Shown here in pieces: positions 1 through 64,000 of a DNA stretch of 64,000 nucleotides. Location of the stretch: NCBI RefSeq assembly GCF_036924645.1, contig NZ_JAZHRX010000001.1, positions 5,855,501-5,919,500 of the forward strand. The letters are read 5' to 3'. The translations under genes were made by a program, and so were the position numbers. Positions within the stretch are counted from its first letter, which is position 1; each line of letters begins with the position of its first letter. This stretch comes from Bradyrhizobium sp. AZCC 2176 (GTDB lineage: Bacteria; Pseudomonadota; Alphaproteobacteria; Rhizobiales; Xanthobacteraceae). A model generated the notes under the pieces. The model was not told the DNA's origin. It searched no databases and saw nothing but the letters and a program-made list of their open reading frames with translations.

Positions 1-2
1 TC

Positions 3-1154
3 TCGTTCACCGCGGGCTTGGCTCTTCTGTTCGTCTTCCTGCCCGGTCCGGCGCGAGTGGCCATGACAGACTTGGACTTGAGCTTGGACTTGAGCTCACG
101 GGTTCGGGACATTATGGCGGAAAATTTCGCGCCGGAAGCGACGGCCAACGATGCCGGCGGGCTCGCATCCGCCGTATACGTCGCGGGCCACGTCCAGTTC
201 TTCAACTACGGCCTCGCCGATCAAGCCGGCAAGCGGCCGATCACACCGGACACGCTGTTCAACATTGCGTCGGTGCGCAAGGTGTTTGAGGCTGCGCTGG
301 TCGCGCTCGGAACGCTGCGCGGCGAGATAAGGCTGGACGATCCGGTCAACAAGTACGTCCCCGAATTGAACGGCGACTATATTCGTCGGGTCACGATTGG
401 CGAGCTTGCGACCCATACTTCCGGCCTGTTGCTGGCGACGGATCACCCACCATGGCCCAACGAGTCATACTCGTTGGGCCAATTTCTCGACATGCTCAAC
501 GCCTGGACGCCGCAGGCGGGCGAACAGCCGGGCAAGCAACGCATCTACACTCATGCCGGTTACGTGCTGCTGCAGCTAGCGCTCGAGCGTCGGTATGGGG
601 TTCCAATTAGTCAGCTCATCGAAAATCGGATCCTGAGGCCGCTAGGGATGAGTTCGACGCTGCTTCCCGAACGCGGACCGGACGACCGTGCCGTCATGCG
701 TCCCGAATTCATGCAGCGCGTCGTCCAGGGCTATTCCGATGACGGCACGCCGATCGGTCCGCCGGGCAACCAGCAGAGCTTTTATGATTTCCCTGGGAGC
801 GGGCAGATGTTCTCGTCGGCGCGGGATCTCGCCATTTTTCTCACCGCCTGCCTCGGCGGTGGAGCGGTTGATCCGCAATTGCGCGAAGCGCTGCAGATGA
901 CTCAGCGTGAAATGTTCCGTTTCAACGAGAAGTTCGGACAAGCGATGGCGTGGGAGAATGTCGACGCGGACGGAGTAGGCGTCGTTGACAAACCGGGCGG
1001 GCTCAACAACGCGTCGGCCTATGTCGGGCTCGTACCGGAGCATAAGGTCGGCGTGGTTCTGCTCGCGAACCGCGGCGACTTTGGGCATGAAATCGCCCGC
1101 TACCGTGTGCTTCCGGCACTGTCGCGATTGGAACCCAACCTGCCAGCTCACTGA
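3..1154 (+). CDS. Serine beta-lactamase-like hydrolase (class C/PBP fold), 5' end cut by window
   Basis: Member of the beta-lactamase/D-alanyl-D-alanine carboxypeptidase superfamily, which acts on amide or ester substrates through an acyl-serine intermediate. Counting from the first TTG at 18, the nucleophile motif S-V-R-K lies near residues 85-88, and the second motif reads Y-T-H-A-G-Y near 177, where Y-x-N is usual. A D-K-P-G-G segment near the C-terminus stands where K-T-G is expected. The frame stays open to the window edge and begins with a hydrophobic stretch (FTAGLALLFVFLPG) that looks like the core of a signal peptide, so the true start is probably upstream and the protein exported. 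The exact substrate cannot be read; an esterase role is equally possible. Confidence 0.75.
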   Translation, partial: SFTAGLALLFVFLPGPARVAMTDLDLSLDLSSRVRDIMAENFAPEATANDAGGLASAVYVAGHVQFFNYGLADQAGKRPITPDTLFNIASVRKVFEAALVALGTLRGEIRLDDPVNKYVPELNGDYIRRVTIGELATHTSGLLLATDHPPWPNESYSLGQFLDMLNAWTPQAGEQPGKQRIYTHAGYVLLQLALERRYGVPISQLIENRILRPLGMSSTLLPERGPDDRAVMRPEFMQRVVQGYSDDGTPIGPPGNQQSFYDFPGSGQMFSSARDLAIFLTACLGGGAVDPQLREALQMTQREMFRFNEKFGQAMAWENVDADGVGVVDKPGGLNNASAYVGLVPEHKVGVVLLANRGDFGHEIARYRVLPALSRLEPNLPAH

Positions 1155-1329
1155 TTGGGTTCCAGCTAGCTCAAATCGGCCCGAATAATATTCTCGCTGA
1201 AATCGGGACGCGGAGAATTTTCCCCTCGAAATGGAGTGCGCCGGAGCGCCCATATCGCTATTTCGGCGGATATCTTGAATCCGGGTACAAACGATATTCC
1301 ATATGCAGTCCATGCCGCGTTGGAGATCG

Positions 1330-1485
1330 ATGATGCGCGAATTATCGGCGGAAGCCCGCCTGCACCTTTACGCTCGCTCGGTATCCCGCCGTTCCGGCAC
1401 CGGGTTGCACACCGCCGCGCTCTACAGCGCGTTCGCGCTTATTGCCGCCATCGTGTTCGGCACGCTCTCGGTTCATCCGTTCTAG
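1330..1485 (+). CDS. Small single-pass membrane protein, unknown function
   Basis: A 51-codon ORF starting at one of two adjacent ATGs (1330 or 1333). It has a basic, Arg-rich N-terminal half followed by one hydrophobic segment (ALYSAFALIAAIVFGTLSV) near the C-terminus, a common layout for small rhizobial inner-membrane proteins. A longer in-frame start at 1303 exists, but the extra residues look non-coding. It ends just before the convergent pxpA stop. I do not recognise the family. The prediction rests on topology and position only. Confidence 0.35.
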   Translation: MMRELSAEARLHLYARSVSRRSGTGLHTAALYSAFALIAAIVFGTLSVHPF

Positions 1486-1488
1486 GAG

Positions 1489-2259
1489 TTACAGCACCGT
1501 CTTGAACGGCGCGACTGCGATCCCCGCATCCTTCAACGCCTGACGCACGCCGCGCGCGATCTCGACCGCACCCGGCGTGTCGCCGTGAATGCACACGGTG
1601 TCGGTCCGCATCTTGATGACCTTGCCGGTGACTGAGACGACTGCGCCGTCCTGCACCATCCGCACCACGCGGTCGGCGATCTCTTTCGCGTCATGCAGCA
1701 CGGCGCCCAGCTTCTTGCGCGACACCAGCGAGCCGTTGTCTTCATAGGCGCGGTCGGCAAACACCTCGTGCACCATCGGCAAGTTGGCGGCTTCGCCCGC
1801 CTGCACCAGCTTGGAATTGGCGAGCACCACGAAAATCAGATTGGGGTCGACGGCCTTGATGCCGTTGGCGATGGCCTTCGCGGTCATGTCGTCCTCACAG
1901 GCGACATTGGAGAGCGCGCCATGCGCCTTGACATGCGTGACCTTGTGGCCAGCCGCGGTCGCAATCGCCTGCAACGCGCCGATCTGGTAGGCGATGAGGT
2001 TCTCGATCTCCGATGACTTCAGGCCGGGAATCGGCCGACGTCCGAAGCCATGCAGGTCGCGATACCCGGGATGCGCGCCGACGCTGACGCCGCGCGCCTT
2101 CGCCAATTCGACCGTGCGGCGCATGATGTCGGCATCGCCGGCATGAAAGCCGCAGGCGACGTTGACCGACGTCGCAAGCTCGATCATCGCGGCGTCGTTG
2201 CCCATTTCCCACGCACCAAATCCTTCGCCGAGATCGCAATTGAGATCGATGGTTGTCAT
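1489..2259 (-). CDS. pxpA: 5-oxoprolinase subunit A (LamB/YcsF family)
   Basis: PxpA works with PxpB and PxpC in the ATP-dependent opening of 5-oxoproline (pyroglutamate) to glutamate, a damage-control reaction in the cytoplasm. The protein is 256 residues, the usual family length. It starts with the signature [11 protein letters not shown] and carries the typical [11 protein letters not shown] and GAHPGYRD blocks in its first third. It is the last gene of a minus-strand trio, 35 bases after pxpC. Family assignment is firm; the pathway role follows from the presence of all three subunits side by side. Confidence 0.95.
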
Positions 2260-2294
2260 GGTACTGGTCCGCTTCTCGTGAGTGGATTGGTTGA

Positions 2295-3350
2295 TCAGTC
2301 CGGGCCCGCTATGTCGGCCAGAGATACGGCGTGCCAGGTTCCGGCATCGACCGCGCTGACGGCATGGCCCGCGACATTGGCATCGTGCAGCGCATCGATG
2401 TTGAGATCAACGCTTTCGATGGCCCGCAACCGCTCGGGCAGGGTGCGCAGCAGCTCCGCAAATTTGCGCGCCTCCGCCTGCGCTTCCGCCATGCTGACGG
2501 CCCGAAAGCGAAAGGCGCGCCCGGCCGGGATCTGCGCAAATCGTCCGAAGTCGGCTGAAATCACGGTTGCGATCTTGGGATAGCCGCCGCTGGTGCCGCG
2601 ATCGCGCATCAGCACGATCGGCTGGCCGTTGCCGGGCACCTGCAGGCTGCCGTTGACGGTACCGTCGGAGACGATGTTGTGGCCGTGGAGATGCCTGAGC
2701 ACGGGGCCCTCGAGCCGGTAGCCCATGCGGTCGCTGGTCGCCGAGATCTTCCACTCGCTGTCGAGAAGGAGTTTTTTGGTCGCATCGGCGAATTCGTCAT
2801 CCTGCGGTCCCCACACCACGCGGATCGGTGCGTCGCTTGCCGCCGGCAACTCGATCCGCCGTTCCGGCGCGCCGCTTGCCGTCTTCGTCTGTAGTTCATC
2901 GCCGGCCTGCAGCGGCCGGGGGTAGGGGCTGCCTAGCCCTGCGCGCGCATTGACGGCGAGGCTGCCGAACATCGGCTCGCCGGCAATGCCGCCTTCGATT
3001 GCGAGATAGCTGAACGAGCCGCCGCGGGCAAAACCGAGCGTCAGCGTCTGGCCATCGGCAAGCGTTGCGGAAGTATCCGATGCCAGGGGCCGTCCTGCGA
3101 TATCGGCATTGCGCGGGGCTCCCGCCAGTGCGACGCGCACCGCGCCGCCGCGGGCGGTGAACTTTGCCCCGAACGGACCGACCTCGACGGCCGCCGTGAA
3201 CGGTTCATTGCCAACCAGCGCATTGGCGGCCGCCAGCGCCAGCCGATCCATCGCGCCGCTTGGCACCAGGCCGTAACGCTGGGCGCCGGGACGTCCGCCG
3301 TCCTGTACCGAACTTGCCGGGCCGATCGATGCAATGACGAGCTTGCTCAT
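2295..3350 (-). CDS. pxpC: 5-oxoprolinase subunit C (biotin-dependent carboxyltransferase/KipA-like)
   Basis: Allophanate hydrolase subunit 2 (AHS2) domain protein, 351 residues. Recognisable blocks are the N-terminal [11 protein letters not shown], the PSGAMD segment just after it, and [19 protein letters not shown] near residue 235. Such proteins are often named biotin-dependent carboxyltransferase, but with adjacent pxpA and pxpB the 5-oxoprolinase role is more likely. The ATG overlaps the pxpB stop as ATGA, so translation is probably coupled. Confidence 0.93.
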
Positions 3351-4078
3351 GAGGCGATCTGCTCGGCAATGAAGTCACCGGCCTCGGCGGCCCGGTCCTG
3401 TTCCGCGAAAGTCTTGGCATCGACAGGTATAAAGGTGACATTGTCGCCCGGCTCCAGCAGGAAAATCGGGTCGCGGTGAAGCTGGTAGGTGCGGACCGCG
3501 GTCCGTCCCAGAAGGTGCCAGCCGCTGGGACCTGCGAGGCATTGCACGCCGGTCTGTACCCCGCCGATCGAGATGGTGCCGGCCGGCGTCAGCAAGCGCG
3601 GATTCTGCCGCCGCGGCATATGCAGGGTATCCGTAAGCCCGCTGAGATAGGACCAGCCGGGCGTAAATCCGATCATGGCGACCCGGTAGTCGCCGGCGAC
3701 ATGCCGCGCTACGACCTCGTCGGGCGTGGTGTTGAGGGTTTTTGCGACATCCTCGAGGTCGATGCCGTGCTCGCCGCCATAAACGACCGGGATGCGCCAG
3801 CGCCGGGTCTTTGTCGTCGCCGGTACCGGCCGCTGCGCGAGCGCAAGAATCTTTTCGCCGAGCTTGTCGAAATCGATTTGCTCGGGATCGTAATGGACCA
3901 ACAGCGAACGATAGGTCGGCACGGTCTCGGTAACACCCGTGACCGGCTCGGCGGTCATTGCACGGTCAAGCGCCAACACCCGCCGGTTGGCGGCATCGTC
4001 GATGTTGCGGCTGAATTCCACCGTGATGGCGCTGTCGCCACTCGGCAAAAGGCGGGGCGGGGGAAGCGTCGCGGCCAT
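3347..4078 (-). CDS. pxpB: 5-oxoprolinase subunit B (AHS1/KipI-like)
   Basis: Allophanate hydrolase subunit 1 domain protein of about 243 residues. It shows an early LPSGDSAITVEF block, an RVAMIGFTPGWSYLSGL block in the second half and a GSIxxGGVQ-like segment (TISIGGVQTGVQ). The frame is open up to 4177, but the extra 33 codons read through a palindromic repeat (4117-4166), so the ATG at 4078 is chosen. It is the first gene of pxpB-pxpC-pxpA and overlaps pxpC by four bases. It is transcribed away from the RraA-like gene. Confidence 0.92.
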   Translation of the reverse strand: MAATLPPPRLLPSGDSAITVEFSRNIDDAANRRVLALDRAMTAEPVTGVTETVPTYRSLLVHYDPEQIDFDKLGEKILALAQRPVPATTKTRRWRIPVVYGGEHGIDLEDVAKTLNTTPDEVVARHVAGDYRVAMIGFTPGWSYLSGLTDTLHMPRRQNPRLLTPAGTISIGGVQTGVQCLAGPSGWHLLGRTAVRTYQLHRDPIFLLEPGDNVTFIPVDAKTFAEQDRAAEAGDFIAEQIAS

Positions 4079-4116
4079 GGCCTCGTTACTGTCTCGCAGC
4101 TTCGGCTTTTGGTTTT

Positions 4117-4166
4117 GAGCATGATCTCTCCGGAAAACCGGTACCCACTTTTCCGGATCATGCTCT
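4117..4166. repeat. 50-bp palindromic interspersed repeat, copy 1
   Basis: Starts GAGCATGATC and ends GATCATGCTC plus T, with an internal GGAAAACCGGTACCCACTTT section, so most of it folds back on itself. It differs from the copy at 56474-56523 at only two positions by eye. It sits between the divergent pxpB and RraA-like genes. Palindromes of this type are common in Bradyrhizobium intergenic regions; on the minus strand this copy would be read as a spurious N-terminal extension of pxpB. Confidence 0.85.
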
Positions 4167-4367
4167 GTGCTAGGCACAAGCTGTAGCGTGTTTTGGGCGG
4201 GAGTGGAATTCGCTTCGCGCGAAATCAGCCTGTAAGTTCAATAAATTAATCTGCATGCCGACGATAAGATGTTGTGATCGCGCTCCTTTCCGCGAGCCCT
4301 TGACGTGACATCCGCGCTTCGCAAGATGCGCTACCTTTCATCCATCTCTCCGGAGCCCGCATTCCAG

Positions 4368-5066
4368 ATGTCCCTGTCCCCCGAAGCCCTCGCAACCCTC
4401 TCCGGCGTGTCCACCGCCACCATCACCACCGTGCTGCTCAAGAAGGGCCTGCGAAACGTCTGGATGCGCGGCACCAAGCCACTGCGGCCCGGGCAGCCTC
4501 GACTGGTCGGACCGGCCTTTACGCTGCGCTTCGTGCCTGCGCGCGAAGATCTGGCAACACCTGAGTCGTGGTCATCGCCGATTTCGACCCGCACCGCGAT
4601 TGAGGCAATGCCGAAAGGCTGCATCGCCGTGGTCGACGCCATGGGCGTTACCGACGCCGGCATCTTCGGCGATATTCTCTGCGCGCGCATGGTCAAGCGC
4701 GGCGTTGCCGCGCTGATCACCGATGGCGTGGTGCGTGACGTCGAAGGCGTGCTCGGCACCAATTTGCCCGTGTGGTGCGACGGCTTCGCGGCGCCGCCGT
4801 CGGTGGCCGGGCTGACTTTCGTCGGCTGGGGCGAACCGATCGGCTGCGGCGGGGTTGCCGTGTTTCCAAACGATATCATCGTCGCCGACCAGGACGGCGC
4901 GGTGCTGATCCCGCAGGCGCTGCTCGACCATGTGTTGGCCGAAGGGCCGGAGCAGGAGCGCATGGAAGCCTGGATCGTCAACGAGGTGAATAACGGCGCG
5001 GCATTGCCCGGCCTCTATCCGATGAACGCCGAGACCAAGGCGCGCTACGCGGCCAGCAAGAAATAA
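4368..5066 (+). CDS. RraA family protein / 4-hydroxy-4-methyl-2-oxoglutarate aldolase-like
   Basis: The RraA fold is shared by the regulator of RNase E and by class II HMG/CHA aldolases that split 4-hydroxy-4-methyl-2-oxoglutarate in protocatechuate and gallate breakdown. The protein (about 232 residues from the ATG at 4368) has the family core GDILCARMVKRGVAALITDG followed by V-V-R-D, which carries the Arg and metal-binding Asp. In-frame starts at 4305 (GTG) and 4326 exist, but homologous sequence seems to begin at MSLSPEALATLSG. It is followed after 23 bases by a cupin gene. An aldolase or decarboxylase role is more likely than RNase E control. Confidence 0.85.
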   Translation: MSLSPEALATLSGVSTATITTVLLKKGLRNVWMRGTKPLRPGQPRLVGPAFTLRFVPAREDLATPESWSSPISTRTAIEAMPKGCIAVVDAMGVTDAGIFGDILCARMVKRGVAALITDGVVRDVEGVLGTNLPVWCDGFAAPPSVAGLTFVGWGEPIGCGGVAVFPNDIIVADQDGAVLIPQALLDHVLAEGPEQERMEAWIVNEVNNGAALPGLYPMNAETKARYAASKK

Positions 5067-5089
5067 CCCGAGAAAAAGGAGACAACTCC

Positions 5090-5494
5090 ATGGATATCCA
5101 CCTCGCGGGTTCCCGGCCGACGCGCCGGGCGCCGCCGGAATATTTCACCGGCACGGTGCTGCAGGATCCGATCATCGCAACGGAGTCGCCGGCGCGTTTG
5201 GTCTCCACTCGCGTCGCCTTCGAACCGGGTGCGCGAACGGCGTGGCATACGCATCCCCTGGGCCAGACCCTATACGTAATCTCAGGTGTTGGCCGCGTGC
5301 AGGCCAAGGGCGGACCGGTCCGCGAAATCCGGCCCGGCGACGTGGTCTGGATCCCGCCGAACGAAAAGCACTGGCACGGCGCGTCGCCCACCAACGGCAT
5401 GACCCATATCGCCATGCAGGAAGCGTTCGATGGAAGCTACGTCACCTGGATGGAGCATGTGACCGATGCGGAGTATTCCGTGAAGGTCGGCTGA
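5090..5494 (+). CDS. Cupin domain protein
   Basis: Small single-domain cupin of 134 residues. Cupin motif 1 is seen as G-A-R-T-A-W-H-T-H-P-L-G-Q near residues 47-59, with Gln where Glu is usual, and motif 2 as P-G-D-V-V-W-I-P-P-N-E-K-H-W-H-G near 83-98; together they give a three- or four-His metal site. Related small cupins include manganese mandelonitrile lyases and dioxygenase-like enzymes, but the substrate cannot be told. It has a strong AAAGGAG ribosome site and lies directly behind the RraA-like gene, so the pair is probably one transcript. Confidence 0.85.
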   Translation: MDIHLAGSRPTRRAPPEYFTGTVLQDPIIATESPARLVSTRVAFEPGARTAWHTHPLGQTLYVISGVGRVQAKGGPVREIRPGDVVWIPPNEKHWHGASPTNGMTHIAMQEAFDGSYVTWMEHVTDAEYSVKVG

Positions 5495-5506
5495 ACTCCT
5501 GCCGCT

Positions 5507-5860
5507 TCACATGCGTTGCGCGGTCCAGGTGCCTGAGCACAGGGCTGCGCGCCATGTGCCCGATCCTGACGCGCCGGTGAGAACGCCGGAGCCGACCGCG
5601 CGCTTCATGCCGCTTGCAAGCGTCACATGGATGGCGCCCGCTTCGGCGACGCGGCCGGACGCCGTTACGGTCGCGCTGTTCGAGGCGACCTGGCCGTTGT
5701 TGATTCCGATCGAGACCGACGCGCCGCTGCTGCAGGCGGCATTCGACGAGGTGATCTGCACATTCCAGGCGCCGTCGAACGTCGCGGCTGCGGATGGTGT
5801 CGCAAGGCCCAGTGCCGCGAGCAGCGAAACGACTACGACGGATTTCCGAGACTTTATCAT
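5507..5860 (-). CDS. Small secreted protein, unknown function
   Basis: 117-residue protein with a clear signal peptide: basic start, hydrophobic core VVVVSLLAALGLA, and a likely cleavage after A-A-A near residue 26. The mature part is rich in Ser, Ala, Gly and Thr and begins TFDGAWNVQITSS, resembling small lipocalin-like or beta-rich periplasmic domains. Two Cys (about residues 43 and 108) could pair. It is convergent with the cupin gene and ends 12 bases away. No functional assignment is possible. Confidence 0.65.
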   Translation of the reverse strand: MIKSRKSVVVVSLLAALGLATPSAAATFDGAWNVQITSSNAACSSGASVSIGINNGQVASNSATVTASGRVAEAGAIHVTLASGMKRAVGSGVLTGASGSGTWRAALCSGTWTAQRM

Positions 5861-5948
5861 GACGTGCCCCCTTTGGTTTGGACACGATCACGCTCTCACA
5901 TCGGTTCCATGTCGACTGTGACTGTCATCACGGGTCAGCGCACAGTGA

Positions 5949-5974
5949 AGAGCCCCGCGTTGCGGCGGGGCTCT
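5949..5974 (-). terminator. GC-rich hairpin downstream of the DUF2147 gene
   Basis: A perfect 10-bp stem, AGAGCCCCGC with GCGGGGCTCT, and a 6-base loop. It lies 28 bases past the stop of the minus-strand gene ending at 6002, between it and the promoter side of the next gene. The following bases are not T-rich, so it is a weak intrinsic terminator candidate. Confidence 0.5.
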
Positions 5975-6001
5975 GGTTGATTGCACAGCGATGCTTGCCA
6001 A

Positions 6002-6841
6002 TCAGTTGATGCGGGTCCAGGTCTGGCCGCCGCAGAACATGCCGCCGAAGGCGCAGCCCTGAACGCGCAGACTGTCGGTGCCCTTGAGGGCGATCGTCGA
6101 ATCGTAGGTGCTGCCGGTATTCGGATCGAAGATCCGGCCGCTCCACTTGTCCTTGCCGGGCTTCATGTTGATCAGGACCTGCTCGCTGTTCTGGTTCGAC
6201 TTCTTGTCGACGGAATAGCCGCAGAGATTGGGGCCACACTGTTCGATCCGCACCTTGCCTTCCTTCTCCTCCGTCAGCCACACGCCGAGCGGTGAGCTCG
6301 CAGATGATGGCGTCGAAGCTGCCGGAGCGGCAGCCTGCTTCTGTTGCGGCGGCGGTGGCGCTGGCGCAGCAACGGGAGCCGGCGCCGGCGCCGGCGGCGC
6401 AGCCGGAGCGGCCTGAGGGGCAGCGGGCGCTGCTGGGGCAGGCGCGGCCGCATCAGCCGGCGTAGCAGCCGCCGTAGTGGTCGACGGCGTGGCCGCTGTC
6501 GCGGCCGGAGCAGGGGCTGCAGGTGCTGGCGCCACCACAGGAGCGGCCGCTTGGTCAGTCGGTGCCGGCGCGGCCGGCGGTGGCGTTGTCTCGGGCGCGG
6601 CCTGCGGGGCGGTCCTTGCCTGTTGCGGCACCTTCTTGCCCGGACGATCAAGATCGCCTTCCTCGCCGCGCGCGCGTTTGCCCTTCTTGCCGGTGTTGTC
6701 GTAGACGCCGGGAATGGAAACGGTGCCACGATCGGGATCGATGGTAATGGTGCGGCCGCCATACTCGAAACTGTACTGGGCCTGCGCGGTGGTGAGGCTG
6801 CTCGCCAGCAACAGCACGGCGATAGCGAGACACTTCTTCAT
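6002..6841 (-). CDS. DUF2147-type periplasmic protein with long Pro/Ala-rich linker
   Basis: 279-residue exported protein. The signal peptide (MKKCLAIAVLLLASSLTTAQA) is followed by a short folded section beginning QYSFEYGGRTITIDPDRG. A linker of roughly 100 residues is made almost only of Ala and Pro with some Thr and Gln. The C-terminal domain runs from S-P-L-G-V-W-L-T-E-E and contains I-E-Q-C-G-x-N-L-C-G-Y, typical of DUF2147 proteins. The ATG at 6841 is chosen for its AGGAGG site and because it starts the signal peptide. The linker suggests that the C-terminal domain reaches away from an anchored N-terminus; function unknown. Confidence 0.75.
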   Translation of the reverse strand: MKKCLAIAVLLLASSLTTAQAQYSFEYGGRTITIDPDRGTVSIPGVYDNTGKKGKRARGEEGDLDRPGKKVPQQARTAPQAAPETTPPPAAPAPTDQAAAPVVAPAPAAPAPAATAATPSTTTAAATPADAAAPAPAAPAAPQAAPAAPPAPAPAPVAAPAPPPPQQKQAAAPAASTPSSASSPLGVWLTEEKEGKVRIEQCGPNLCGYSVDKKSNQNSEQVLINMKPGKDKWSGRIFDPNTGSTYDSTIALKGTDSLRVQGCAFGGMFCGGQTWTRIN

Positions 6842-7061
6842 TATGACGACCTCCTGAGCAGGGAATCCCATCCCCGAAGCTACTACGCAACAGTAGCTTC
6901 CCTCAAAGTGATCCAGATCACTTTCAAACTATAAGTCGTGTACTAGCGGCTTTGGTTCAAATTCGACTTGGGAGTTCTAATCTGGGCATCCAGCTTGGAT
7001 AGTCTAGATAGCCCCAGGGCACGGTCAATTTCCTGCGAAAACAGGCTTGTCCAATCCGGAA

Positions 7062-7841
7062 TCAATCGAACCAGGCGGCATAGATTTTCCTGAAGCTGCC
7101 GTCCTCGGCGGCGATGTGCAGCCACTGATCGACAAAGGCCTTCAGCGCGACGTCGCGCTGCAGCCAATAGGCCTTCTCGGCAAAGTCGAACGGCTTTTCC
7201 GGATGCACCGCGCAGAGCACGCCGGGGTGTTGCTTCTGCTGGTAGCGGGTCTCGGAAGAGTCCGTCATCATCAGGTCGGCGTTGCCCTTGGCGATTTCAT
7301 CGAAAATCGTGACGTTGTCGTTCCACATCTTGATCTCGGCGTTCTTGATGTTCGCCTTGGCGAAGCGCTCATTGGTGCCGCCGGGATTGACGATGACGCG
7401 CGTGCCGGCCTTGTCGATATCGGTCATGGTCTCGTACTTGCCCTTGTCGGCGCAGCGGGCGATCGGCGTCTTGCCCTCGCGCATGATCGGCGTCGAGAAC
7501 AATCCCTTCTTCTGCCGGTCGAGCGTGATCGAGACGCCGCCCATCGCGATATCGAAATTGTCGGCCTCGAAATCCTTCATCAGTTGCGGCCAGGCCGTCT
7601 GAACGAACTCGACCTTCACGCCGAGCGCCTTGCCAAGCGCTTCCGCCATGTCGACGTCGAAGCCGCGGAATTTCGACGTGGTCTTGTCGAAATAGGTGAA
7701 CGGCTGATAGTCGCCGGTCATGCCGACCCGCAGCGTGCCGCGCTTGATGATCTCGTCGAGGCGGGAATTCGCCGGCTGCTGCGCGTGGGCGAAAACCGTC
7801 CAGAGCATGAGGAACGCAACACTGGCCAACATCCGAAACAT
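7062..7841 (-). CDS. Periplasmic amino-acid-type solute-binding protein, cyclohexadienyl dehydratase (PheC)-like
   Basis: About 259 residues. A signal peptide (LASVAFLMLWTVFAHA) is followed by the family-3 solute-binding fold starting near RVGMTGDYQPFTY. The C-terminal part (ADLMMTDSSETRYQQ, then HPGVLCAV) resembles periplasmic cyclohexadienyl dehydratase, which converts arogenate or prephenate to phenylalanine or phenylpyruvate. No permease or ATPase gene is adjacent, which fits a PheC-like enzyme better than a transporter part. The ATG at 7841 has a GGAGAAG site; longer frames upstream lack a signal peptide. Confidence 0.75.
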   Translation of the reverse strand: MFRMLASVAFLMLWTVFAHAQQPANSRLDEIIKRGTLRVGMTGDYQPFTYFDKTTSKFRGFDVDMAEALGKALGVKVEFVQTAWPQLMKDFEADNFDIAMGGVSITLDRQKKGLFSTPIMREGKTPIARCADKGKYETMTDIDKAGTRVIVNPGGTNERFAKANIKNAEIKMWNDNVTIFDEIAKGNADLMMTDSSETRYQQKQHPGVLCAVHPEKPFDFAEKAYWLQRDVALKAFVDQWLHIAAEDGSFRKIYAAWFD

Positions 7842-7937
7842 CACGTCTTCTCCACCGCCGAAATAGATGACATCCTGAAACGATGGTGTCGGATTTAGAC
7901 CAGATAGCAACGCGATGCCAGCCGGAGAAATCGAAAC

Positions 7938-8450
7938 GTGACCATCTCGCTTCACGAAGCTTCCGTCGGCGTCTTCGTGCCGTATCTCGGCAACCTGTCC
8001 GGTCTTCTCGATCACGCCTCGGCCCATGCGGGAGCCCGAAACATCGATCCCGCCGTCCTTCTGAACATGCGGCTCTCACCCACCATGTACAGCCTGAAGC
8101 AGCAGGTTGGAGAAGCCAACCGGCATGCGGTCGTTGCCGGCGCGCTGCTGGCTGGCCGCGCTCCCCACACATTCTCAGACACTGAGCCCGACATCCCCGA
8201 ACTCAAGGCACGGATTTCAGCGGCGATCGATTTCGTGCAAGGCTTGCCGCGCGGCGAGATCGAAGCTGCAGCCGACAAGGAAGTCGCCTTCACGTTCAAG
8301 AACGGCGCCCAACGAAAATTCACCGGAAAATCGTTGCTGCTGACGTTCAGCGTTCCGCAGTTCTTCTTTCACGTCACGACAGCATACGACATCCTGCGCC
8401 ATGCCGGTGTCGATCTTGCCAAGAAGGATTTTTTGGGGCCGCCGAGATAG
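7938..8450 (+). CDS. DUF1993 family protein
   Basis: 170-residue protein that fits the DUF1993 family, helical-bundle proteins related to the DinB/YfiT group. Seen in the sequence: an N-terminal helix region with LSPTMYSLKQQV, a central T-E-P-D-I-P-E-L-K segment and a C-terminal FSVPQFFFHVTTAYDILR block with two aromatic-flanked His/Thr positions. No signal peptide. It is divergent from the PheC-like gene, sharing a 96-base spacer. The biochemical role of the family is not known. Confidence 0.75.
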   Translation: MTISLHEASVGVFVPYLGNLSGLLDHASAHAGARNIDPAVLLNMRLSPTMYSLKQQVGEANRHAVVAGALLAGRAPHTFSDTEPDIPELKARISAAIDFVQGLPRGEIEAAADKEVAFTFKNGAQRKFTGKSLLLTFSVPQFFFHVTTAYDILRHAGVDLAKKDFLGPPR

Positions 8451-8471
8451 CCGTCAGACGGTGCGGTAAGG

Positions 8472-8897
8472 CTAAGCCTCGTCGCTGTCCTTGCGGACCA
8501 GGTTGACGGCGGCGCCGCGTCCGGTCATCTCGCTCTTCAATTGCTCGAAGCGCCGGCGTGCGTCGCTTTCGCGATCGTCCACCATCTGGACCGCGGCGTC
8601 CCTCGACATCGGGCCGGTGACGATCGGCGTGGAATTCTCGCCGATGGTCTCGTCGACATAATAGTCGCCATTCTCGAGCCGGACCGTCCACTTGAAGCGG
8701 ATCGAGGCCATCGGACCGGGACCGTGCTTGGAGTAGCCGTGCGCCTCGATCGGCGCAGGAGCGACGGGGATGGGCGGAGGGCCCACGGGCGCATGCTCCG
8801 CGACCGCGGTTTTTTCGGGCTCGCGATGGCTCTCCGGGCGGTCGAGAATGCTGGCGATGGCCGCCAGCGCGTTGTCGGTCGGGTCGCTTTGAGTCAC
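8472..8897 (-). CDS. Hypothetical cytoplasmic protein with Pro-rich N-terminus
   Basis: 141 residues without signal peptide or membrane segment. The N-terminal half is Pro/Ala/Glu-rich (for example GPPPIPVAPAPIEAHG). The C-terminal half has a folded-looking section around IRFKWTVRLENGDYYVDETI and a charged helix, RESDARRRFEQLKSEM. It is convergent with the DUF1993 gene, ending 21 bases away. I do not recognise a family; conserved hypothetical proteins of this form occur in Bradyrhizobium. Confidence 0.55.
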   Translation of the reverse strand: MTQSDPTDNALAAIASILDRPESHREPEKTAVAEHAPVGPPPIPVAPAPIEAHGYSKHGPGPMASIRFKWTVRLENGDYYVDETIGENSTPIVTGPMSRDAAVQMVDDRESDARRRFEQLKSEMTGRGAAVNLVRKDSDEA

Positions 8898-9019
8898 GAT
8901 TCAGCCTCCGAGATCGGGGCGCCGTGAGCAGAATCAATGTCCCCGTTGCCGCCCCGTGTCTTTCCTCGTTACCGAATAAGGCTGAGCCTTGTCCATCCGT
9001 GGCGCTTTTGCGGCGGAGC

Positions 9020-10444
9020 TTAGGCACACATCGGCGGTATTCTGTTCTTCCACGGCCGCTCCTGTTCGAGTTGCCCGGCCAGCCGGAACAGGGTCGCCTC
9101 ATCGCCAAACCTGGCCGAGAACATCATGCCGAGCGGCAATCCGGCCTTGTTCCAGGCTAACGGCACCGACATCGCCGGCTGTCCGGACATGTTGAACATG
9201 GCGGTCCCGGGCATATAGCGGCGCAGGATCGGGGCAATATGCGACAGATCCTCCGACATGGTGTTGAGTTCGCCGATCCGCAGCGGCGGCGAGCACAACG
9301 TCGGACACAGAAATACGTCGCAGCTCTCGAAGAAGGCGGCGAGGGCGCGTGAAATCTGAAAGGCCGCGAGCTGGGCCGCGACATAATCGGTCGAAGTTGT
9401 CTTCCTTGCGTTGTGTGCGCTTGCCAGCGTCAATATTTCAAAATCGTTTTCCGTTGCGTCTCGCCCGAGCCTTTGCTCGATCAGCCGCACCGTCAGCGCG
9501 GTGTTGCCGCCGACAATGGTGGCCATGACCGCGGCCGGATCAGCGGCAAGCACCGGCGCCCGTTCCTCGACGTGATGGCCGAGCCCCGCCAGGAGGCCCG
9601 CGATCTCCCGCACGGCTGCCGCGATTTCCGGATCGATAGCGTCGCCATACGGCGATTTGTCGGTGAAGGCGATGCGGAGCCGGCCGGGATCGCGGCTGAC
9701 TTCCTGTGAAAACGGCCGTTCCGGAGGCGGCGCTACATAGGGGCTCGACGGTTCGGGACCGTGGATCGCATCCATCATGACCGCGCTGTCGCGCACGCTG
9801 ATGCTCACGACATGACCGCAGGCGAATCCACCCCAGCCTTCACCGCGATCGGGGCCGAGCGGATTGCGGGCGCGGGTCGGTTTCAAGCCGAACACGCCGG
9901 AAGCGGAGGCGGGAATCCGGATTGAGCCGCCGCCGTCGCTGGCATGCGCGACGGGGAGGATGCGGGCGGCGACCGCCGCCGCCGCGCCGCCCGATGACCC
10001 GCCGGAAGAATGCTCGAGATTCCAGGGATTGCGGGTCGGCCCGTGCAGTCGCGACTCCGTCGTCGGCATCAGGCCGAATTCGGGACTGGCGCTCTTGCCG
10101 AAGATCGAGACGCCGGTATCGAGGAAACGGTGCGCCAGCGTGCCGCTGTGGTCGGCCACAAAATCCTTCAGGACCGTGGCGCCTGAGGTCGTGCGCGTTC
10201 CCTCCAGGAGGTCGAGGTCCTTCAGGAGGAACGGGACGCCGGTAAAGGGACCGTCGGGCAGGCCGCGCTCGATCTGGCGTTCGGCATAGTCGTAATGCTT
10301 GACGACGACCGCGTTGATCTGTGGATCAACCTTCGCGGTACGGGCGATGGCCTCGTCGAGCAATTGCTTGGCCGAGACCTGTTTGTTCCGAACCAGTTCG
10401 GCAAGGCCAACCGCGTCGTAATTGCCGTATTCCTTGAAGGCCAT
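9020..10444 (-). CDS. Amidase (amidase-signature family)
   Basis: 474-residue hydrolase with the Ser-cisSer-Lys triad of the amidase-signature family. The Lys lies in P-F-L-L-K-D-L near residue 75, the Gly/Ser-rich signature SSGGSSGGAAAAVAAR near 150, and the nucleophile in DGGGSIRIPAS near 175. Relatives cleave aryl amides, 6-aminohexanoate cyclic dimer or acyl-glutamine-type bonds; the substrate here is not readable. It is the last gene of the minus-strand run behind a sugar-type ABC transporter and a D-2-hydroxyacid dehydrogenase, suggesting it processes the imported compound. ATG 10444 is preferred over 10450 because it starts at the conserved MAFKEYG. Confidence 0.88.
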   Translation of the reverse strand: MAFKEYGNYDAVGLAELVRNKQVSAKQLLDEAIARTAKVDPQINAVVVKHYDYAERQIERGLPDGPFTGVPFLLKDLDLLEGTRTTSGATVLKDFVADHSGTLAHRFLDTGVSIFGKSASPEFGLMPTTESRLHGPTRNPWNLEHSSGGSSGGAAAAVAARILPVAHASDGGGSIRIPASASGVFGLKPTRARNPLGPDRGEGWGGFACGHVVSISVRDSAVMMDAIHGPEPSSPYVAPPPERPFSQEVSRDPGRLRIAFTDKSPYGDAIDPEIAAAVREIAGLLAGLGHHVEERAPVLAADPAAVMATIVGGNTALTVRLIEQRLGRDATENDFEILTLASAHNARKTTSTDYVAAQLAAFQISRALAAFFESCDVFLCPTLCSPPLRIGELNTMSEDLSHIAPILRRYMPGTAMFNMSGQPAMSVPLAWNKAGLPLGMMFSARFGDEATLFRLAGQLEQERPWKNRIPPMCA

Positions 10445-10511
10445 GCGCATACCTCGCTTGCCGGCCGGCCGGTGGCCCGACCGCGCCCTGGGTCATTGAC
10501 TTGCGGACGAT

Positions 10512-11501
10512 CTAGCTGAGCACGTCCTGATTGATCACGTTCTGGCGCAACGGATCGCCATCCAGCACGCTCAGAATGTTGCGGGCGGTCTGCTCGCTCA
10601 TCCGGTCCACGGCTTCCACCGTGACGCCAGCGACATGCGGCGCCATGATGACGTTCGGCAAGGCGAGCAATGCCTGGCCGGCCGGCGGCGGCTCCTGCTC
10701 GAAAACGTCGAGGCCCGCACCGGCAAGCTTGCCGGAAACCAGCGCTGTGTGCAGGGCGGCCTCGTCGACGATTCCGCCGCGCGCCGTGTTGATCAGATAG
10801 GCTGATGGTTTCATCCGCTTCAGCCTGTCGGCATTGAGCATGCCGACCGTCTCCGGATTCTTCGGGCAATGGATGCTGACGAAGTCGGCGCGCGGCAGCG
10901 CAGCGTTGAGGTCGGCGACCGGTTCGTAGCCGGCGGCCTTGATGTCTGCGGCGGACTTGTAGGGGTCGAAAACCAGGACGTTCATTTCCATCGCGAGGCA
11001 GCGCTTGGCGGTGCGCGTGCCGATGCGGCCAAAACCAATGATCAGAACCGTCTTGCCGAACAGGTCGTAGGGCAGCATTCCGAGCCTATCGGCCCATTTG
11101 TCGTCTCTGACGAGCGAATGCATTTCCGTTGCGCGCTTGGCGAGCGTTAGCATCATGAACAGGGCATGTTCGGCAACGGACGGCGAATTGGCGGTGCCCG
11201 CCACCATCAGCGGGACCCTGCGGCGGCTGAGTGCGGGGACGTCGACGGCGTCGAACCCGACGCCGATCCGGGTCACCACCAGCATGTCTTTCGAGGCTTC
11301 GAGTTCGGGCTCGCCGAAACGGGTGCCGCCGAGGGCGACGCCGTGGACCGGCGCATGCGCCTTCAGCTTGGCTTCGAAATCCTTCTGCGAAATCATGTTG
11401 GGAAATTCGACGAGTTCGATGTCGTCCCGCGCGTGAAGCAGCGCTCGTCCCGGTTGCGACATCGATTCCGTGACGAAGATTTTCTTCTTGTTGGTAGTCA
11501 T
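10512..11501 (-). CDS. D-isomer-specific 2-hydroxyacid dehydrogenase
   Basis: 329-residue NAD(P)-dependent oxidoreductase that interconverts a 2-hydroxyacid and a 2-keto acid. The Rossmann motif is IIGFGRIGTRTAKR near residue 155. The catalytic Arg is in NTARGGIVDE, the Glu in GLDVFEQEPPP and the His in MAPHVAGVT, so all three are present. It lies between the ABC ATPase gene (31 bases upstream) and the amidase gene on the same strand. Together they suggest use of a hydroxyacid- or amide-containing substrate. The precise substrate is unknown. Confidence 0.9.
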   Translation of the reverse strand: MTTNKKKIFVTESMSQPGRALLHARDDIELVEFPNMISQKDFEAKLKAHAPVHGVALGGTRFGEPELEASKDMLVVTRIGVGFDAVDVPALSRRRVPLMVAGTANSPSVAEHALFMMLTLAKRATEMHSLVRDDKWADRLGMLPYDLFGKTVLIIGFGRIGTRTAKRCLAMEMNVLVFDPYKSAADIKAAGYEPVADLNAALPRADFVSIHCPKNPETVGMLNADRLKRMKPSAYLINTARGGIVDEAALHTALVSGKLAGAGLDVFEQEPPPAGQALLALPNVIMAPHVAGVTVEAVDRMSEQTARNILSVLDGDPLRQNVINQDVLS

Positions 11502-11532
11502 TTCCTGCCCTTGATCTCCAGCAATTGCGTCG

Positions 11533-12633
<1,101 letters not shown>

Positions 12634-12637
12634 GAGA

Positions 12638-13552
12638 TCAACCCTTTGTCGCACCGGCGGTCAGGCCGGCAATGTAATAGTCCATCAGGAAAGCGTAGAT
12701 GATCAGCGGAGGCGCGGCACCGAGCAGGGCGCCGGTCATGATCTGGCCCCAGTTGAACACGTCACCCTTGATCAACGTGGTGATGATGCCGACCGGCAGC
12801 ACAAGCTGGTCGGTGGATGTCGTGAACACCAGCGGATAGAGGAACTGCGCCCACGAGACCGTGAAGGCAAAGATAGTCGCGGCGATCAGACCGGGCATCG
12901 CGACCGGAATGAAGATGCGCGTCAACGTCTGAAACCAGGACGCGCCATCGATAATGGCAGCCTCGTCGAGCTCCTTGGGGATAGACGCGAAATAGCCGAT
13001 CATGATCCAGGTACAGAACGGCACCGTGAGCGTCGGATAAACGATCAGCAGCACGTACCACCGGTTGATCAACTGAATCCCGGTCCAATCGCCAAAGGCC
13101 GCGAACATCTTGAACAGCGGCAGAAACAGCAGCGTATCGGGGATGAGATAGGTCAGAAAGACGCCGGTCGCGAGCGTCGCCGATCCCCAGAACCGCATGC
13201 GAGACAGCGCGAAGGCCGCGGGCACGCTGATCAGCATGGTGATCGTCACCACGATGATCGATACCCATGCCGAATTCCAAAAGAACGTCAGGAACTGGTT
13301 CGATGTCAGCAATCCGACGTAATTTGAAAGGGTTGGATGGAATACCCACCACGGATTGGTCGCCGCCGAGATTTCGGCGCTGCTCTTCAACGAGGTGATC
13401 AGCATATAGAGCGGAGGCACCAGCGAGAAGATCGCAAACAGGACGAGAAAGAAGTATGACCATCGCAGCGCCCACGTCCGGTCGCGGCTTATACTGCCGT
13501 ATTTGACCTTGCGGGTTGGCGCAGCCTTGTCGATCACAACGGAGCTTGTCAT
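12638..13552 (-). CDS. Carbohydrate-type ABC permease (MalG-like)
   Basis: 304-residue inner-membrane protein with six predicted membrane helices, the first being [19 protein letters not shown]. The cytoplasmic EAA loop reads [12 protein letters not shown] near residue 195, which docks the ATPase. It is the second permease of the heterodimer, its ATG overlapping the preceding permease stop by one base (TGATG). Confidence 0.93.
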
Positions 13553-14487
13553 CAGGCTTCATTCCCGCGTTTGTTGATGTCACGGAGAATGAAGATCGCC
13601 GCGATCGCCAGTATCGGAAACATGAACAGCGAGACGCTGGCGCCGAGCGGAATGTCACCGCCCTCAATACCGAGGCGGAACGCCCAGGTCGCGAAAATAT
13701 GCGTGTGATCCAGCGGACCGCCGGCGGTCAGGATTCGAACGATATCGAAATTCGCGAAGGTGACGATCAGCGAGAACAGCGTCGTGATCGCGATGATGTT
13801 GCGCATCATTGGCAGCGTCACATACCAGATCCGCTGCCACCAGTTGGCGCCGTCGATCGCCGCTGCCTCATAGAGCTGCTCGGGCACCGACTTCAGTGCA
13901 GCCAGGTACATGATCATGAAGAATGGCGCACCATACCAGACGTTGACCAGGATGACCGAGAAGCGCGCCCAGACGGCATCGCCGGTCCAGGGGATCGGTC
14001 CGATGCCGAAGAATGAAAGCGTATAGTTGAAGGCACTGTAGGAGGGGTCGAACAGCCAAAGCCAGGCGAGCGTGCTCATCGCCGGTGGAATAACCCACGG
14101 CACCAGCAGCATTCCACGCCACTTGCGTTGACCCTTAGCGGGAATGTTGTGAACGAAATGCGCGACGACAAAACCGATCAGCGCCTTGAAGGCGACGGCG
14201 GTGATGGCAAAGATGCACGATTGCTGCACCACCAGCCAAAATGTTTGCCGTTTGAACAGGAATTCAAAGTTCCCCAAGCCAACGAAGCGTTGCATCGACT
14301 TGTTCAGGGTCGCCAGATGCAGCGAATAGAAAGCCGGATAAAGAACCAGAATTGCGATCAAGAGGATCAGCGGCAGAGTCATGAGGAAAGCCGCCGTGGA
14401 CTTTCGCTTCATGGTGGTTCGCAGGCTTGAGCGCCTTCGCGTCCCGGCACCAGCAGCGCGGTTCGACTGAAGTGTGACATCGACCAT
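13552..14487 (-). CDS. Carbohydrate-type ABC permease (MalF-like)
   Basis: 311-residue inner-membrane permease. After a basic N-terminus, the first helix is AAFLMTLPLILLIAILVLYPAF shortened by a turn, and the EAA loop reads EQLYEAAAIDGANWW near residue 205. It pairs with the MalG-like permease encoded next. It is separated from the solute-binding protein gene by about 126 bases, room for a processing site or attenuator that keeps the binding protein more abundant; this last point is inference. Confidence 0.93.
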   Translation of the reverse strand: MVDVTLQSNRAAGAGTRRRSSLRTTMKRKSTAAFLMTLPLILLIAILVLYPAFYSLHLATLNKSMQRFVGLGNFEFLFKRQTFWLVVQQSCIFAITAVAFKALIGFVVAHFVHNIPAKGQRKWRGMLLVPWVIPPAMSTLAWLWLFDPSYSAFNYTLSFFGIGPIPWTGDAVWARFSVILVNVWYGAPFFMIMYLAALKSVPEQLYEAAAIDGANWWQRIWYVTLPMMRNIIAITTLFSLIVTFANFDIVRILTAGGPLDHTHIFATWAFRLGIEGGDIPLGASVSLFMFPILAIAAIFILRDINKRGNEA

Positions 14488-14613
14488 GACGCATCGTCCT
14501 CGCGGGATGTATCACCGGGAAGACGGCGCTGGCCGATTTCCTGGTGCTGACAGAGTAGTGAATCCGCGCCGCGGCAGCGCGCTCGGATGGCTGCCGCGGC
14601 GAAGTCCTTCGCC

Positions 14614-15954
14614 TCAGCTCCGCATGAAGCCTTCGCACTCGCCTTCCGCCCAGGCGAGCGTGCTTTCCATCTTTTCCCCCTGACCGTAGCGCAGGCACAT
14701 TTTCGTCAGCGTAGCCTGCACGTAGATCTGCTGAGCTATCTTCGGCGGGGCCGGCGAGGCCGCGATCGACAGCGTCTGATGGTTGAAGGGGTTGGGGTAG
14801 TGATAGAGGGTGCCCTTCGGTGGCCCTTCCTCGGCCCAGGTCTTCAGCGTCGTCAGTTTCTCGTATGCCGGCAGGTCGTATCCGCCGCTGGCTGCAACGA
14901 GTTTCTCGATCGAGGTTGGCTGCGAGAGGTGCGTAATGAGGCTCTTCGCGGCGGCCTTGTTCTTGGAGAAGCTCCACACTGCCAGGAAGTAGGGAAGGTG
15001 CGGCGCAAAGCGGCCCTTCGGTCCCTTCGGAAAACCGTGCGTCCAACACTGTTCGGCCACCTGCGGTGCATCGCGCTTGGCGACAGCCCATGCGCTTGGC
15101 GGGTTCATGATCATGGCGCCCTTACCGGACACCAGCCACCTGTTGTTCGAGGCATCATCCCATGCACCTACATCGGGCGGGAGGAACGCGATCAGCTTCT
15201 TGTAGTACTCGAGCGCCTGCCGCACCTCGTCGGTCTTGACCGTCAGGTTGCCCTTGGCATCGACAAGCTGCGCGCCGAAGGACTGGAAGATCGCGCCCGC
15301 CGTGTCGACGGAGTCGGAGGTTTCGCCCAAGCCGATCCCGAAGGGAACGCCTCCTTTGAAGCAGGCTTCCGCAGCCTTCAGGAAGGTATCGGTTGTCCAG
15401 TTGTCCGCCTTCGGCTGGGAGCCGGCGGGATACATTTCCTGCACGTCGATATTGGCGAATTTCTTCATCAGATCGATGCGGGTGCAGGGTCCCTTGATCT
15501 GGCTGCCGATGCAGAAGGGAACAGCATGCCATTTGCCATTGAGCTGGCCGAGATACTTCACCGTGTCGTTGACCGCGCCGTTCTGCGCAATCAGCGGCGT
15601 CATGACGTCGTTCATCGGCTCGAGCAGCTCAGTTTGAGCGTGCGGCCACCAGGTCGGCATCGCAAGAATATCGTGGCCAGACTTCGCTTGAGCCTCGGCG
15701 GCGATAGTGATCTCGTTTTTCCTGCCGTTGCTGGTAATGTAGTCGATCTTGACTTCGACCTTCTCCTTGTCGGCCCATTCTTTGACGAGGTCCGTGGACG
15801 CGTTGTTGGCGCCGGGCACCCAGTGGTCCCAGAACCCCATCGAAAGCGATCCTGCAGCGTGGGCGCCACGCACATAAGGCGCGGTGACGAGGGCTGCGGA
15901 TGACAGCGCAGTAGCAGCAATGAATTGTCGGCGAGAAAGCTTCTTGCGTGACAT
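14614..15954 (-). CDS. ABC extracellular solute-binding protein, Tat-exported
   Basis: 446-residue family-1 type binding protein. It starts with a twin-arginine signal, L-S-R-R-Q-F-I-A-A-T, followed by a hydrophobic stretch and cleavage near GAHA. The mature part opens SLSMGFWDHWVPGANN. The long open frame upstream to 16281 is not coding: the ATG at 15954 has an AGAGGAAA site and begins the signal peptide. First gene of the run binding protein - permease - permease - ATPase - dehydrogenase - amidase. Ligand unknown; a sugar or polyol would be the default for the family, but the downstream amidase argues for something nitrogen-containing. Confidence 0.92.
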   Translation of the reverse strand: MSRKKLSRRQFIAATALSSAALVTAPYVRGAHAAGSLSMGFWDHWVPGANNASTDLVKEWADKEKVEVKIDYITSNGRKNEITIAAEAQAKSGHDILAMPTWWPHAQTELLEPMNDVMTPLIAQNGAVNDTVKYLGQLNGKWHAVPFCIGSQIKGPCTRIDLMKKFANIDVQEMYPAGSQPKADNWTTDTFLKAAEACFKGGVPFGIGLGETSDSVDTAGAIFQSFGAQLVDAKGNLTVKTDEVRQALEYYKKLIAFLPPDVGAWDDASNNRWLVSGKGAMIMNPPSAWAVAKRDAPQVAEQCWTHGFPKGPKGRFAPHLPYFLAVWSFSKNKAAAKSLITHLSQPTSIEKLVAASGGYDLPAYEKLTTLKTWAEEGPPKGTLYHYPNPFNHQTLSIAASPAPPKIAQQIYVQATLTKMCLRYGQGEKMESTLAWAEGECEGFMRS

Positions 15955-16383
15955 GGTGTTTCCTCTTTGCTTGCTTTTTTGTTGTCGTCTTGTCGTTCCT
16001 CTTCTTATCTTGTCGGCATTCACGCGATCGCGCCGATCGGGGATGGCGTGCGCCTCGCGGAGATTTGGTTGCGCAATCAGAACAGAATTAAACGCGTCTG
16101 TCGAGAAATGACATCTGCGACGTTCTAGAACTAACGTTGCGTTCAAATTTCCAGCCATCGGAATTCTGTAATGCCGCTCTGCACGGCATATTGCGTTGCA
16201 CACGCCGTCACGACCGCGAGAGAGTTTAGGATTGCGGTGGTGCCGCGGGGTTCCTGTTCCATGGGTTTGGCGCACCGGCACCGGCGAATACGGTCAGCGC
16301 CGCAGCTAGACTTGCGCGTCGCTGAGACGATAAGATTCGGATTCGAGGATGCCAGTGCCGGCTAACGACTACGGAGATCAATA
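15955..16383. other. 429-bp divergent intergenic region
   Basis: Between the minus-strand solute-binding protein gene and the plus-strand LTxxQ protein gene. It should hold both promoters. Short ORFs on either strand are not convincing. I see a T-rich patch near 15965-16015 close to the binding-protein start and no clear operator. Confidence 0.5.
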
Positions 16384-17133
16384 ATGAGGAGTCCGACATC
16401 CAAACTGCGCACGCGGTGGAAAGTGTGCGCGGCCATGGGGTTGGCCGCTATCATGCTTCTCAACGCGCCGAAGCCTGTGGACGCGCAGGTGGTTCAGGGT
16501 GTCGAGAAGGGCGCCCGCGAGGGTAACAGGGCGGCCGGACCGGTCGGCGGCGTACTTGGCGGGGCCATCGGCGGCGTCGTTGGCGTCGTGACCGGAGTCA
16601 CCGGCGTGCTGACCGGCGCAACAGGCAGCAAGTCTGGTCCGGCGCCGGCGGCAAAAGAAAGCAAACAGGGAGAAAGCAAGCAGGGCGACGCAGCGAAGCC
16701 GGCGAAGGGAGCCAAGGGTGGCAAGAAGGAAGCGGCCAAACAACAGGCCGCCGCTACCCAAGCCGCCGCGCCGCAACTGACGGCCGAACAGATCGTCACC
16801 AACAGCGACGCCAATATCGAGCGGATCAAGAAGGAGCTAAACCTCACGCCTGAACAGGAGAAGCATTGGGCCGGGTTCAATAGTGCGATGCACTATCTCG
16901 GTCACAATGGCGCCGATCGCCTCAACCTGCGCATTGCGCGCGCCAAGCGCGATCCGCCCGATGACATCATCGAGCAGATGCGCAATGAAGCCCAATTTCT
17001 CAACGATCGCGCCGTCGACCAGCGCAACGTGGCCGATGCGGCCGAGCCGCTGTTCGCCAGTCTGAACGACAGGCAAAAGGCGGTCTTCATTCAGGAAATG
17101 GTCAATCTGAGCCACGAGCGCGGGCTCGACTAG
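16384..17133 (+). CDS. Periplasmic LTxxQ-motif protein (Spy/CpxP-like), with Gly- and Lys-rich regions
   Basis: 249 residues. A signal peptide (AAMGLAAIMLLNAPKPVDA) is followed by a Gly/Val-rich stretch (residues about 55-80, GGVLGGAIGGVVGVVTGVTG) that resembles glycine-zipper segments. Next comes a Lys/Ala/Gly-rich low-complexity linker. The C-terminal helical domain carries L-T-P-E-Q-E-K-H-W near residue 158 and matches the LTxxQ family of periplasmic chaperone or stress proteins. A GGAGA site precedes the ATG. Relatives respond to envelope stress; the role here is inferred from the motif only. Confidence 0.75.
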   Translation: MRSPTSKLRTRWKVCAAMGLAAIMLLNAPKPVDAQVVQGVEKGAREGNRAAGPVGGVLGGAIGGVVGVVTGVTGVLTGATGSKSGPAPAAKESKQGESKQGDAAKPAKGAKGGKKEAAKQQAAATQAAAPQLTAEQIVTNSDANIERIKKELNLTPEQEKHWAGFNSAMHYLGHNGADRLNLRIARAKRDPPDDIIEQMRNEAQFLNDRAVDQRNVADAAEPLFASLNDRQKAVFIQEMVNLSHERGLD

Positions 17134-17147
17134 CGGGCCGGCCGGAC

Positions 17148-17204
17148 GAATAGCCGGGTACGCATGCCTTGGGGTAGGTTGAAAGGCGCGGCACCCGGCT
17201 ATTC
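17148..17204. repeat. Inverted repeat after the LTxxQ gene
   Basis: Arms GAATAGCCGGGT (17148-17159) and ACCCGGCTATTC (17193-17204) are perfectly complementary, with a 33-base loop. It lies 15 bases behind the stop at 17133. There is no T-run, so it is a possible transcript-end structure rather than a classic terminator. The rest of the 17134-17433 spacer holds only the hairpin at 17373. Confidence 0.5.
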
Positions 17205-17372
17205 TGCCGCAGCGGCGCGGCTTCTCCCAATCTCATTGCAATGATGATGAAACCCTGACGGACTCGCGCCTTACTGATGGCTGACTTGCGGCGTTGTCGG
17301 GAACTTCATTCTTTGACGGGCAGTGTGGCGCCCCAAACACCATTGCGCCTTGGCACCGCAGCACCGAAAACC

Positions 17373-17401
17373 AATTCGGCGGGGTCGGATGCCGCCGAAT
17401 T
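17373..17401 (-). terminator. Likely intrinsic terminator of the VOC gene
   Basis: A 10-bp perfect stem, AATTCGGCGG with CCGCCGAATT, and a 9-base loop, 33 bases past the stop of the minus-strand VOC gene. On the minus strand the stem is followed by a T-rich GGTTTTC, in keeping with rho-independent termination. Confidence 0.55.
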
Positions 17402-17433
17402 AAGCTCCGGACCCCATTGATGGTAGCGGAGCC

Positions 17434-17835
17434 TCAGCTTTTCGGAAAATTCAGTTCGACGCCGACGCCATCGGGATCGTAGAGGAAGAATTGCGTATCG
17501 CCGGTCCGCGGCACGATGCTCTCGCGGAATTTGACGCCTTTCGACTGCAGGCGCTTGCGCATACCATCGGCATCGGTTGCCGCAAAGGCGATGTGGTCAA
17601 GCCGTCCGGTATCCTCGTACTTCTTCTCCGTACCGCGCACGACGATGCCCTCGCGCGGCTTGCGCGTGCCCATCAGATGTACCGTGGCGGTGCCGCCGGA
17701 ATAGAGCCAGTAGCCGGGGAAGTCGAGCGGAGGGCGGTCGCCGTTCTCCAGGCCCAGCACGTCGCAGTAGAAATCCTTGGTGCGCTCAAGGTCAGATGGT
17801 TCGATGGTGTAGTGCTGCAATCCGCCAAGTCCCAT
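17434..17835 (-). CDS. VOC family (glyoxalase/dioxygenase-fold) protein
   Basis: 133-residue single-module vicinal-oxygen-chelate protein. The N-terminal beta-alpha unit starts LQHYTIEPSDLERTKDFYCD with a metal-ligand His, and the C-terminal unit ends FLYDPDGVGVELNFP with the metal-ligand Glu. Middle section HLMGTRKP and LDHIAFAATD supply further ligands. Such proteins act as glyoxalases, extradiol dioxygenases or resistance proteins. The neighbour upstream is a flavin-dependent acyl-CoA dehydrogenase-like enzyme, which hints at aromatic or xenobiotic breakdown, though the two genes are separated by a repeat. Confidence 0.85.
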   Translation of the reverse strand: MGLGGLQHYTIEPSDLERTKDFYCDVLGLENGDRPPLDFPGYWLYSGGTATVHLMGTRKPREGIVVRGTEKKYEDTGRLDHIAFAATDADGMRKRLQSKGVKFRESIVPRTGDTQFFLYDPDGVGVELNFPKS

Positions 17836-17850
17836 GGTCGTTCTCCCATA

Positions 17851-17947
17851 GCGTTTTCGAGCGAAGTGGATACCGGTTCGCGTGAAGAAAACGCGTCAAA
17901 ATAAGAATCCAGAGCTTCGGTTCTGGTTCGATCAGAACCGAAGCTCT
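17851..17947. repeat. Two-hairpin palindromic repeat overlapping a stop codon
   Basis: First hairpin: GCGTTTTC (17851-17858) against GAAAACGC (17887-17894), with an inner CGAAGTGGATACCGGTTCG section. Second hairpin: AGAGCTTCGGTTCTG (17911-17925) against CAGAACCGAAGCTCT (17933-17947), a perfect 15-bp stem. The last bases, CTCTA, provide the TAG stop of the minus-strand gene ending at 17946. The sequence style matches intergenic repeats of Bradyrhizobium. It may also terminate that transcript. Confidence 0.8.
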
Positions 17948-19172
17948 AGACAAAGCTGAGGTCGGTATCGACGCCCATCATCCAGGCGCCGACAGTTTCA
18001 AAGTGCCTGAGCTGGCCCTGCAACTGCTGGGTCACGGTATGGATGTCGCGGAAGCGCCGCTCCAGCGGATGGTTCTCGAAGATCGCGGTGGCGCCTGCGG
18101 CGTTGTAGGCGAAGTCGACAGCCTCGCGCGCCTTGTGAATGGCGTGGGTGGAGGCCATGCGGATGTTCATGCGCTGCGCCACCGTGATGGTCGCGCCCGC
18201 GCGGAGGTCTTTCCAGGTGTCGGCCATCGACTGCAACACGTAGCCGCGCGCGGCGCGGAGATTGACTTCCGCCTGGGCGAGGTTGCACTGAACCACGGCA
18301 TTGTCCCGCAACGACGCCCTCGCGCCACGCGGCACCTTGTTGCGCATCGTCTCGACGAAATTGTCGAGCGCGGTGCGGGCAATGCCGCAGGCGACGCCGG
18401 CGAAACCCACCTGGTAACAGGTGTGATTGCTCATGCGGTAGAGCGGGCCGCGCTCGCGGCATTCCCGGTCGAACTCACGGGTGATCGAATGGTCTGCGCG
18501 TACGAAGAAGTCAGTGAGCGCGAATTGGTCGCTGGCGGTGCCGCGCAGGCCAACGGTGTTCCAGATATCCGTCCACTCGACATCTTCGGAGCGGACCAGC
18601 ATGGTACGTTCGAGCGGGACGCCGTTGGCGTCGTATTTGGGCGAACCGTCGGCTGCATGGATCGGGCAGTGTGCCCCGAGCCAGGTCGCATGCCGGCCGC
18701 CGGATGCAAAGGACCACACGCCGGTCACGCGGTAGCCGCCCTCGCATTCGACCGCGCGAACCCTGGGGCCGGGCCCCCACGCCAGCACCGCGCGCGGATC
18801 GGCGAAGATCGCCTGTGCCACCGGCAGATCGAGATAGGCTGCCGACATCGCGCAACCGCCGGCCTGGCTGAGGCACCAGGCGGTAGAGGCATCAGCCTTA
18901 GCGATGGTTTCGATGACGTGGAAAAAAGTTACGGGATCGGTTTCGATCCCGTTGGTCGAGCGGGGCAACAACAGGCGGAACAATTGCGCGTCATGCAGCC
19001 TGTCGAGCAGTGCGGGCGGCAGCCGACGAGTGGTCTCGATCTCGTCGGAAGCTGCCGCGACATCAGAACGGATGGCCTCGGCCCGGGCGATCACCGCCTG
19101 GTCGCCGGCAAGATCGGGAGAGTCTGCAATCGGTGTATTCAAGACCATGCCCGCCGGTCCCATCTCGTCCAT
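17946..19172 (-). CDS. Acyl-CoA dehydrogenase-fold flavin enzyme (HsaA/monooxygenase-like)
   Basis: About 408 residues from the ATG at 19172 (other candidates 19163 and 19148; longer upstream frames look non-coding). It belongs to the acyl-CoA dehydrogenase superfamily group that includes flavin-dependent monooxygenases such as HsaA and the oxygenase components of two-component systems. The N-terminal helical domain includes ETTRRLPPALLDRLHDAQLF. The middle beta domain has YRVTGVWSFASGGRHATWLG and the C-terminal helical domain ends RRFRDIHTVTQQLQGQLRHFE. A partner flavin reductase is not seen nearby. Substrate unknown; desulfurisation or aromatic hydroxylation are possibilities. Confidence 0.8.
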   Translation of the reverse strand: MDEMGPAGMVLNTPIADSPDLAGDQAVIARAEAIRSDVAAASDEIETTRRLPPALLDRLHDAQLFRLLLPRSTNGIETDPVTFFHVIETIAKADASTAWCLSQAGGCAMSAAYLDLPVAQAIFADPRAVLAWGPGPRVRAVECEGGYRVTGVWSFASGGRHATWLGAHCPIHAADGSPKYDANGVPLERTMLVRSEDVEWTDIWNTVGLRGTASDQFALTDFFVRADHSITREFDRECRERGPLYRMSNHTCYQVGFAGVACGIARTALDNFVETMRNKVPRGARASLRDNAVVQCNLAQAEVNLRAARGYVLQSMADTWKDLRAGATITVAQRMNIRMASTHAIHKAREAVDFAYNAAGATAIFENHPLERRFRDIHTVTQQLQGQLRHFETVGAWMMGVDTDLSFV

Positions 19173-19416
19173 GTGCCTGTCATTGGTGGAAAAGCTATCG
19201 TGCCATCGTCGCGATCGGCAAGTCCATGGTGACGCGGAGCACATCTGCGAATAAGCGGTTGGGATTTCGTGCCGCTCTGCACAATGGAGCCCGAATACGA
19301 TCGCCTTCCGCACGCCGCGCTTAATTCCCATTTCCCCGGGCGCACGCGCCGACTTGTTTAAGTTTTTGCGCTAGTCTGGCGGTTTGGCCGCGATCGATCG
19401 GGACGGAACGGACGGA

Positions 19417-19701
19417 ATGGAAGAGAAGCGAAAGTATCCGCGAACGGAAATCGACGAGCCCGCCTATGTTTCGTCGGGCGGTTCCGTCATGCGTTGCGTG
19501 GTGCGGAACATCTCGCGCGAGGGGGCCGCGATCGATGTCGACAATCCGGCCTTCGTCCCGCAGCACTTTCACCTGGTGATGGCAAAAGATCCATCGATCG
19601 TGCACGAGTGCCGGGTGACCTGGATCCGGAGGAATCGTATCGGCCTGACTTTCATGAAGGTCGCGGATGCGGGCACGGTCGCAGAACCACAGCCAACGTA
19701 G
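19417..19701 (+). CDS. PilZ domain protein (putative c-di-GMP receptor)
   Basis: 94-residue single PilZ domain. The c-di-GMP contact motifs are both present: R-K-Y-P-R near residues 5-9 (RxxxR form) and N-I-S-R-E-G near residue 33 (D/NxSxxG form). Such proteins change motility, polysaccharide output or enzyme activity on c-di-GMP binding. A TTG at 19384 would add 11 residues, but the ATG at 19417 starts at the usual MEEKRKYPR. It stands alone, so the target is unknown. Confidence 0.88.
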   Translation: MEEKRKYPRTEIDEPAYVSSGGSVMRCVVRNISREGAAIDVDNPAFVPQHFHLVMAKDPSIVHECRVTWIRRNRIGLTFMKVADAGTVAEPQPT

Positions 19702-19719
19702 CGGGGGGCACTAAGCGCG

Positions 19720-20688
19720 CTACTCGATCCGCAACTTTGCATCGCGCACCACCTTGCCCCACTTGTCCATTTCCAGCCTGATACGTGCGCCGAACTGATC
19801 CGGCGTATTCGCAACCGCCTTGAAGCCGAGCGTCGTGAGGCGCTCTTTGACATCAGCCTGTGCGACGATCCCGGCGATCTCGCGATGGAGCAGATCGACG
19901 ATCTCTTTCGGCGTGCCCGCGGGCGCGACGATGCCCGTGAGCGTGTCGGCGTCCTGATCCTTCACGCCCTGTTCGGCGAAGGTCGGCACGTCGGGCATCC
20001 CGACGGCACGTTCCGCTGATGCCACGCCCAGCGCGCGCAGTTGTCCGCTCTGCACCGCCGACAGGGCAGGCGGCAGCGCGGTGAAGGCGATCGGCGTGTG
20101 CCCGCCGACCGTTGCCTGGATCGCCGGCCCAGCCCCCGTAAAAGGCACGTGCACCAGGTCGAGTTTGAAGGCGAGCCGGAAAAGCTCGCCGCCCAGATGC
20201 GGCGTCGAACCGATGCCGGGCCCGGCAAAGCCGTACTTGCCGGGATTGTCCCGGATGAGCTGCACCAGCTCCGGGAGGGTCTTGGCGGGCACTTGTGGGT
20301 TGACCACCACGACATTCGGTGACACCGCGACCAGCGTCACTGGCGCGAAATCCTTGACTGGATCGTACGGCACCTTGGCGTAGAGGCTGGGATTTACGAC
20401 GAAGCCGGTGCTGATCACCATGATGGTGTAGCCGTCCGGCGTCACGCGCGCGACCTGGCCGGCTGCGGTATTGCCGCCGGCGCCGCCGATATTCTCGACG
20501 AAGAATTGCTGGCCGAGCTTGTCGGTAAGCTTCTGGGCGACGATGCGGGCGATCGCATCGGTCGGTCCGCCGGCGGGAAAGCCGACCACGACGCGCACCG
20601 GCTTGCTCGGATAGCCTTGCGCCGACGCTGCCATGATGCCGGATAGCAGCCACGTCGCTGCCAACATTATTCGCAAACCTGCGGCCAC
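19720..20688 (-). CDS. Bug/TctC-family tripartite tricarboxylate transporter binding protein
   Basis: 322-residue periplasmic binding protein. The start is GTG at 20688, or possibly ATG at 20667, followed by a hydrophobic signal ending A-S-A-Q-G. The mature part begins YPSKPVRVVVGFPAGGPTDA, the classic Bug-family opening, and continues with FVENIGGAGGN and FAGPGIGSTPHLGGELF. Bug proteins bind carboxylates or aromatic acids for TctAB-type uptake; no tctA or tctB is near, as is common for orphan members. Confidence 0.92.
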   Translation of the reverse strand: MAAGLRIMLAATWLLSGIMAASAQGYPSKPVRVVVGFPAGGPTDAIARIVAQKLTDKLGQQFFVENIGGAGGNTAAGQVARVTPDGYTIMVISTGFVVNPSLYAKVPYDPVKDFAPVTLVAVSPNVVVVNPQVPAKTLPELVQLIRDNPGKYGFAGPGIGSTPHLGGELFRLAFKLDLVHVPFTGAGPAIQATVGGHTPIAFTALPPALSAVQSGQLRALGVASAERAVGMPDVPTFAEQGVKDQDADTLTGIVAPAGTPKEIVDLLHREIAGIVAQADVKERLTTLGFKAVANTPDQFGARIRLEMDKWGKVVRDAKLRIE

Positions 20689-20776
20689 GGCGCTCTCCCC
20701 AATATGTTTGTTGTTGGGGCTATCATCGGCGAGGCGGCGCCGCCGGACAAGAGGCTATTGCGACGGCCCGCGGTCG

Positions 20777-21412
20777 TCACTTCTTGAGCAGAGGCTTGAT
20801 CCGCTCTTCCAGCTCCTCGAACGACATCGAGCCCTGCAGCCGCAGCCCGTTGAGAAAGAAAGTCGGCGTCGACGTGACCTTCACTTTCTGATGGGCGTAT
20901 TGCTGATCGGCGTTCAGCTTGTCGAACTGCGCCTGGTCTTCCTCGCAGGTCTTGACGTCCTGCTCGCTCATGCCGTGCTGCCTTCCGACATAGATCAGCG
21001 TATCCTTGGTCTGCGCCATCAGGCGGTCCTGCAGCTTGAATAGCATCTCGACTGCGCCGAGGTATTTTTCGGAATCGCCTTTACCGATGCAGCGCGCCAG
21101 TATCGAAGCTGCGGCGGCCTTGATGTCGAGCGGAAATTCCCGGAACACGAATCGTACCTTGCCGGTATCGATATATTTCGACCGCAACATCGGGAACACA
21201 TTCTGGCCGAAGGCTGCGCAATGCGGGCAACTCATCGAGGAATATTCGGTGATGGTGATTGGCGCGTTTGCAGATCCGATTGCAATGTCCGGCAGCGATA
21301 CCGGTTTGGCGACCGCTGCGGCAATCGCGCTTTGCGCGACGGCGGCGCCCGGGACGGCCGGTGATGCACAAGCAAGGAGGACGGCGAAGGCAATGCGACA
21401 GCGAACGTTCAA
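20777..21412 (-). CDS. DsbA-family thiol-disulfide oxidoreductase
   Basis: 211-residue periplasmic thioredoxin-fold protein. It has a signal peptide ending near G-A-A-V-A-Q, the active site S-M-S-C-P-H-C near residues 59-65, and the cis-Pro region T-S-T-P-T-F-F-L-N-G near 184. C-P-H-C is the DsbA-type dipeptide and favours disulfide formation. The long helical insert between (IGKGDSEKYLGAVEMLF) fits the DsbA/thioredoxin_4 group. It is a single gene; no DsbB partner is seen here. Confidence 0.92.
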   Translation of the reverse strand: MNVRCRIAFAVLLACASPAVPGAAVAQSAIAAAVAKPVSLPDIAIGSANAPITITEYSSMSCPHCAAFGQNVFPMLRSKYIDTGKVRFVFREFPLDIKAAAASILARCIGKGDSEKYLGAVEMLFKLQDRLMAQTKDTLIYVGRQHGMSEQDVKTCEEDQAQFDKLNADQQYAHQKVKVTSTPTFFLNGLRLQGSMSFEELEERIKPLLKK

Positions 21413-21820
21413 CGCTTACTCCGAAACGGATCGGCAAAGGGCGAGCCGGCAAGCCTGCGGCCTATCGACCATTCTACCGGTTTCGCGCGCCAAGGCCATC
21501 CGGCTGCGATCGCAGTTGACTGTGAATTGATCGCGATCCGATCAAAGGCGCCAGAAAGTAGACGGCCCATCAATAAAAATGCCCCGCACCGCGGTCTTTG
21601 CGACCAGCGATCGCCGGGCAGTCTTAGGAGAAAACGGCGAGATCGCCGAATGATGCGGACATCATCGTCGGGCATCATGTAGATCGACATTCCGCCCTTT
21701 CAGCTGCGTTCGCATTGACCTGGATCCCAGCCCGCCTGCCGGTGTTGAGTACGAGCGCGACCAGAGCCGGCCGCGCGCAGGCGCGGGACCCGGGCTTCGA
21801 TGGATGTCGCGGTCAGTGCT
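21413..21820. other. 408-bp intergenic region, no convincing gene
   Basis: Upstream of the DsbA-like gene (minus) and downstream of the small ORF at 21821. A minus-strand frame at 21409-21690 begins with MSIYMMPDDDVRIIRRSRR but the remainder lacks protein character. Other frames are shorter or shadow-like. The promoter of the DsbA-like gene should lie here. Confidence 0.4.
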
Positions 21821-22078
21821 TCACGCGATGCGGTTCCATGCGTGCTTGCCGGGGGCCGGTGTATAGCACGCCGGATGTTCGAACTCGTCATGACCCGCCA
21901 GGTGCGTGACCTCAACGCAATTGGCATTCAGGCGGTCGTTGTCGACCAGCCGCTCCGCCAACACCAGCGCTTGGGAGGGGCCGACCGATTGAACTTCGAT
22001 CTGGCGTTGCAGGCACTTGAAGCTATGGCCATCGGAATTGCAGAGATCTTTGTAGAAGGAGACGCGATAATTGTTCAT
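21821..22078 (-). CDS. Small conserved-type hypothetical protein
   Basis: 85 residues starting at the ATG at 22078 (MNNYRVSFYKDLCNSDGHSF). It has no signal peptide or membrane segment. The composition is protein-like: a beta-type start, then a helix around QALVLAERLVDNDRL. It lies directly behind the decayed fixK-like regulator on the same strand, 45 bases after its stop, so it was probably co-transcribed or controlled with it. I do not know its function. Confidence 0.6.
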   Translation of the reverse strand: MNNYRVSFYKDLCNSDGHSFKCLQRQIEVQSVGPSQALVLAERLVDNDRLNANCVEVTHLAGHDEFEHPACYTPAPGKHAWNRIA

Positions 22079-22123
22079 CTTGCACTCCCGTCCTTCCGGC
22101 ACCATGTCGGCCAGCTTATACTC

Positions 22124-22814
22124 TCATGCGTCCATGTCTGCCAGCCACTGGCGATTGCGCAACACGATTTGATGGGCGCTCGAAAATTCCAGGACGCCCT
22201 GGTCGCCGAGCTGTGAAAGCGCCCCGCGAAGCGGTTTCCAGCGTCAGGCCGAGGTAGTCGCCGATGTCGCGGCGACACATCGGCTCAGGGCCATCATGCC
22301 GGCTTTGGCGAGCCGACGGTCCATTTCCAGCTCCATCGCGGTCTTGCGGCCCAGAAGCAACATCTGGTCTTCGGCGTGCCGGAGGCCGCTTGCGGTCATG
22401 GTCCTGAGATTATGGGCGACCTGGACATTCGATCCCGCGGCGGCTTCCAGGCTGCGGCGCTTCGCCAGACGGACGGTGGTGTCGGCGACCGCTTCAGCCG
22501 TCAGGCAATGGGCCAAACCTGCATCGAGGCCGAACACGTCGCCCGGCGGATGGAACGCGCCGATCGGGCGGCGTCCGTCGTTGAGGAGCTTGTAGGTCCG
22601 GACCGAGCCGCGGACCACCCGATAGACGTACTCGGAGGGCTCACCCTCGCCGTAGAATTTCCTCGTCCTTCCGGTAGGAAAACTTACTGGCAATCACACC
22701 CGCGCAGATCGCGATCACGCTGAACTGGTCGGTGGCCGGGACATTCTGGCCGCGCGGGGCGGGGAAAGCCTTGGCTGCCGGGACTGCCGGGGCGGTGATC
22801 GTCTGGGTGAGCAT
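22124..22814 (-). pseudogene. Decayed FixK/FNR-type Crp-family regulator
   Basis: The reading starts at ATG 22814 (MLTQTITAPAVPAAKAFPAP) and runs to FSYRKDEEI. There an extra T near 22650 shifts the frame to YGEGEPSEYVYRVVRGSVRT, the cAMP-fold core of FixK-like proteins. The text then goes from LGRKTAME straight to LEMDRRLAKAG, where homologues have about six more residues (R-V-A-A-F-L-like), an 18-base in-frame loss. Near 22286 two extra bases (AG) break frame before the HTH block M-C-R-R-D-I-G-D-Y-L-G-L-T-L-E-T-A-S-R, and one extra G near 22226 restores it to reach the TGA at 22124. There is no Cys-rich FNR start, so it was FixK-like. Three indels plus a deletion argue for real decay. Confidence 0.85.
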
Positions 22815-22971
22815 TTGCCATCTCCTCGATTCGGGAGCGCCAGGTCGCGTCTGCAGCAGATTGGCGCGAATGTAACGATTCCCTGTTCCATGCATCAAGA
22901 AGCGGCACAACGCCATGACTGGCGCGACCCTGCTGACGTAGCCATGTTAGAGAGAGTTCGCTCGGGCTCGA

Positions 22972-22985
22972 TTGACGAGGATCAA
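22972..22985 (+). promoter_or_regulatory. FixK/FNR box TTGA-N6-TCAA upstream of alcohol dehydrogenase
   Basis: A perfect palindromic half-site pair, TTGA CGAGGA TCAA, centred about 64 bases before the ATG at 23043. This is the binding site of FixK/FNR/AadR regulators that activate genes at low oxygen. The spacing fits activation of a promoter for the plus-strand operon. Confidence 0.75.
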
Positions 22986-23042
22986 ATGCTGCTCGGGTGC
23001 ACCGGATAGGCTGCACACCCTTGCGTGAGGATATCAGACGAA

Positions 23043-24026
23043 ATGCACGCCATGGTCCTGACGGCGCCCGGCGCGCCGCTGCGGTTTGAAGCGCGAGAGG
23101 ATCCGGTACCGGGACCCGGCGATGTGCGCGTCAAGGTCGGCGCCTGCGGCGTGTGCCGGACCGACCTGCACGTCGTCGATGGAGAATTGCCTGATATCGC
23201 CTATCCGGTCGTGCCTGGCCACGAGGTGGTCGGCCGGGTGGAGGCGCTTGGTCCCAATGTGACATCTCTTGCGATCGGGGAGCGGGTCGGCGTTCCCTGG
23301 TTGGGCTATACCTGCGGCGAGTGTTCCTATTGCCGGAGCGGCCGGGAAAACCTCTGCGACCGCCCACTCTTTACCGGCTACACGCGCGACGGCGGCTTTG
23401 CCACGCATCTGGTCGCGGACGGCCGCTATTGCTTTCCGCTCGGCGAGACTGGCGACGATGTCGCCATCGCGCCGCTGCTTTGCGCGGGCCTGATCGGCTG
23501 GCGCTCGCTGGTGATGGCGGGCGAGGGAAAGCATCTCGGCATCTTCGGCTTCGGTGCGGCCGGGCACATCATCGCGCAGGTAGCGCGCTGGCAGGGACGT
23601 TCGGTTTACGCGTTCACCCGTGCGGGCGATGTCGAGGCGCAGCGTCTTGCAAAATCGCTCGGCGCAGAATGGACCGGCGGGTCGGAGGAACAGCCTCCGC
23701 TACCACTCGACGCCGCCATCATCTATGCGCCGGTCGGCTCCCTCGTGCCATTGGCATTGCGCGCTGTGCGCAAAGGTGGGCGCGTGGTGTGCGCCGGCAT
23801 TCACATGTCGGACGTTCCGTCGTTCCCTTATCACATCCTCTGGGAGGAACGGCAGTTGCTTTCGGTCGCCAATCTGACGCGCGGCGACGGGATCGCGTTT
23901 CTTGAGGTCGCGGCGCAAGCGGGCATCAGAGCGCACACGAGCGTGTTTCCGTTCCAGGAAGCGAATGAAGTCCTCTCGAAGCTGCGCGCCGGGCAGATCA
24001 CTGGCGCCGCCGTGCTGCAGCCATGA
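23043..24026 (+). CDS. Zinc-dependent alcohol dehydrogenase (AdhA-like)
   Basis: About 327-residue medium-chain dehydrogenase oxidising alcohols or reducing aldehydes with NAD(P). The catalytic zinc site has C-G-V-C-R-T-D near residue 38 and P-G-H-E near 60. The structural zinc cysteines are in CGECSYCRSGRENLC near 94-108. The nucleotide site G-I-F-G-F-G-A-A-G-H lies near 170. ATG 23043 is chosen; GTG 23025 and ATG 23052 are alternatives. It is preceded by a FixK box and its TGA overlaps the next ATG, so it heads a low-oxygen operon with the kinase and CHAD genes. Role probably fermentative redox balancing. Confidence 0.92.
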   Translation: MHAMVLTAPGAPLRFEAREDPVPGPGDVRVKVGACGVCRTDLHVVDGELPDIAYPVVPGHEVVGRVEALGPNVTSLAIGERVGVPWLGYTCGECSYCRSGRENLCDRPLFTGYTRDGGFATHLVADGRYCFPLGETGDDVAIAPLLCAGLIGWRSLVMAGEGKHLGIFGFGAAGHIIAQVARWQGRSVYAFTRAGDVEAQRLAKSLGAEWTGGSEEQPPLPLDAAIIYAPVGSLVPLALRAVRKGGRVVCAGIHMSDVPSFPYHILWEERQLLSVANLTRGDGIAFLEVAAQAGIRAHTSVFPFQEANEVLSKLRAGQITGAAVLQP

Positions 24027-25594
24027 CCGTGCGACCGCGCGCCGATACAGCCGCAGCCGGGGCTGACCTGCAGCAGCAGGTGCTCAATTTCCTCGACGCT
24101 TCCAGCTTCGGTCCGGCCAAGGGCGGCAAGCGGATCGACACCCATGCCTCGATGGTTTTTCTTGGAGCCGATCGGGCATTGAAGATCAAGCGAGCCGTGC
24201 GCTTGCCGTTCCTCGATTATTCCACGCTGGAGAAGCGCAAGCGGGCCTGCGAAGAGGAACTGAACGTCAATGCCCGTAACGCCCCCGAAATCTACCGGGG
24301 CGTCGTCGCCATCACGCGCAATTCCGACGGCGCCCTCGAAATCGGCGGCTCCGGCACTCCGGTCGAATGGGCGGTCGAAATGACACGGTTCGACGAAAAT
24401 CAGTCGCTCGAACGTGTCGCGGCATCGGACACGATCGATCCATCGCTTGCGATGGCCGTGGCCGATGCGATTCTGCGATCCCACGACAAGGCGCCGCGCG
24501 CCGGCGGTGAAAGCTGGCTCGCCTCCCTTCAACCGATCATCGAACGCAATAGCGCAAAATTTCGCACCGTGCGCGGACTTGACGGCGTTGCCATCGATCA
24601 ACTCGACGCTGACAGCCGCGATTCTGCCACGACGCTGCAACCGCTGCTCAGGCAGCGTGCCGCGCAAGGGTTGGTGCGCCGCTGCCACGGCGACCTCCAC
24701 CTCGCCAATATTGCCTTGGTGGACGGCCGGCCTGTGCTGTTCGATGCCATCGAATTCGATCCCGTCATTGCCACGACGGACGTGCTCTACGATCTCGCCT
24801 TTACGCTGATGGATTTGATTCACTTCAATCAGGCAGCGGCGGCGAGTACGGTGTTCAATCGCTACCTTGCGAAGGCAGGGGATGAAGGCCTCGAGGGCCT
24901 GCGCCTGCTGCCGCTGTTTCTGTCGGCGCGGGCGGCAATCCGCGCGCATGTGCTGTTCATGAAGAGCGAACAGGCCGGAGGGAACGACGCGGTCTGGCAG
25001 GAGGCCAAGCGCTATTTCGATCTGGCAGGACGCCTCATTGCGCCCAAGCCGCCGCTGCTGGTGGCGATCGGCGGGTTGTCGGGCACCGGAAAGTCGGTGC
25101 TAGCACGCGGGCTCGCAGGCCTGATTGAGCCGCCGCCCGGCGCGGTCATTATCCGCTCGGATGTCATCCGCAAGGATCTGTTCGGCGCCAGCGAAACCAC
25201 TGGCCTGCCGGAAACCGCCTATCGGCCCGATATCGGGAAACGTGTATATGACGTGCTGTCGAGCACCGCGCAGCGTGTCCTCGCCCAGGGTTGTTCGGTG
25301 GTGCTCGATGCCGCTTATCTGCAGGAAGCGGAACGGACGGAGATCGAGGCTCGAGCGGATGCGCATGGCGTACGCTTCGTGGGCCTTTTCCTCACGGCGG
25401 ATCTCGCGACGCGGCTGGCACGGATCGAGCAGCGCAAGGGCGATGCGTCTGATGCAACGCGGAATGTTGCCCTGAAGCAGGAGACTTTCGCGATCGGCGC
25501 GGTAAACTGGCATATGATCGATGCCTCAGGGACACCCGACCAGTCGCTGCGCAACGCCTGTGTTTCCTTGCTTGCGGTGCCTGGCGAGCAATAA
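24023..25594 (+). CDS. Aminoglycoside phosphotransferase-like / AAA ATP-binding two-domain protein
   Basis: 523 residues with two kinase-type modules. The N-terminal part (to about 320) is an APH/choline-kinase-like fold with the catalytic loop C-H-G-D-L-H-L-A-N-I near residue 219 and the metal Asp in VLFDAIEFD. The C-terminal part is a P-loop kinase with Walker A GGLSGTGKSVL near residue 353 and a gluconate-kinase-like lid. Fused proteins of this type are often found in stress or FixK regulons; the substrate is unknown. It overlaps the alcohol dehydrogenase gene by ATGA and is followed two bases later by the CHAD gene. Confidence 0.85.
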   Translation: MTVRPRADTAAAGADLQQQVLNFLDASSFGPAKGGKRIDTHASMVFLGADRALKIKRAVRLPFLDYSTLEKRKRACEEELNVNARNAPEIYRGVVAITRNSDGALEIGGSGTPVEWAVEMTRFDENQSLERVAASDTIDPSLAMAVADAILRSHDKAPRAGGESWLASLQPIIERNSAKFRTVRGLDGVAIDQLDADSRDSATTLQPLLRQRAAQGLVRRCHGDLHLANIALVDGRPVLFDAIEFDPVIATTDVLYDLAFTLMDLIHFNQAAAASTVFNRYLAKAGDEGLEGLRLLPLFLSARAAIRAHVLFMKSEQAGGNDAVWQEAKRYFDLAGRLIAPKPPLLVAIGGLSGTGKSVLARGLAGLIEPPPGAVIIRSDVIRKDLFGASETTGLPETAYRPDIGKRVYDVLSSTAQRVLAQGCSVVLDAAYLQEAERTEIEARADAHGVRFVGLFLTADLATRLARIEQRKGDASDATRNVALKQETFAIGAVNWHMIDASGTPDQSLRNACVSLLAVPGEQ

Positions 25595-25596
25595 AG

Positions 25597-26499
25597 ATGA
25601 GAAACGGTCAAACAAGAACGACCAGCCGACCCAAGGCCTCCGAGGCGGCGGGTCTCGATTGTGCAACCGCATTCCAGAAGATGACGCTCGGCTGTGTCGC
25701 TGATATCAAGGCCCACCACAGCAGCGCGTGCGCCGGCGATGCCGAGGCCGTGCATCAGATCCGGGTCGCGATCACCCGGTTGCGCGCTGCCGTAGCTTTT
25801 TTTGCGCCGATCGTGGTCGATTCGGAATGGCTTCGGCTGAAGAAGGAGATCGCCTGGCTGAATGGCCCGCTCGGCGCCGCGCGCGACAGCGACGTCGTGA
25901 TGGAATATGCGCGCCGCAAGCGATACTGCGCTTGGGCTGAGCGCATGGTGGGCGAGCAGCTCGATCAGCACCAGACGCGGGATCACCGCCGCCTGGTTCG
26001 CTCCCTGCGCTCCGCCCGGACGCAACGTCTGATCGCAGCAATGGCGCGCTGGATCAGACAAGGACCATGGTTTGAGCGCTACAAGCGGCGCAAGGACGCG
26101 GAGACTCTGCAATCGTATTGCGCGCGCGAATTCGACCTCTGGCACGAACGGTTGATCCGAAAGGGGCAGCACCTGAAGACCTTAGGCGCGTCGAGCCGCC
26201 ACCGGCTGCGGATCAAGGTCAAACGCTTCCGCTACATGCTGGAAGCGCTGACGGAAACCGTCGCGCCACGGGGCCGGGGCGAATTGCGTCACCTGCACCG
26301 GCCGGCGAAACGGCTGCAGCGCGCACTGGGCGACCTCCGCGACCTCAAGCGCTTCGCCGGGCTTGCCAGCGGATCGCCACAGGCGGAGAATGGCAATCGA
26401 GGCAAGAAGCATCCGCCGGGCTATCGCCGTCGAAAGGAAAAGCTGCTCGGCGCCGCCATCGCGGCTCATCGCGATCTCATGCACGCCGGAGCCCGCTGA
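25597..26499 (+). CDS. CHAD domain protein
   Basis: 300-residue helical protein rich in Arg, Lys and His. CHAD domains (conserved histidine alpha-helical) bind polyphosphate through basic grooves. Conserved blocks are HQIRVAITRLRAAVAFF near residue 50 and S-S-R-H-R-L-R-I-K-V-K-R-F-R-Y near 200, the two repeats of the fold. It follows the APH/AAA gene with two bases between, so it belongs to the FixK-box operon. Association with polyphosphate granules at low oxygen is inference. Confidence 0.85.
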   Translation: MRNGQTRTTSRPKASEAAGLDCATAFQKMTLGCVADIKAHHSSACAGDAEAVHQIRVAITRLRAAVAFFAPIVVDSEWLRLKKEIAWLNGPLGAARDSDVVMEYARRKRYCAWAERMVGEQLDQHQTRDHRRLVRSLRSARTQRLIAAMARWIRQGPWFERYKRRKDAETLQSYCAREFDLWHERLIRKGQHLKTLGASSRHRLRIKVKRFRYMLEALTETVAPRGRGELRHLHRPAKRLQRALGDLRDLKRFAGLASGSPQAENGNRGKKHPPGYRRRKEKLLGAAIAAHRDLMHAGAR

Positions 26500-26538
26500 C
26501 GCCGCCGCTCGCATACTTCCGCTCGGAAGCGTCCAGGT

Positions 26539-26552
26539 TTGATGTGCGTCAA
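26539..26552 (+). promoter_or_regulatory. FixK/FNR box TTGA-N6-TCAA upstream of the universal stress protein
   Basis: A perfect TTGA TGTGCG TCAA, centred about 92 bases before the ATG at 26638. It is the second such box in 3.6 kb, again just ahead of a plus-strand gene typical of the low-oxygen regulon. Confidence 0.75.
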
Positions 26553-26637
26553 CCTCGGCCATTCGCCCGTCGGTTACCTTGCCGGCAGCAACCGTAACGG
26601 GGGCCGCATGCCCTCGCGAATGTGCGGGAGAATGGCG

Positions 26638-27465
26638 ATGTTCAGGAACATTCTGGTTCATATTCCCTCCGAGCGGCCGGTCAGGCCGGTGATTGACGTC
26701 GCTGTCGCGCTGACCATTGCGCGCCGGTCGCATCTCGATGCGGTCGCCATCGGCTATGAATCAATGAGTGCCGCCGGGATGATTGTCGAGGGCGGCGGCG
26801 CGGCTGTTGGCGCCGTCATGGAGGCTGAACAGGCGCGCGCCCAGGAAAGAGCGAACGCCGCGATCGCCATGTTCGAGATCGAGGCCAAGCTCGCCAAAAT
26901 CGCCTACGGCACCAGGACCTTCGCGACCATTCCCGCGGAGGCCGGGCGGACCATCAGCGCGCTTGCCCGGCTGTACGACATGACGATCGTGCTGCAGCCG
27001 GAACCTGCGAAGGCCAGCCACGACAATGAGATTCCGCGGCAGATCCTGTTCAATTCCGGCGGGCCGATGCTGATGGTTCCCCATATCCAAAAGGGACCGC
27101 TTGACGCCCACCATGTCGGCATCGCCTGGGACGGCAGCCGCCCTGCCGCCCGCGCGGTACGCGATGCGATGCCGTTTCTGATGGGTGCGAAGGCCGTGAC
27201 CGTGATTGCGGTCAATGAGGAGGCAGGTGAAGCCTCATCGGACCAGCTTGCCGCGCATCTGGCGCGGCGCGGCATTGCGGCCCGGGTGCAGCGGATGACG
27301 GCGGATCGCGTTCAGGGTGCCATTCTATCGATCGCGGCCGAAAGCAATATGGGCCTCCTGGTGATGGGTGGATACGGCCATTCGCGATTGCAGGAGAGAA
27401 TTCTGGGTGGTGTCACACGCAGCATGTTCGACTCCATGACCGTGCCGGTGCTGATGTCGCACTGA
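26638..27465 (+). CDS. Universal stress protein (UspA family)
   Basis: 275-residue cytoplasmic stress protein, long enough for two Usp-like modules, with the C-terminal one better conserved. It contains H-H-V-G-I-A-W-D-G-S-R near residue 160. The ATP-binding type motif G-G-Y-G-H-S-R-L-Q-E-R-I-L-G-G-V-T-R lies near the C-terminus. ATG 26638 is chosen because GGGAGA lies six bases before it; 26632 would be too close. A FixK box precedes the gene, so induction under micro-oxic conditions is expected. Confidence 0.9.
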   Translation: MFRNILVHIPSERPVRPVIDVAVALTIARRSHLDAVAIGYESMSAAGMIVEGGGAAVGAVMEAEQARAQERANAAIAMFEIEAKLAKIAYGTRTFATIPAEAGRTISALARLYDMTIVLQPEPAKASHDNEIPRQILFNSGGPMLMVPHIQKGPLDAHHVGIAWDGSRPAARAVRDAMPFLMGAKAVTVIAVNEEAGEASSDQLAAHLARRGIAARVQRMTADRVQGAILSIAAESNMGLLVMGGYGHSRLQERILGGVTRSMFDSMTVPVLMSH

Positions 27466-27589
27466 TTTCGGGGTGGGGCGAGCGGGGAATGCGGCCTTCC
27501 GGCTCGGCCGGCTTCCGCATGTCACTGGGAACACATCGCGTGGGATATCGGTTCACAGGTGTCCGCGACCCGCCGGATAGCAAGGCCTG

Positions 27590-30283
27590 ATGTCGACCTA
27601 TCGTCTGAAAAATCTGCTTTCGCCGCATTCTGTCGCACTGGTCGGGGCCAGTCCGCGCCGTGCCTCGGTCGGCCGCGCCATTCTCAACAATATTCGTAAA
27701 GCCCAGTTCAAAGGCGAATTCGGCCTCGTCAATCCGCGTTATCACGAGATCGATGGTGTCGCGACCGCCGGCACCATCGAAAAACTGGCTTTTGCGCCCG
27801 AACTCGTCGTCCTCACCGCGCCGGCCCGCACCATCGCAGGCCTGATCGATGAGGCGGGCCGCCGTGGCGCGGCGGGCGCGGTCATTGTCAGCGCCGGGCT
27901 CGGTCATGGTCCGGGCTCGATGGCGGATGCAGCGGAGCGCGCCGCGCAAAAACACGGTATGCGCCTGATCGGCCCGAATTGCCTGGGCATCATGATGCCG
28001 GGCGTCAGTCTCAATGCGAGCTTTTCCGCGCATATGCCGGCCGCGGGAAATCTGGCGCTGATCTCACAGTCCGGCGCCATTGCCGCGGGCATGGTGGATT
28101 GGGCGGCACAGCGCGCCGTCGGCTTCTCCGGCATCGTTTCTATCGGTGACCAGCTCGATGTCGATATCGCCGATCTGCTGGATTGCTTCGCGCTCGATGA
28201 AAAGACCCATGCCATCCTGCTTTACATCGAAGCCATCAAGGATGCCCGCAAATTCATGTCGGCAGCACGCGCCGCCGCGAGAATCAAGCCGGTCGTCGTC
28301 GTCAAATCAGGCCGCATGGCGCAAGGCGCGAAAGCCGCCGCAACCCATACCGGCGCGCTGGCCGGGGCCGATGCCGTCTACGACGCCGCGTTTCAGCGCG
28401 CCGGCATCCTGCGCGTATCGGACTTGCGCGAATTGTTCGACTGCGCCGAGACGCTCGGGCGGCTTAAATCACCGCCGGGAAAGCGGCTTGCGATCCTGAC
28501 CAATGGCGGCGGTATCGGCGTGCTCGCGGTCGACCGGCTGGTCGAACTCGGCGGTGTTCCCGCCGACATTTCGCCTGCAACCCGCGAGAAGCTCGATGCG
28601 GTGTTGCCCCCGACATGGTCGAAATCGAACCCGGTCGATATCGTTGGCGACTCCGATCCCGCACGTTATGCCGCGGCGCTCGAAGTGTTGCTGGCGGATC
28701 CGAGCAATGACGCCGTGCTGGTGATGAATGTCCAGACCGCGATCGCCCGCGCCGATGACATTGCCGCGGCCGTCATCGGCGTGGTCGGGAAATATCGCGC
28801 CGAACGCCGCATGTCGCCGAAGCCCGTGCTGGCGGTCTGGGTCGGGGCGGACCACTCGATCAGCGACTTGTTGAGCGGCGCGGGAATTCCGAATTATCAG
28901 ACCGGCGGCGACGCTGTCCTCGGCTTCATGCATTTGGTGCGCCATCGCGAGGTGGTGGAGGCGCTGGCGCAGGTTCCGCCCGCCATGCCGAGCGGGTTCG
29001 CTCCAGATGCCGATGCAGCGCGGCAGATCGTTGCCGCGGCGCTGGCCGATGGCCGCTCCTGGCTCGATCCGATCGAAGTCAAGCGGCTGCTCGATACCTA
29101 CGACATTGCCGCCGTGCCGACATCTGTCGCCGCTGATGCCGAAGAGGCGGTTGTTCATGCGAACGCGCTGTTCGCGCAGGGTTCGACTGTCGTACTCAAG
29201 ATCATGTCGCGAGACATCGTGCACAAATCCGACGTCGGCGGTGTTGTGCTCAACCTCACCAACGCCGACGCGGTGCGCAAGGCAGCCGCCGAGATTCTCG
29301 CGCGCGCAAGATCGCTGCGGCCGAAGGCGCGGATTTCGGGCGTGATGGTGCAGGCGATGGTGGTGCAGGCAAAGGCGCGCGAACTCATTCTCGGCCTCGC
29401 CGACGATCCGACCTTCGGCACGGTCGTCGTATTCGGCCGCGGCGGCACGGCGGTCGAGATCATCAGCGACAAGGCGCTGGCGCTGCCGCCGCTCGACCTG
29501 CAACTGGCGCGTAGCCTGATCGAGCGCACCCGCGTCTCGCGGCTGTTGCGCGCCTATCGCGACGTGCCTGCGGTGAAGCAGGACGCCGTCGCGATGGTTC
29601 TGGTCAAGCTGGCGCAGATGGCCGCCGACATTCCCGAAATCCGCGAGCTTGATATCAACCCGTTGCTGGCAGATGAAGCTGGCGTACTCGCCGTCGACGC
29701 GCGCGTCGCGATCGGGCGCGTGGAACGGAAGTTTCGCGGTTCGGGCCCGGCGAATTTCGCCGTACGGCCTTATCCCTCACGATGGCAGCGTCACATCGAA
29801 GTCAAGGATGGCTGGCGCGTGTTCGTTCGTCCGATCCGGCCCGAGGACGAGCCGTTGATCCACGAGATGTTGAAGCACGTCACGATGCAGGACCTCCGGC
29901 TACGGTTTTTCGCTCCGATGAAGGAATTTTCCCATGAGTTCATTGCCCGCCTGACCCAGCTCGACTATGCACGCGCAATGGCCTTTGTCGCGCTCGACGA
30001 GGCGACCAACGAGCTGGTTGGCGTGGTCAGGATCCATTCAGACTCGATCTATGAGAGCGGCGAATATGCGATCCTGTTGAGGTCGGACCTCAAGGGCAGG
30101 GGGCTCGGCTGGACCCTGATGCAGATGATCATCGAATATGCAAAATCCGAGGGGTTGAAAGCCATCTCCGGGGACGTGCTGGCCGAGAACACGGTCATGC
30201 TCGCAATGTGCCGCGGCCTGGGCTTCGAGGTGAAGTCGGACCCCGTCGAGCACGACATCTGCAACGTCAGGCTGACGCTTTGA
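27590..30283 (+). CDS. Bifunctional acetate-CoA ligase (ADP-forming)-like / GNAT acetyltransferase fusion
   Basis: 897 residues in the order CoA-binding domain (1-130, with L-V-G-A-S-P-R-R-A-S), succinyl-CoA ligase-like flavodoxin domains (about 150-460, I-G-P-N-C-L-G-I at 126), ATP-grasp domain (about 490-710), and a GNAT domain from about 735. The GNAT acetyl-CoA loop reads D-L-K-G-R-G-L-G-W-T-L-M near 836. Such Pat-like proteins either acetylate lysines of metabolic enzymes or make acetate and ATP from acetyl-CoA. Placed behind a USP and alcohol dehydrogenase of the FixK type, it may belong to the same low-oxygen programme, but no FixK box is seen in its own 124-base upstream region. Confidence 0.9.
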   Translation: MSTYRLKNLLSPHSVALVGASPRRASVGRAILNNIRKAQFKGEFGLVNPRYHEIDGVATAGTIEKLAFAPELVVLTAPARTIAGLIDEAGRRGAAGAVIVSAGLGHGPGSMADAAERAAQKHGMRLIGPNCLGIMMPGVSLNASFSAHMPAAGNLALISQSGAIAAGMVDWAAQRAVGFSGIVSIGDQLDVDIADLLDCFALDEKTHAILLYIEAIKDARKFMSAARAAARIKPVVVVKSGRMAQGAKAAATHTGALAGADAVYDAAFQRAGILRVSDLRELFDCAETLGRLKSPPGKRLAILTNGGGIGVLAVDRLVELGGVPADISPATREKLDAVLPPTWSKSNPVDIVGDSDPARYAAALEVLLADPSNDAVLVMNVQTAIARADDIAAAVIGVVGKYRAERRMSPKPVLAVWVGADHSISDLLSGAGIPNYQTGGDAVLGFMHLVRHREVVEALAQVPPAMPSGFAPDADAARQIVAAALADGRSWLDPIEVKRLLDTYDIAAVPTSVAADAEEAVVHANALFAQGSTVVLKIMSRDIVHKSDVGGVVLNLTNADAVRKAAAEILARARSLRPKARISGVMVQAMVVQAKARELILGLADDPTFGTVVVFGRGGTAVEIISDKALALPPLDLQLARSLIERTRVSRLLRAYRDVPAVKQDAVAMVLVKLAQMAADIPEIRELDINPLLADEAGVLAVDARVAIGRVERKFRGSGPANFAVRPYPSRWQRHIEVKDGWRVFVRPIRPEDEPLIHEMLKHVTMQDLRLRFFAPMKEFSHEFIARLTQLDYARAMAFVALDEATNELVGVVRIHSDSIYESGEYAILLRSDLKGRGLGWTLMQMIIEYAKSEGLKAISGDVLAENTVMLAMCRGLGFEVKSDPVEHDICNVRLTL

Positions 30284-30983
30284 ACCGATCGATCCGACGC
30301 TGCTCGCGTCAGTTGTGGTATTTCTCGTGCCGCTGGCACTGACGCTCGGCGGGCATCGGCCTGATGGGTTTTCTCTGGTCGCTCGCTGGCGCGCGATTGC
30401 CGATGACGAACCTGTTCATCCGAACTATTCCGGTCGAGCACGGCCGAATGCCGCCAATACGAGTGGGTGAGGGACGATGGCGTTTGCACTGCACAATGGT
30501 GAATGCTTGGCAGGCTTTCACAATTCGCGCACTCTCCGCACGAGTCGGTCATGACATCGGGGATGCGCATGGACGTCACGGAAGTCGTTGTTGTCGTCTT
30601 GCTGGCGATTTGGGGCCCGCCTCTGCTGTTCGTGGCGTTTCTGTTACGGCCAATCAAATTGGCCGGCTCACGAGCCAAGCGATGAGGAACAGCCAACCGG
30701 CCATAGCAAGCACGATGGCGATCAAGTAGCTCACCGTCGTCCACCGTGTAGCGCAGCGGCGGTCCTCACGAACAAAGCCGCCTAGCGGAATATATTCGCT
30801 TGACGGCCCTGCCGAGTGTGGGCCTGGACTCCTGGGGAAATTGTCCGGTGGCCACGGGACCGCCGCCCCTCAGGTTCTGCAACTGACGCACCGCGGCCGG
30901 ACGGCAGCAAGCTCTTGGCTCTCGCGAACGAATACATTTGTTGCCAAGCAGCACTGATCGGATTTCGCCAAAAACCGTGATTC
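30284..30983. other. 700-bp region with at most one small gene
   Basis: Between the acetate-CoA ligase gene and the tRNA-Ser. Apart from the small ORF at 30551-30685, frames on both strands lack protein character. No terminator with a T-run is obvious after 30283. Confidence 0.4.
30551..30685 (+). CDS. Small membrane protein, unknown
   Basis: 44 codons from ATG 30551 (30563 and 30569 are alternatives, 30569 having GGGG six bases before it). The hydrophobic core VTEVVVVVLLAIWGPPLLFV is followed by a basic tail, giving one membrane helix. No family recognised; could be a chance ORF. Confidence 0.35.
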   Translation: MTSGMRMDVTEVVVVVLLAIWGPPLLFVAFLLRPIKLAGSRAKR

Positions 30984-31073
30984 TGGCGGAAGGGGTGGGA
31001 TTCGAACCCACGGTACCCTTGCAGGCACGCCGGTTTTCAAGACCGGTGCCTTAAACCACTCGGCCACCCTTCC
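30984..31073 (-). tRNA. tRNA-Ser (anticodon UGA)
   Basis: 90-base gene including an encoded CCA. The acceptor stem GGAAGGG pairs with CCCTTCC. The D-arm has GCCGAGTGGTTTAAGGC, the anticodon loop reads CTTGAAAA with TGA as anticodon on a CCGGT/ACCGG stem, a long variable arm is typical of class II serine tRNAs, and the T-loop is GGTTCGAATCC. Confidence 0.97.
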
Positions 31074-31203
31074 AGCTCAAGAATTTCAGTCGCTTAGCGT
31101 AGGGCTGGCTCGAACGCAATGCGAACGTGGCCCCGATTTGCACCCATCCTGTCATTTCGGAAGAAACCCAGCGGCCGCTGCCGGAATTAGTTCGGGCGCT
31201 TGT

Positions 31204-31302
31204 TTAGCCGAACGCAACAGCAAGCAGGCTTGAGCACAGCAGCACGAAGCTGGCCGTCGCCAGAGCAAGAAATCCGTTGGAGACAATGTCGTGGTTGCGC
31301 AT
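31204..31302 (-). CDS. Tiny membrane peptide (32 aa)
   Basis: Starts ATG at 31302 with a GGTAGGTG-like site upstream. The peptide opens MRNHDIVSNG and continues with one hydrophobic helix (FLALATASFVLLCSSLLAV), ending in F-G. It is too short for usual gene finders. The clean polar-then-hydrophobic layout suggests a real small protein; function unknown. Confidence 0.4.
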   Translation of the reverse strand: MRNHDIVSNGFLALATASFVLLCSSLLAVAFG

Positions 31303-31423
31303 TGATACACCTACCACATCCGATGCTCGTCCGAATTTATTAAAGCTTCCGAATCCCGGTCGAAACCACGGAATCATTTCTGTCCGAAGCCGGCGGTTAC
31401 CCGAACCGGCCGCCGCTCACGCC

Positions 31424-31513
31424 TCAAGCTCTGGAACGATAGCCTTCAAACGCATGGGCAAGGAAAATGCCTGCGCTCACCAGGCCCATCACTGCTGTAA
31501 CTGTCTCGATCAT
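31424..31513 (-). CDS. Tiny membrane peptide (29 aa)
   Basis: Starts ATG at 31513. It opens M-I-E-T-V-T-A-V-M-G, continues L-V-S-A-G-I-F-L-A-H-A-F and ends with the charged tail E-G-Y-R-S-R-A. One membrane helix with a basic end. I have the impression of similar tiny ORFs in other Bradyrhizobium genomes, but this needs a search. It lies 121 bases upstream, in transcription sense, of the other tiny ORF. Confidence 0.45.
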   Translation of the reverse strand: MIETVTAVMGLVSAGIFLAHAFEGYRSRA

Positions 31514-31858
31514 CGCACAAATCCTTTGCGCCCCTGCAACGCACAGAACGACTGCATCGTTGCACAGTCAAAAAGATTCACAGGCGGAAATCGCAGATCG
31601 GCCGTGAGTGATGATTTACTGCAACAGATTGCTGAAAGCGGCAGAAGGGACGGTGCGGGCGGGCCGTCTTTTGCCTGATATCGATAGTGCACGCCCGCAA
31701 ATCGCCGGATACGCAAAGCAACCATTGATTCACCACGCAGGAGCAGACCCCATTTCCGCCGTGTTCCGGTTGCGATATCTTCACGACAGGATGCGGAGGT
31801 GGGCCGCATCGTGGGGTAAGGCCGCAGCGCTTCAACGTAGGCACGCGGCCGCTGGAAA

Positions 31859-32797
31859 ATGGTAGTTGGGGTGATGGGGATTCGACGGCCAAAAACGATC
31901 GTCCTGGCGGCGCGTGGGACCGTTGCCGTGGCAACGTGCCTTCTCCTTGCCAACTGCGCCTCATCCGGCAAATTCGCCAGCCGCGTCGATCCCAAATATG
32001 GCGTCTCCTCGAGCCCCCGCGTGGTGGGGTTCGGAGAGCCTGTGCCGAAGGGTGGGGGGACCTATCGCATCGGCAAGCCCTATACCGTCGCAGGCCGGGT
32101 TTACGTGCCGGAAGAGGATCCGAACTACCGCGCCGAGGGCATGGCTTCCTGGTATGGCGACGACTTCCACGGCCGGCTGACCGCCAATGGCGAGGTTTTT
32201 GACATGACCTCGCTAACCGCTGCCCATCCGACCCTGCCGATCCCGAGCTACGCCCGCGTCACCAATACCCGGAACGGCAAGTCGCTGATCGTGCGGGTCA
32301 ACGACCGCGGCCCCTACCATGGCAATCGCCTCATCGACGTCTCGAACAAGGCGGCCGAACTGCTTGAATTCAAAGCAAATGGCGTCGCTCGTGTGCGGGT
32401 TGAATATGTCGGCCGGGCGCCACTTGAAGGTTCCGACGACCGCCAGCTCCTCGCCACCCTCCGGACCGGCGAGCCCGCGCCGTCCCCGTCCACGGTCCGC
32501 GTCGCTTCGGCCCGGCCGTTCGTTCCCGAAATCTCTTCGTCCGCGGGCCGAATCCGGGGCGAGGTTCCGATGCCGGAGGGGCGGCCCTATAGCCTCGGCA
32601 ATACCTCGGCCGACTACGCCTCGATCAACGCGACCTCGGAAATGTCAGCCTCCAGCCGATCGCGCGGTCGCGCCGCGGAAAACCCGCGCGCCGTATCCTA
32701 CGAGAATGATGCGAGCTATGCGGCTCCCAGCCTGGCCTACCTGCCGGTCGATCCGCGGGGGCCAAGCGCGGTGCTTAGCGGCCGCGGGCTGTACTAA
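31859..32797 (+). CDS. rlpA: RlpA-family septal ring lytic transglycosylase-like lipoprotein
   Basis: 312 residues. RlpA proteins cleave peptidoglycan strands lacking stem peptides at division septa. A lipoprotein signal is seen (VAVATCLLLANC, Cys as lipid site). The double-psi beta-barrel has A-S-W-Y-G-D-D-F-H-G near residue 97 and V-N-D-R-G-P-Y near 146. No C-terminal SPOR domain is recognised; the tail is Ser/Pro/Arg-rich and disordered-looking. The ATG at 31874 is an alternative start. It is convergent with the epoxide hydrolase-like gene, the two stops overlapping. Confidence 0.88.
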   Translation: MVVGVMGIRRPKTIVLAARGTVAVATCLLLANCASSGKFASRVDPKYGVSSSPRVVGFGEPVPKGGGTYRIGKPYTVAGRVYVPEEDPNYRAEGMASWYGDDFHGRLTANGEVFDMTSLTAAHPTLPIPSYARVTNTRNGKSLIVRVNDRGPYHGNRLIDVSNKAAELLEFKANGVARVRVEYVGRAPLEGSDDRQLLATLRTGEPAPSPSTVRVASARPFVPEISSSAGRIRGEVPMPEGRPYSLGNTSADYASINATSEMSASSRSRGRAAENPRAVSYENDASYAAPSLAYLPVDPRGPSAVLSGRGLY

Positions 32798-33738
32798 CCC
32801 TTCAGGAACGCGACCAGGGCGGCGTTGACCTCATCGGGCCGCTCCTGCTGAATCCAGTGACCGGCCCCATCCAGAATGAGCTTCTGCCGCAAATTCGGCA
32901 GCACGCGCTCCATCTCGTTGACCAGCTTGGCGCCGATCAACCCGGTAATGACGCCATCCTTCGATCCCGCGATGAACAGGGACGGCTGGTGGATTTGCGC
33001 GCCCTGCCACGGGGCGGTCAGCTCCCAATTGCGGTCAATGTTGCGATACCAGTTGAGTCCGCCGCGGAAGCCTGACTGTCGGTAGATCTCCGCGAAATAG
33101 GCGAGGTCGGCCTCGGTCAGCCAGTTCGGCAACGGCCGATTCGGATCGGCGCCGGCGAGGAATCCCTTTCCCTCCTGAACATATTGATGGGCCGCCGGAT
33201 CGGAGAAGCCGCGCCCGGCCAGCACGATTCGCATCGTTGCAGCCACGTCGCGCTCGAACTCGGCCTCGGCCACGCCAGGTGGCTGAAAATACTGCCAGTA
33301 GAAATTGGTGATGCCGTTGTTCCGCAAGGTTTCGAGCGGAAGACCGCGTCCGCGGGAAGGGGGCGGCACGCTCAGGCCGGCAACCTTGGCGAAGATATCG
33401 GGGCGGAACATGGCGGCGTGCCAGGCGACCGGCGCACCCCAATCATGGCCGACAATGACCGCTTGCTTTTCGCCAAGCGCCGCCACCAGCGCGACCATGT
33501 CGCCAACAGTGTGGAAGATGGTGTAGGCGCCGACATCGGCTGGCGCGCTGCTCCGGCCGAACCCGCGCATATCGGGGGCGACGACATGGAAACCGGCTTC
33601 CGCGATGGCTCCGATCTGGTGCCGCCAGGAGTAGGACAGTTCGGGCCAGCCATGGCAGAGCAGCACCAGCGGACCCTGGCCCTGTTCAACAACAAAGAAC
33701 TCCAGCCCGTTGGCGGAAATGGTGCGTGAGGATGGCAT
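32794..33738 (-). CDS. Alpha/beta hydrolase, epoxide hydrolase-like
   Basis: 314-residue cytoplasmic hydrolase. The oxyanion motif is L-C-H-G-W-P-E near residue 32, the nucleophile elbow V-G-H-D-W-G-A near 102 carries Asp as nucleophile, the classic epoxide hydrolase form, and the base His is in D-G-A-G-H-W-I-Q-Q-E near 293. The cap domain holds two Tyr candidates (NFYWQYF region). Start ATG 33738 begins MPSSRTISANGLEFF. The frame stays open far upstream antisense to dacF, which is a shadow. Single gene, substrate unknown. Confidence 0.9.
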   Translation of the reverse strand: MPSSRTISANGLEFFVVEQGQGPLVLLCHGWPELSYSWRHQIGAIAEAGFHVVAPDMRGFGRSSAPADVGAYTIFHTVGDMVALVAALGEKQAVIVGHDWGAPVAWHAAMFRPDIFAKVAGLSVPPPSRGRGLPLETLRNNGITNFYWQYFQPPGVAEAEFERDVAATMRIVLAGRGFSDPAAHQYVQEGKGFLAGADPNRPLPNWLTEADLAYFAEIYRQSGFRGGLNWYRNIDRNWELTAPWQGAQIHQPSLFIAGSKDGVITGLIGAKLVNEMERVLPNLRQKLILDGAGHWIQQERPDEVNAALVAFLKG

Positions 33739-33915
33739 CGCGTTTCCGCCCTGTTTTTCGTATCTTGTCGGGAAAATGCAGCACCGCCACGATACGTTCC
33801 TTCGTTCGGTGCCGCAATCCGGTCGACACGGCGGCAAGTCCAAAAGGCAAGTCCAAAACCTGTGTTGTTTGCGATACTTCCAACTGTTAGAACGCACGGA
33901 TTCAGGACATCGCCG

Positions 33916-35178
33916 ATGGCAGCAGAGACCTCCGTTTCCCGCAAACCCGACGCCGCGGCCATTATCCCGTGGCGCAGCCTGATGGCCGCTGTCCTCGCGC
34001 TCGCGGTCGGCTGGAGCGGGATTGTTTACGCCGCCAACAACAGCGTGCAGGGCGCGCCGAAGAAGGAAGATGGCGGCTTTGACGGCGACGCGCCGACCGC
34101 GATCCTCATCGAGGCTTCCAGCGGCAGCGTGCTGTTCGAAAAGAACGCCGACGAATTGCGGGCACCGTCCAGCATGATGAAGCTGATGACGGTCGAAGTG
34201 GTCTTCAACGCCATCAGGGAAGGCAAGATCAAGCCGACGGACGAATACCGGATCAGCGAGAACGCCTGGCGCAGGGGCGGTGCGCCGGCCGGCGGCTCGA
34301 CCATGTTTGCCATCCTCAACAGCAAGGTGTCGGTGGACGACCTGTTGAAGGGCGCGATCATCCAGAGCGGCAATGATTCCTGCATTGCCCTTGCCGAAGG
34401 CATGGCCGGCAATGAGCGGATCTTTGCCGCCGACTTCATGACCAAGCGGGCCCGCGAGCTCGGCCTGACGAAATCCACATTCGGCAATTCCAACGGCTTG
34501 CCCGATCCCGCCAACAGGATGACGGTTCGGGAACTGGCAAAGCTCGCCCGTCACCTGATCCTGACCTATCCCGACATGTACAAATTGTTCGGCGAGCGGG
34601 AGTTCACCTGGAACAAGATCCGGCAACAGAACCGCAATCCGCTGCTGAACTCGCTCAATGGCGCCGACGGGTTGAAGACCGGTTACACCAAAGAGGGTGG
34701 CTACGGCATGGTTGGCTCCGCCGTGCAGAACGACACGCGGCTGATCGTCGTGATCAACGGGCTCGAGGATCCCGACGATCGCGCCTCCGAGGCCAAGAAG
34801 ATGCTGGAATGGGGTTTTCGCAATTTCGAGACCCGCACGCTGTTCGCGGCCAACCAGCCCGTCGGCTACGCCAAGGTGTTTGGCGGCGAAAGCCGTTCGG
34901 TGAAGCTTGCAAGCCCCGAGCCGATCAAGGTGATGGTGCCGAAGAACGGCAGCGAGAAACTGATCGCGCGCATCGTCTACAGCGGTCCGGTGCGGGCACC
35001 GGTGCAGGCCGGCCAGCCGGTCGGTGTCGTCAAGGTTTGGCGCGGTGCCAATATCGCCGTGGAGGCGCCGATCTTTGCCGCGGAATCGATCGGCACCGGC
35101 TCGACCATGCGCCGCGCGATCGACGGCGCCAGCGAGCTCGTCATCGGCATGTTCCGCGCGAGCGCAGAGAAGCTCTGA
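33916..35178 (+). CDS. D-alanyl-D-alanine carboxypeptidase (DacF/PBP5-like)
   Basis: 420-residue penicillin-binding protein that trims the terminal D-Ala of peptidoglycan stem peptides in the periplasm. The N-terminal membrane segment is SLMAAVLALAVGWSGIVYA. Catalytic motifs are S-S-M-M-K near residue 83, S-G-N near 148 and K-T-G near 255. The C-terminal domain is the PBP5-C beta domain with a final amphipathic helix (IDGASELVIGMFRASAEKL) for membrane contact. ATG 33916 is chosen over an upstream TTG. tmk starts two bases after the stop, so it leads the dacF-tmk-holB-metG-tatD run. Confidence 0.94.
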   Translation: MAAETSVSRKPDAAAIIPWRSLMAAVLALAVGWSGIVYAANNSVQGAPKKEDGGFDGDAPTAILIEASSGSVLFEKNADELRAPSSMMKLMTVEVVFNAIREGKIKPTDEYRISENAWRRGGAPAGGSTMFAILNSKVSVDDLLKGAIIQSGNDSCIALAEGMAGNERIFAADFMTKRARELGLTKSTFGNSNGLPDPANRMTVRELAKLARHLILTYPDMYKLFGEREFTWNKIRQQNRNPLLNSLNGADGLKTGYTKEGGYGMVGSAVQNDTRLIVVINGLEDPDDRASEAKKMLEWGFRNFETRTLFAANQPVGYAKVFGGESRSVKLASPEPIKVMVPKNGSEKLIARIVYSGPVRAPVQAGQPVGVVKVWRGANIAVEAPIFAAESIGTGSTMRRAIDGASELVIGMFRASAEKL

Positions 35179-35180
35179 AC

Positions 35181-35867
35181 ATGAACCAGGCAACGCTGCA
35201 GCGGCCCTCCGGACGCGGGAAGTTCATCACGTTTGAAGGCGGCGAGGGCTCCGGAAAGTCCACGCAGATCAAGAAGCTCGCCGAGCGTCTTGCGGCCGCA
35301 AAGCTGCGCGCCATTGTTACCCGCGAGCCGGGTGGCTCGCCGGGCGCGGAAATCATGCGGCATCTCGTGCTGTCGGGAATCGGCAAGCTGCTCGGACCGG
35401 ATGCCGAGACGTTATTGTTCGCGGCCGCCCGCGACGATCATGTTCGTACCGTCATCCAGCCTGCGCTCGGCCAGGGAACATGGGTGCTGTGCGACCGCTT
35501 CGCGGATTCGACCCGCGCTTATCAGGGCAGTCTGGGGCGGGTCTCGCCGATCGTGCTCAACGCCATGCAGCGCGTCACCATCGGCGATCTCAAGCCGGAC
35601 CTGACCATCATTCTGGATATTCCCGTGGAAGTCGGCTTGCAGCGGGCCGCGGCGCGCCGCGGCAGCGGCGTGCCGGATCGGTTCGAGGCGGAAGATCTGC
35701 AGTTTCACCAGGATCTGCGCGACGCCTACCGGAAGATCGCCGCCGAAGATCCGCAGCGCTGCGTGCTGATCGATGCCAATGCCGATGCCGACACGGTCGC
35801 GGCCCGCGTCTGGACTGCACTGCGCGATCACGTGTTGGCAGTCCCGAGCCCGGCGGGTACGGCATGA
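35181..35867 (+). CDS. tmk: Thymidylate kinase
   Basis: 228-residue enzyme phosphorylating dTMP to dTDP. The P-loop reads F-E-G-G-E-G-S-G-K-S-T near residues 18-28, the DR[FY] motif is C-D-R-F-A-D-S-T-R-A-Y-Q-G near 105, and TREPGGSPGAE is the dTMP-binding block. The ATG at 35181 is two bases behind dacF and its TGA overlaps the holB start as ATGA. Confidence 0.97.
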   Translation: MNQATLQRPSGRGKFITFEGGEGSGKSTQIKKLAERLAAAKLRAIVTREPGGSPGAEIMRHLVLSGIGKLLGPDAETLLFAAARDDHVRTVIQPALGQGTWVLCDRFADSTRAYQGSLGRVSPIVLNAMQRVTIGDLKPDLTIILDIPVEVGLQRAAARRGSGVPDRFEAEDLQFHQDLRDAYRKIAAEDPQRCVLIDANADADTVAARVWTALRDHVLAVPSPAGTA

Positions 35868-36904
35868 GCGCACGCAAGACCGAGCAGGAGGTGGCGGTCC
35901 GGCATCCCCGCGAAACGGCCGATCTGTTCGGCCACCGCGAGGCGGAGATGGCATTGCTCAATGCCTATCGCAGTGGGCGCATTCCGCATGCCTGGCTGAT
36001 CGGCGGTCCGCAGGGCATCGGCAAGGCGACGCTGGCCTATCGCACGGCCCGCTTCGTGCTCGCGAATTCCAATCCCATGGCGCCGTCGGTGCAGCGCGCC
36101 GAGACGCTTGCGCTTGATTCGAATGATCCCGTCGCGCGCCAGGTCACCGCCGGCGCGCATGGCGGGCTGTTGGTGTTGGAACGCGGCCTCAACGATCGCG
36201 GCGTGATGCGGACCGTGATTACCGTCGACGAGACGCGGGAGACGATTTCGTTCTTCGGCTCGACGGCGGCGGTCGACGGCTGGCGGGTCTGCATCGTCGA
36301 CACCGTCGATGAACTCAATCCGAACGCCGCCAACGCGCTGCTCAAGATCCTCGAGGAGCCGCCGCAACGATCGTTATTCCTGCTCGTCAGCCATTCGCCG
36401 GCGCGGGCGCTACCGACGATCCTGTCCCGCTGCCGCAAGCTGCCGCTGAGACCGCTCGCGACCGACGACGTCATTCGCGCGGCGTCGCGGGCCACTGACA
36501 TCGCACCCGATGATCCGGCGCTGTCGGAGGCTGCCGATGCCGCGGAGGGAAGCGTGTCCCGCGCGCTGACGCTGCTCGGCGGTGACGCGCTGAAGCTGCA
36601 ACAGCGGACCGCAGCGCTGCTGGCGACGCTGCCGCAGGTCGATCCGCGCGAGCTGCATGCGCTTGGTGATGCGCTGGGCACCAGCGATCGGGTGGCGCTG
36701 GCAGCGTTCATCGACGGCATCGATCGCTGGATCTCTGAAAAGCTGCGCACTGGCGACGCCAACGCGAATCTGCCCCGCCTTGCACGGCTGGCTGAGGTAT
36801 GGGAAAAGATCGTCCGCGCCGCGCGCGACACCGAATCCTACAATTTGGAGCGAAAACCGCTGGTTTTCTCGGTGTTCGGGATGCTCGCGGAAGCGACGCG
36901 GTAA
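35864..36904 (+). CDS. holB: DNA polymerase III subunit delta prime
   Basis: 346-residue clamp-loader subunit. An AAA+ type nucleotide fold is seen with [10 protein letters not shown] near residue 46, then [17 protein letters not shown] and the SRC motif S-R-C-R-K-L near 188. An N-terminal block, [20 protein letters not shown], is typical for alphaproteobacterial HolB. It overlaps tmk by four bases, an arrangement widespread in the class. Confidence 0.95.
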
Positions 36905-36959
36905 CGCTCCGCCTGACAATAATCTCGACAATCGTTGTGTTGAACTAAAGGAATTCGTG

Positions 36960-38900
36960 GTGGCGAAGGCTGGAAAGAAAGCTTCGAAAAAGCGCAAGGC
37001 GAAGAAGACTCGTAAAGCGCTGCCCGCCCGCGCCGGCAAGAAGGCCGCGGCGAAAAAGCGCGCCGCCAAGAAAGGGGCGACCAAGAGCAAGCGCGTCGTG
37101 AAGAAAGCCGGCAAGGCTTCGAAGAAGGCTGCAAGGAAAGCCGCGCCGAAGTCACCCAGAAAGGCTGCGAAGAAGGCAGCCAAGAAATCCGTCAAGAAAT
37201 CAGCGAAGAAATCAGCGAACAAGACCACGAAGACGCGCGCGGTAACTTCGCAAGAAACGAACCCTGTCGTACCGGCGGCCCCTGTAGCTCAACGCGCAAA
37301 GCGAACCACGCCGCGCGCGAAGCCGGCTGCCGCCGTCCAGCCGGCGGCGGCTGCCGAGCGCAACACCTATTTCATCACGACCGCGATCGCCTATCCCAAT
37401 GGCATTCCGCATATCGGCCACGCCTATGAAGCGATCGCGACCGATGCGCTGGCGCGGTTTCAGCGGCTCAACGGCAAGGACGTCTTTTTCCTGACCGGCA
37501 CTGACGAGCACGGCCTGAAGATGGTGCAGACGGCCGAGAGCGAAGGCATGGGCGTCGCTGACCTCGCCGCGCGCAATGCCGGCCGGTTCAGGGAGATGGA
37601 CGAACGTCTGAACGTATCGTTCGACCGTTTCATCCGCACCACGGAGCCTGACCATCATCGCTCGGTCCAGGTGATCTGGAACCGGATGCAGCAGAACGGC
37701 GACATCTATATCGACACCTATGCCGGCTGGTATTCGGTGCGCGACGAAGCCTATTACGCCGAGGAGGAAACCGTCCTCGGCGAGGACAATGTGCGCCGCG
37801 GCCCGCAGGGCTCGCCGGTCGAGTGGGTCGAGGAGAAGAGCTACTTCTTCAAACTGTCGGCCTATCAGGACCGCCTGCTCGCACTTTACGAGAGCCAGCC
37901 TGATTTCATCGGGCCGGATTCCCGCCGCAACGAAGTCATCAGCTTCGTGAAGGGCGGCCTGAAGGACCTGTCAATCTCGCGCACGACGTTCGACTGGGGC
38001 GTCAAGGTGCCCAACGACCCCGAACACGTGATGTATGTCTGGGTCGATGCGCTGACCAACTACATCACCGGCGTCGGCTTCCCCGACGAGAGCGATCCGA
38101 ACTGGCGCTACTGGCCTGCGGACGTGCACGTCATCGGCAAGGACATCATCCGCTTCCACGCGGTGTACTGGCCGGCGTTCCTGATGTCGGCCGGCATTCC
38201 CGTGCAGAAGCGGGTCTATGCCCACGGCTTCCTGTTCAGCAGGGGCGAGAAGATGTCGAAGTCGGTCGGCAACGTCGTCGATCCCTTCAATCTGGCCGAT
38301 CAATATGGTGTCGACCAGATGCGCTACTTCTTCTTGCGCGAGGTGCCGTTCGGGCAGGACGGCAACTACAACCATGAAGCCATCGTCGCGCGCATCAATG
38401 CCGACCTCGCCAACGATCTCGGCAACCTGGCGCAGCGCTCGCTGTCGATGATCGCAAAGCAACTCGGCGGCGTGCTGCCGGAGCCCGGCGAGTTCACCGA
38501 CAATGACAAGGAGATCCTGGCGGAGGCAGATGCCATGCTGGGGGCGTCGCGAACCGCGATGGCGACGCAACAGATCCATCAATGGCTGAATACGGTGTGG
38601 TCTGTGGTCGCGGAAGCCAACCGCTATTTCGCGGGCGAGGCGCCGTGGGCGCTGGCAAAAACCGATCCCGCGCGGCAGAAAACCGTGTTGTACGTGACGG
38701 CGGAGGTCGTGCGGCAGGTCGCCATCCTGACCCAGCCGGTGATGCCGGATGCCTCGAGCAAGCTGCTCGACAGTCTCGGCATTCCCGACGAAAAGGGGGC
38801 GCGCGATTTCGCAGCGCTCGCCACGCGGATCAAGGCTGGCACGACCCTGCCGGCGCCGGTCGGCGTATTTCCGCGCTACGTCGAACCAAAGGCGGATTGA
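36960..38900 (+). CDS. metG: Methionyl-tRNA synthetase with histone-H1-like Lys/Ala-rich N-terminal tail
   Basis: 646 residues if started at GTG 36960, which has AAAGGA seven bases before it (GTG 36957 is next to it). The enzyme charges tRNA-Met. The first 92 residues are nearly all Lys, Ala, Arg and Ser with repeats of A-A-K-K type, followed by a Pro/Ala stretch to residue 133. Then comes [14 protein letters not shown] with the HIGH motif P-H-I-G-H. KMSKS occurs as G-E-K-M-S-K-S near residue 427. The catalytic part of about 513 residues matches the short MetRS type without a C-terminal EMAP domain. No ATG lies between the tail and HIGH, so at least part of the tail must be translated. Confidence 0.93.
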
Positions 38901-38914
38901 GCCGTTTGCAAGCC

Positions 38915-39706
38915 ATGCTCGTCGACAGCCACTGCCACCTCGACTTTCCGGATTTTGCCGAAGATCTCGACGCTATCGTTGCGCGCGCCGAGACCGCCGG
39001 AATCGGCCGTATCGTCACGATCTCGACTCGGGTCAAGCGGCTCGGCGGGCTGCTGGCGATCGCCGAGCGGTTTCCCAATGTCTATTGCTCGGTCGGCACC
39101 CATCCGCATCAGGCCGATGAGGAAGATGGCATTCCCGCCAGCGAACTGATCGAACTGACCAAGCACCCGAAGGTCGTGGCGCTGGGCGAGGCGGGGCTGG
39201 ATTATTTCTACCAGCACGGCTCGCGCGAGGCGCAGGAGCGCGGCTTTCGCGCGCATATCGCGGCGGCGCGAGCGACAGGGTTGCCGCTGGTGATCCATAC
39301 CCGCGAGGCGGATGACGATTGCGGCCGCATTCTCGAAGACGAAATCGCCAAGGGACCGTTTCGCGCGGTGCTGCATTGCTACACCGGCGGACGCGAACTC
39401 GCGATGAAGGCGATTGCGCTGGGACTATCGATCTCGTTCACGGGCATCCTGACGTTCAAGAAGTCCGAAGCGTTGCGCGAACTCGCCGCCGAGCTCCCGG
39501 CCGACCGCATCATGGTCGAAACCGACTCGCCGTATCTGGCGCCCGGCAAGTTTCGCGGCAAGCGCAACGAGCCATCCTACGTTGTTGAAGTGGCAAAAGT
39601 GCTGGCTGAAACGCGCGGCGTCTCGCTGGAAGAGATATCGCGGCTGACGACGGAAAACTTCTTCCGGCTATTCTCAAAAGTGCCGGCACAGAAGGCTGCC
39701 GCATGA
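38915..39706 (+). CDS. TatD family metal-dependent DNase/hydrolase
   Basis: 263 residues. Metal ligands are seen in D-S-H-C-H-L-D near residue 4, the Glu in A-L-G-E-A-G-L-D-Y near 89, the His in V-I-H-T-R-E-A near 126 and H-C-Y-T-G-G near 152, and the Asp in V-E-T-D-S-P-Y near 204. TatD proteins are 3'-5' exonucleases or deoxyribonucleases. The ATG at 38915 follows metG by 14 bases, a conserved neighbourhood, and its TGA overlaps the next ATG. Confidence 0.93.
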   Translation: MLVDSHCHLDFPDFAEDLDAIVARAETAGIGRIVTISTRVKRLGGLLAIAERFPNVYCSVGTHPHQADEEDGIPASELIELTKHPKVVALGEAGLDYFYQHGSREAQERGFRAHIAAARATGLPLVIHTREADDDCGRILEDEIAKGPFRAVLHCYTGGRELAMKAIALGLSISFTGILTFKKSEALRELAAELPADRIMVETDSPYLAPGKFRGKRNEPSYVVEVAKVLAETRGVSLEEISRLTTENFFRLFSKVPAQKAAA

Positions 39707-40509
39707 CGGTGACGCTGACGATTCTCGGCTGCGGCTCCTCGGCCGGCGTGCCCCGCCCGGCGCTCGGCTGGGGCGCCTGCGATCCCAATAATCCAAAAAA
39801 CCGCCGACGCCGCTGCTCGCTGCTGGTCGAGCGCAACGGCACGCACGGCACCACGCGGATCGTGATCGATACCTCGCCCGACCTGCGCGAGCAGTTGATC
39901 GACGCCAATGTCGACCACATCGACGCGGTGTTCCTGACGCATGAGCACGCCGACCAGACCCACGGCATCGACGATCTGCGTTCGGTCGTGCTGCATCAGC
40001 GCCGGCGCATTCCCGTTTATTTCAACCAGTCGACCGCCAAAGACATGATGGCGCGGTTCTCCTATTGCTTCATCGCGCCCGAGGGCAGCGACTATCCGCC
40101 GATTCTGACGCGCCATTCGATCGAAGCGGGCGAGAGTCATGAGACCGAAGGGAAGGGCGGGCCGGTGAAACTCTCCGCTTTCCTGGTTCACCACGGCAAG
40201 ATTCCCGCGCTGGGTTTCCGCGTCGGGGCCGCCGCCTACACGCCAGACCTCCACGACATTCCCGAGGAAAGCTGGCCGGCGCTGGAGAACCTCGACCTCT
40301 GGATCGTCGACGGGCTGCGCTATGCCGGCCATCCCAGCCATTTCAGCGTCAACGACGCGCTGTCATGGATCGAGCGCTTCAAGCCGAAGCGCGCCGTTAT
40401 CACCAACATGCATTCCGACCTCGATTACGAGGTGCTGCGCCAGAGCCTGCCGCCGGGAGTGATTCCGGCCTATGATGGGCTGCGGCTGACGCTGGACGGC
40501 GCAGGCTGA
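39703..40509 (+). CDS. MBL-fold metallo-hydrolase (PhnP-like)
   Basis: 268-residue metallo-beta-lactamase fold protein of the PhnP/phosphodiesterase-like branch. The metal motif reads L-T-H-E-H-A-D-Q-T-H-G near residue 78, with further His in V-H-H-G-K near 166 and H-S-D near 236. The N-terminal L-G-C-G-S-S-A-G-V-P and DTSPDLREQL are typical of the group that sits behind tatD in Rhizobiales. It may hydrolyse cyclic phosphates; substrate not proven. It overlaps tatD by four bases. Confidence 0.9.
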   Translation: MTVTLTILGCGSSAGVPRPALGWGACDPNNPKNRRRRCSLLVERNGTHGTTRIVIDTSPDLREQLIDANVDHIDAVFLTHEHADQTHGIDDLRSVVLHQRRRIPVYFNQSTAKDMMARFSYCFIAPEGSDYPPILTRHSIEAGESHETEGKGGPVKLSAFLVHHGKIPALGFRVGAAAYTPDLHDIPEESWPALENLDLWIVDGLRYAGHPSHFSVNDALSWIERFKPKRAVITNMHSDLDYEVLRQSLPPGVIPAYDGLRLTLDGAG

Positions 40510-40549
40510 GCCTGCGTCGCAAATCCGATCGGAGCGCGGAGTAACGTCA

Positions 40550-41182
40550 ATGATTGGCCTGTTCTTTGAGGTCCAGACAAGACCCGGGCACCGCGATCAA
40601 TATCTCGATCTTGCGGCCTCGCTGAAGCCAGATCTTGAGGCGATGGGCGGCTGCCTCTTCATCGATCGCTTCAGGAGTCTGACGCGGGAGAACCTGTTGC
40701 TGTCCTACCAGATCTGGCAGGACGAGGGAGCTTTAACGGCTTGGCGGGCCCACGCGCGCCACCATGATGTACAGACCATTGGCCGCGAAAGAGTCTTTTC
40801 GGACTATCGCATCCGCGTCGCCCAGGTGATTCACGAAGCAAGGCCCGGACAACCGATCTGGCAACCCGAGCGGCGCACGCCCTATAACGATCCGACAAGG
40901 CGCAAGCCAACATATGTTCTGGCCTCGGAATCGAAGAATGCCACGTTGCCGGCAGAAACCACATGGCGCCGTGATGCCTTCACAAGCGTCTATCGTGACG
41001 GGCACTTTGCACACCTGATCGATTTGCCGGACGATCGAGCCGGCATCGAATTCGGCTCGCGCCTGTTTGCCGATCCGACAACCCAGTATTTTCGCGTCTT
41101 CGAAGTGATGCGCGACTACGGGATGTACGAACGGACCGAAGCGCCGCAATACTATCCGCCGGTCACGCTTCGCTCGCAATAA
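40550..41182 (+). CDS. Antibiotic biosynthesis monooxygenase (ABM)-domain protein
   Basis: 210 residues. The first about 95 form a dimeric alpha-beta barrel ABM domain, opening M-I-G-L-F-F-E-V-Q-T-R-P-G-H, with the W-R-A-H-A-R-H-H segment near residue 63. The second half (HLIDLPDDRAGIEFGSRLF and following) may be a further barrel of the NIPSNAP kind. No signal peptide. It could be a small-molecule oxygenase or a heme-degrading type protein; neither is provable here. It starts 40 bases after the MBL gene and ends three bases before the convergent acyl-CoA synthetase stop. Confidence 0.75.
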   Translation: MIGLFFEVQTRPGHRDQYLDLAASLKPDLEAMGGCLFIDRFRSLTRENLLLSYQIWQDEGALTAWRAHARHHDVQTIGRERVFSDYRIRVAQVIHEARPGQPIWQPERRTPYNDPTRRKPTYVLASESKNATLPAETTWRRDAFTSVYRDGHFAHLIDLPDDRAGIEFGSRLFADPTTQYFRVFEVMRDYGMYERTEAPQYYPPVTLRSQ

Positions 41183-41185
41183 CGG

Positions 41186-42835
41186 TCACGCCGAAATCGC
41201 CTTCGCCGAATCCACCTGGTTGCGCAGCATGAACTTCTGGATCTTGCCGGTCGACGTCTTCGGGATAACGCCGAACACCACCGCCTTCGGCGTCTTGAAG
41301 CCCGACATGTGGCTGCGGCAGAAGGCGATGATCTCGGCTTCCGTCGCCTTGGCGCCCTCCTTCAATTCGACGAAGGCGCAGGGCACTTCGCCCCATTTGG
41401 AATCGGGTTTTGCGACGACCGCCGCGAACAGTACGGCGGGATGCTTGTAGAGGACGTCCTCGACCTCGACGGAGGAGATGTTCTCGCCGCCTGATATGAT
41501 GATGTCCTTGGAGCGGTCCTTGATGATGACATAGCCGTGCTCGTCCAGCACGCCGAGGTCGCCGGTGTGAAACCAGCCGCCGGCGAAGGCCTCCTTGGTG
41601 GCCGCCTCGTTTTTCAGATAGCCCTTCATCACGATATTGCCGCGGAACATCACCTCGCCGATGGTTTCCCCATCGCGCGGCACCTCCTGCATGGTTTCGG
41701 GGTCGAGCACGGTGACGGCTTCTTCGAGCGGGTAGGGCACGCCCTGCCGGCGCTTCATCTGGGCGCGCTGGTCGGCAGGCAGTTCATCCCAGCCCGGCTG
41801 CTCGGCGCAGACGGAGGCGGGGCCATAGACCTCGGTCAGGCCGTAGACATGCGTCAGCTTGATGCCGATGCTCTCGGCACCCTCGAGCACGGCGACCGGC
41901 GGTGCGGCGCCTGCGATCAATCCGACCACGGGGCGCGCGGCTTTTCCCTTCGGCGCGCCGGGCGCGTTGATCAGCGTGTTGTAGACGATCGGCGCGCCGC
42001 ACATGTGGGTGACGCCGTGTTTCGGGATCAGCTCAAAGATTTTTGCCGGATCGACCTTGCGCAGGCAGACATTGATGCCGGCCGAGGCCGCGACCGTCCA
42101 TGGAAAGCACCAGCCGTTGCAGTGGAACATCGGCAGCGTCCACAGATACACCGGATGCTGGCCGAGATTGCCGGCGAGGATATTGCTGACGGCATTGAGA
42201 TAGGCGCCGCGGTGATGGGTCACGACGCCTTTCGGGTTGCCCGTGGTGCCCGAAGTATAGCTGAGGGCAATCGCGTCCCATTCGTCGGCCGGCAGCCTTG
42301 CGACAAAGCAGGGATCGCCTTGGGCGACGGCCGCCTCGTACTCGATCTCTCCAATCCGCTTGCCGCCTGCAAAAGCTGCGTCATCGACATCGACGACGAG
42401 GGGGTTTGGGCCCTTCATCAACGTCAGCGCTTCCGCGATCACGCCGGAGAATTCGGGATCGACCAGGATGATCTTTGCGCCGCCATGGTCGAGCTGGAAG
42501 GCGATCGAGGGCGCATCGAGCCGGATATTCAGCGCGTTCAGCACGGCCCCTGCCATCGGCACGGCGAAATGCACCTCGTTCATGGCCGGGATATTCGGCA
42601 GCATTGCCGCGACCGTATCGCCGCTGCCGATACCGCGGCCGGCGAGCCACGACGCAAAACGCCGGCAGCGTTGATAGGTCTCGGCCCACGTAAAACTGCG
42701 GCCTTCATAGACCGTGCTGACGTGATCGGGATAGACGGCGGCGCTGCGCGCGAGGAAGCTGAGCGGCGTCAATGGCACGTAATTCGCCGGCGTCTTGTCC
42801 AATCCGATTGAGTACTGATTCTGGGCTGCGCTCAT
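41186..42835 (-). CDS. Acyl-CoA synthetase (AMP-forming)
   Basis: 549-residue ANL-superfamily ligase that activates a fatty or other carboxylic acid to acyl-CoA. The P-loop is Y-T-S-G-T-T-G-N-P-K-G near residue 195. The hinge region G-W-F-H-T-G-D-L-G is near 419, and D-R-S-K-D-I-I-I-S-G-G-E-N-I-S follows it. The catalytic Lys is in S-T-G-K-I-Q-K-F near 533. It resembles medium-chain FadD3/AlkK-type ligases. The TRAP transporter operon ends 29 bases upstream on the same strand, so it may activate the imported acid. Confidence 0.92.
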   Translation of the reverse strand: MSAAQNQYSIGLDKTPANYVPLTPLSFLARSAAVYPDHVSTVYEGRSFTWAETYQRCRRFASWLAGRGIGSGDTVAAMLPNIPAMNEVHFAVPMAGAVLNALNIRLDAPSIAFQLDHGGAKIILVDPEFSGVIAEALTLMKGPNPLVVDVDDAAFAGGKRIGEIEYEAAVAQGDPCFVARLPADEWDAIALSYTSGTTGNPKGVVTHHRGAYLNAVSNILAGNLGQHPVYLWTLPMFHCNGWCFPWTVAASAGINVCLRKVDPAKIFELIPKHGVTHMCGAPIVYNTLINAPGAPKGKAARPVVGLIAGAAPPVAVLEGAESIGIKLTHVYGLTEVYGPASVCAEQPGWDELPADQRAQMKRRQGVPYPLEEAVTVLDPETMQEVPRDGETIGEVMFRGNIVMKGYLKNEAATKEAFAGGWFHTGDLGVLDEHGYVIIKDRSKDIIISGGENISSVEVEDVLYKHPAVLFAAVVAKPDSKWGEVPCAFVELKEGAKATEAEIIAFCRSHMSGFKTPKAVVFGVIPKTSTGKIQKFMLRNQVDSAKAISA

Positions 42836-42863
42836 CGGCTTTGTCCCATCTGCGTAATTGACT

Positions 42864-44762
42864 CTACAAGAACCCGATGGAAATCCACGGGAAGATCGCC
42901 ACGATAATCAGGCCGACCAGCAGCGCCAAGAGGTAGCCCCAGATCGGCCGGATACCCTCGGCCGGATCGACGCGCCCGATGGCGCAAGCCGCATAATAGC
43001 CTACTCCAAAGGGCGGCGCGAATAGCCCGATACCCATCGCGAGGATAACGATCATCGCATAATGGACCTCGTGGACGCCCACGGCGCGGGCGATCGGAAA
43101 CAATAGCGGCCCGAACAGCACGATCGCCGGAATGCCCTCGAGCACGCTGCCCAGGATCACGAAGGCCACGATCGACACCGCGATGAACGTCGTCGAGCCG
43201 CCGGGCAGGCCGGTCATGGCGGCCGCCAGCGTCCGCGAAAAGCCTGATTGCGTGAGGCCCCAGGCCATGCCGGTGGCGCAGCCGATGATCAGCAAGATCG
43301 CGCCCGACAGGCACGCGGTCTCGACCAGCATGGGCATGATCCGCCGCCAGTCGAAATTGCGGTAGATCAAGAGCCCGTAAATCAGGAAACCGACGATGAA
43401 GGCATAGACGATGCCGATGGTGGAAACCTCGGTCGCGGTCGCGATACCTTCCACCACCGCGTAGCGGATCACGAACGGCAGCGCGATGGCGGGCAGGGCG
43501 ATGGCAAACGCGCGGGCGACCTCGCCGGCGCTCGCCCGCGTGACATGGCGCAGATCCTCATTCCGGTACCGCCACCACACCAGCGCCGACAGCGTGATCG
43601 CCAGCACCAGGCCCGGCAACAGGCCGCCGGTGAACAGCGCCGCGATCGATACGCCGGTGACGGAGCCAATGGTGATCAGCACCAGGCTCGGCGGGATGGT
43701 TTCGGTCTGTGCGCCGGTCGCGGCGAGCAGGGCGACCAGATCGCCCGGCTTGGCGCCCCGCGCCTTCATTTCCGGAAACAGCACCGGCGCCACGGCAGCC
43801 ATGTCGGCGGCCTTCGAGCCGGAGATGCCCGACACCAGATACATCGCGCCGACCAGCACGTAATGCAGGCCGCCGCGGACATGGCCCAGAAGGCTAGCCA
43901 GAAACGCCACCATGGCGCGCGCCATGCCGGTCATCTCGATCAGCAGGCCCAGGAAGACGAACAACGGCACCGACAGCAGGATCAGGTGGCTCATGCCCTC
44001 GTCCATGCGGCCGACCAGCACCATCAGCGGCGTGCCCGTGGTCAGCGCCAGATAGCCGTAGGTCGCAAGCCCGAAGCCGAACGCAATCGGCACGCCGGCG
44101 AACACGCAGAAGCCGGCGACGCCGACAAAGAAGATGATCAGATTGAGATTGCCGAGCGGCTTGAGCGAGCCCCTGAGCAGCCAGAAGATCGCGATGACAA
44201 GTGCGACCGACAGGATCGCAGCGACCATGGTTCGACCATTGCCTGATCGGGCCAGCCGCAGGAAGGCAAACAGCGCCATCAGCGCGATGCCGACCGGCAG
44301 CGCCCCGGCACGCCAGATATTGCTGATCTGCAGCGCCGGCGTGGTGATGTAGCTTTCCTCGTAGGCATATTCGTAAGCCGGCCAGGCAATCAGGACGAGA
44401 AACGCCAGTGCGGCTACGGTCGCCACCAGGTCGAGATAAGCGCGCATGGCGGGTTTTGCGCTGGCGACCACCGCCGTCATCCGCATGTGCTCGGCGCGGC
44501 GGAATGCGACCGCAGCACCCAGCATGGCCAGCCACAGGAACAGGATCGAGGCCAGCTCGTCCGACCAGATCAGCGGCCGGTGCAGCGCATAGCGCGCCAC
44601 CACGCCGGCAAACAGAATCACGATCTCGGCTATGACCAGCAGCGCCGCCGGGATTTCGACCAGCATTCCCAAGGTGTGTTCGATCGACGCCGGCAGCGAA
44701 CGGCGGCGAGGGGGCTGACCCACCTCACCGCCGACAGCTTCGGTCATTCCGGCATGAGCCAT
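42864..44762 (-). CDS. TRAP transporter fused small and large permease (DctQ-DctM)
   Basis: 632-residue inner-membrane protein. Residues about 25-190 are the four-helix DctQ part, with the marker W-S-D-E-L-A near 68. The remainder is the DctM large permease of the ion-transporter superfamily, starting near LNLIIFFVGVAGFCVFAGVP and including GGLHYVLVGAMYLVSGISGS. TRAP systems take up C4-dicarboxylates or other organic acids with a sodium gradient. The binding protein gene lies 16 bases upstream on the same strand. M6 at 44747 is an alternative start. Confidence 0.93.
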   Translation of the reverse strand: MAHAGMTEAVGGEVGQPPRRRSLPASIEHTLGMLVEIPAALLVIAEIVILFAGVVARYALHRPLIWSDELASILFLWLAMLGAAVAFRRAEHMRMTAVVASAKPAMRAYLDLVATVAALAFLVLIAWPAYEYAYEESYITTPALQISNIWRAGALPVGIALMALFAFLRLARSGNGRTMVAAILSVALVIAIFWLLRGSLKPLGNLNLIIFFVGVAGFCVFAGVPIAFGFGLATYGYLALTTGTPLMVLVGRMDEGMSHLILLSVPLFVFLGLLIEMTGMARAMVAFLASLLGHVRGGLHYVLVGAMYLVSGISGSKAADMAAVAPVLFPEMKARGAKPGDLVALLAATGAQTETIPPSLVLITIGSVTGVSIAALFTGGLLPGLVLAITLSALVWWRYRNEDLRHVTRASAGEVARAFAIALPAIALPFVIRYAVVEGIATATEVSTIGIVYAFIVGFLIYGLLIYRNFDWRRIMPMLVETACLSGAILLIIGCATGMAWGLTQSGFSRTLAAAMTGLPGGSTTFIAVSIVAFVILGSVLEGIPAIVLFGPLLFPIARAVGVHEVHYAMIVILAMGIGLFAPPFGVGYYAACAIGRVDPAEGIRPIWGYLLALLVGLIIVAIFPWISIGFL

Positions 44763-44778
44763 GATGGCCTTCAGATGC

Positions 44779-45798
44779 TTAGGACAACTTGCCCACGGAC
44801 TTTTCGAGCAGTTCCCAGGCCTGGTCGCCGTATTTGCCTTTCCATTCCGCGTAGAAGCCGGCAGAGCGCAGCTTGTCGCGGAACGGCGTCACGTTGGGCT
44901 GGTTGAACGTGAGGCCCTTGCCGGCCAGTTCCTGCTGCAGCCCGGCATTCAGCTTGGCGACGTCCTCGCGCTCCTTGACGGCCGCCGCGTTGATGTTCTT
45001 GGCGACGATCGTCCTGACATCCTCAGGCAGCTTTTCCCAGGCGCGGCGGTTCGCCAGGAACCAGAAGCCGTCCCACATATGGTTGGTCAGCGAACAGAAT
45101 TTCTGCACTTCATACAGCTTCGCCGTCGAGATGATCGCCAGCGGATTTTCCTGACCCTCGACGATCTTGGTCTGCAGTGCGGAGTAAACTTCGCTGAAAT
45201 TGATCGAGGCGGGCGCTGCATCGAATGCCTTGAACATCGACGTCCAGAGCGGCGACACCGGCACCCGGATCTTGAAACCCTTGAGGTCCTCAGGGCCGTT
45301 GATCGGCTTGGTCGACGACGTGGTCTGGCGGAAGCCGTTGTCCCAGATCTTGTCCATCACCACGAGGTTCGCCTTGGTGATCTCGCCACGAATATGGGCC
45401 CCTAGACCGCCGTCCATGGCCTTCCAGACCGTATCGTAGTCCGGGAACGCAAAGCCGATGCCGCTGATCGACGCCGCCGGTACCAGCGTGGCCAGGATCA
45501 GACCCGACAGCGTGAAGAACTCGACGCCGCCGGAACGGATCTGGCTCAGCATGTCGGTGTCGGAACCGAGCTGATTGTTCGGAAAAATCTGCAGGTCGAA
45601 CCGGCCATTGGTCTCGGCCTTGATCGCCGCTGCCATTTCCTTGGCGCGGGCGTTCATGGGATGGCCGTCAGGAAGATTATTGGCGTACTTATAGGTAAAT
45701 TCGGCGGTCTGGGCCCGCGCTACCAGCGGCGCGCCGATGCCGCTCAAAACCGCTGACGCAGCGGATGCCTTGAGAAGCGTGCGTCGTGAAAAACTCAT
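44779..45798 (-). CDS. TRAP transporter substrate-binding protein (DctP family)
   Basis: 339-residue periplasmic binding protein with a twin-arginine signal S-F-S-R-R-T-L-L-K-A and cleavage near A-R-A-Q. The mature part contains Y-K-Y-A-N-N-L-P-D-G-H-P-M-N and the family core G-F-K-I-R-V-P-V-S-P-L near residue 168, where a conserved Arg binds the ligand carboxylate. First gene of binding protein - DctQM - acyl-CoA synthetase, consistent with uptake and activation of an organic acid. Confidence 0.93.
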   Translation of the reverse strand: MSFSRRTLLKASAASAVLSGIGAPLVARAQTAEFTYKYANNLPDGHPMNARAKEMAAAIKAETNGRFDLQIFPNNQLGSDTDMLSQIRSGGVEFFTLSGLILATLVPAASISGIGFAFPDYDTVWKAMDGGLGAHIRGEITKANLVVMDKIWDNGFRQTTSSTKPINGPEDLKGFKIRVPVSPLWTSMFKAFDAAPASINFSEVYSALQTKIVEGQENPLAIISTAKLYEVQKFCSLTNHMWDGFWFLANRRAWEKLPEDVRTIVAKNINAAAVKEREDVAKLNAGLQQELAGKGLTFNQPNVTPFRDKLRSAGFYAEWKGKYGDQAWELLEKSVGKLS

Positions 45799-46163
45799 TG
45801 GGTTCTCCCTTGAGGGTTATTGTTCTTGCTATGACCCGATGTCGCGAGTCATCCACATACTCGCGCGCTTATTGCAGCGTCCGCACGCGGCGGCAACACA
45901 GGCTTTGTCGGAGCAGGATTGTTTTGGCCAAACGAAGCGCTGTACAGTCGCCATGCTGGCTCGGCTTGCTAGGATATCCGGCTAAATCTTTGATCTAATT
46001 GTAGATATTGATATTCCATAATATACCTTATGCGAATTACAGATATTCGGCTTGGGATCTCGTTTTCCGTCGTTTCTGGATTTACGGCGCCCTGTGCACT
46101 TCAGGTCCAGGAATTTCGCAGCCGGAACGAGATCTAATGTGCTCGACGTTAGACTGAGGGAAC
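45799..46163. other. 365-bp spacer with an A/T-rich patch
   Basis: Lies downstream of the gvp operon and upstream of the TRAP binding-protein gene, both minus strand. Bases about 45985-46050 are markedly A/T-rich against the G/C-rich surroundings and repeat the hexamer GATATT three times. This is the likely TRAP promoter or operator region. No protein-like ORF. Confidence 0.5.
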
Positions 46164-46469
46164 TCAACGCGGAAGCAGCGGACCGAGAGGTCCCAGCTCG
46201 ATATTCAGGTCCTCGGCGGCGAGCCCGAAGTGCTCCCGCAGGCGCGATATGCGGTTGTCTAGAAGCATCAGCGTCATGCCGACGCGCTCCTCCTCCGCTT
46301 CGGTCAAGCCGCCCTCGTCGACACGACGAAGCGCCTGTCGCTCCACGAGCTGACGCAGCAACTCCACGACGGTGAGCACCAGGCGGGCCAGATCTCGTTC
46401 GACCGTGTCAGGCGCCATCGAAATGCGCTGGCGCGGCCCCGGCTCATGTCCAGCGACGCCGGCGCTCAC
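46164..46469 (-). CDS. gvpK: Gas vesicle protein GvpK
   Basis: 101 residues, start GTG at 46469 overlapping the gvpS stop (GTGA); an internal Met at residue 18 is the alternative. GvpK is a small helical protein needed for gas vesicle formation. The recognisable core runs from R-D-L-A-R-L-V-L-T-V-V-E-L-L-R-Q-L near residue 25 through E-R-V-G-M-T-L-M-L-L near 61 and ends near E-D-L-N-I-E-L-G-P-L-G-P-L. Last gene of the gvp operon. Confidence 0.93.
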   Translation of the reverse strand: MSAGVAGHEPGPRQRISMAPDTVERDLARLVLTVVELLRQLVERQALRRVDEGGLTEAEEERVGMTLMLLDNRISRLREHFGLAAEDLNIELGPLGPLLPR

Positions 46470-46663
46470 TGGTCTCGCTCCGCTGCGCCAGATCGCGTGG
46501 TCCGGCCGAGCGACGTGATCAGAGCGCGAAGCGAGATCTGCACCATGTCGATGTCGGCGATCGCCAGCGTGATGTCTCCGGCCAGCACGATGCCACCCGC
46601 CAGGAGCCGGTCGAGCAGGTCGACTAGTGCGACCTCTCGGTCCGGGAACGCGGCGGGGCTCAC
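46466..46663 (-). CDS. gvpS: Gas vesicle GvpA-family minor protein (GvpS type)
   Basis: 65 residues from GTG 46663, preceded by GAGGAG and overlapping the gvpL stop (GTGA). It is a GvpA-fold protein: V-D-L-L-D-R-L-L-A-G-G-I-V-L-A-G-D-I-T and the second helix segment V-Q-I-S-L-R-A-L-I-T-S-L. The A-G-D-I-T-L-A-I-A-D-I-D form differs from the shell protein and matches minor homologues named GvpS, GvpJ or GvpM. A longer frame upstream in the same phase lies inside gvpL antisense-free sequence but is not needed. Position between gvpL and gvpK supports the gvpS name. Confidence 0.85.
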   Translation of the reverse strand: MSPAAFPDREVALVDLLDRLLAGGIVLAGDITLAIADIDMVQISLRALITSLGRTTRSGAAERDQ

Positions 46664-47445
46664 GTGCGCTCCTCGCTGTCGGCGAACGAATAGGGCGGCC
46701 AGGGGCCCGTGATCTCGAGCGTCACGTGCGGGTTTTCGGCGCCCAGCCGCTGTGCACGGGCGGCGAGTTCTTCGGCGCGCCCGGCATCCACCAGGTAGGC
46801 TGCGTTGAATACATTTTCGCCTGGGGCAGCGGACAGCTCGGCGCTCTGCGTTCGGTGTTGGCGGCGATCGACGGCAAGCCCGGCGAGAACGGCGTCCATC
46901 TGCTCGGCCGCAGTGGTTGCGCGCCGCCACGCGTGCTGGCGCCGATCGCGCTGCTCGCGGCGGTTGCGCAGATAGTCCCTGCCCGCGCGCGCCGATCCGG
47001 ACCCGTCGGTTTTCTCAGCCACGGACATGGCGCCGGCAGATGCGCCCGCGTGCTGCACGTAGATCTTCACCCCCACCTCCACGCGGCCCGCGAATCGATC
47101 CAGCGTCTCGCGGAAGCGCCGGTACTCCCGGCGTAGCAACTGCGCAACGCGGTCGTCGGTGCGGTGAACGGTCGCGAGGCGGAACGGCAGCGTTGGTGTG
47201 CACGCGGCAACCGCCGCCACGACCCTGTGGTGCGCGCGTGCGATCACCTCTAGCTCCGCCAGCGTCTCCAGCCTGGCTCGCAGCGCGGTCTCGTCGGCGT
47301 CGGCAGGTGCAAGCGGACTGACCACGGCGACCAGATCTTGGTGGCGGACCAGGTGGATCGCGGCGCCGTCGACGCCGACGAGACCGGCCGCCTGGGTTGG
47401 ATTGAACGGGCGCGCGACCGCGTATGTATAGCTCGCCGTGCTCAT
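46660..47445 (-). CDS. gvpL: Gas vesicle protein GvpL/GvpF family (second copy)
   Basis: 261 residues. GvpF/L proteins line or nucleate the vesicle and bind GvpA. Family landmarks: N-terminal T-Y-A-V-A-R beta strand, H-L-V-R-H-Q-D-L-V-A-V-V-S near residue 31, L-P-F-R-L-A-T-V near 85, and the C-terminal N-A-A-Y-L-V-D and T-G-P-W-P-P-Y-S-F. The middle has a long basic helix, R-N-R-R-E-Q-R-D-R-R. It overlaps gvpJ and gvpS by four bases each. Whether it is called GvpF or GvpL depends on order; it is the copy behind gvpJ. Confidence 0.92.
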   Translation of the reverse strand: MSTASYTYAVARPFNPTQAAGLVGVDGAAIHLVRHQDLVAVVSPLAPADADETALRARLETLAELEVIARAHHRVVAAVAACTPTLPFRLATVHRTDDRVAQLLRREYRRFRETLDRFAGRVEVGVKIYVQHAGASAGAMSVAEKTDGSGSARAGRDYLRNRREQRDRRQHAWRRATTAAEQMDAVLAGLAVDRRQHRTQSAELSAAPGENVFNAAYLVDAGRAEELAARAQRLGAENPHVTLEITGPWPPYSFADSEERT

Positions 47446-47765
47446 CGCCGTGCCTCCAGAGTGGCGGTTTGCAGCGCCCTGACCTGCTTACGCAACCGCG
47501 CGTTCTCGGCCGCGAGCTGCCGCGGCCGAGGCTGGGAAAGCGCCGGATCGTGCTCCCACCAGTCGATCCCCATCGCCTTGGCCTTGTCCACCGACGCGAC
47601 CAACAGCCGGAGCTTGATGGTTAGAAGCTCGATGTCGAGCAGGTTGATCTTGATGTCGCCGGCGATGATCAGCCCCTTGTCCAGAACCCGCTCCAGAATG
47701 TCGGCCAGGTTCGGCGAAGCACCCTGGCGTCCGTGCCACTCCATCATGCGATCAGATTCAATCAT
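47442..47765 (-). CDS. gvpJ: Gas vesicle GvpA-family minor protein (GvpJ type)
   Basis: 107 residues. The GvpA-like fold covers residues about 18-62: L-A-D-I-L-E-R-V-L-D-K-G-L-I-I-A-G-D-I-K followed by D-I-E-L-L-T-I-K-L-R-L-L-V-A-S-V. The extended C-terminus (G-I-D-W-W-E-H-D-P, then a charged helix Q-L-A-A-E-N-A-R-L-R-K-Q) is typical for GvpJ/GvpM-like tip proteins. Two in-frame Met (residues 1 and 7) lie in a direct repeat TCATGCGATCA on the plus strand. Overlaps gvpG and gvpL by four bases. Confidence 0.9.
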   Translation of the reverse strand: MIESDRMMEWHGRQGASPNLADILERVLDKGLIIAGDIKINLLDIELLTIKLRLLVASVDKAKAMGIDWWEHDPALSQPRPRQLAAENARLRKQVRALQTATLEARR

Positions 47766-48013
47766 GCGATCATTCCTCGCTTTCGTCCCTCGTCCAGCCG
47801 GTCGAGGATCTCGTCCTCGCGTCGATCGAATTCCTCGGCATCGATCAACCCTTCATCCAGTTGCCGCGAAAGCTCGGCCAGCTCGCGCCGGATGGCTGCC
47901 GGGCCGCAATGCTGTTCGGCAGCGGCGTCGACGACCCGGTCGATGGTCCACAGCGCGAAGCGGGCCGGCGCGAGCGGCAGCAACAAGACATGCGACAGGA
48001 GTCCCACCGCCAC
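47762..48013 (-). CDS. gvpG: Gas vesicle protein GvpG
   Basis: 83 residues, GTG start at 48013. The family's hydrophobic N-terminus is seen as L-L-P-L-A-P-A-R-F-A-L-W-T-I-D-R-V-V, followed by a charged helix ending E-L-S-R-Q-L-D-E-G-L-I-D-A-E-E-F-D-R-R-E-D, which is characteristic for GvpG. It sits six bases behind gvpF and overlaps gvpJ by four. GvpG is needed for assembly, probably together with GvpF/L. Confidence 0.92.
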   Translation of the reverse strand: MAVGLLSHVLLLPLAPARFALWTIDRVVDAAAEQHCGPAAIRRELAELSRQLDEGLIDAEEFDRREDEILDRLDEGRKRGMIA

Positions 48014-48019
48014 GGCCCC

Positions 48020-48754
48020 TCACACGTCCGCTTCGTTGCCGACGAAGCTGTAAGGCGGCAAGGGCCCGTACAACTCGACGCTTGCGTAGCCGGGCAGCTC
48101 GCGGCGCAGCGGCGACAGGGCACCGTCGAAGTCCGCCCGGGCGCCGGACGCCACCAGGAACGATACGTTGACGAAGCAACCGTCGACCGGCGGGCCCCGA
48201 CGTATCTGCGCGGCATGTGGTTGCAGGCGGGCGATGACCTGGCCTGCGTCACGCGCGCGCCGCTCCGCAACGGCGGCGGCCACGTGCTCGCCGAACGCCA
48301 CCTTGTCCTGGTGGCGGCCGCCGTCTGCGGCGCGAAGTGCGTGATTCCGCGCACGTAACTCGTCGTTCTGAAGCAAGAGGTCGCGGAGAAGGGCTTCCTC
48401 CGCATGAATGCCTTTGACGTTGAGCTCGACATGGCCATCGATCCGGGACAGCAGGTCGCTATAGCGACGCGCCCCCGATCGAAGCTCCGTCTGCACGGCC
48501 TCGTCGTCGGGCGCGACCATCCCGAACCGCATCGGCAGCACGGTGCCGGCTGCATAGATTCGTCCGATGACCGCATCGTGCTTCACCAGATCGCGCCGCT
48601 TCGCGCGCAAGTTCTCCGGCGCGTCGCTAACCACCGCGACGAGATCCTGCTCGCGCACGAGCCGGAGGGCGGGAGCGTGCTCCCCGACCCCCACCGCCCC
48701 TTCGAGCGGTAGTGGGTGGGAGGCACGCGTGAAACAGTAGACGTAGCTGCTCAT
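48020..48754 (-). CDS. gvpF: Gas vesicle protein GvpF/GvpL family (first copy)
   Basis: 244 residues. The opening S-S-Y-V-Y-C-F-T-R-A, then L-V-R-E-Q-D-L-V-A-V-V-S-D-A-P near residue 32, V-L-P-M-R-F-G-M-V near 72, and the ending L-Y-G-P-L-P-P-Y-S-F-V identify a GvpF/L protein. It lies between gvpA and gvpG, the usual place of gvpF in actinobacterial clusters. It shares the general pattern of the second copy (46660-47445), so both are family paralogues rather than a recent duplication. Confidence 0.93.
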   Translation of the reverse strand: MSSYVYCFTRASHPLPLEGAVGVGEHAPALRLVREQDLVAVVSDAPENLRAKRRDLVKHDAVIGRIYAAGTVLPMRFGMVAPDDEAVQTELRSGARRYSDLLSRIDGHVELNVKGIHAEEALLRDLLLQNDELRARNHALRAADGGRHQDKVAFGEHVAAAVAERRARDAGQVIARLQPHAAQIRRGPPVDGCFVNVSFLVASGARADFDGALSPLRRELPGYASVELYGPLPPYSFVGNEADV

Positions 48755-48774
48755 CAGTCATCCTTTCCGTTGCG

Positions 48775-49089
48775 TCAGCCGATTTCCGTGCGCGCCCGGC
48801 CGGGTAGCTCGAGCGGCAGCGCGTTGTCGGGCAGCGAGCGGCCGATCCGGGGGCTGCTGCCGGTGAGATCGAGGCGGCCACACATCTCGGCGAAGCGCAG
48901 GTAAGCATCGACGCCGGCCACGACGACCCGCGCATCGATGGTGACCACCTCGAGGCCGATCACCGACACACGCACGAACACGTCGATGACCAGCCCGCGG
49001 TCCAGGATCAATTCAACGACTTTGTACAGCTCGCCCGACAATCTGCCACCGTTCGCTTGAGGCGTTTGAGTCATTGCTATTCCAGTCAT
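48775..49089 (-). CDS. gvpA: Gas vesicle major shell protein GvpA
   Basis: 104 residues from ATG 49089, which has GGAAGGAG about seven bases upstream. GvpA forms the ribbed gas-filled shell. The core is plain: V-E-L-I-L-D-R-G-L-V-I-D-V-F-V-R-V-S-V near residues 25-43, then I-G-L-E-V-V-T-I-D-A-R-V-V-V-A and G-V-D-A-Y-L-R-F-A-E. It has a longer C-terminal tail than cyanobacterial GvpA, with a Pro/Leu-rich end. First gene of the operon gvpA-F-G-J-L-S-K. An ATG at 49074 is an alternative start. Confidence 0.95.
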   Translation of the reverse strand: MTGIAMTQTPQANGGRLSGELYKVVELILDRGLVIDVFVRVSVIGLEVVTIDARVVVAGVDAYLRFAEMCGRLDLTGSSPRIGRSLPDNALPLELPGRARTEIG

Positions 49090-49098
49090 ACGGTTTGC

Positions 49099-49132
49099 TC
49101 CTTCCGGAAAACACGATCTGTCCTTCCGGAAA
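49099..49132 (-). promoter_or_regulatory. Tandem TTCCGGAA palindromes ahead of gvpA
   Basis: The 12-mer TCCTTCCGGAAA occurs at 49099-49110 and again at 49121-49132, start to start 22 bases, about two helical turns. Each contains the palindrome TTCCGGAA. The gvpA-proximal copy also carries the gvpA ribosome site (GGAAGGA on the minus strand). It could be an operator pair, a translational control site, or a simple duplication. Confidence 0.4.
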
Positions 49133-49727
49133 CTGATACGCGCATAGCTTCGCAATGGTTTCAAAACGAGGACGTAAGCCGCGTCGCCTCGCGCTGCCGC
49201 ATCCGCTCGCCGCCAATTTTTCACTGTCAGCGCAAAGGGTTTCCGTGGGGCCTTTCTGCCGAGGCAGGCATAACGCGGCGCCGCCCGCCGGGCTGCCAAA
49301 ATTGGACTCGAAGGGATCGAGATCCACGGAGCGCATGGTCATCTGCTCCATCAGTTCCCTCGCCCATCGCCAATTACCGTAGTCAGTCGCGTACGGTTTT
49401 AATCGTAAGTTCAAAGATCATGTCGCAGCCAAACTTCCAATCGGGGCGTCGCGCCTTGGCGCTCTCAGGTGGACTCCGATGCAACCAGGAAAATCGGCGG
49501 TTTGACTCGAATGGAACCAGAGTGGACTCGAATGCAGCGGCGAAACAGCCGGTGAACATCTCCGTTTTTTGCTGCCGAGGCTCAGATCCAAACAGAAACG
49601 ACCCGGCATTCCCCAATCTGCATTGGAGCTCGCCGATTTCATCGCTGGTAGGAACCCTGGTTTCCCGCCCACAATGCAGCGTCCAAGCGGCGCCTGGGTT
49701 CGAAGCCGCTGCTACGGGAGGCATGTC
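49133..49727. other. 595-bp region upstream of gvpA and of the M24 peptidase
   Basis: Divergent spacer that should hold the gvp promoter (minus) and the peptidase promoter (plus). The sequence T-GGACTCGAA or a one-base variant occurs three times (49303-49312, 49502-49511, 49523-49532). A minus-strand frame (49013-49414) opens with [19 protein letters not shown], which looks protein-like, but the rest does not, so it may be a gene remnant. No integrase or transposase recognised. Confidence 0.45.
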
Positions 49728-50930
49728 ATGCAAGAACACATCAGCCGTCCAAACAAACCTAGCGCCATTCCATTCGATACCGCCAAGCTCGACTTGCTGA
49801 TGGAAGCGGCTGGCCTCGACATCCTGGTCGCAACCTCGAAGCACAATGTCCAGTACCTGCTCGGCGCCGAACGCGCGATCTTCTTCGATTACATGGACGC
49901 GCTCGGGGTCAGCCGTTACTTGCCAGTCGTGATCTATCCGAAAGGCGCGCCTGACAAGGCGGCCTATATCGGTCACCGGTTGGAGGCCCACCAGCGGGCC
50001 GTCGCGCCGCTGTGGGTTCCGCAGGTTCGCACCGAAGGAAACGGATCGGTGGATGCCATTTCGACAGCGGCCGGCCTGATCAAGGACGCCGGCGTGCCGA
50101 TGAAGCGGATCGGCGTCGAGATGCCGTTCCTGCCGATGGATGCCGGCAGGGCTCTTTCGGACGCCCTGCCCGATAGCGAGATCAAGGATGCGCTGTTGGT
50201 GCTCGAGCGCCTGCGTGCCGTGAAGTCGCCGGCGGAATTGGTCAAGCTAAAGAAGGCATCGGAATTGGTGATCCAATCCATGGTCGAGGTCATCGAGAAC
50301 CATGGCGTGGGCACCACCAAGCAGCAGCTTTCCGATGCGCTGAAGATTGCGGAGGTGAAGCGCGGATTGACGTTCGAGTATTGCCTGCTGGCTTGCGGCT
50401 CCAGCCACAACCGGGCGCCGTCCGCCCAGCGCTGGGAGAATGGTGACGTGCTGTCGCTGGATTCCGGCGGCAACTATCACGGCTATATCGGCGACCTCGC
50501 GCGGATGGCGGTGCTGGGCGAACCGGACAGCGAGCTCAAGGACCTGCTGGCCGAAATCGAAGCCATCCAGCGCGCCGCGTTCGCTGCAGTTCGGCCGGGT
50601 GCCATGGGCGGTGAAATCTATGTCGCAGCCGAGAGGGAGCTGGCACGGTCCAGCCAGCGCGCCTGCACCGACTTTCTTGCTCACGGCATGGGGCTGGTCA
50701 GCCATGAGGCCCCTCGCCTGACGGCCAAGGGTCCCATTCCCTACGATGACCCGGACGCGCGCCGGCCCTTGGAGCCCGGCATGGTGGTGTCGATCGAGAC
50801 GACGATGAAACACCCGCGCCGCGGCTTCATCAAACTGGAGGACACGGTGGCAGTGACGGCAACAGGTTACGAGATATTTGGCGAAGGCAGCCGCGGCTGG
50901 AACATCGGCGGCAGTGCACCGGCGCAGTGA
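49728..50930 (+). CDS. M24 family metallopeptidase (Xaa-Pro aminopeptidase/creatinase fold)
   Basis: 400 residues from ATG 49728 with GGGAGG before it; the frame upstream is not coding-like. It has an N-terminal creatinase-like domain (1-165) and a C-terminal pita-bread domain. Metal ligands appear as D-S-G-G near residue 245 and D-L-A-R-M near 255, H-G-M-G-L-V-S-H near 322, E-T-T near 355 and L-E-D-T near 371. It cleaves N-terminal residues before proline or related amide bonds. Single gene. Confidence 0.9.
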   Translation: MQEHISRPNKPSAIPFDTAKLDLLMEAAGLDILVATSKHNVQYLLGAERAIFFDYMDALGVSRYLPVVIYPKGAPDKAAYIGHRLEAHQRAVAPLWVPQVRTEGNGSVDAISTAAGLIKDAGVPMKRIGVEMPFLPMDAGRALSDALPDSEIKDALLVLERLRAVKSPAELVKLKKASELVIQSMVEVIENHGVGTTKQQLSDALKIAEVKRGLTFEYCLLACGSSHNRAPSAQRWENGDVLSLDSGGNYHGYIGDLARMAVLGEPDSELKDLLAEIEAIQRAAFAAVRPGAMGGEIYVAAERELARSSQRACTDFLAHGMGLVSHEAPRLTAKGPIPYDDPDARRPLEPGMVVSIETTMKHPRRGFIKLEDTVAVTATGYEIFGEGSRGWNIGGSAPAQ

Positions 50931-50965
50931 GGCCGTTCGGCATCAAGGCGCCGCCACAAGGCAAA

Positions 50966-51343
50966 TCAGGTTTTCTCTACCGCGCCGCCCGCCTCCAGCC
51001 AGCCCTTGAAGCCGCCGAGATTGCGCACGTTGGAATAACCCATTTCCTTGAGGGTCTTGCCGACGAGCGCTGAGCGGCCACCTGAAGCGCAATACGCGAT
51101 CACGGTCTTGGCGCGGTCGAAGGCCGCGTCGTGCATCGCCGAGGCCGGATCGGCCCGGAACTCAACAAGTCCGCGCGGCACGGCAAGAGCGCCCGGCACC
51201 TTGCCCGAAGTTGCCACCTCCGCCGGCTCCCGAACGTCAAGGAACAGCACGTCAGCCCTCCCCAGCAATCCCTTGGCTTCATCTGGACTGATACGCGGCA
51301 CTTCGGCATCGGCTTCAGCCAGCATTGCCTGGACTGTTTTCAT
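50966..51343 (-). CDS. Rhodanese-like domain protein
   Basis: 125 residues from ATG 51343, which has GGGAGGGA upstream. One rhodanese domain: L-F-L-D-V-R-E-P-A-E-V near residue 34, active-site loop Y-C-A-S-G-G-R-S near 88 with the persulfide Cys, and the final G-G-F-K-G-W. Such proteins move sulfane sulfur; no partner is obvious here. Convergent with the M24 peptidase gene. Confidence 0.92.
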   Translation of the reverse strand: MKTVQAMLAEADAEVPRISPDEAKGLLGRADVLFLDVREPAEVATSGKVPGALAVPRGLVEFRADPASAMHDAAFDRAKTVIAYCASGGRSALVGKTLKEMGYSNVRNLGGFKGWLEAGGAVEKT

Positions 51344-51517
51344 TTCTGTTCCCTCCCTGGACGCGTAATGCGAAGTCAATCGCGACCGCACAATTGCGGC
51401 CACGGAATATAGCCTTTTGGATTGGATTTCGTTCGACCGAAATCCTTGAGGAGTCCGCCATTTTTTCGTGACACCGCTGCGGCGCGAGCCACGCCAGGCG
51501 ATGTTGCGGTCGTGAAA

Positions 51518-51685
51518 TTAGCCGTCCGTCCCGATCAGGCCCAATTGCATCTCGGCTGGCGCCGGCGCCGGGAGGATAGCACGACGATCAAAGAGAACAA
51601 CCCGGTTACGTCCCTGCCCCTTGGCCTGGTAAAGCGCAGCGTCGGCGGCGGCAACCAGCACGCCTCTGGCGACATGGAGCGGCAT
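51518..51685 (-). pseudogene. C-terminal remnant of a GGDEF (diguanylate cyclase) protein
   Basis: The minus-strand frame reads V-L-V-A-A-A-D-A-A-L-Y-Q-A-K-G-Q-G-R-N-R-V, the typical last helix of GGDEF domains (A-D-x-A-L-Y-x-A-K-x-x-G-R-N). About 27 further residues to a TAA follow. No GGEEF motif or upstream part is present; sequence before 51661 is unrelated. A deletion has left only the tail of the gene, next to the enoyl-CoA hydratase stop. Confidence 0.7.
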
Positions 51686-51726
51686 TGCCGGTTAGCTTTG
51701 CGTTGGCGCAGTCCAAAACATTTGCA

Positions 51727-52533
51727 CTATCTCCCCTTAAACCGCGGCTTGCGGCGCTCCAGAAACGCCGCGACACCCTCCTTATGGTCCTCGCTCATGC
51801 TCGCCAGCGCAAACTGGTCGACGTCCATATGGCTCGCCAGGTCGTCCAGCGCGTGCGCCAGACGGTTGACCGTCAGCTTGGTCATGGCGACCGACAGCGG
51901 CGGCTGGGCCGCGACCTTGGCAGCGAGCACCATCGCGGCATCGAAGACCTTGCCGGGATCGGCCACCTCCTCCACCAGGCGCCATTCGTAGGCTTCAGTG
52001 GCCGAGATGCGCTGGTCGGCCAGGATCACGGCCTGCTTGGTGCGGGCCGGTCCCATCAGGTGCAACATCCGCGGCACGCTTTGCCAGCTCATGTTCATGC
52101 CAAGGCCGATCTCAGGCACGCGCATGTGGGCGTCGCGGGCCATCACGCGGAAGTCCAGCGCGACAGCGAGCGCGACGCCGCCGCCGACACAAAATCCCTC
52201 GATGGCGCCGATGGTGATTTGCTCCATATCCTGCCAGGCCCGTGTCAGCCGCGGTCCAAGTTTCAGGTGCCGGCGCAGCGTGCCGAGATCCATGGACTTG
52301 CGGGACCGGCCTTCAGGATCCTTCAGGTCAAAACCCGCGCTGAACGATTTGGCGCCGCCCGTGAGCACCACGACCGAAGTTTCGCCGTCATCCTCAAAGC
52401 TTCGGGCGGCGTCAGTGAGCTGGCGCATCGCCTCCGGCGACATTGCATTGATGCCGTCACCGCGGTCGAAACGCACGACCGCGATGCGGCCGTCCGGTCC
52501 CAGGCCCTTCTCGATCTTTACGAACTCCGCCAA
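51727..52533 (-). CDS. Enoyl-CoA hydratase/isomerase family protein
   Basis: 268-residue crotonase-fold enzyme that hydrates or isomerises acyl-CoA thioesters in beta-oxidation-like pathways. Landmarks: oxyanion block G-G-A-K-S-F-S-A-G-F-D-L-K near residue 60, G-F-C-V-G-G-G-V-A-L-A-V-A-L-D-F-R near 113, and M-N-M-S-W-Q-S-V-P near 147. The catalytic Glu positions of classic hydratases are not both evident, so it may be another crotonase type. The GGDEF remnant lies behind it and the MFS gene is divergent. Confidence 0.88.
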   Translation of the reverse strand: MAEFVKIEKGLGPDGRIAVVRFDRGDGINAMSPEAMRQLTDAARSFEDDGETSVVVLTGGAKSFSAGFDLKDPEGRSRKSMDLGTLRRHLKLGPRLTRAWQDMEQITIGAIEGFCVGGGVALAVALDFRVMARDAHMRVPEIGLGMNMSWQSVPRMLHLMGPARTKQAVILADQRISATEAYEWRLVEEVADPGKVFDAAMVLAAKVAAQPPLSVAMTKLTVNRLAHALDDLASHMDVDQFALASMSEDHKEGVAAFLERRKPRFKGR

Positions 52534-52680
52534 TGCATTGCTCCCTGTCCGTGATTTTCCCGAACTCTAGCGCAGAAATAAATTCGGCGGACCAGTATCT
52601 TCCGCGCCTTTCCATTCGTCTTGTCCGAGAAAACCGCATCCGCATCGCGTGGAGCGGATCGAACAAGGAGCATTTTACGC

Positions 52681-53898
52681 ATGGGATCGTCATATCGCTG
52701 GGTGATCGTCGGCGTGGGCGCGCTGATGACGTGCGTCGGCATCGGCGCAATGTTCTCGCTCGCCGTGTATCTGGAGCCGATGTCCACGGAAACGGGCTGG
52801 TCACGCGCCGGAATCTCGGGCGCGATGACCATCGACTTCCTGACAATGGGGATAGCCGGTTTCGCGTGGGGAGCGGCGAGCGACAGGTTTGGGACACGCC
52901 CCGTCGTCCTGGGCGGCGCCCTGCTCCTCGGCCTTGGCCTGTTTCTCGCCAGCCGCGCGACATCGCTGATCGAATTCCAGCTCACCTATGGCATTCTCGT
53001 CGGCCTTGCCGCGGGCGCCTTCTTCGCGCCGATGATCGCTGCCGCGACGGTTTGGTTCGACAACAACCGCAGCCTCGCAGTGTCGCTGGTTTCCGCAGGA
53101 ATGGGCGTTGCGCCGATGACGATCTCGCCATTCGCGCGCTGGCTGATCTCGACCTACGACTGGCGCACCGCGATGATGACCGTTGGCTTGATGGCGTGGG
53201 CTTTGCTGATCCCAGCCGCGCTGTTGGTGCGGCAGGCGCCGAAGGTAACTGCGTCGGGTGCGCCCGCAAAAGGCGCTGCCGGCGATCCCGGAGCCGGATG
53301 GTCCGTCGCCCATGCGCTGCGCTCGCCGCAGTTCCTGGTGCTGGCGCTGACGTTCTTCGCCTGCTGCGCCGCGCATTCGGGGCCGATCTTCCACATGGTC
53401 AGCTACGCGATGCTCTGCGGCATCCCGGCGATGACCGCGGTCAGCATCTATAGCGTGGAAGGCCTGTCCGGGCTGGGCGGCCGCCTCCTTCTCGGCATTC
53501 TGGCTGACCGGCTCGGCGCGAAGCGGGTTCTGATCGGCGGGCTGCTGGTGCAGGCGTTGGCGATTGGAACCTATCTCTATGTGAGCAAATTGGGCGAGTT
53601 CTATGCGCTCGCGATCGTCTTCGGAACAGCCTATGGCGGCGTGATGCCGCTCTACGCCGTGCTTGCCCGCGAATATTTTGGGCCCCGGATCATGGGAACG
53701 GTGTTCGGCGCCGCCACCATGGTATCGAGCCTCGGCATGGCGTTAGGCCCCTGGGCCGGCGGCATGATCTTCGACACCTTCCAGGACTATCACTGGTTGT
53801 ACATCGGCGCGCTCAGCGTTGGCCTCGGCGCCATGGCGATTGCGCTCGCCTTCCCGCCGCTGCCTTCGAAAGCCCGCGAAAGGCTGCAACCGGCTTGA
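52681..53898 (+). CDS. MFS transporter (OFA/monocarboxylate-like)
   Basis: 405-residue, 12-helix permease. ATG 52681 is chosen because AAGGAG precedes it. The loop 2-3 motif is G-A-A-S-D-R-F-G-T-R-P near residue 63, and the matching loop 8-9 motif is L-A-D-R-L-G-A-K-R near 277. The opening Y-R-W-V-I-V-G-V-G and E-P-M-S-T-E-T-G-W-S-R resemble oxalate/formate and monocarboxylate transporters. It may import organic acids. It ends just before the convergent envelope-protein gene. Confidence 0.9.
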   Translation: MGSSYRWVIVGVGALMTCVGIGAMFSLAVYLEPMSTETGWSRAGISGAMTIDFLTMGIAGFAWGAASDRFGTRPVVLGGALLLGLGLFLASRATSLIEFQLTYGILVGLAAGAFFAPMIAAATVWFDNNRSLAVSLVSAGMGVAPMTISPFARWLISTYDWRTAMMTVGLMAWALLIPAALLVRQAPKVTASGAPAKGAAGDPGAGWSVAHALRSPQFLVLALTFFACCAAHSGPIFHMVSYAMLCGIPAMTAVSIYSVEGLSGLGGRLLLGILADRLGAKRVLIGGLLVQALAIGTYLYVSKLGEFYALAIVFGTAYGGVMPLYAVLAREYFGPRIMGTVFGAATMVSSLGMALGPWAGGMIFDTFQDYHWLYIGALSVGLGAMAIALAFPPLPSKARERLQPA

Positions 53899-53906
53899 AC
53901 GCAAGC

Positions 53907-54668
53907 TTACAGATGGCCCGTGCGATGGTGCTCCGGCTTGCCGCCGGGCACCGGGAAGCGGATCGTGGTGCCGAGCGTGATCCAGTTGGCGTTCTCGCCC
54001 GAGATGTTGCGGCCGTAGATCAGGTCGACGGAGAAAATCTCGTTCGGCCGGTAACGCACGCCGGTCTGAAATCGCGGCTGGACCACGCTTGGCGTATCCG
54101 ATTGTCCCGCCTGCCCAAAGGCTTCGATGGTCCACTGCAAGGTTTCCGTGAACTTCCAGTCGAAGCCGATGCCGTACGCCAGATAATGGCGATCGACGCT
54201 GCGATCCCACAGCCAGCCGCCGTTGAAATTGAGGCGCATGTTTTCGTTGAGCCGAAACGTCGCCGGCACGACCGCAAAGGCGGTGAGGTTCTCGCCAGTC
54301 AAGGCGTCAAAGGAACCGCCGGCATAAAAGGAAAAACCGAGCCTTCCGATGCCGGTCGGCACGATGTTCATCTTGGCTTTCGGCTGGATCGAGGTGTTCC
54401 ACTCGGCGTCGCTGCGCGCGCGGTTGGTGAGCATGCTGAGTTCGACCGGCTTGAACGGGTTGATCACACAGGACGGGTTCGCCACAGCCGAAAAATCGGT
54501 GTTGGACGCGGCCGACAGCCAGCTCTCGATCTTGCATGATCCGGTTTCGGAAATGTCGGCGGCATCGACCGCATAGGCACCGTTGGCTGCGCACGCCTCC
54601 CCGGCCGCAAGCCAGCCCAAAATGGCCGCCGCGAATGCTATTGCCGTGCACCCTGCCCTGATCCCCAT
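53907..54668 (-). CDS. Envelope protein, putative outer-membrane beta barrel
   Basis: 253 residues with a signal peptide (IAFAAAILGWLAAGEACA). The mature protein has many alternating strands such as MRLNFNGGWLWDRS, YLAYGIGFDWKF and FQTGVRYRPNEIFSVDLIYG, and ends in a short H-rich tail (P-E-H-H-R-T-G-H-L). Pairs of Cys near residues 45 and 67 may bridge. The pattern suggests a barrel outer-membrane protein. Divergent from nthA with 62 bases between. Confidence 0.65.
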   Translation of the reverse strand: MGIRAGCTAIAFAAAILGWLAAGEACAANGAYAVDAADISETGSCKIESWLSAASNTDFSAVANPSCVINPFKPVELSMLTNRARSDAEWNTSIQPKAKMNIVPTGIGRLGFSFYAGGSFDALTGENLTAFAVVPATFRLNENMRLNFNGGWLWDRSVDRHYLAYGIGFDWKFTETLQWTIEAFGQAGQSDTPSVVQPRFQTGVRYRPNEIFSVDLIYGRNISGENANWITLGTTIRFPVPGGKPEHHRTGHL

Positions 54669-54730
54669 TGGGAAATGCTAGCAGAGTCTCTGCCTCGACA
54701 TAGCCCGGATTTTGCGCCTATCCTGACGGC

Positions 54731-55378
54731 ATGAGCGACCATGATCACGATCACCACGGCCATCATCACCACCACGATCACGACCATTCCGAGTTGTCGG
54801 AAACGGAGCTGCGGGTGCGCGCGCTGGAGTCGATCCTGACCGAGAAAGGCTATGTCGATCCGGCGTCCCTCGATCTCCTGATCGATCTCTATGAGAAGAA
54901 GATCGGACCGCGCAACGGCGTTCGCGTGGTCGCCAAGGCCTGGAGCGATCCGGCCTATCGCGCCCGGCTGATGAAAGATGCGACGGCTGCGATTGCCGAA
55001 CTCGACTATTCCGGCCGCCAGGGCGAGCATATGGTCGTGGTGGAGAACACGCCCGAGCAGCACAACATGGTGGTATGCACGCTGTGCTCCTGCTACCCGC
55101 ATCCGGTGCTGGGACTGCCGCCGGTCTGGTACAAGTCCGCGCCCTACCGCTCGCGCGCCGTGTCCGATCCGCGCGGCGTGCTGAAGGATTTCGGCGTGAC
55201 GCTGCCGGCCAGCACCAAGATACGCGTCTGGGATTCGACCGCCGAGATCCGCTACCTCGTGCTGCCGATGCGCCCTGAGGGCACCGACGGCTGGAGCGCG
55301 GAGCAGCTCGCAGAACTCGTCACCCGCGACAGCATGATCGGCACGGGCCTACCAAAGCAGCCCGGCGAGACCGCCTGA
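54731..55378 (+). CDS. nthA: Cobalt-type nitrile hydratase alpha subunit with His-rich N-terminus
   Basis: 215 residues. Nitrile hydratase turns nitriles into amides. The metal site reads V-C-T-L-C-S-C near residue 115-121; Thr in second place marks the non-corrin cobalt form (iron forms have C-S-L-C-S-C). The first 19 residues hold 11 His with Asp ([10 protein letters not shown]), an unusual metal-binding-like tag. Later blocks [10 protein letters not shown] and Y-R-S-R-A-V-x-D-P-R-G-V-L are typical. The nthB ATG overlaps its TGA by one base. Confidence 0.95.
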
Positions 55379-56037
55379 TGGACGGCGCGCATGACATGGG
55401 CGGCGCCAAGGGCTTTGGCCCGGTTGTGCCCGAGCCGAACGAGCCGGTGTTTCACGGCGACTGGGAGCGCCGCGCCTTTGCGCTGACGGTGGCGATGGCG
55501 CGTCCCGGCGGCTGGAACATCGACATGTCGCGGTTTGCCCGCGAGAACCGGCCACCCGAGGACTATCTCAGCAAGAGCTATTTCCAGATCTGGCTGGCCG
55601 GTCTGGAAACGCTGATGGTCGAGCGTGGACTGGTGACGCGTGAAGAGATCGAAACCGGCAAGGTGCTGTCGCCGCCAAAGCCCGGCGTCACGCCGATCGC
55701 CCCAAATGAGGTCACGCCGGCGATCCGGCGCGGGGGCCCGACCGAACGCGAACCCAAAGCGCCCGCGATGTTTGCGGTCGGCGAGACCGTCCGGATGAAG
55801 GACATCCACCCGGTGACGCATACAAGGCTGCCGCAATATGTCCGCGGCCATCTCGGCATCATTGAGCTCATTCACGGCTGTCATGTCTTCCCCGACACCA
55901 ATTCGCTCGGCAAGGGTGAGGACCCGCAATGGCTCTACACCGTGCGTTTCGACGGCCCGGAATTGTGGGGCAAGGATGGAGATCCCACGCTCAGCGTCTC
56001 CGTCGACGCCTGGGAATCCTATCTGGAGCGCGTGTGA
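55378..56037 (+). CDS. nthB: Nitrile hydratase beta subunit
   Basis: 219 residues. Family landmarks: start M-D-G-A-H-D-M-G-G near residues 1-9, H-G-D-W-E-R-R-A-F-A near 29, Y-F-Q-I-W-L-A-G-L near 67, V-R-M-K-D-I-H-P-V-T-H-T-R-L-P-Q-Y near 140, and H-L-G-I-I-E near 162. Forms the heterodimer with NthA; Arg in the beta subunit holds the modified cysteines. It is translationally coupled to nthA and to the accessory gene behind it (TGATG junctions). Confidence 0.96.
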   Translation: MDGAHDMGGAKGFGPVVPEPNEPVFHGDWERRAFALTVAMARPGGWNIDMSRFARENRPPEDYLSKSYFQIWLAGLETLMVERGLVTREEIETGKVLSPPKPGVTPIAPNEVTPAIRRGGPTEREPKAPAMFAVGETVRMKDIHPVTHTRLPQYVRGHLGIIELIHGCHVFPDTNSLGKGEDPQWLYTVRFDGPELWGKDGDPTLSVSVDAWESYLERV

Positions 56038-56423
56038 TGAATCTGACCCCGCAGCAGGCGATGCGGGCGGCCGTCGCCGTCCCCGGCGTGCCCCGCGACG
56101 AAGCCGGCCCGGTGTTTCGCGAGCCATGGGAGGCGCGCGCCTTTGCCATGGCGCTGGCGCTGCACGAGGCCGGCGTTTTCACCTGGAAGGAATGGGCGGA
56201 GACGCTGGGGGCGCAAATCAAGCGCGCACAGGCCGAAGGCGATCCCGACACCGGCGAAACCTATTACCGGCACTGGCTCGCCACGCTGGAAACGATCGTC
56301 GCTGCCAAGGGCGTTGCCACATCGGATGCCCTGCATCGCTATCGCGGCGCCTGGGATCACGCCGCCGGTCGCACGCCACACGGTGCGCCGATCGAGCTGA
56401 CGGTGGAAGATTTTGGCCGCTAG
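56037..56423 (+). CDS. Nitrile hydratase accessory/activator protein
   Basis: 128-residue protein of the NHase accessory family (P14K/NthE-like), homologous to the N-terminal part of NthB: F-R-E-P-W-E-A-R-A-F-A-M-A near residue 28 and Y-Y-R-H-W-L-A-T-L-E near 79. These proteins carry cobalt or swap subunits to mature the enzyme. The ATG at 56037 overlaps the nthB stop. Its TAG stop is the first three bases of the palindromic repeat behind it. Confidence 0.92.
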   Translation: MNLTPQQAMRAAVAVPGVPRDEAGPVFREPWEARAFAMALALHEAGVFTWKEWAETLGAQIKRAQAEGDPDTGETYYRHWLATLETIVAAKGVATSDALHRYRGAWDHAAGRTPHGAPIELTVEDFGR

Positions 56424-56523
56424 AGCGAGATGACTTTTCTTCGAATCGTCATCTCGCTCTATCTCATTGATTTGAGCATGATCTTTTCGGAAAACCGGTA
56501 CCCACTTTTCCGGATCATGCTCT
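56422..56523. repeat. Palindromic repeat pair (second 50-bp copy plus another hairpin)
   Basis: Part one, 56422-56460: a perfect 13-bp stem AGAGCGAGATGAC against GTCATCTCGCTCT. Part two, 56474-56523: the 50-bp element also found at 4117-4166, differing at two positions. Left end TAGAGC and right end GCTCTA give TAG stops to both flanking convergent genes (the accessory gene and queC). It probably also serves as a two-way transcript end. Confidence 0.9.
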
Positions 56524-57235
56524 AGGCCAGCGCCGCATATTCCCGCCAGCCCTTCGCGCGCAACGCGCAGGCCGGGCATTCGCCGCAGCCATAACCCCAA
56601 TCGTGCTGCGCACCGCGCTCGCCGAGATAACAGGTGTGGGAGTGCTCGCGGATCAGATCGACCAGCCCTGCCCCGGCGAGTTCCTGCGCGAGTTTCCAGG
56701 TCGAAGCCTTGTCGAGCCACATCAGCGGCGTATGCAGCTCAAAATTCTTCGCCATGCCGAGATTGAGCGCGGACTGCAGCGCCTTGATGGTCTCGTCGCG
56801 GCAATCCGGATAACCGGAGTAATCGGTCTCGCACATGCCGCCGATGATGTGGCGGATGCCACGCCGGTACGCCAGCGCTGCGGCAAAGGTGAGAAACACC
56901 AGATTGCGGCCCGGCACAAAGGTGTTGGGCAGGCCATCCTCGCCCATGGCAATGGCGACATCGCGCGTCAGCGCGGTGTCGGAAATTTCAGCCAGCGTCG
57001 GGATTTCCAGCGTGTGGTTCTCGCCGAGTTTTGCCGCCCAATCTGGCCGCAGCGATCTTAGGCCCGACAACAACCGGTCGCGGCATTCAAGCTCGATGGC
57101 GTGGCGCTGGCCGTAGCTGAAGCCGAGCATTTCGACGCGGGCGAAGCGCTGCAGCGCCCAGGCCAGGCAGGTAGTGGAATCCTGCCCGCCGGAAAACAGC
57201 ACCAATGCAGTTTCGGACGATGATTGATCGCTCAT
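56522..57235 (-). CDS. queC: 7-cyano-7-deazaguanine synthase
   Basis: 237 residues. QueC converts 7-carboxy-7-deazaguanine to preQ0 using ATP and ammonia in queuosine synthesis. The PP-loop is [10 protein letters not shown] near residue 13, and the zinc Cys cluster C-G-E-C-P-A-C lies near 222. [14 protein letters not shown] is the substrate block. Start ATG 57235; the frame upstream is antisense to mazG. No other que genes are in view. The stop codon belongs to the palindromic repeat. Confidence 0.95.
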
Positions 57236-57365
57236 AACGGGCCAATAGCACTCCCGCGCTTTGAGGCCAACCGGTGGAAACTGCCTCGATTTCGGCTCGT
57301 TCCGCTGGGATCGGGCGACCGCTTGCGGCATAAAGCGGCTTGTGCTCCCAAGCGATGGAAATTCC

Positions 57366-58181
57366 ATGACGCCCTCCCGCGATATTTCCCGGCTCATCGA
57401 GATCATGGCGGCGCTGCGCACGCCGGTCACCGGGTGCCCGTGGGACCTCGAGCAGGACTTTGCGACCATTGCGCCCTACACCATCGAGGAGGCCTATGAG
57501 GTGGCCGACGCGATCACCCGCGGCGACCTCGACGACCTGCGCGAGGAACTCGGTGATCTCCTGCTGCAGGTCGTCTATCACGCGCGCATGGCGGAAGAGC
57601 AGAACGCCTTTGCTTTCGGCGACGTGGTCGAGGCGATCACAAGGAAGTTGATCCGCCGTCATCCGCATGTGTTCGCCGATAAAGACGGCAATATCGCCCC
57701 CGCCGGCGTCAAGAGCGCCTGGGAGCGTATCAAGGCCGAGGAAAAGGCCGAGCGCGCGGCGCGACGGCCGCCTGAAGCGACCACGCATAAGTCGCTGCTA
57801 TCGAGCGTCAAGGCGGGTCAGCCGGCCCTGACGCGGGCGATGGAACTGCAGCGCAAGGCCTCCACCGTCGGCTTCGACTGGAACGATCCCCGCGCGGTGC
57901 TCGCCAAGATCCGCGAAGAGGCCGACGAGATCGAAGCAGCGTTGGACAGCGCCGACGCCGATGAACTCGCCGCCGAAACCGGCGACCTCCTGTTCGCGTT
58001 GGTCAATCTGGCCCGCCACATCGGCGCCGATCCGGAAGGCGCCTTGCGCGGCACCAACGCCAAGTTCGAGCGCCGCTTTGCCTATATCGAGCGTGCGCTC
58101 GCGGCGAAGGGCCGTTCGCTGGAAGACGCAACGCTCGAAGAGATGGACGCGCTGTGGAACGAAGCCAAGGCTGAGCAGTAA
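57366..58181 (+). CDS. mazG: Nucleoside triphosphate pyrophosphohydrolase
   Basis: 271-residue full-length tandem MazG. The first domain opens with T-P-V-T-G-C-P-W-D near residue 20 and has E-E-A-Y-E and E-E-L-G-D. The second domain has E-E-A-D-E near 188 and E-T-G-D-L near 205. It hydrolyses non-canonical or excess NTPs to NMP and pyrophosphate. Start ATG 57366. Divergent from queC, convergent with hflX. Confidence 0.94.
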
Positions 58182-58188
58182 ACCCTAT

Positions 58189-58310
58189 CGTCGTCCCGGC
58201 GAACGCCGGGACCCATACCGCGTGATCTACCAATTTAGGAAAGGTGTTCGACGACTTTTCGCAACAATGAGCACTTCGGGTTATGGGTCCCTGCGTGCGC
58301 AGGGACGACG
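58189..58310. repeat. Nested inverted repeat between mazG and hflX
   Basis: Left arm 58189-58217 and right arm 58282-58310. Outer CGTCGTCCC and inner GGGACCCATA match perfectly across the arms. The ten bases between them in each arm differ (GGCGAACGCC and TGCGTGCGCA), each being its own small palindrome. This is a REP/BIME-like structure typical of Bradyrhizobium spacers, between convergent genes. Confidence 0.85.
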
Positions 58311-58315
58311 AGAAA

Positions 58316-59695
58316 TCAAGAAGCCACGTGGGGCACAGCGTCAAACCTGGAAACCACGATGTCGCGCTTGGTTTCGTCGACGCGCACGGTCATGTCGAAG
58401 CGGCCGTCATGCAGCTTCTTGTTGAGCACTTCGGCATTGCGATGCAGCCAACTGATCCCGGCGCCGTCGGAAGCATCAATCGACAGATCGAGCGTCGTGC
58501 GCGTCGCCGCCAGCCGATCCTCGATCGCCGTCAACAGCTCATTGACCCCCTCGCCTGACACGGCGGACACCAGAAAACAGGGCCGCTCCGCCGGACGGCG
58601 CGCTGCGATGTTGCGCAGGTTTTCGCGCTCCTCCGGATCGAACCGATCGATCTTGTTCCAGACTTCGAGGATGCGCGCGCCTGCGTCCGGATCGATACCG
58701 AGTTGACGCAGCACGGCGTCGACGTCACGCTGCTGCGCCTCCGCGTCTTCATGCGAGATGTCGCGGACGTGCAGAATGATATCGGCCTCCAGCACCTCTT
58801 CCAGCGTGGCGCGAAACGCCGCGACGAGTTGCGTCGGCAGGTTGGAAATGAATCCGACAGTATCCGATAGCATCGCCTTGCCGCCATGCGGCAGGCTCAG
58901 CGCGCGCAAGGTGGGATCCAGCGTCGCAAACAGCATGTCGGCCGCCTGCACGTCGGCCCGCGTGAGCCGGTTGAACAGCGTCGACTTGCCGGCGTTGGTG
59001 TAGCCGACCAGCGCGACCACGCGGTACGGCACCCGCTGCCGGCCGGCGCGATGCAGCCGGCGCGTCGCCTGCACCTTCTTCAGTTCGTTCTCCAGCCGCG
59101 CGATGCGGTCGCCGATCAGGCGGCGGTCGGCTTCGATCTGGGTTTCGCCGGGGCCGCCCATGAACCCGAATCCGCCCCGCTGGCGCTCCAGATGGGTCCA
59201 GGACCGCACCAGCCGGCTGCGTTGATAATCGAGATGCGCGAGCTCGACCTGCAGCGCGCCCTCCTTGGTCTTGGCGCGGCGGCCGAAGATTTCCAGGATC
59301 AGGCCGGTGCGGTCGAGCACCTTGGTGTTCCACGCCTTCTCGAGATTGCGCTGCTGGATCGGCGACAGCGCGCAATCCATCACCACAAGTTCGATGTCGT
59401 GGCCCGCGATCAGGCCGGTGATCTCCTCGACCTTGCCCTTGCCGAGATAGGTCGCAGGCCTGATCTGGCTGATGGGCGCAATCAGTGCATCGGCGATGGT
59501 GAGGTCGATGGCGCGCGCCAGCCCCGTCGCTTCCTCGAGCCGGGCTTCGGAATCGCGCGCAACCTCATTCGACTGCGCATCGGCGTCGCCGCGGCGCATT
59601 CGCAAGTAAGGGCCGATGACGATCGCCCGCCCGGTCTGTTTTGCCCCCGCCGACCGCGGACGGTCGGCGCTCCCTTCACGGTTGAAGGGTTCCAA
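58316..59695 (-). CDS. hflX: Ribosome-associated GTPase HflX
   Basis: 459 residues from TTG 59695; no ATG is available before the conserved A-I-V-I-G-P-Y block. N-terminal HflX domain (K-G-K-V-E-E-I near 86, glycine-rich linker G-G-F-G-F-M-G-G-P-G-E-T-Q-I-E near 175) and GTPase domain with G-Y-T-N-A-G-K-S-T near 230, D-T-V-G-F-I near 280 and N-K-I-D near 344. HflX splits stalled ribosomes during stress. Lies 11 bases behind hfq, a widespread pair. Confidence 0.94.
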   Translation of the reverse strand: MEPFNREGSADRPRSAGAKQTGRAIVIGPYLRMRRGDADAQSNEVARDSEARLEEATGLARAIDLTIADALIAPISQIRPATYLGKGKVEEITGLIAGHDIELVVMDCALSPIQQRNLEKAWNTKVLDRTGLILEIFGRRAKTKEGALQVELAHLDYQRSRLVRSWTHLERQRGGFGFMGGPGETQIEADRRLIGDRIARLENELKKVQATRRLHRAGRQRVPYRVVALVGYTNAGKSTLFNRLTRADVQAADMLFATLDPTLRALSLPHGGKAMLSDTVGFISNLPTQLVAAFRATLEEVLEADIILHVRDISHEDAEAQQRDVDAVLRQLGIDPDAGARILEVWNKIDRFDPEERENLRNIAARRPAERPCFLVSAVSGEGVNELLTAIEDRLAATRTTLDLSIDASDGAGISWLHRNAEVLNKKLHDGRFDMTVRVDETKRDIVVSRFDAVPHVAS

Positions 59696-59706
59696 TCAGT
59701 TCACTT

Positions 59707-59955
59707 TCAAGCCGGAGCATCCTCGCCGCCCTCGAACAACTGGATCGGAGCCCCCGGCATGATGGTCGAGATCGCATGCTTGTACACAAGCTGCGAATGA
59801 CCGTCGCGCCGGAGCAGCAAGCAGAAGTTGTCAAACCAGGTAACAATCCCCTGCAGCTTCACTCCGTTGACCAGAAAGATCGTCAGTGGCGTTTTTGTTT
59901 TACGAACGTGATTTAGGAAGGTGTCTTGTAGATTTTGTGCGCGGTCTGCCGCCAT
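59707..59955 (-). CDS. hfq: RNA chaperone Hfq
   Basis: 82-residue Sm-like protein: Sm1 region [12 protein letters not shown] near residue 28 and Sm2 core [11 protein letters not shown] near 55. [10 protein letters not shown] near the start is the sRNA-binding proximal-face sequence. Hfq mediates small RNA regulation; in rhizobia (NrfA) it also affects nif expression. Standard ATG start. Confidence 0.97.
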
Positions 59956-60259
59956 TGTTTTTGTCCCGCCGTCTCGTGCTTCTTTTTGTTAAGCCGGTTG
60001 TTGCTCTCTCACGGAGCCTGCCCCGACTCGCCGGCTTCCCCTGAGATCCCCCTCCGGTCGGCTCGGCAGCACGATTAGAGGCTACGCGCGGTTTTAAGGC
60101 AAGCCGGTTCGCGTTCCACCTGGCAGGAACCCAGTGGCCATTCTCCGTAAAAGTGCGGAAAGAGATAAATATTCCAAAGCAAGTGCATGGATCGCTTCAA
60201 GGCGAGCGAGATGAGCCGCAGATTTCGGCATGTAGCGAACAGGCGATTCACTTAAGGCT
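59956..60259. other. 304-bp spacer between ntrX and hfq
   Basis: Contains the hfq promoter side (minus strand). ORFs seen in it are too short or composition-biased. It is less G/C-rich than its flanks near 59960-60000. No hairpin with a T-run after ntrX is obvious, so ntrX-hfq read-through is possible. Confidence 0.4.
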
Positions 60260-61630
60260 TCAGCCAACCCCAAGCGCCTTGAGTTTGCGATGCAGCGCCG
60301 AACGCTCCATGCCGACGAATTCGGCGGTGCGCGAAATGTTGCCCGAGAACCGGCTGATCTGGGCGATCAGATAGTCGCGCTCGAACACCTCCCGCGCCTC
60401 ACGTAGCGGCAGCCCCATGATGTGTTCGCCATTATTGCTGGTCGGCATCGCCGGCACCATCGAGCCCACATCCTGCGGCAGCATGTCGGCGGTGATGATC
60501 GCTTCAGGACCGCCGCCGGCCAGAATCATGACGCGTTCGACGTTGTTGCGAAGCTGGCGGACGTTGCCGGGCCAGACATGCGACTGCAATACCGCCATCG
60601 CGTCCTGGCCGATCTGCCGCTTCGGCAAGCCCGTCGCCGCCGAAATCTGGTCCATGAAATAGTCGATCAGTTCGGGAATGTCCTCGCGGCGTTCCGACAG
60701 TGGCGGCACGCGGATCGGCACCACCGACAGCCGGTGGTAGAGATCCTCACGGAAGCGCCCTTCCGCGATCTCTTCCTCCAGGTTGCGCGCCGTAGAGGAG
60801 ATGATGCGGACGTCGACATGAATCTTGGCGGTGCCGCCCGAGCGCTGAAAGGTCTGATCGACCAGCACGCGCAGGATCTTGTTCTGGGTCTCGCGCGGCA
60901 TATCGGCGATTTCGTCGATGAACAGCGTGCCGCCATGGGCCTCTTCCAGCGCGCCCGGCTTGCGCGCCTGCTCGCCGTTCGACTGCTCGATGCCGAACAA
61001 TTCGACCTCCATCCGCTCCGGCGTGATCGCCGCGGCGTTGATGACGACGAACGGTCCCTCTGCACGGCTCGATGCATTGTGCAGCATGCGCGCGGCCAGC
61101 TCCTTGCCCGAACCCGAGGGGCCGACGATCAGGATGCGGCTGTTGGCCTTGGCCGCCCGGTCGATGGTCTGGCGCAACTGGTTCATACAGGCCGAGCGTC
61201 CGGTGAGAACGCTCGCGGTGGGCGCCAGTTGCTTGAGTTCCTTCACCTCGCGCTTGAGGCGCGAGGTCTCCAGCGCCCGCGTCGCCACCAGGATCAGCCG
61301 GTCGGACTTGAACGGCTTTTCGATGAAGTCATAGGCGCCGCGCTTGATCGCAGCCACCGCGGTCTCGATGTTGCCGTGGCCGGAGATCATCACCACGGGA
61401 ACGTCGGCGTGGTCCTTCTTGATCTGCTCGAGCAATTGCAGGCCGTCGAGCTTGGAGCCCTGCAGCCAGATGTCGAGAAACACCAGATGCGGGCGGCGAT
61501 TGGCGATCTCGGCCAGCGCCGAATCGCTGTCGCGCGCGGTACGGGTATTGAAGCCTTCGTCCTCCAGGATGCCCGCAACGAGGTCACGAATATCGGCTTC
61601 GTCGTCGACAATCAGAATGTCACTGGCCAT
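60260..61630 (-). CDS. ntrX: Nitrogen assimilation response regulator NtrX
   Basis: 456 residues. Receiver domain with the phospho-acceptor Asp near residue 53 (V-F-L-D-I-W-L) and K-P-F near 107. AAA+ domain with Walker A G-P-S-G-S-G-K-E-L near 170 and Walker B G-G-T-L-F-I-D-E-I-A-D-M near 236. Fis-type HTH at the end (G-M-E-R-S-A-L-H-R-K-L). Where sigma-54 activators carry GAFTGA, this protein reads G-I-E-Q-S-N-G-E-Q-A-R-K-P-G-A-L-E, so it likely does not work as a sigma-54 activator. Follows ntrY by 17 bases. Confidence 0.95.
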   Translation of the reverse strand: MASDILIVDDEADIRDLVAGILEDEGFNTRTARDSDSALAEIANRRPHLVFLDIWLQGSKLDGLQLLEQIKKDHADVPVVMISGHGNIETAVAAIKRGAYDFIEKPFKSDRLILVATRALETSRLKREVKELKQLAPTASVLTGRSACMNQLRQTIDRAAKANSRILIVGPSGSGKELAARMLHNASSRAEGPFVVINAAAITPERMEVELFGIEQSNGEQARKPGALEEAHGGTLFIDEIADMPRETQNKILRVLVDQTFQRSGGTAKIHVDVRIISSTARNLEEEIAEGRFREDLYHRLSVVPIRVPPLSERREDIPELIDYFMDQISAATGLPKRQIGQDAMAVLQSHVWPGNVRQLRNNVERVMILAGGGPEAIITADMLPQDVGSMVPAMPTSNNGEHIMGLPLREAREVFERDYLIAQISRFSGNISRTAEFVGMERSALHRKLKALGVG

Positions 61631-61647
61631 GGGTTACACCTGTCTTG

Positions 61648-63978
61648 TCAGTTGCCTGTTGCGGCTTCGGATTTTGCTTCATCATTGGTCGCGGATGCCG
61701 CCTCATTGGTTTCGCCTGACGGCGCTTTTGTTTGATTAACCTGTAGTCTTGCTTCCGCCTTCGGCGCATGGCCCGACACGGCGAAGCGCAGCCGCATCCA
61801 GGCGCCGCGCTGCCCGGGCCGGAAATCGGAGGCATCCTTGAGTTCGATGCGGCCGCCATGGTCTTCCAGCACGCGGCCGACGATGGCGAGCCCGAGCCCG
61901 GTGCCCTTCTGGCGCGTCGTCACATAGGGCTCCAGCAACCGCGCACGGCTCACCTTGGGCAGGCCGATGCCGTTGTCGACGACGTCGATCACAATGTCGT
62001 CGCTTTCGCGCGCGGCAATGACGTCGATGCGTCCCTTGCCGAGTTCTTCCGGCGGCACCTGCTCGATCGCCTCCGTCGCATTCTTGATGATGTTGGTCAG
62101 CGCCTGCGAAATCAGCCGGCGGTCGAACTGGGCGCGCATCGGATCCTGCTTGATATCGGCCTCGATATCGAGATCGGGATGCCCGACCTTCATCAGGAAG
62201 ACCGCCTGCCGCACGGTGTCGGCGACGTCCTCGCCTTCCATGACGGGCTTGGGCATCCGCGCAAAGCGTGAAAACTCATCAACCATCCGCCTGATGTCGT
62301 CGACCTGTCGCACGATGGTGTCGGTACATTGTTCGAAGATGTTCTTGTCTTCAGTGATGACCTTGCCGAATTTGCGGCGGATACGTTCGGCCGAAAGCTG
62401 GATCGGCGTCAGCGGGTTCTTGATTTCGTGGGCGATGCGGCGCGCAACGTCGCCCCACGCCGAGGTGCGCTGCGCGGAGACGAGATCGGTGATGTCGTCG
62501 AGCGTGATGATGTAGCTGTCGCGCGACTGGCTGGTCTGCTCGGCGCTGACGCGGACCGACAGATTGCGCTCATGGCCGTCGCGTGTAATCGTGATCTGGC
62601 CCTGCACCAGGCGCTGCGTGCCCTCACGCGCGGTCTTCATCATGTCGTCGAGCTCGGGCAGCACGTCGGACAGCGGATGGTCCAGCGTCTCGGATTCGGC
62701 ATGGCCGATGAGCTTCTCGGCCGAGCGGTTCAGGATTCCGACGCTGCCTGACGCGTCGACGCCGATGATGCCGGCGCTGGCCGAAGACAGCACCGCCTCG
62801 ATAAAGCGGCGGCGGCTGTCGATCAGATCCGACGCGCTGACCAGCTCGTCGCGCTGGGTGCGCAATTCGGCCGTCATCTTGTTGAATGTCTCGCCGAGCT
62901 GCGCGAGGTCGCCTTCGGATTTGTGGACCGGCACCTGGACATGCAGATCGCCGGTCGAAACGACATTGGCCGCACTCATCAGGTTGCGGATCGGCGCCAC
63001 CAGCCAGTTGGCGAAATTCAGTCCGATCAAGATCGACGCCATCAAAATGGTGAGTGCAATCACGGCAAACATCAGCGCGAAGGTGACCTGGATGCCGAGG
63101 CGGCGCGCTTCGATCTGGGCATATTCGGCGACGCTGGCCTGGGTCTGCTTCAGCTGACTGACCACCCGCGGGTCAAGCAGACGGGCAACATAAAGAAATG
63201 TGTCAGTGAAGCCGCGCAGGCGAATGATCGCTGCGACGTAGTTTTCGTCCGGGAATACCGCAATCTCCGGTTTGCTTTCACCGATATTGCTGAGGAACTC
63301 CTGCGGCGGCGTCGCGAATTGCTGCTGGATGCCGGTTTGCGCCGTCACCAGAACATTGCGATCCTTGTCGATCAGCATCGCGCCTGGCAAATTGCGTGAA
63401 GCTGCGTTGTTCGTCAGCAATTCGAAAAATGACTGCCGGTCCTGGTCGAAAAGTGGCCGCGCATTGGAAAGATCGTTGGCCATCCCCAGAATGTCGCCAT
63501 TGATCAGGTAGGCGTGCTCATTGACATAGGCATGGGCAATGCTCAGCGAGTTCTCGATCGCTGCCCGCGTCGGCCCGGAGAATAGTCTGTCGAGACCGCG
63601 ATCAAGGGTGACATTGGCGACAATGGCAACCACGACCGCTGGCAGCACGGCGATGAAGGAGAACAGGCTGACGATCTGAATGTGCAGCCGTGCCGCGGCC
63701 CGGCCGCGTCGCCGCGCCTGAATCACCAGCCAGACTTCGCGGACGATGATGCCGACCAGCAGCAGGATGGTCGCCGCATTGATCAGCAGGAATGAATAGA
63801 CCACCTGGCGGGTCGGCTCGATCGGCGTCAGGCCAGCCAGGACCATGAAGGTCAGAAATGCCGACAGCAGCGCGATCGCGACCGCAAACGGCGCCACCCA
63901 CTTCCGCAGGATCCCCCCTCCGGATTCGGCAAGTGACGGGTCGAATGGTGGTGCCGAGGTCGTCTCTGCGGTGGTCAT
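61648..63978 (-). CDS. ntrY: Nitrogen sensor histidine kinase NtrY
   Basis: 776-residue membrane sensor. About four N-terminal membrane helices (residues 25-110 and near 305-330), periplasmic sensor part between, HAMP domain near 330, PAS domain near 390, HisKA block R-R-I-A-H-E-I-K-N-P-L-T-P near 515 with the phospho-His, and HATPase motifs D-N-G-I-G-L-P near 665 and G-T-G-L-G-L-A near 695. It phosphorylates NtrX and senses nitrogen or redox state. Its ATG is 23 bases from the window edge; ntrC would be expected upstream. Confidence 0.94.
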   Translation of the reverse strand: MTTAETTSAPPFDPSLAESGGGILRKWVAPFAVAIALLSAFLTFMVLAGLTPIEPTRQVVYSFLLINAATILLLVGIIVREVWLVIQARRRGRAAARLHIQIVSLFSFIAVLPAVVVAIVANVTLDRGLDRLFSGPTRAAIENSLSIAHAYVNEHAYLINGDILGMANDLSNARPLFDQDRQSFFELLTNNAASRNLPGAMLIDKDRNVLVTAQTGIQQQFATPPQEFLSNIGESKPEIAVFPDENYVAAIIRLRGFTDTFLYVARLLDPRVVSQLKQTQASVAEYAQIEARRLGIQVTFALMFAVIALTILMASILIGLNFANWLVAPIRNLMSAANVVSTGDLHVQVPVHKSEGDLAQLGETFNKMTAELRTQRDELVSASDLIDSRRRFIEAVLSSASAGIIGVDASGSVGILNRSAEKLIGHAESETLDHPLSDVLPELDDMMKTAREGTQRLVQGQITITRDGHERNLSVRVSAEQTSQSRDSYIITLDDITDLVSAQRTSAWGDVARRIAHEIKNPLTPIQLSAERIRRKFGKVITEDKNIFEQCTDTIVRQVDDIRRMVDEFSRFARMPKPVMEGEDVADTVRQAVFLMKVGHPDLDIEADIKQDPMRAQFDRRLISQALTNIIKNATEAIEQVPPEELGKGRIDVIAARESDDIVIDVVDNGIGLPKVSRARLLEPYVTTRQKGTGLGLAIVGRVLEDHGGRIELKDASDFRPGQRGAWMRLRFAVSGHAPKAEARLQVNQTKAPSGETNEAASATNDEAKSEAATGN

Positions 63979-64000
63979 TCCGGCAATCGGTGAGCTGAAA

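Follow-up and report, generated by a model that had tools for sequence, protein, structure and literature searches.

The window analysed here, the whole stretch of 64,000 nucleotides from Bradyrhizobium sp. AZCC 2176, carries a predicted operon-like set of gas vesicle genes of the Streptomycetaceae type, cut down to the seven genes that the published minimal sets share and lying in an insertion of about 3.5 kb at one chromosomal site. We put the probability of this identity at about 0.97. Seven open frames, in the order gvpA-F-G-J-L-S-K, run along the minus strand from 49089 to 46164, with four overlaps of 4 bases each (G/J at 47762-47765, J/L at 47442-47445, L/S at 46660-46663 and S/K at 46466-46469) and gaps of 20 bp between A and F and 6 bp between F and G. 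This arrangement agreed in coordinates, strand and overlaps with a preliminary description of the same DNA. The genes are:

48775..49089, minus strand: gvpA, shell protein of 104 aa (PF00741, 34.5 bits against a cut-off of 25; stop codon at 48775-48777)
48020..48754, minus strand: gvpF, 244 aa (PF06386, 206 bits; sister to the Streptomycetaceae plasmid GvpF, SH-aLRT 97)
47762..48013, minus strand: gvpG, 83 aa, GTG start (PF05120, 80.6 bits)
47442..47765, minus strand: gvpJ, minor GvpA-fold protein of 107 aa (PF00741, 57.7 bits; 61-73% to Streptomycetaceae GvpJ)
46660..47445, minus strand: gvpL, GvpF/L family, 261 aa (PF06386, 200.3 bits; sister to the Streptomycetaceae plasmid GvpL, SH-aLRT 95)
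46466..46663, minus strand: gvpS, minor GvpA-fold protein of 65 aa, GTG start (PF00741, 52.4 bits)
46164..46469, minus strand: gvpK, 101 aa, GTG start (PF05121, 115.7 bits)

All seven proteins passed the curated Pfam cut-offs, and the same search matched none of the genes to any other family. None passed an NCBIfam curated cut-off, the nearest for GvpA being PRK09368 (113.6 vs 151). The GvpA core aligned without a gap to the solved shell proteins 7r1c (32 of 56 residues identical) and 8gbs (27 of 55), which we take to be the B. megaterium and Anabaena proteins. A GvpA-family shell protein with a structured core is thus encoded in one operon-like run with GvpF/L, GvpG and GvpK proteins and two more GvpA-fold proteins. 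The HMM search, with its matches for GvpA, GvpF/L, GvpG and GvpK, bore out the gene identities given in the preliminary description; its operon form and its likening of the gene order to actinobacterial gvpOAFGJLSK clusters were also right, and its view of the DNA as Bradyrhizobium-like fits the named records carrying the same cluster, which are Bradyrhizobium.

The epithet "complete-looking" holds only in part: gvpO, the first gene of the cited order, and gvpN are both missing. The PF05800 profile found no gvpO in the 7.15 Mb genome, neither ahead of gvpA nor elsewhere, and TIGR02640 found no gvpN over its cut-off (best match 46.6 bits vs 266.8). A gvpO remnant upstream of gvpA was rejected, the best tblastn E value being 1.5 across the four stretches ahead of gvpA and 1.7 for that of the window, which is chance level. 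All 11 Bradyrhizobium genomes with this compact cluster lacked GvpO, whereas each of the 61 other gvp-bearing genomes tested has it. At E<=1e-20, GvpN was likewise found in 0 of the 11; TIGR02640 detected it in 13 of 18 other loci (11 of 16 distinct genomes) and in none of four actinobacteria tested. The available part of PMC9501494 lists GvpN, which was not found here, and GvpC as conserved across all gvp clusters, and its own table gives S. coelicolor without N. The minimal sets in PMC11223475 hold one each, O in Haloferax and N in B. megaterium; these two proteins are the pair that separates those sets. A conserved natural cluster with neither would offer a direct handle on whether the seven-gene core suffices for nucleation.

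The compact cluster occurred in 11 of 265 Bradyrhizobium genomes, and two more (G085/G100) carried a different, long gvp cluster. In all 11 the seven genes stay together and every frame is open over the aligned length, with no frameshift. The window's G start aligns with ACG in L030/L031 and its J start with AAA in L022, L026, L030 and L031, so these genes need a different start; G of L024 has 78 aa vs 83. Named carriers include B. valentinum, B. algeriense, B. murdochi and strain LMTR 3, presumably dry-land legume nodule isolates. The habitat with standing water suggested in the preliminary description gains no support from these data; in Frankia, the available part of PMC9956245 has floating on the water table of the soil as a suggestion. 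Ordinary full-size gas vesicles, giving buoyancy in waterlogged soil or water, seem quite improbable as the product of the cluster. All seven core families are present, and gas vesicle genes, of whatever cluster type, have been reported in bradyrhizobia, with gas vesicle proteins in those of aquatic legumes (PMC3899966). However, gvpN, required for elongation in Haloferax, Serratia and B. megaterium as far as the available parts of the sources go, was not found in any of the 11 genomes, and the ORS278 island (PMC3899966) has phycocyanobilin genes, none of which adjoin the window cluster.

All seven Gvp proteins had their best match, among 47 outside loci, in Streptomycetaceae (61-62% over 70-81 residues for GvpA), and the cluster was very probably acquired horizontally from an actinobacterial source. 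Phylogenies, proposed as a check in the preliminary description, placed F, L and K with Streptomyces/Kitasatospora plasmid clusters that retain gvpO: GvpF and GvpL joined L185/L186 (the SH-aLRT values of 97 and 95 listed above, by a quick method) and GvpK did so weakly (94/71, bootstrap/SH-aLRT); A, G, J and S are placed by best match only. In the first trees GvpF was unplaced and GvpK joined the long-branch row L129. For the final trees L185/L186 were added, and 8 of the 11 compact rows and 14 loci were removed: the long-branch L129 and L057, the duplicate genomes L047 (= L126) and L067 (= L125), and L052, L058, L060, L061, L062, L064, L066, L070, L071 and L073 as close kin of retained rows. 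Only matches longer than 60 (K) or 150 (F/L) residues were kept, and after these changes the F, L and K trees agreed. The outside loci were partly picked by GvpL similarity, so that actinobacteria are over-sampled. Plasmid searches pointed the same way, as did a sample of 398 Pseudomonadota genomes, in which the best match outside Bradyrhizobium reached 28% (E 1.7e-15). GC3 gave no composition sign of foreign origin (0.77-0.83 in the gvp genes vs 0.78-0.85 in the flanks).

The unit was delimited by empty sites in relatives:

46050..49605, no strand assigned: insertion carrying the seven gvp genes, approximate extent

Six of eight gvp-less relatives had clean empty sites, in which window positions 46038-46052 are joined to 49602-49620, and the same site also receives other cargo; in L030/L031 the gvp cluster lies at another location (dS about 0.15 from the window). 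The dS of the gvp block was a fifth to a tenth of that of the flanks, and the cluster, judged by this divergence, is younger than its flanks. Non-coding DNA inside the unit was similar too, with a pooled identity, counting aligned bases only (188 to 509 of 510 on the right side), of 95.2% on the right and 91.6% on the left in 8 relatives, whereas the left-flank non-coding stretch 45799-46045 reached only 81.1% (7 relatives); the low dS was therefore not put down to synonymous-site constraint. A short right-flank stretch (49603-49646) was 91.5% identical, which makes the right edge less sharp. A simple recent transfer is disfavoured on two counts: the tree of 7 gvp clusters is almost congruent with that of the flanks, and in the 7 relatives having both flanks the insertion edges fall at almost the same positions. 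This leaves room for site-specific entry, for gene conversion within the unit or for transfer biased by lineage. The insertion ends showed no direct repeats convincing as a target duplication; a 19-base inverted pair (46048-46066 / 49163-49181, 79% complementary) may be due to chance.

With a pooled dN/dS of 0.350 (95% interval 0.292-0.425; 977 codons, 11 clusters), the gvp genes are, by this estimate, under moderate purifying selection, at 2 to 10 times the values of six neighbouring genes (0.036-0.167). The patchy occurrence, the empty sites, the other cargo at the insertion site and a low synonymous divergence with dN/dS well above the flanks could all be accommodated by recently spread passenger DNA, still intact, of little or no use and heading to loss. 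We consider this unlikely, because the dN/dS interval lies below 1 and all seven frames are open in every cluster, including the diverged and differently located L030/L031. The stretch ahead of gvpA holds a pair of repeats:

49090..49140, minus strand: gvpA 5' leader, with two TTCCGGAAGGA repeats 22 bases apart, read from the sequence

The nearer TTCCGGAAGGA copy contains the likely gvpA ribosome-binding site. Of 10 relatives, 7 have both copies; in L028 a single base of the distal copy is changed, and in L030/L031 this copy is absent and one base is altered in the proximal copy. Searches found no sigma-70-like promoter (0.5 expected) and one terminator-like site (2.2 expected).

As the product of this set we tentatively favour, at somewhat less than even odds, tiny vesicles with GvpA walls, few in number and not large enough to float a soil cell. 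A nucleation complex would form from GvpF, G, J, L, S and K, GvpA would polymerise on it into a ribbed shell, and in the absence of GvpN, an AAA+ protein, the shell would stop growing at the stage of small bicones. Either the lineage could do without GvpO, or expression and nucleation would run differently; the vesicles may be retained for some cellular function, related to stress or not. In the available parts of PMC4982088 and PMC9501494, gvpN mutants of Serratia form small bicones and do not float, and those of Haloferax form tiny vesicles. Against such vesicles count the raised dN/dS and the lack of a promoter match, as does the failure to see gas vesicles in S. coelicolor, which retains gvpO (PMC4982088 and PMC5839063, each in its available part); PMC12081810 counts actinomycetes as gas vesicle producers. 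GvpO is, moreover, essential in haloarchaea (available part of PMC9501494) and electron microscopy showed no vesicles in B. megaterium without GvpN (PMC11223475), so the set may make nothing, although a figure legend in the latter paper has N required for elongation, not formation.

The Gvp proteins might also be made without enclosing gas, with the GvpA fold or GvpF/L used otherwise (osmotic stress response, nitrogen storage), as proposed for Streptomyces. That the closest relatives lie in Streptomyces and Kitasatospora, that N and O are both absent and that the amino acids are constrained would suit this; so would S. coelicolor, where disruption of gvp left buoyancy unchanged, the genes are salt-induced and a nitrogen-store role is proposed (PMC5839063, available part). 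The gap-free GvpA shell core and the unbroken set of seven in 11 of 11 clusters fit structure assembly instead, and we find the proposal rather doubtful. We would also advance, as a reading less likely than not, a natural core-only system in terrestrial root-nodule bacteria, in which the seven proteins without GvpN and GvpO would assemble a nucleus or bicone with a GvpA wall, whether or not it holds gas, and the set would circulate among Bradyrhizobium as a discrete unit of about 3.5 kb entering one chromosomal site. For acoustic reporters, the seven genes would be a very compact cassette. With this cluster, the puzzle posed by gas vesicle genes in soil bacteria extends to a second soil group and gains a transfer between phyla that can be tracked.

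Among known systems, the Streptomycetaceae gvpOAFGJLSK clusters (the Kitasatospora NBC_00039 and Streptomyces NBC_01435 plasmids; S. coelicolor gvpOAFG-JLSK in the available part of PMC9501494) share with the window the order A-F-G-J-L-S-K and the 4-base overlaps at J/L, L/S and S/K, and the Kitasatospora set is 43-65% identical to the window proteins. Unlike the compact Bradyrhizobium cluster, they have gvpO immediately ahead of gvpA (PF05800, 119-120 bits), and they lack the 4-base overlap seen between G and J in the window. The long alphaproteobacterial clusters, including G085/G100 (24-61% identity to the window proteins), hold the same GvpA-fold, F/L, G and K families but differ in extra F/L copies and separate tree branches; every one tested has gvpO, and all except G996 have gvpN. 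The Haloferax/Halobacterium essential set gvpAOFGJKLM shares A, F, G, J, K, L and an S/M-type protein and has gvpO, essential there, while natural clusters add C and N (PMC9501494, available part). The B. megaterium minimal set gvpBNFGLSKJ shares the shell protein and F, G, L, S, K and J, but holds gvpN and has another gene order (PMC11223475). The window cluster consists of exactly the genes common to the Haloferax and B. megaterium minimal sets (PMC11223475).

The gas vesicle genes of Bradyrhizobium sp. AZCC 2176 were located by reading the sequence as follows:
46164-49089, minus strand: gvpA, gvpF, gvpG, gvpJ, gvpL, gvpS and gvpK

A profile search bore out the identity proposed in the preliminary description, as each of the seven proteins passed its Pfam cut-off, and the four-base gene overlaps it listed proved exact on re-reading. 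The genome, a single contig of 7,146,351 bases with the window at 5855501-5919500, contained three places matching PF00741, all inside the cluster. GvpA could be aligned gap-free with two shell proteins of solved structure, 7r1c (32/56 residues identical) and 8gbs (27/55), although its Pfam score was the lowest of the three GvpA-fold proteins. Directly before gvpA (49099-49131) lie two TTCCGGAAGGA repeats, 22 bases apart, possibly an operator or a duplicated ribosome-binding region; the distal copy is absent from L030 and L031, two Bradyrhizobium loci carrying the cluster at another location. Short GACTCGAA-type repeats between gvpA and the peptidase gene (49300-49545) seem variable among relatives, by impression and without counting, and may be traces of how the insertion moves.

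Neither gvpO nor gvpN was detected. A PF05800 search of the genome gave no GvpO match, and a control search of 21 gvp-bearing genomes found GvpO in 0/10 with this compact seven-gene cluster and in 11/11 with other cluster types. It was also present in 50/50 further gvp-bearing genomes (44 from the family of Streptomyces G647 and six alphaproteobacteria); of these 61 GvpO-positive non-compact genomes, gvpK was also shown in 60, and one, Mycobacterium G651, was included on gvpL alone. For GvpN (TIGR02640), our genome yielded only generic matches, none scoring above 46.6 bits where the cut-off is 266.8. Across 29 genomes, at E<=1e-20, GvpN was found in 0/11 compact-cluster genomes, 2/2 Bradyrhizobium with a long cluster, 7/8 other alphaproteobacterial entries, 4/4 further proteobacterial entries (two being the same genomes as two of those eight) and 0/4 actinobacteria.

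GvpK (PF05121) occurred in 13/265 Bradyrhizobium genomes. Eleven of them, ours and ten others, carry the compact cluster, with protein identities of 87-100% in best local alignments; the named carriers are Bradyrhizobium sp. CSA112, B. valentinum LmjM3, LMTR 3, B. algeriense RST91 and B. murdochi WSM 1741. The other two (G085 and G100) hold a different, long cluster with 24-61% identity. This long cluster has gvpN and gvpO and branches separately in the trees, so gas vesicle genes probably entered the genus at least twice. At wider ranks, GvpK was found in 8/397 genomes of the order sample (three being compact-cluster Bradyrhizobium), 4/385 of the class sample, ours counted, and 47/81 of the family of G647. 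According to PMC3899966, an acquired island of Bradyrhizobium ORS278 carries gas vesicle genes together with phycocyanobilin genes, and gvpF/L occur in ORS375; no other treatment in Bradyrhizobium or rhizobia was found in the available portions of the literature searched.

Among 47 outside loci, two genomes being represented twice, all seven proteins matched Streptomycetaceae best: GvpK matched Streptomyces tateyamensis, and the other six two plasmid clusters, L185 (Kitasatospora NBC_00039) and L186 (Streptomyces NBC_01435). Against a plasmid collection, GvpL hit five records, all actinobacterial (top 45.9%), and GvpF nine, among them three Streptomycetaceae (42-45%), Octadecabacter (31%) and haloarchaea (29-30%). 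The phylogeny likewise favoured the actinobacterial affinity suggested earlier from gene order, with the compact cluster grouped with L185/L186 in the GvpF (support 97), GvpL (95; both SH-aLRT, a quick method) and GvpK (94/71) trees. L185 is ordered O-A-F-G-J-L-S-K and shares the J/L, L/S and S/K overlaps; its gvpO was confirmed by PF05800, whereas the compact cluster has none. The simplest reading of these sequences is that the cluster came from an actinobacterium and that gvpO either was lost or did not come along. Since the branch leading to the compact cluster is long, the donor would lie outside the sampled clusters. GC3 gave no foreign signature (0.77-0.83 in the gvp genes vs 0.78-0.85 in the flanks). 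The reverse direction appears less likely, because such clusters occur much more often among the Streptomycetaceae sampled (47/81) than in Bradyrhizobium (13/265).

The genes lie in an insertion of ~3.5 kb, with no gas vesicle families among its neighbours:
flanking genes: DctP and DctM/DctQ transporters, AMP-binding enzyme, M24 peptidase, rhodanese, enoyl-CoA hydratase, MFS

Both flanks were common to 7/10 relatives (L025 with a gap), and only the right flank to L028. Directly past gvpK, L030 (8500-10346) and L031 (11202-13000) have, by eye, a threonyl-tRNA synthetase-like gene. Of eight gvp-less relatives chosen through the M24 peptidase flank, six showed a clean empty site, with 46038-46052 joined to 49602-49620, and two carried other inserts there. 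Cargo between DctP and M24 peptidase (46038-49620) differs among relatives: by eye, a 170-aa glycine-rich membrane-like protein in L022, L024, L025, L027 and L167, and a ~500-525-aa ATP-binding protein of HerA/FtsK-like look in L023, L167 and L168. In the window and seven syntenic relatives, gvp dS was 0.048 vs 0.27-0.49 in six flanking genes, some with fewer sequences (MFS gene 5, DctP 7), and non-coding DNA inside the insertion was alike to a similar degree as the genes. In these strains the insertion is thus either younger than the surrounding DNA or homogenised, and the congruence of the trees argues against its free transfer.

Pooled dN/dS of the seven genes in 11 clusters was 0.350 (0.292-0.425, from codon resampling that ignores relatedness), ranging from 0.26 (F) to 0.51 (S, whose own interval extends above 1), and flanking genes gave 0.036-0.167. 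These ratios indicate constraint weaker than that on the neighbours, and recent divergence may have inflated the gvp values.

Published work bears on function. Small bicones form in Serratia gvpN mutants, which fail to float (PMC4982088); Haloferax forms tiny vesicles without N and none without O (PMC9501494). In S. coelicolor, which has O, gas vesicles were not observed and gvp disruption left buoyancy unchanged (PMC5839063, PMC4982088). Actinomycetes are counted among gas vesicle producers in PMC12081810, where an E. coli combination screen including S. coelicolor genes gave vesicles by TEM from only two combinations, both holding B. megaterium accessory genes. Frankia, also a nodule bacterium, lost gvpA and gvpF in strains thought obligately symbiotic; PMC9956245 takes this as the mark of a trait of free-living cells, which might be flotation at the water table in soil. 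Given these reports, we rate flotation as less likely for the compact cluster than either very small vesicles or a role that involves no gas.

Clusters without one of the two genes are known from the table in PMC9501494 (Streptomyces without N; Serratia, cyanobacteria and Bacillus without O), and no description of one without both was found in the available parts of the literature searched, most subscription papers lying outside it. Both the Haloferax set and the reduced one of B. megaterium contain the shell protein together with F, G, J, K and L and a similar S/M protein, and what distinguishes them is N and O (PMC11223475); the Bradyrhizobium compact cluster therefore corresponds to the shared part alone.
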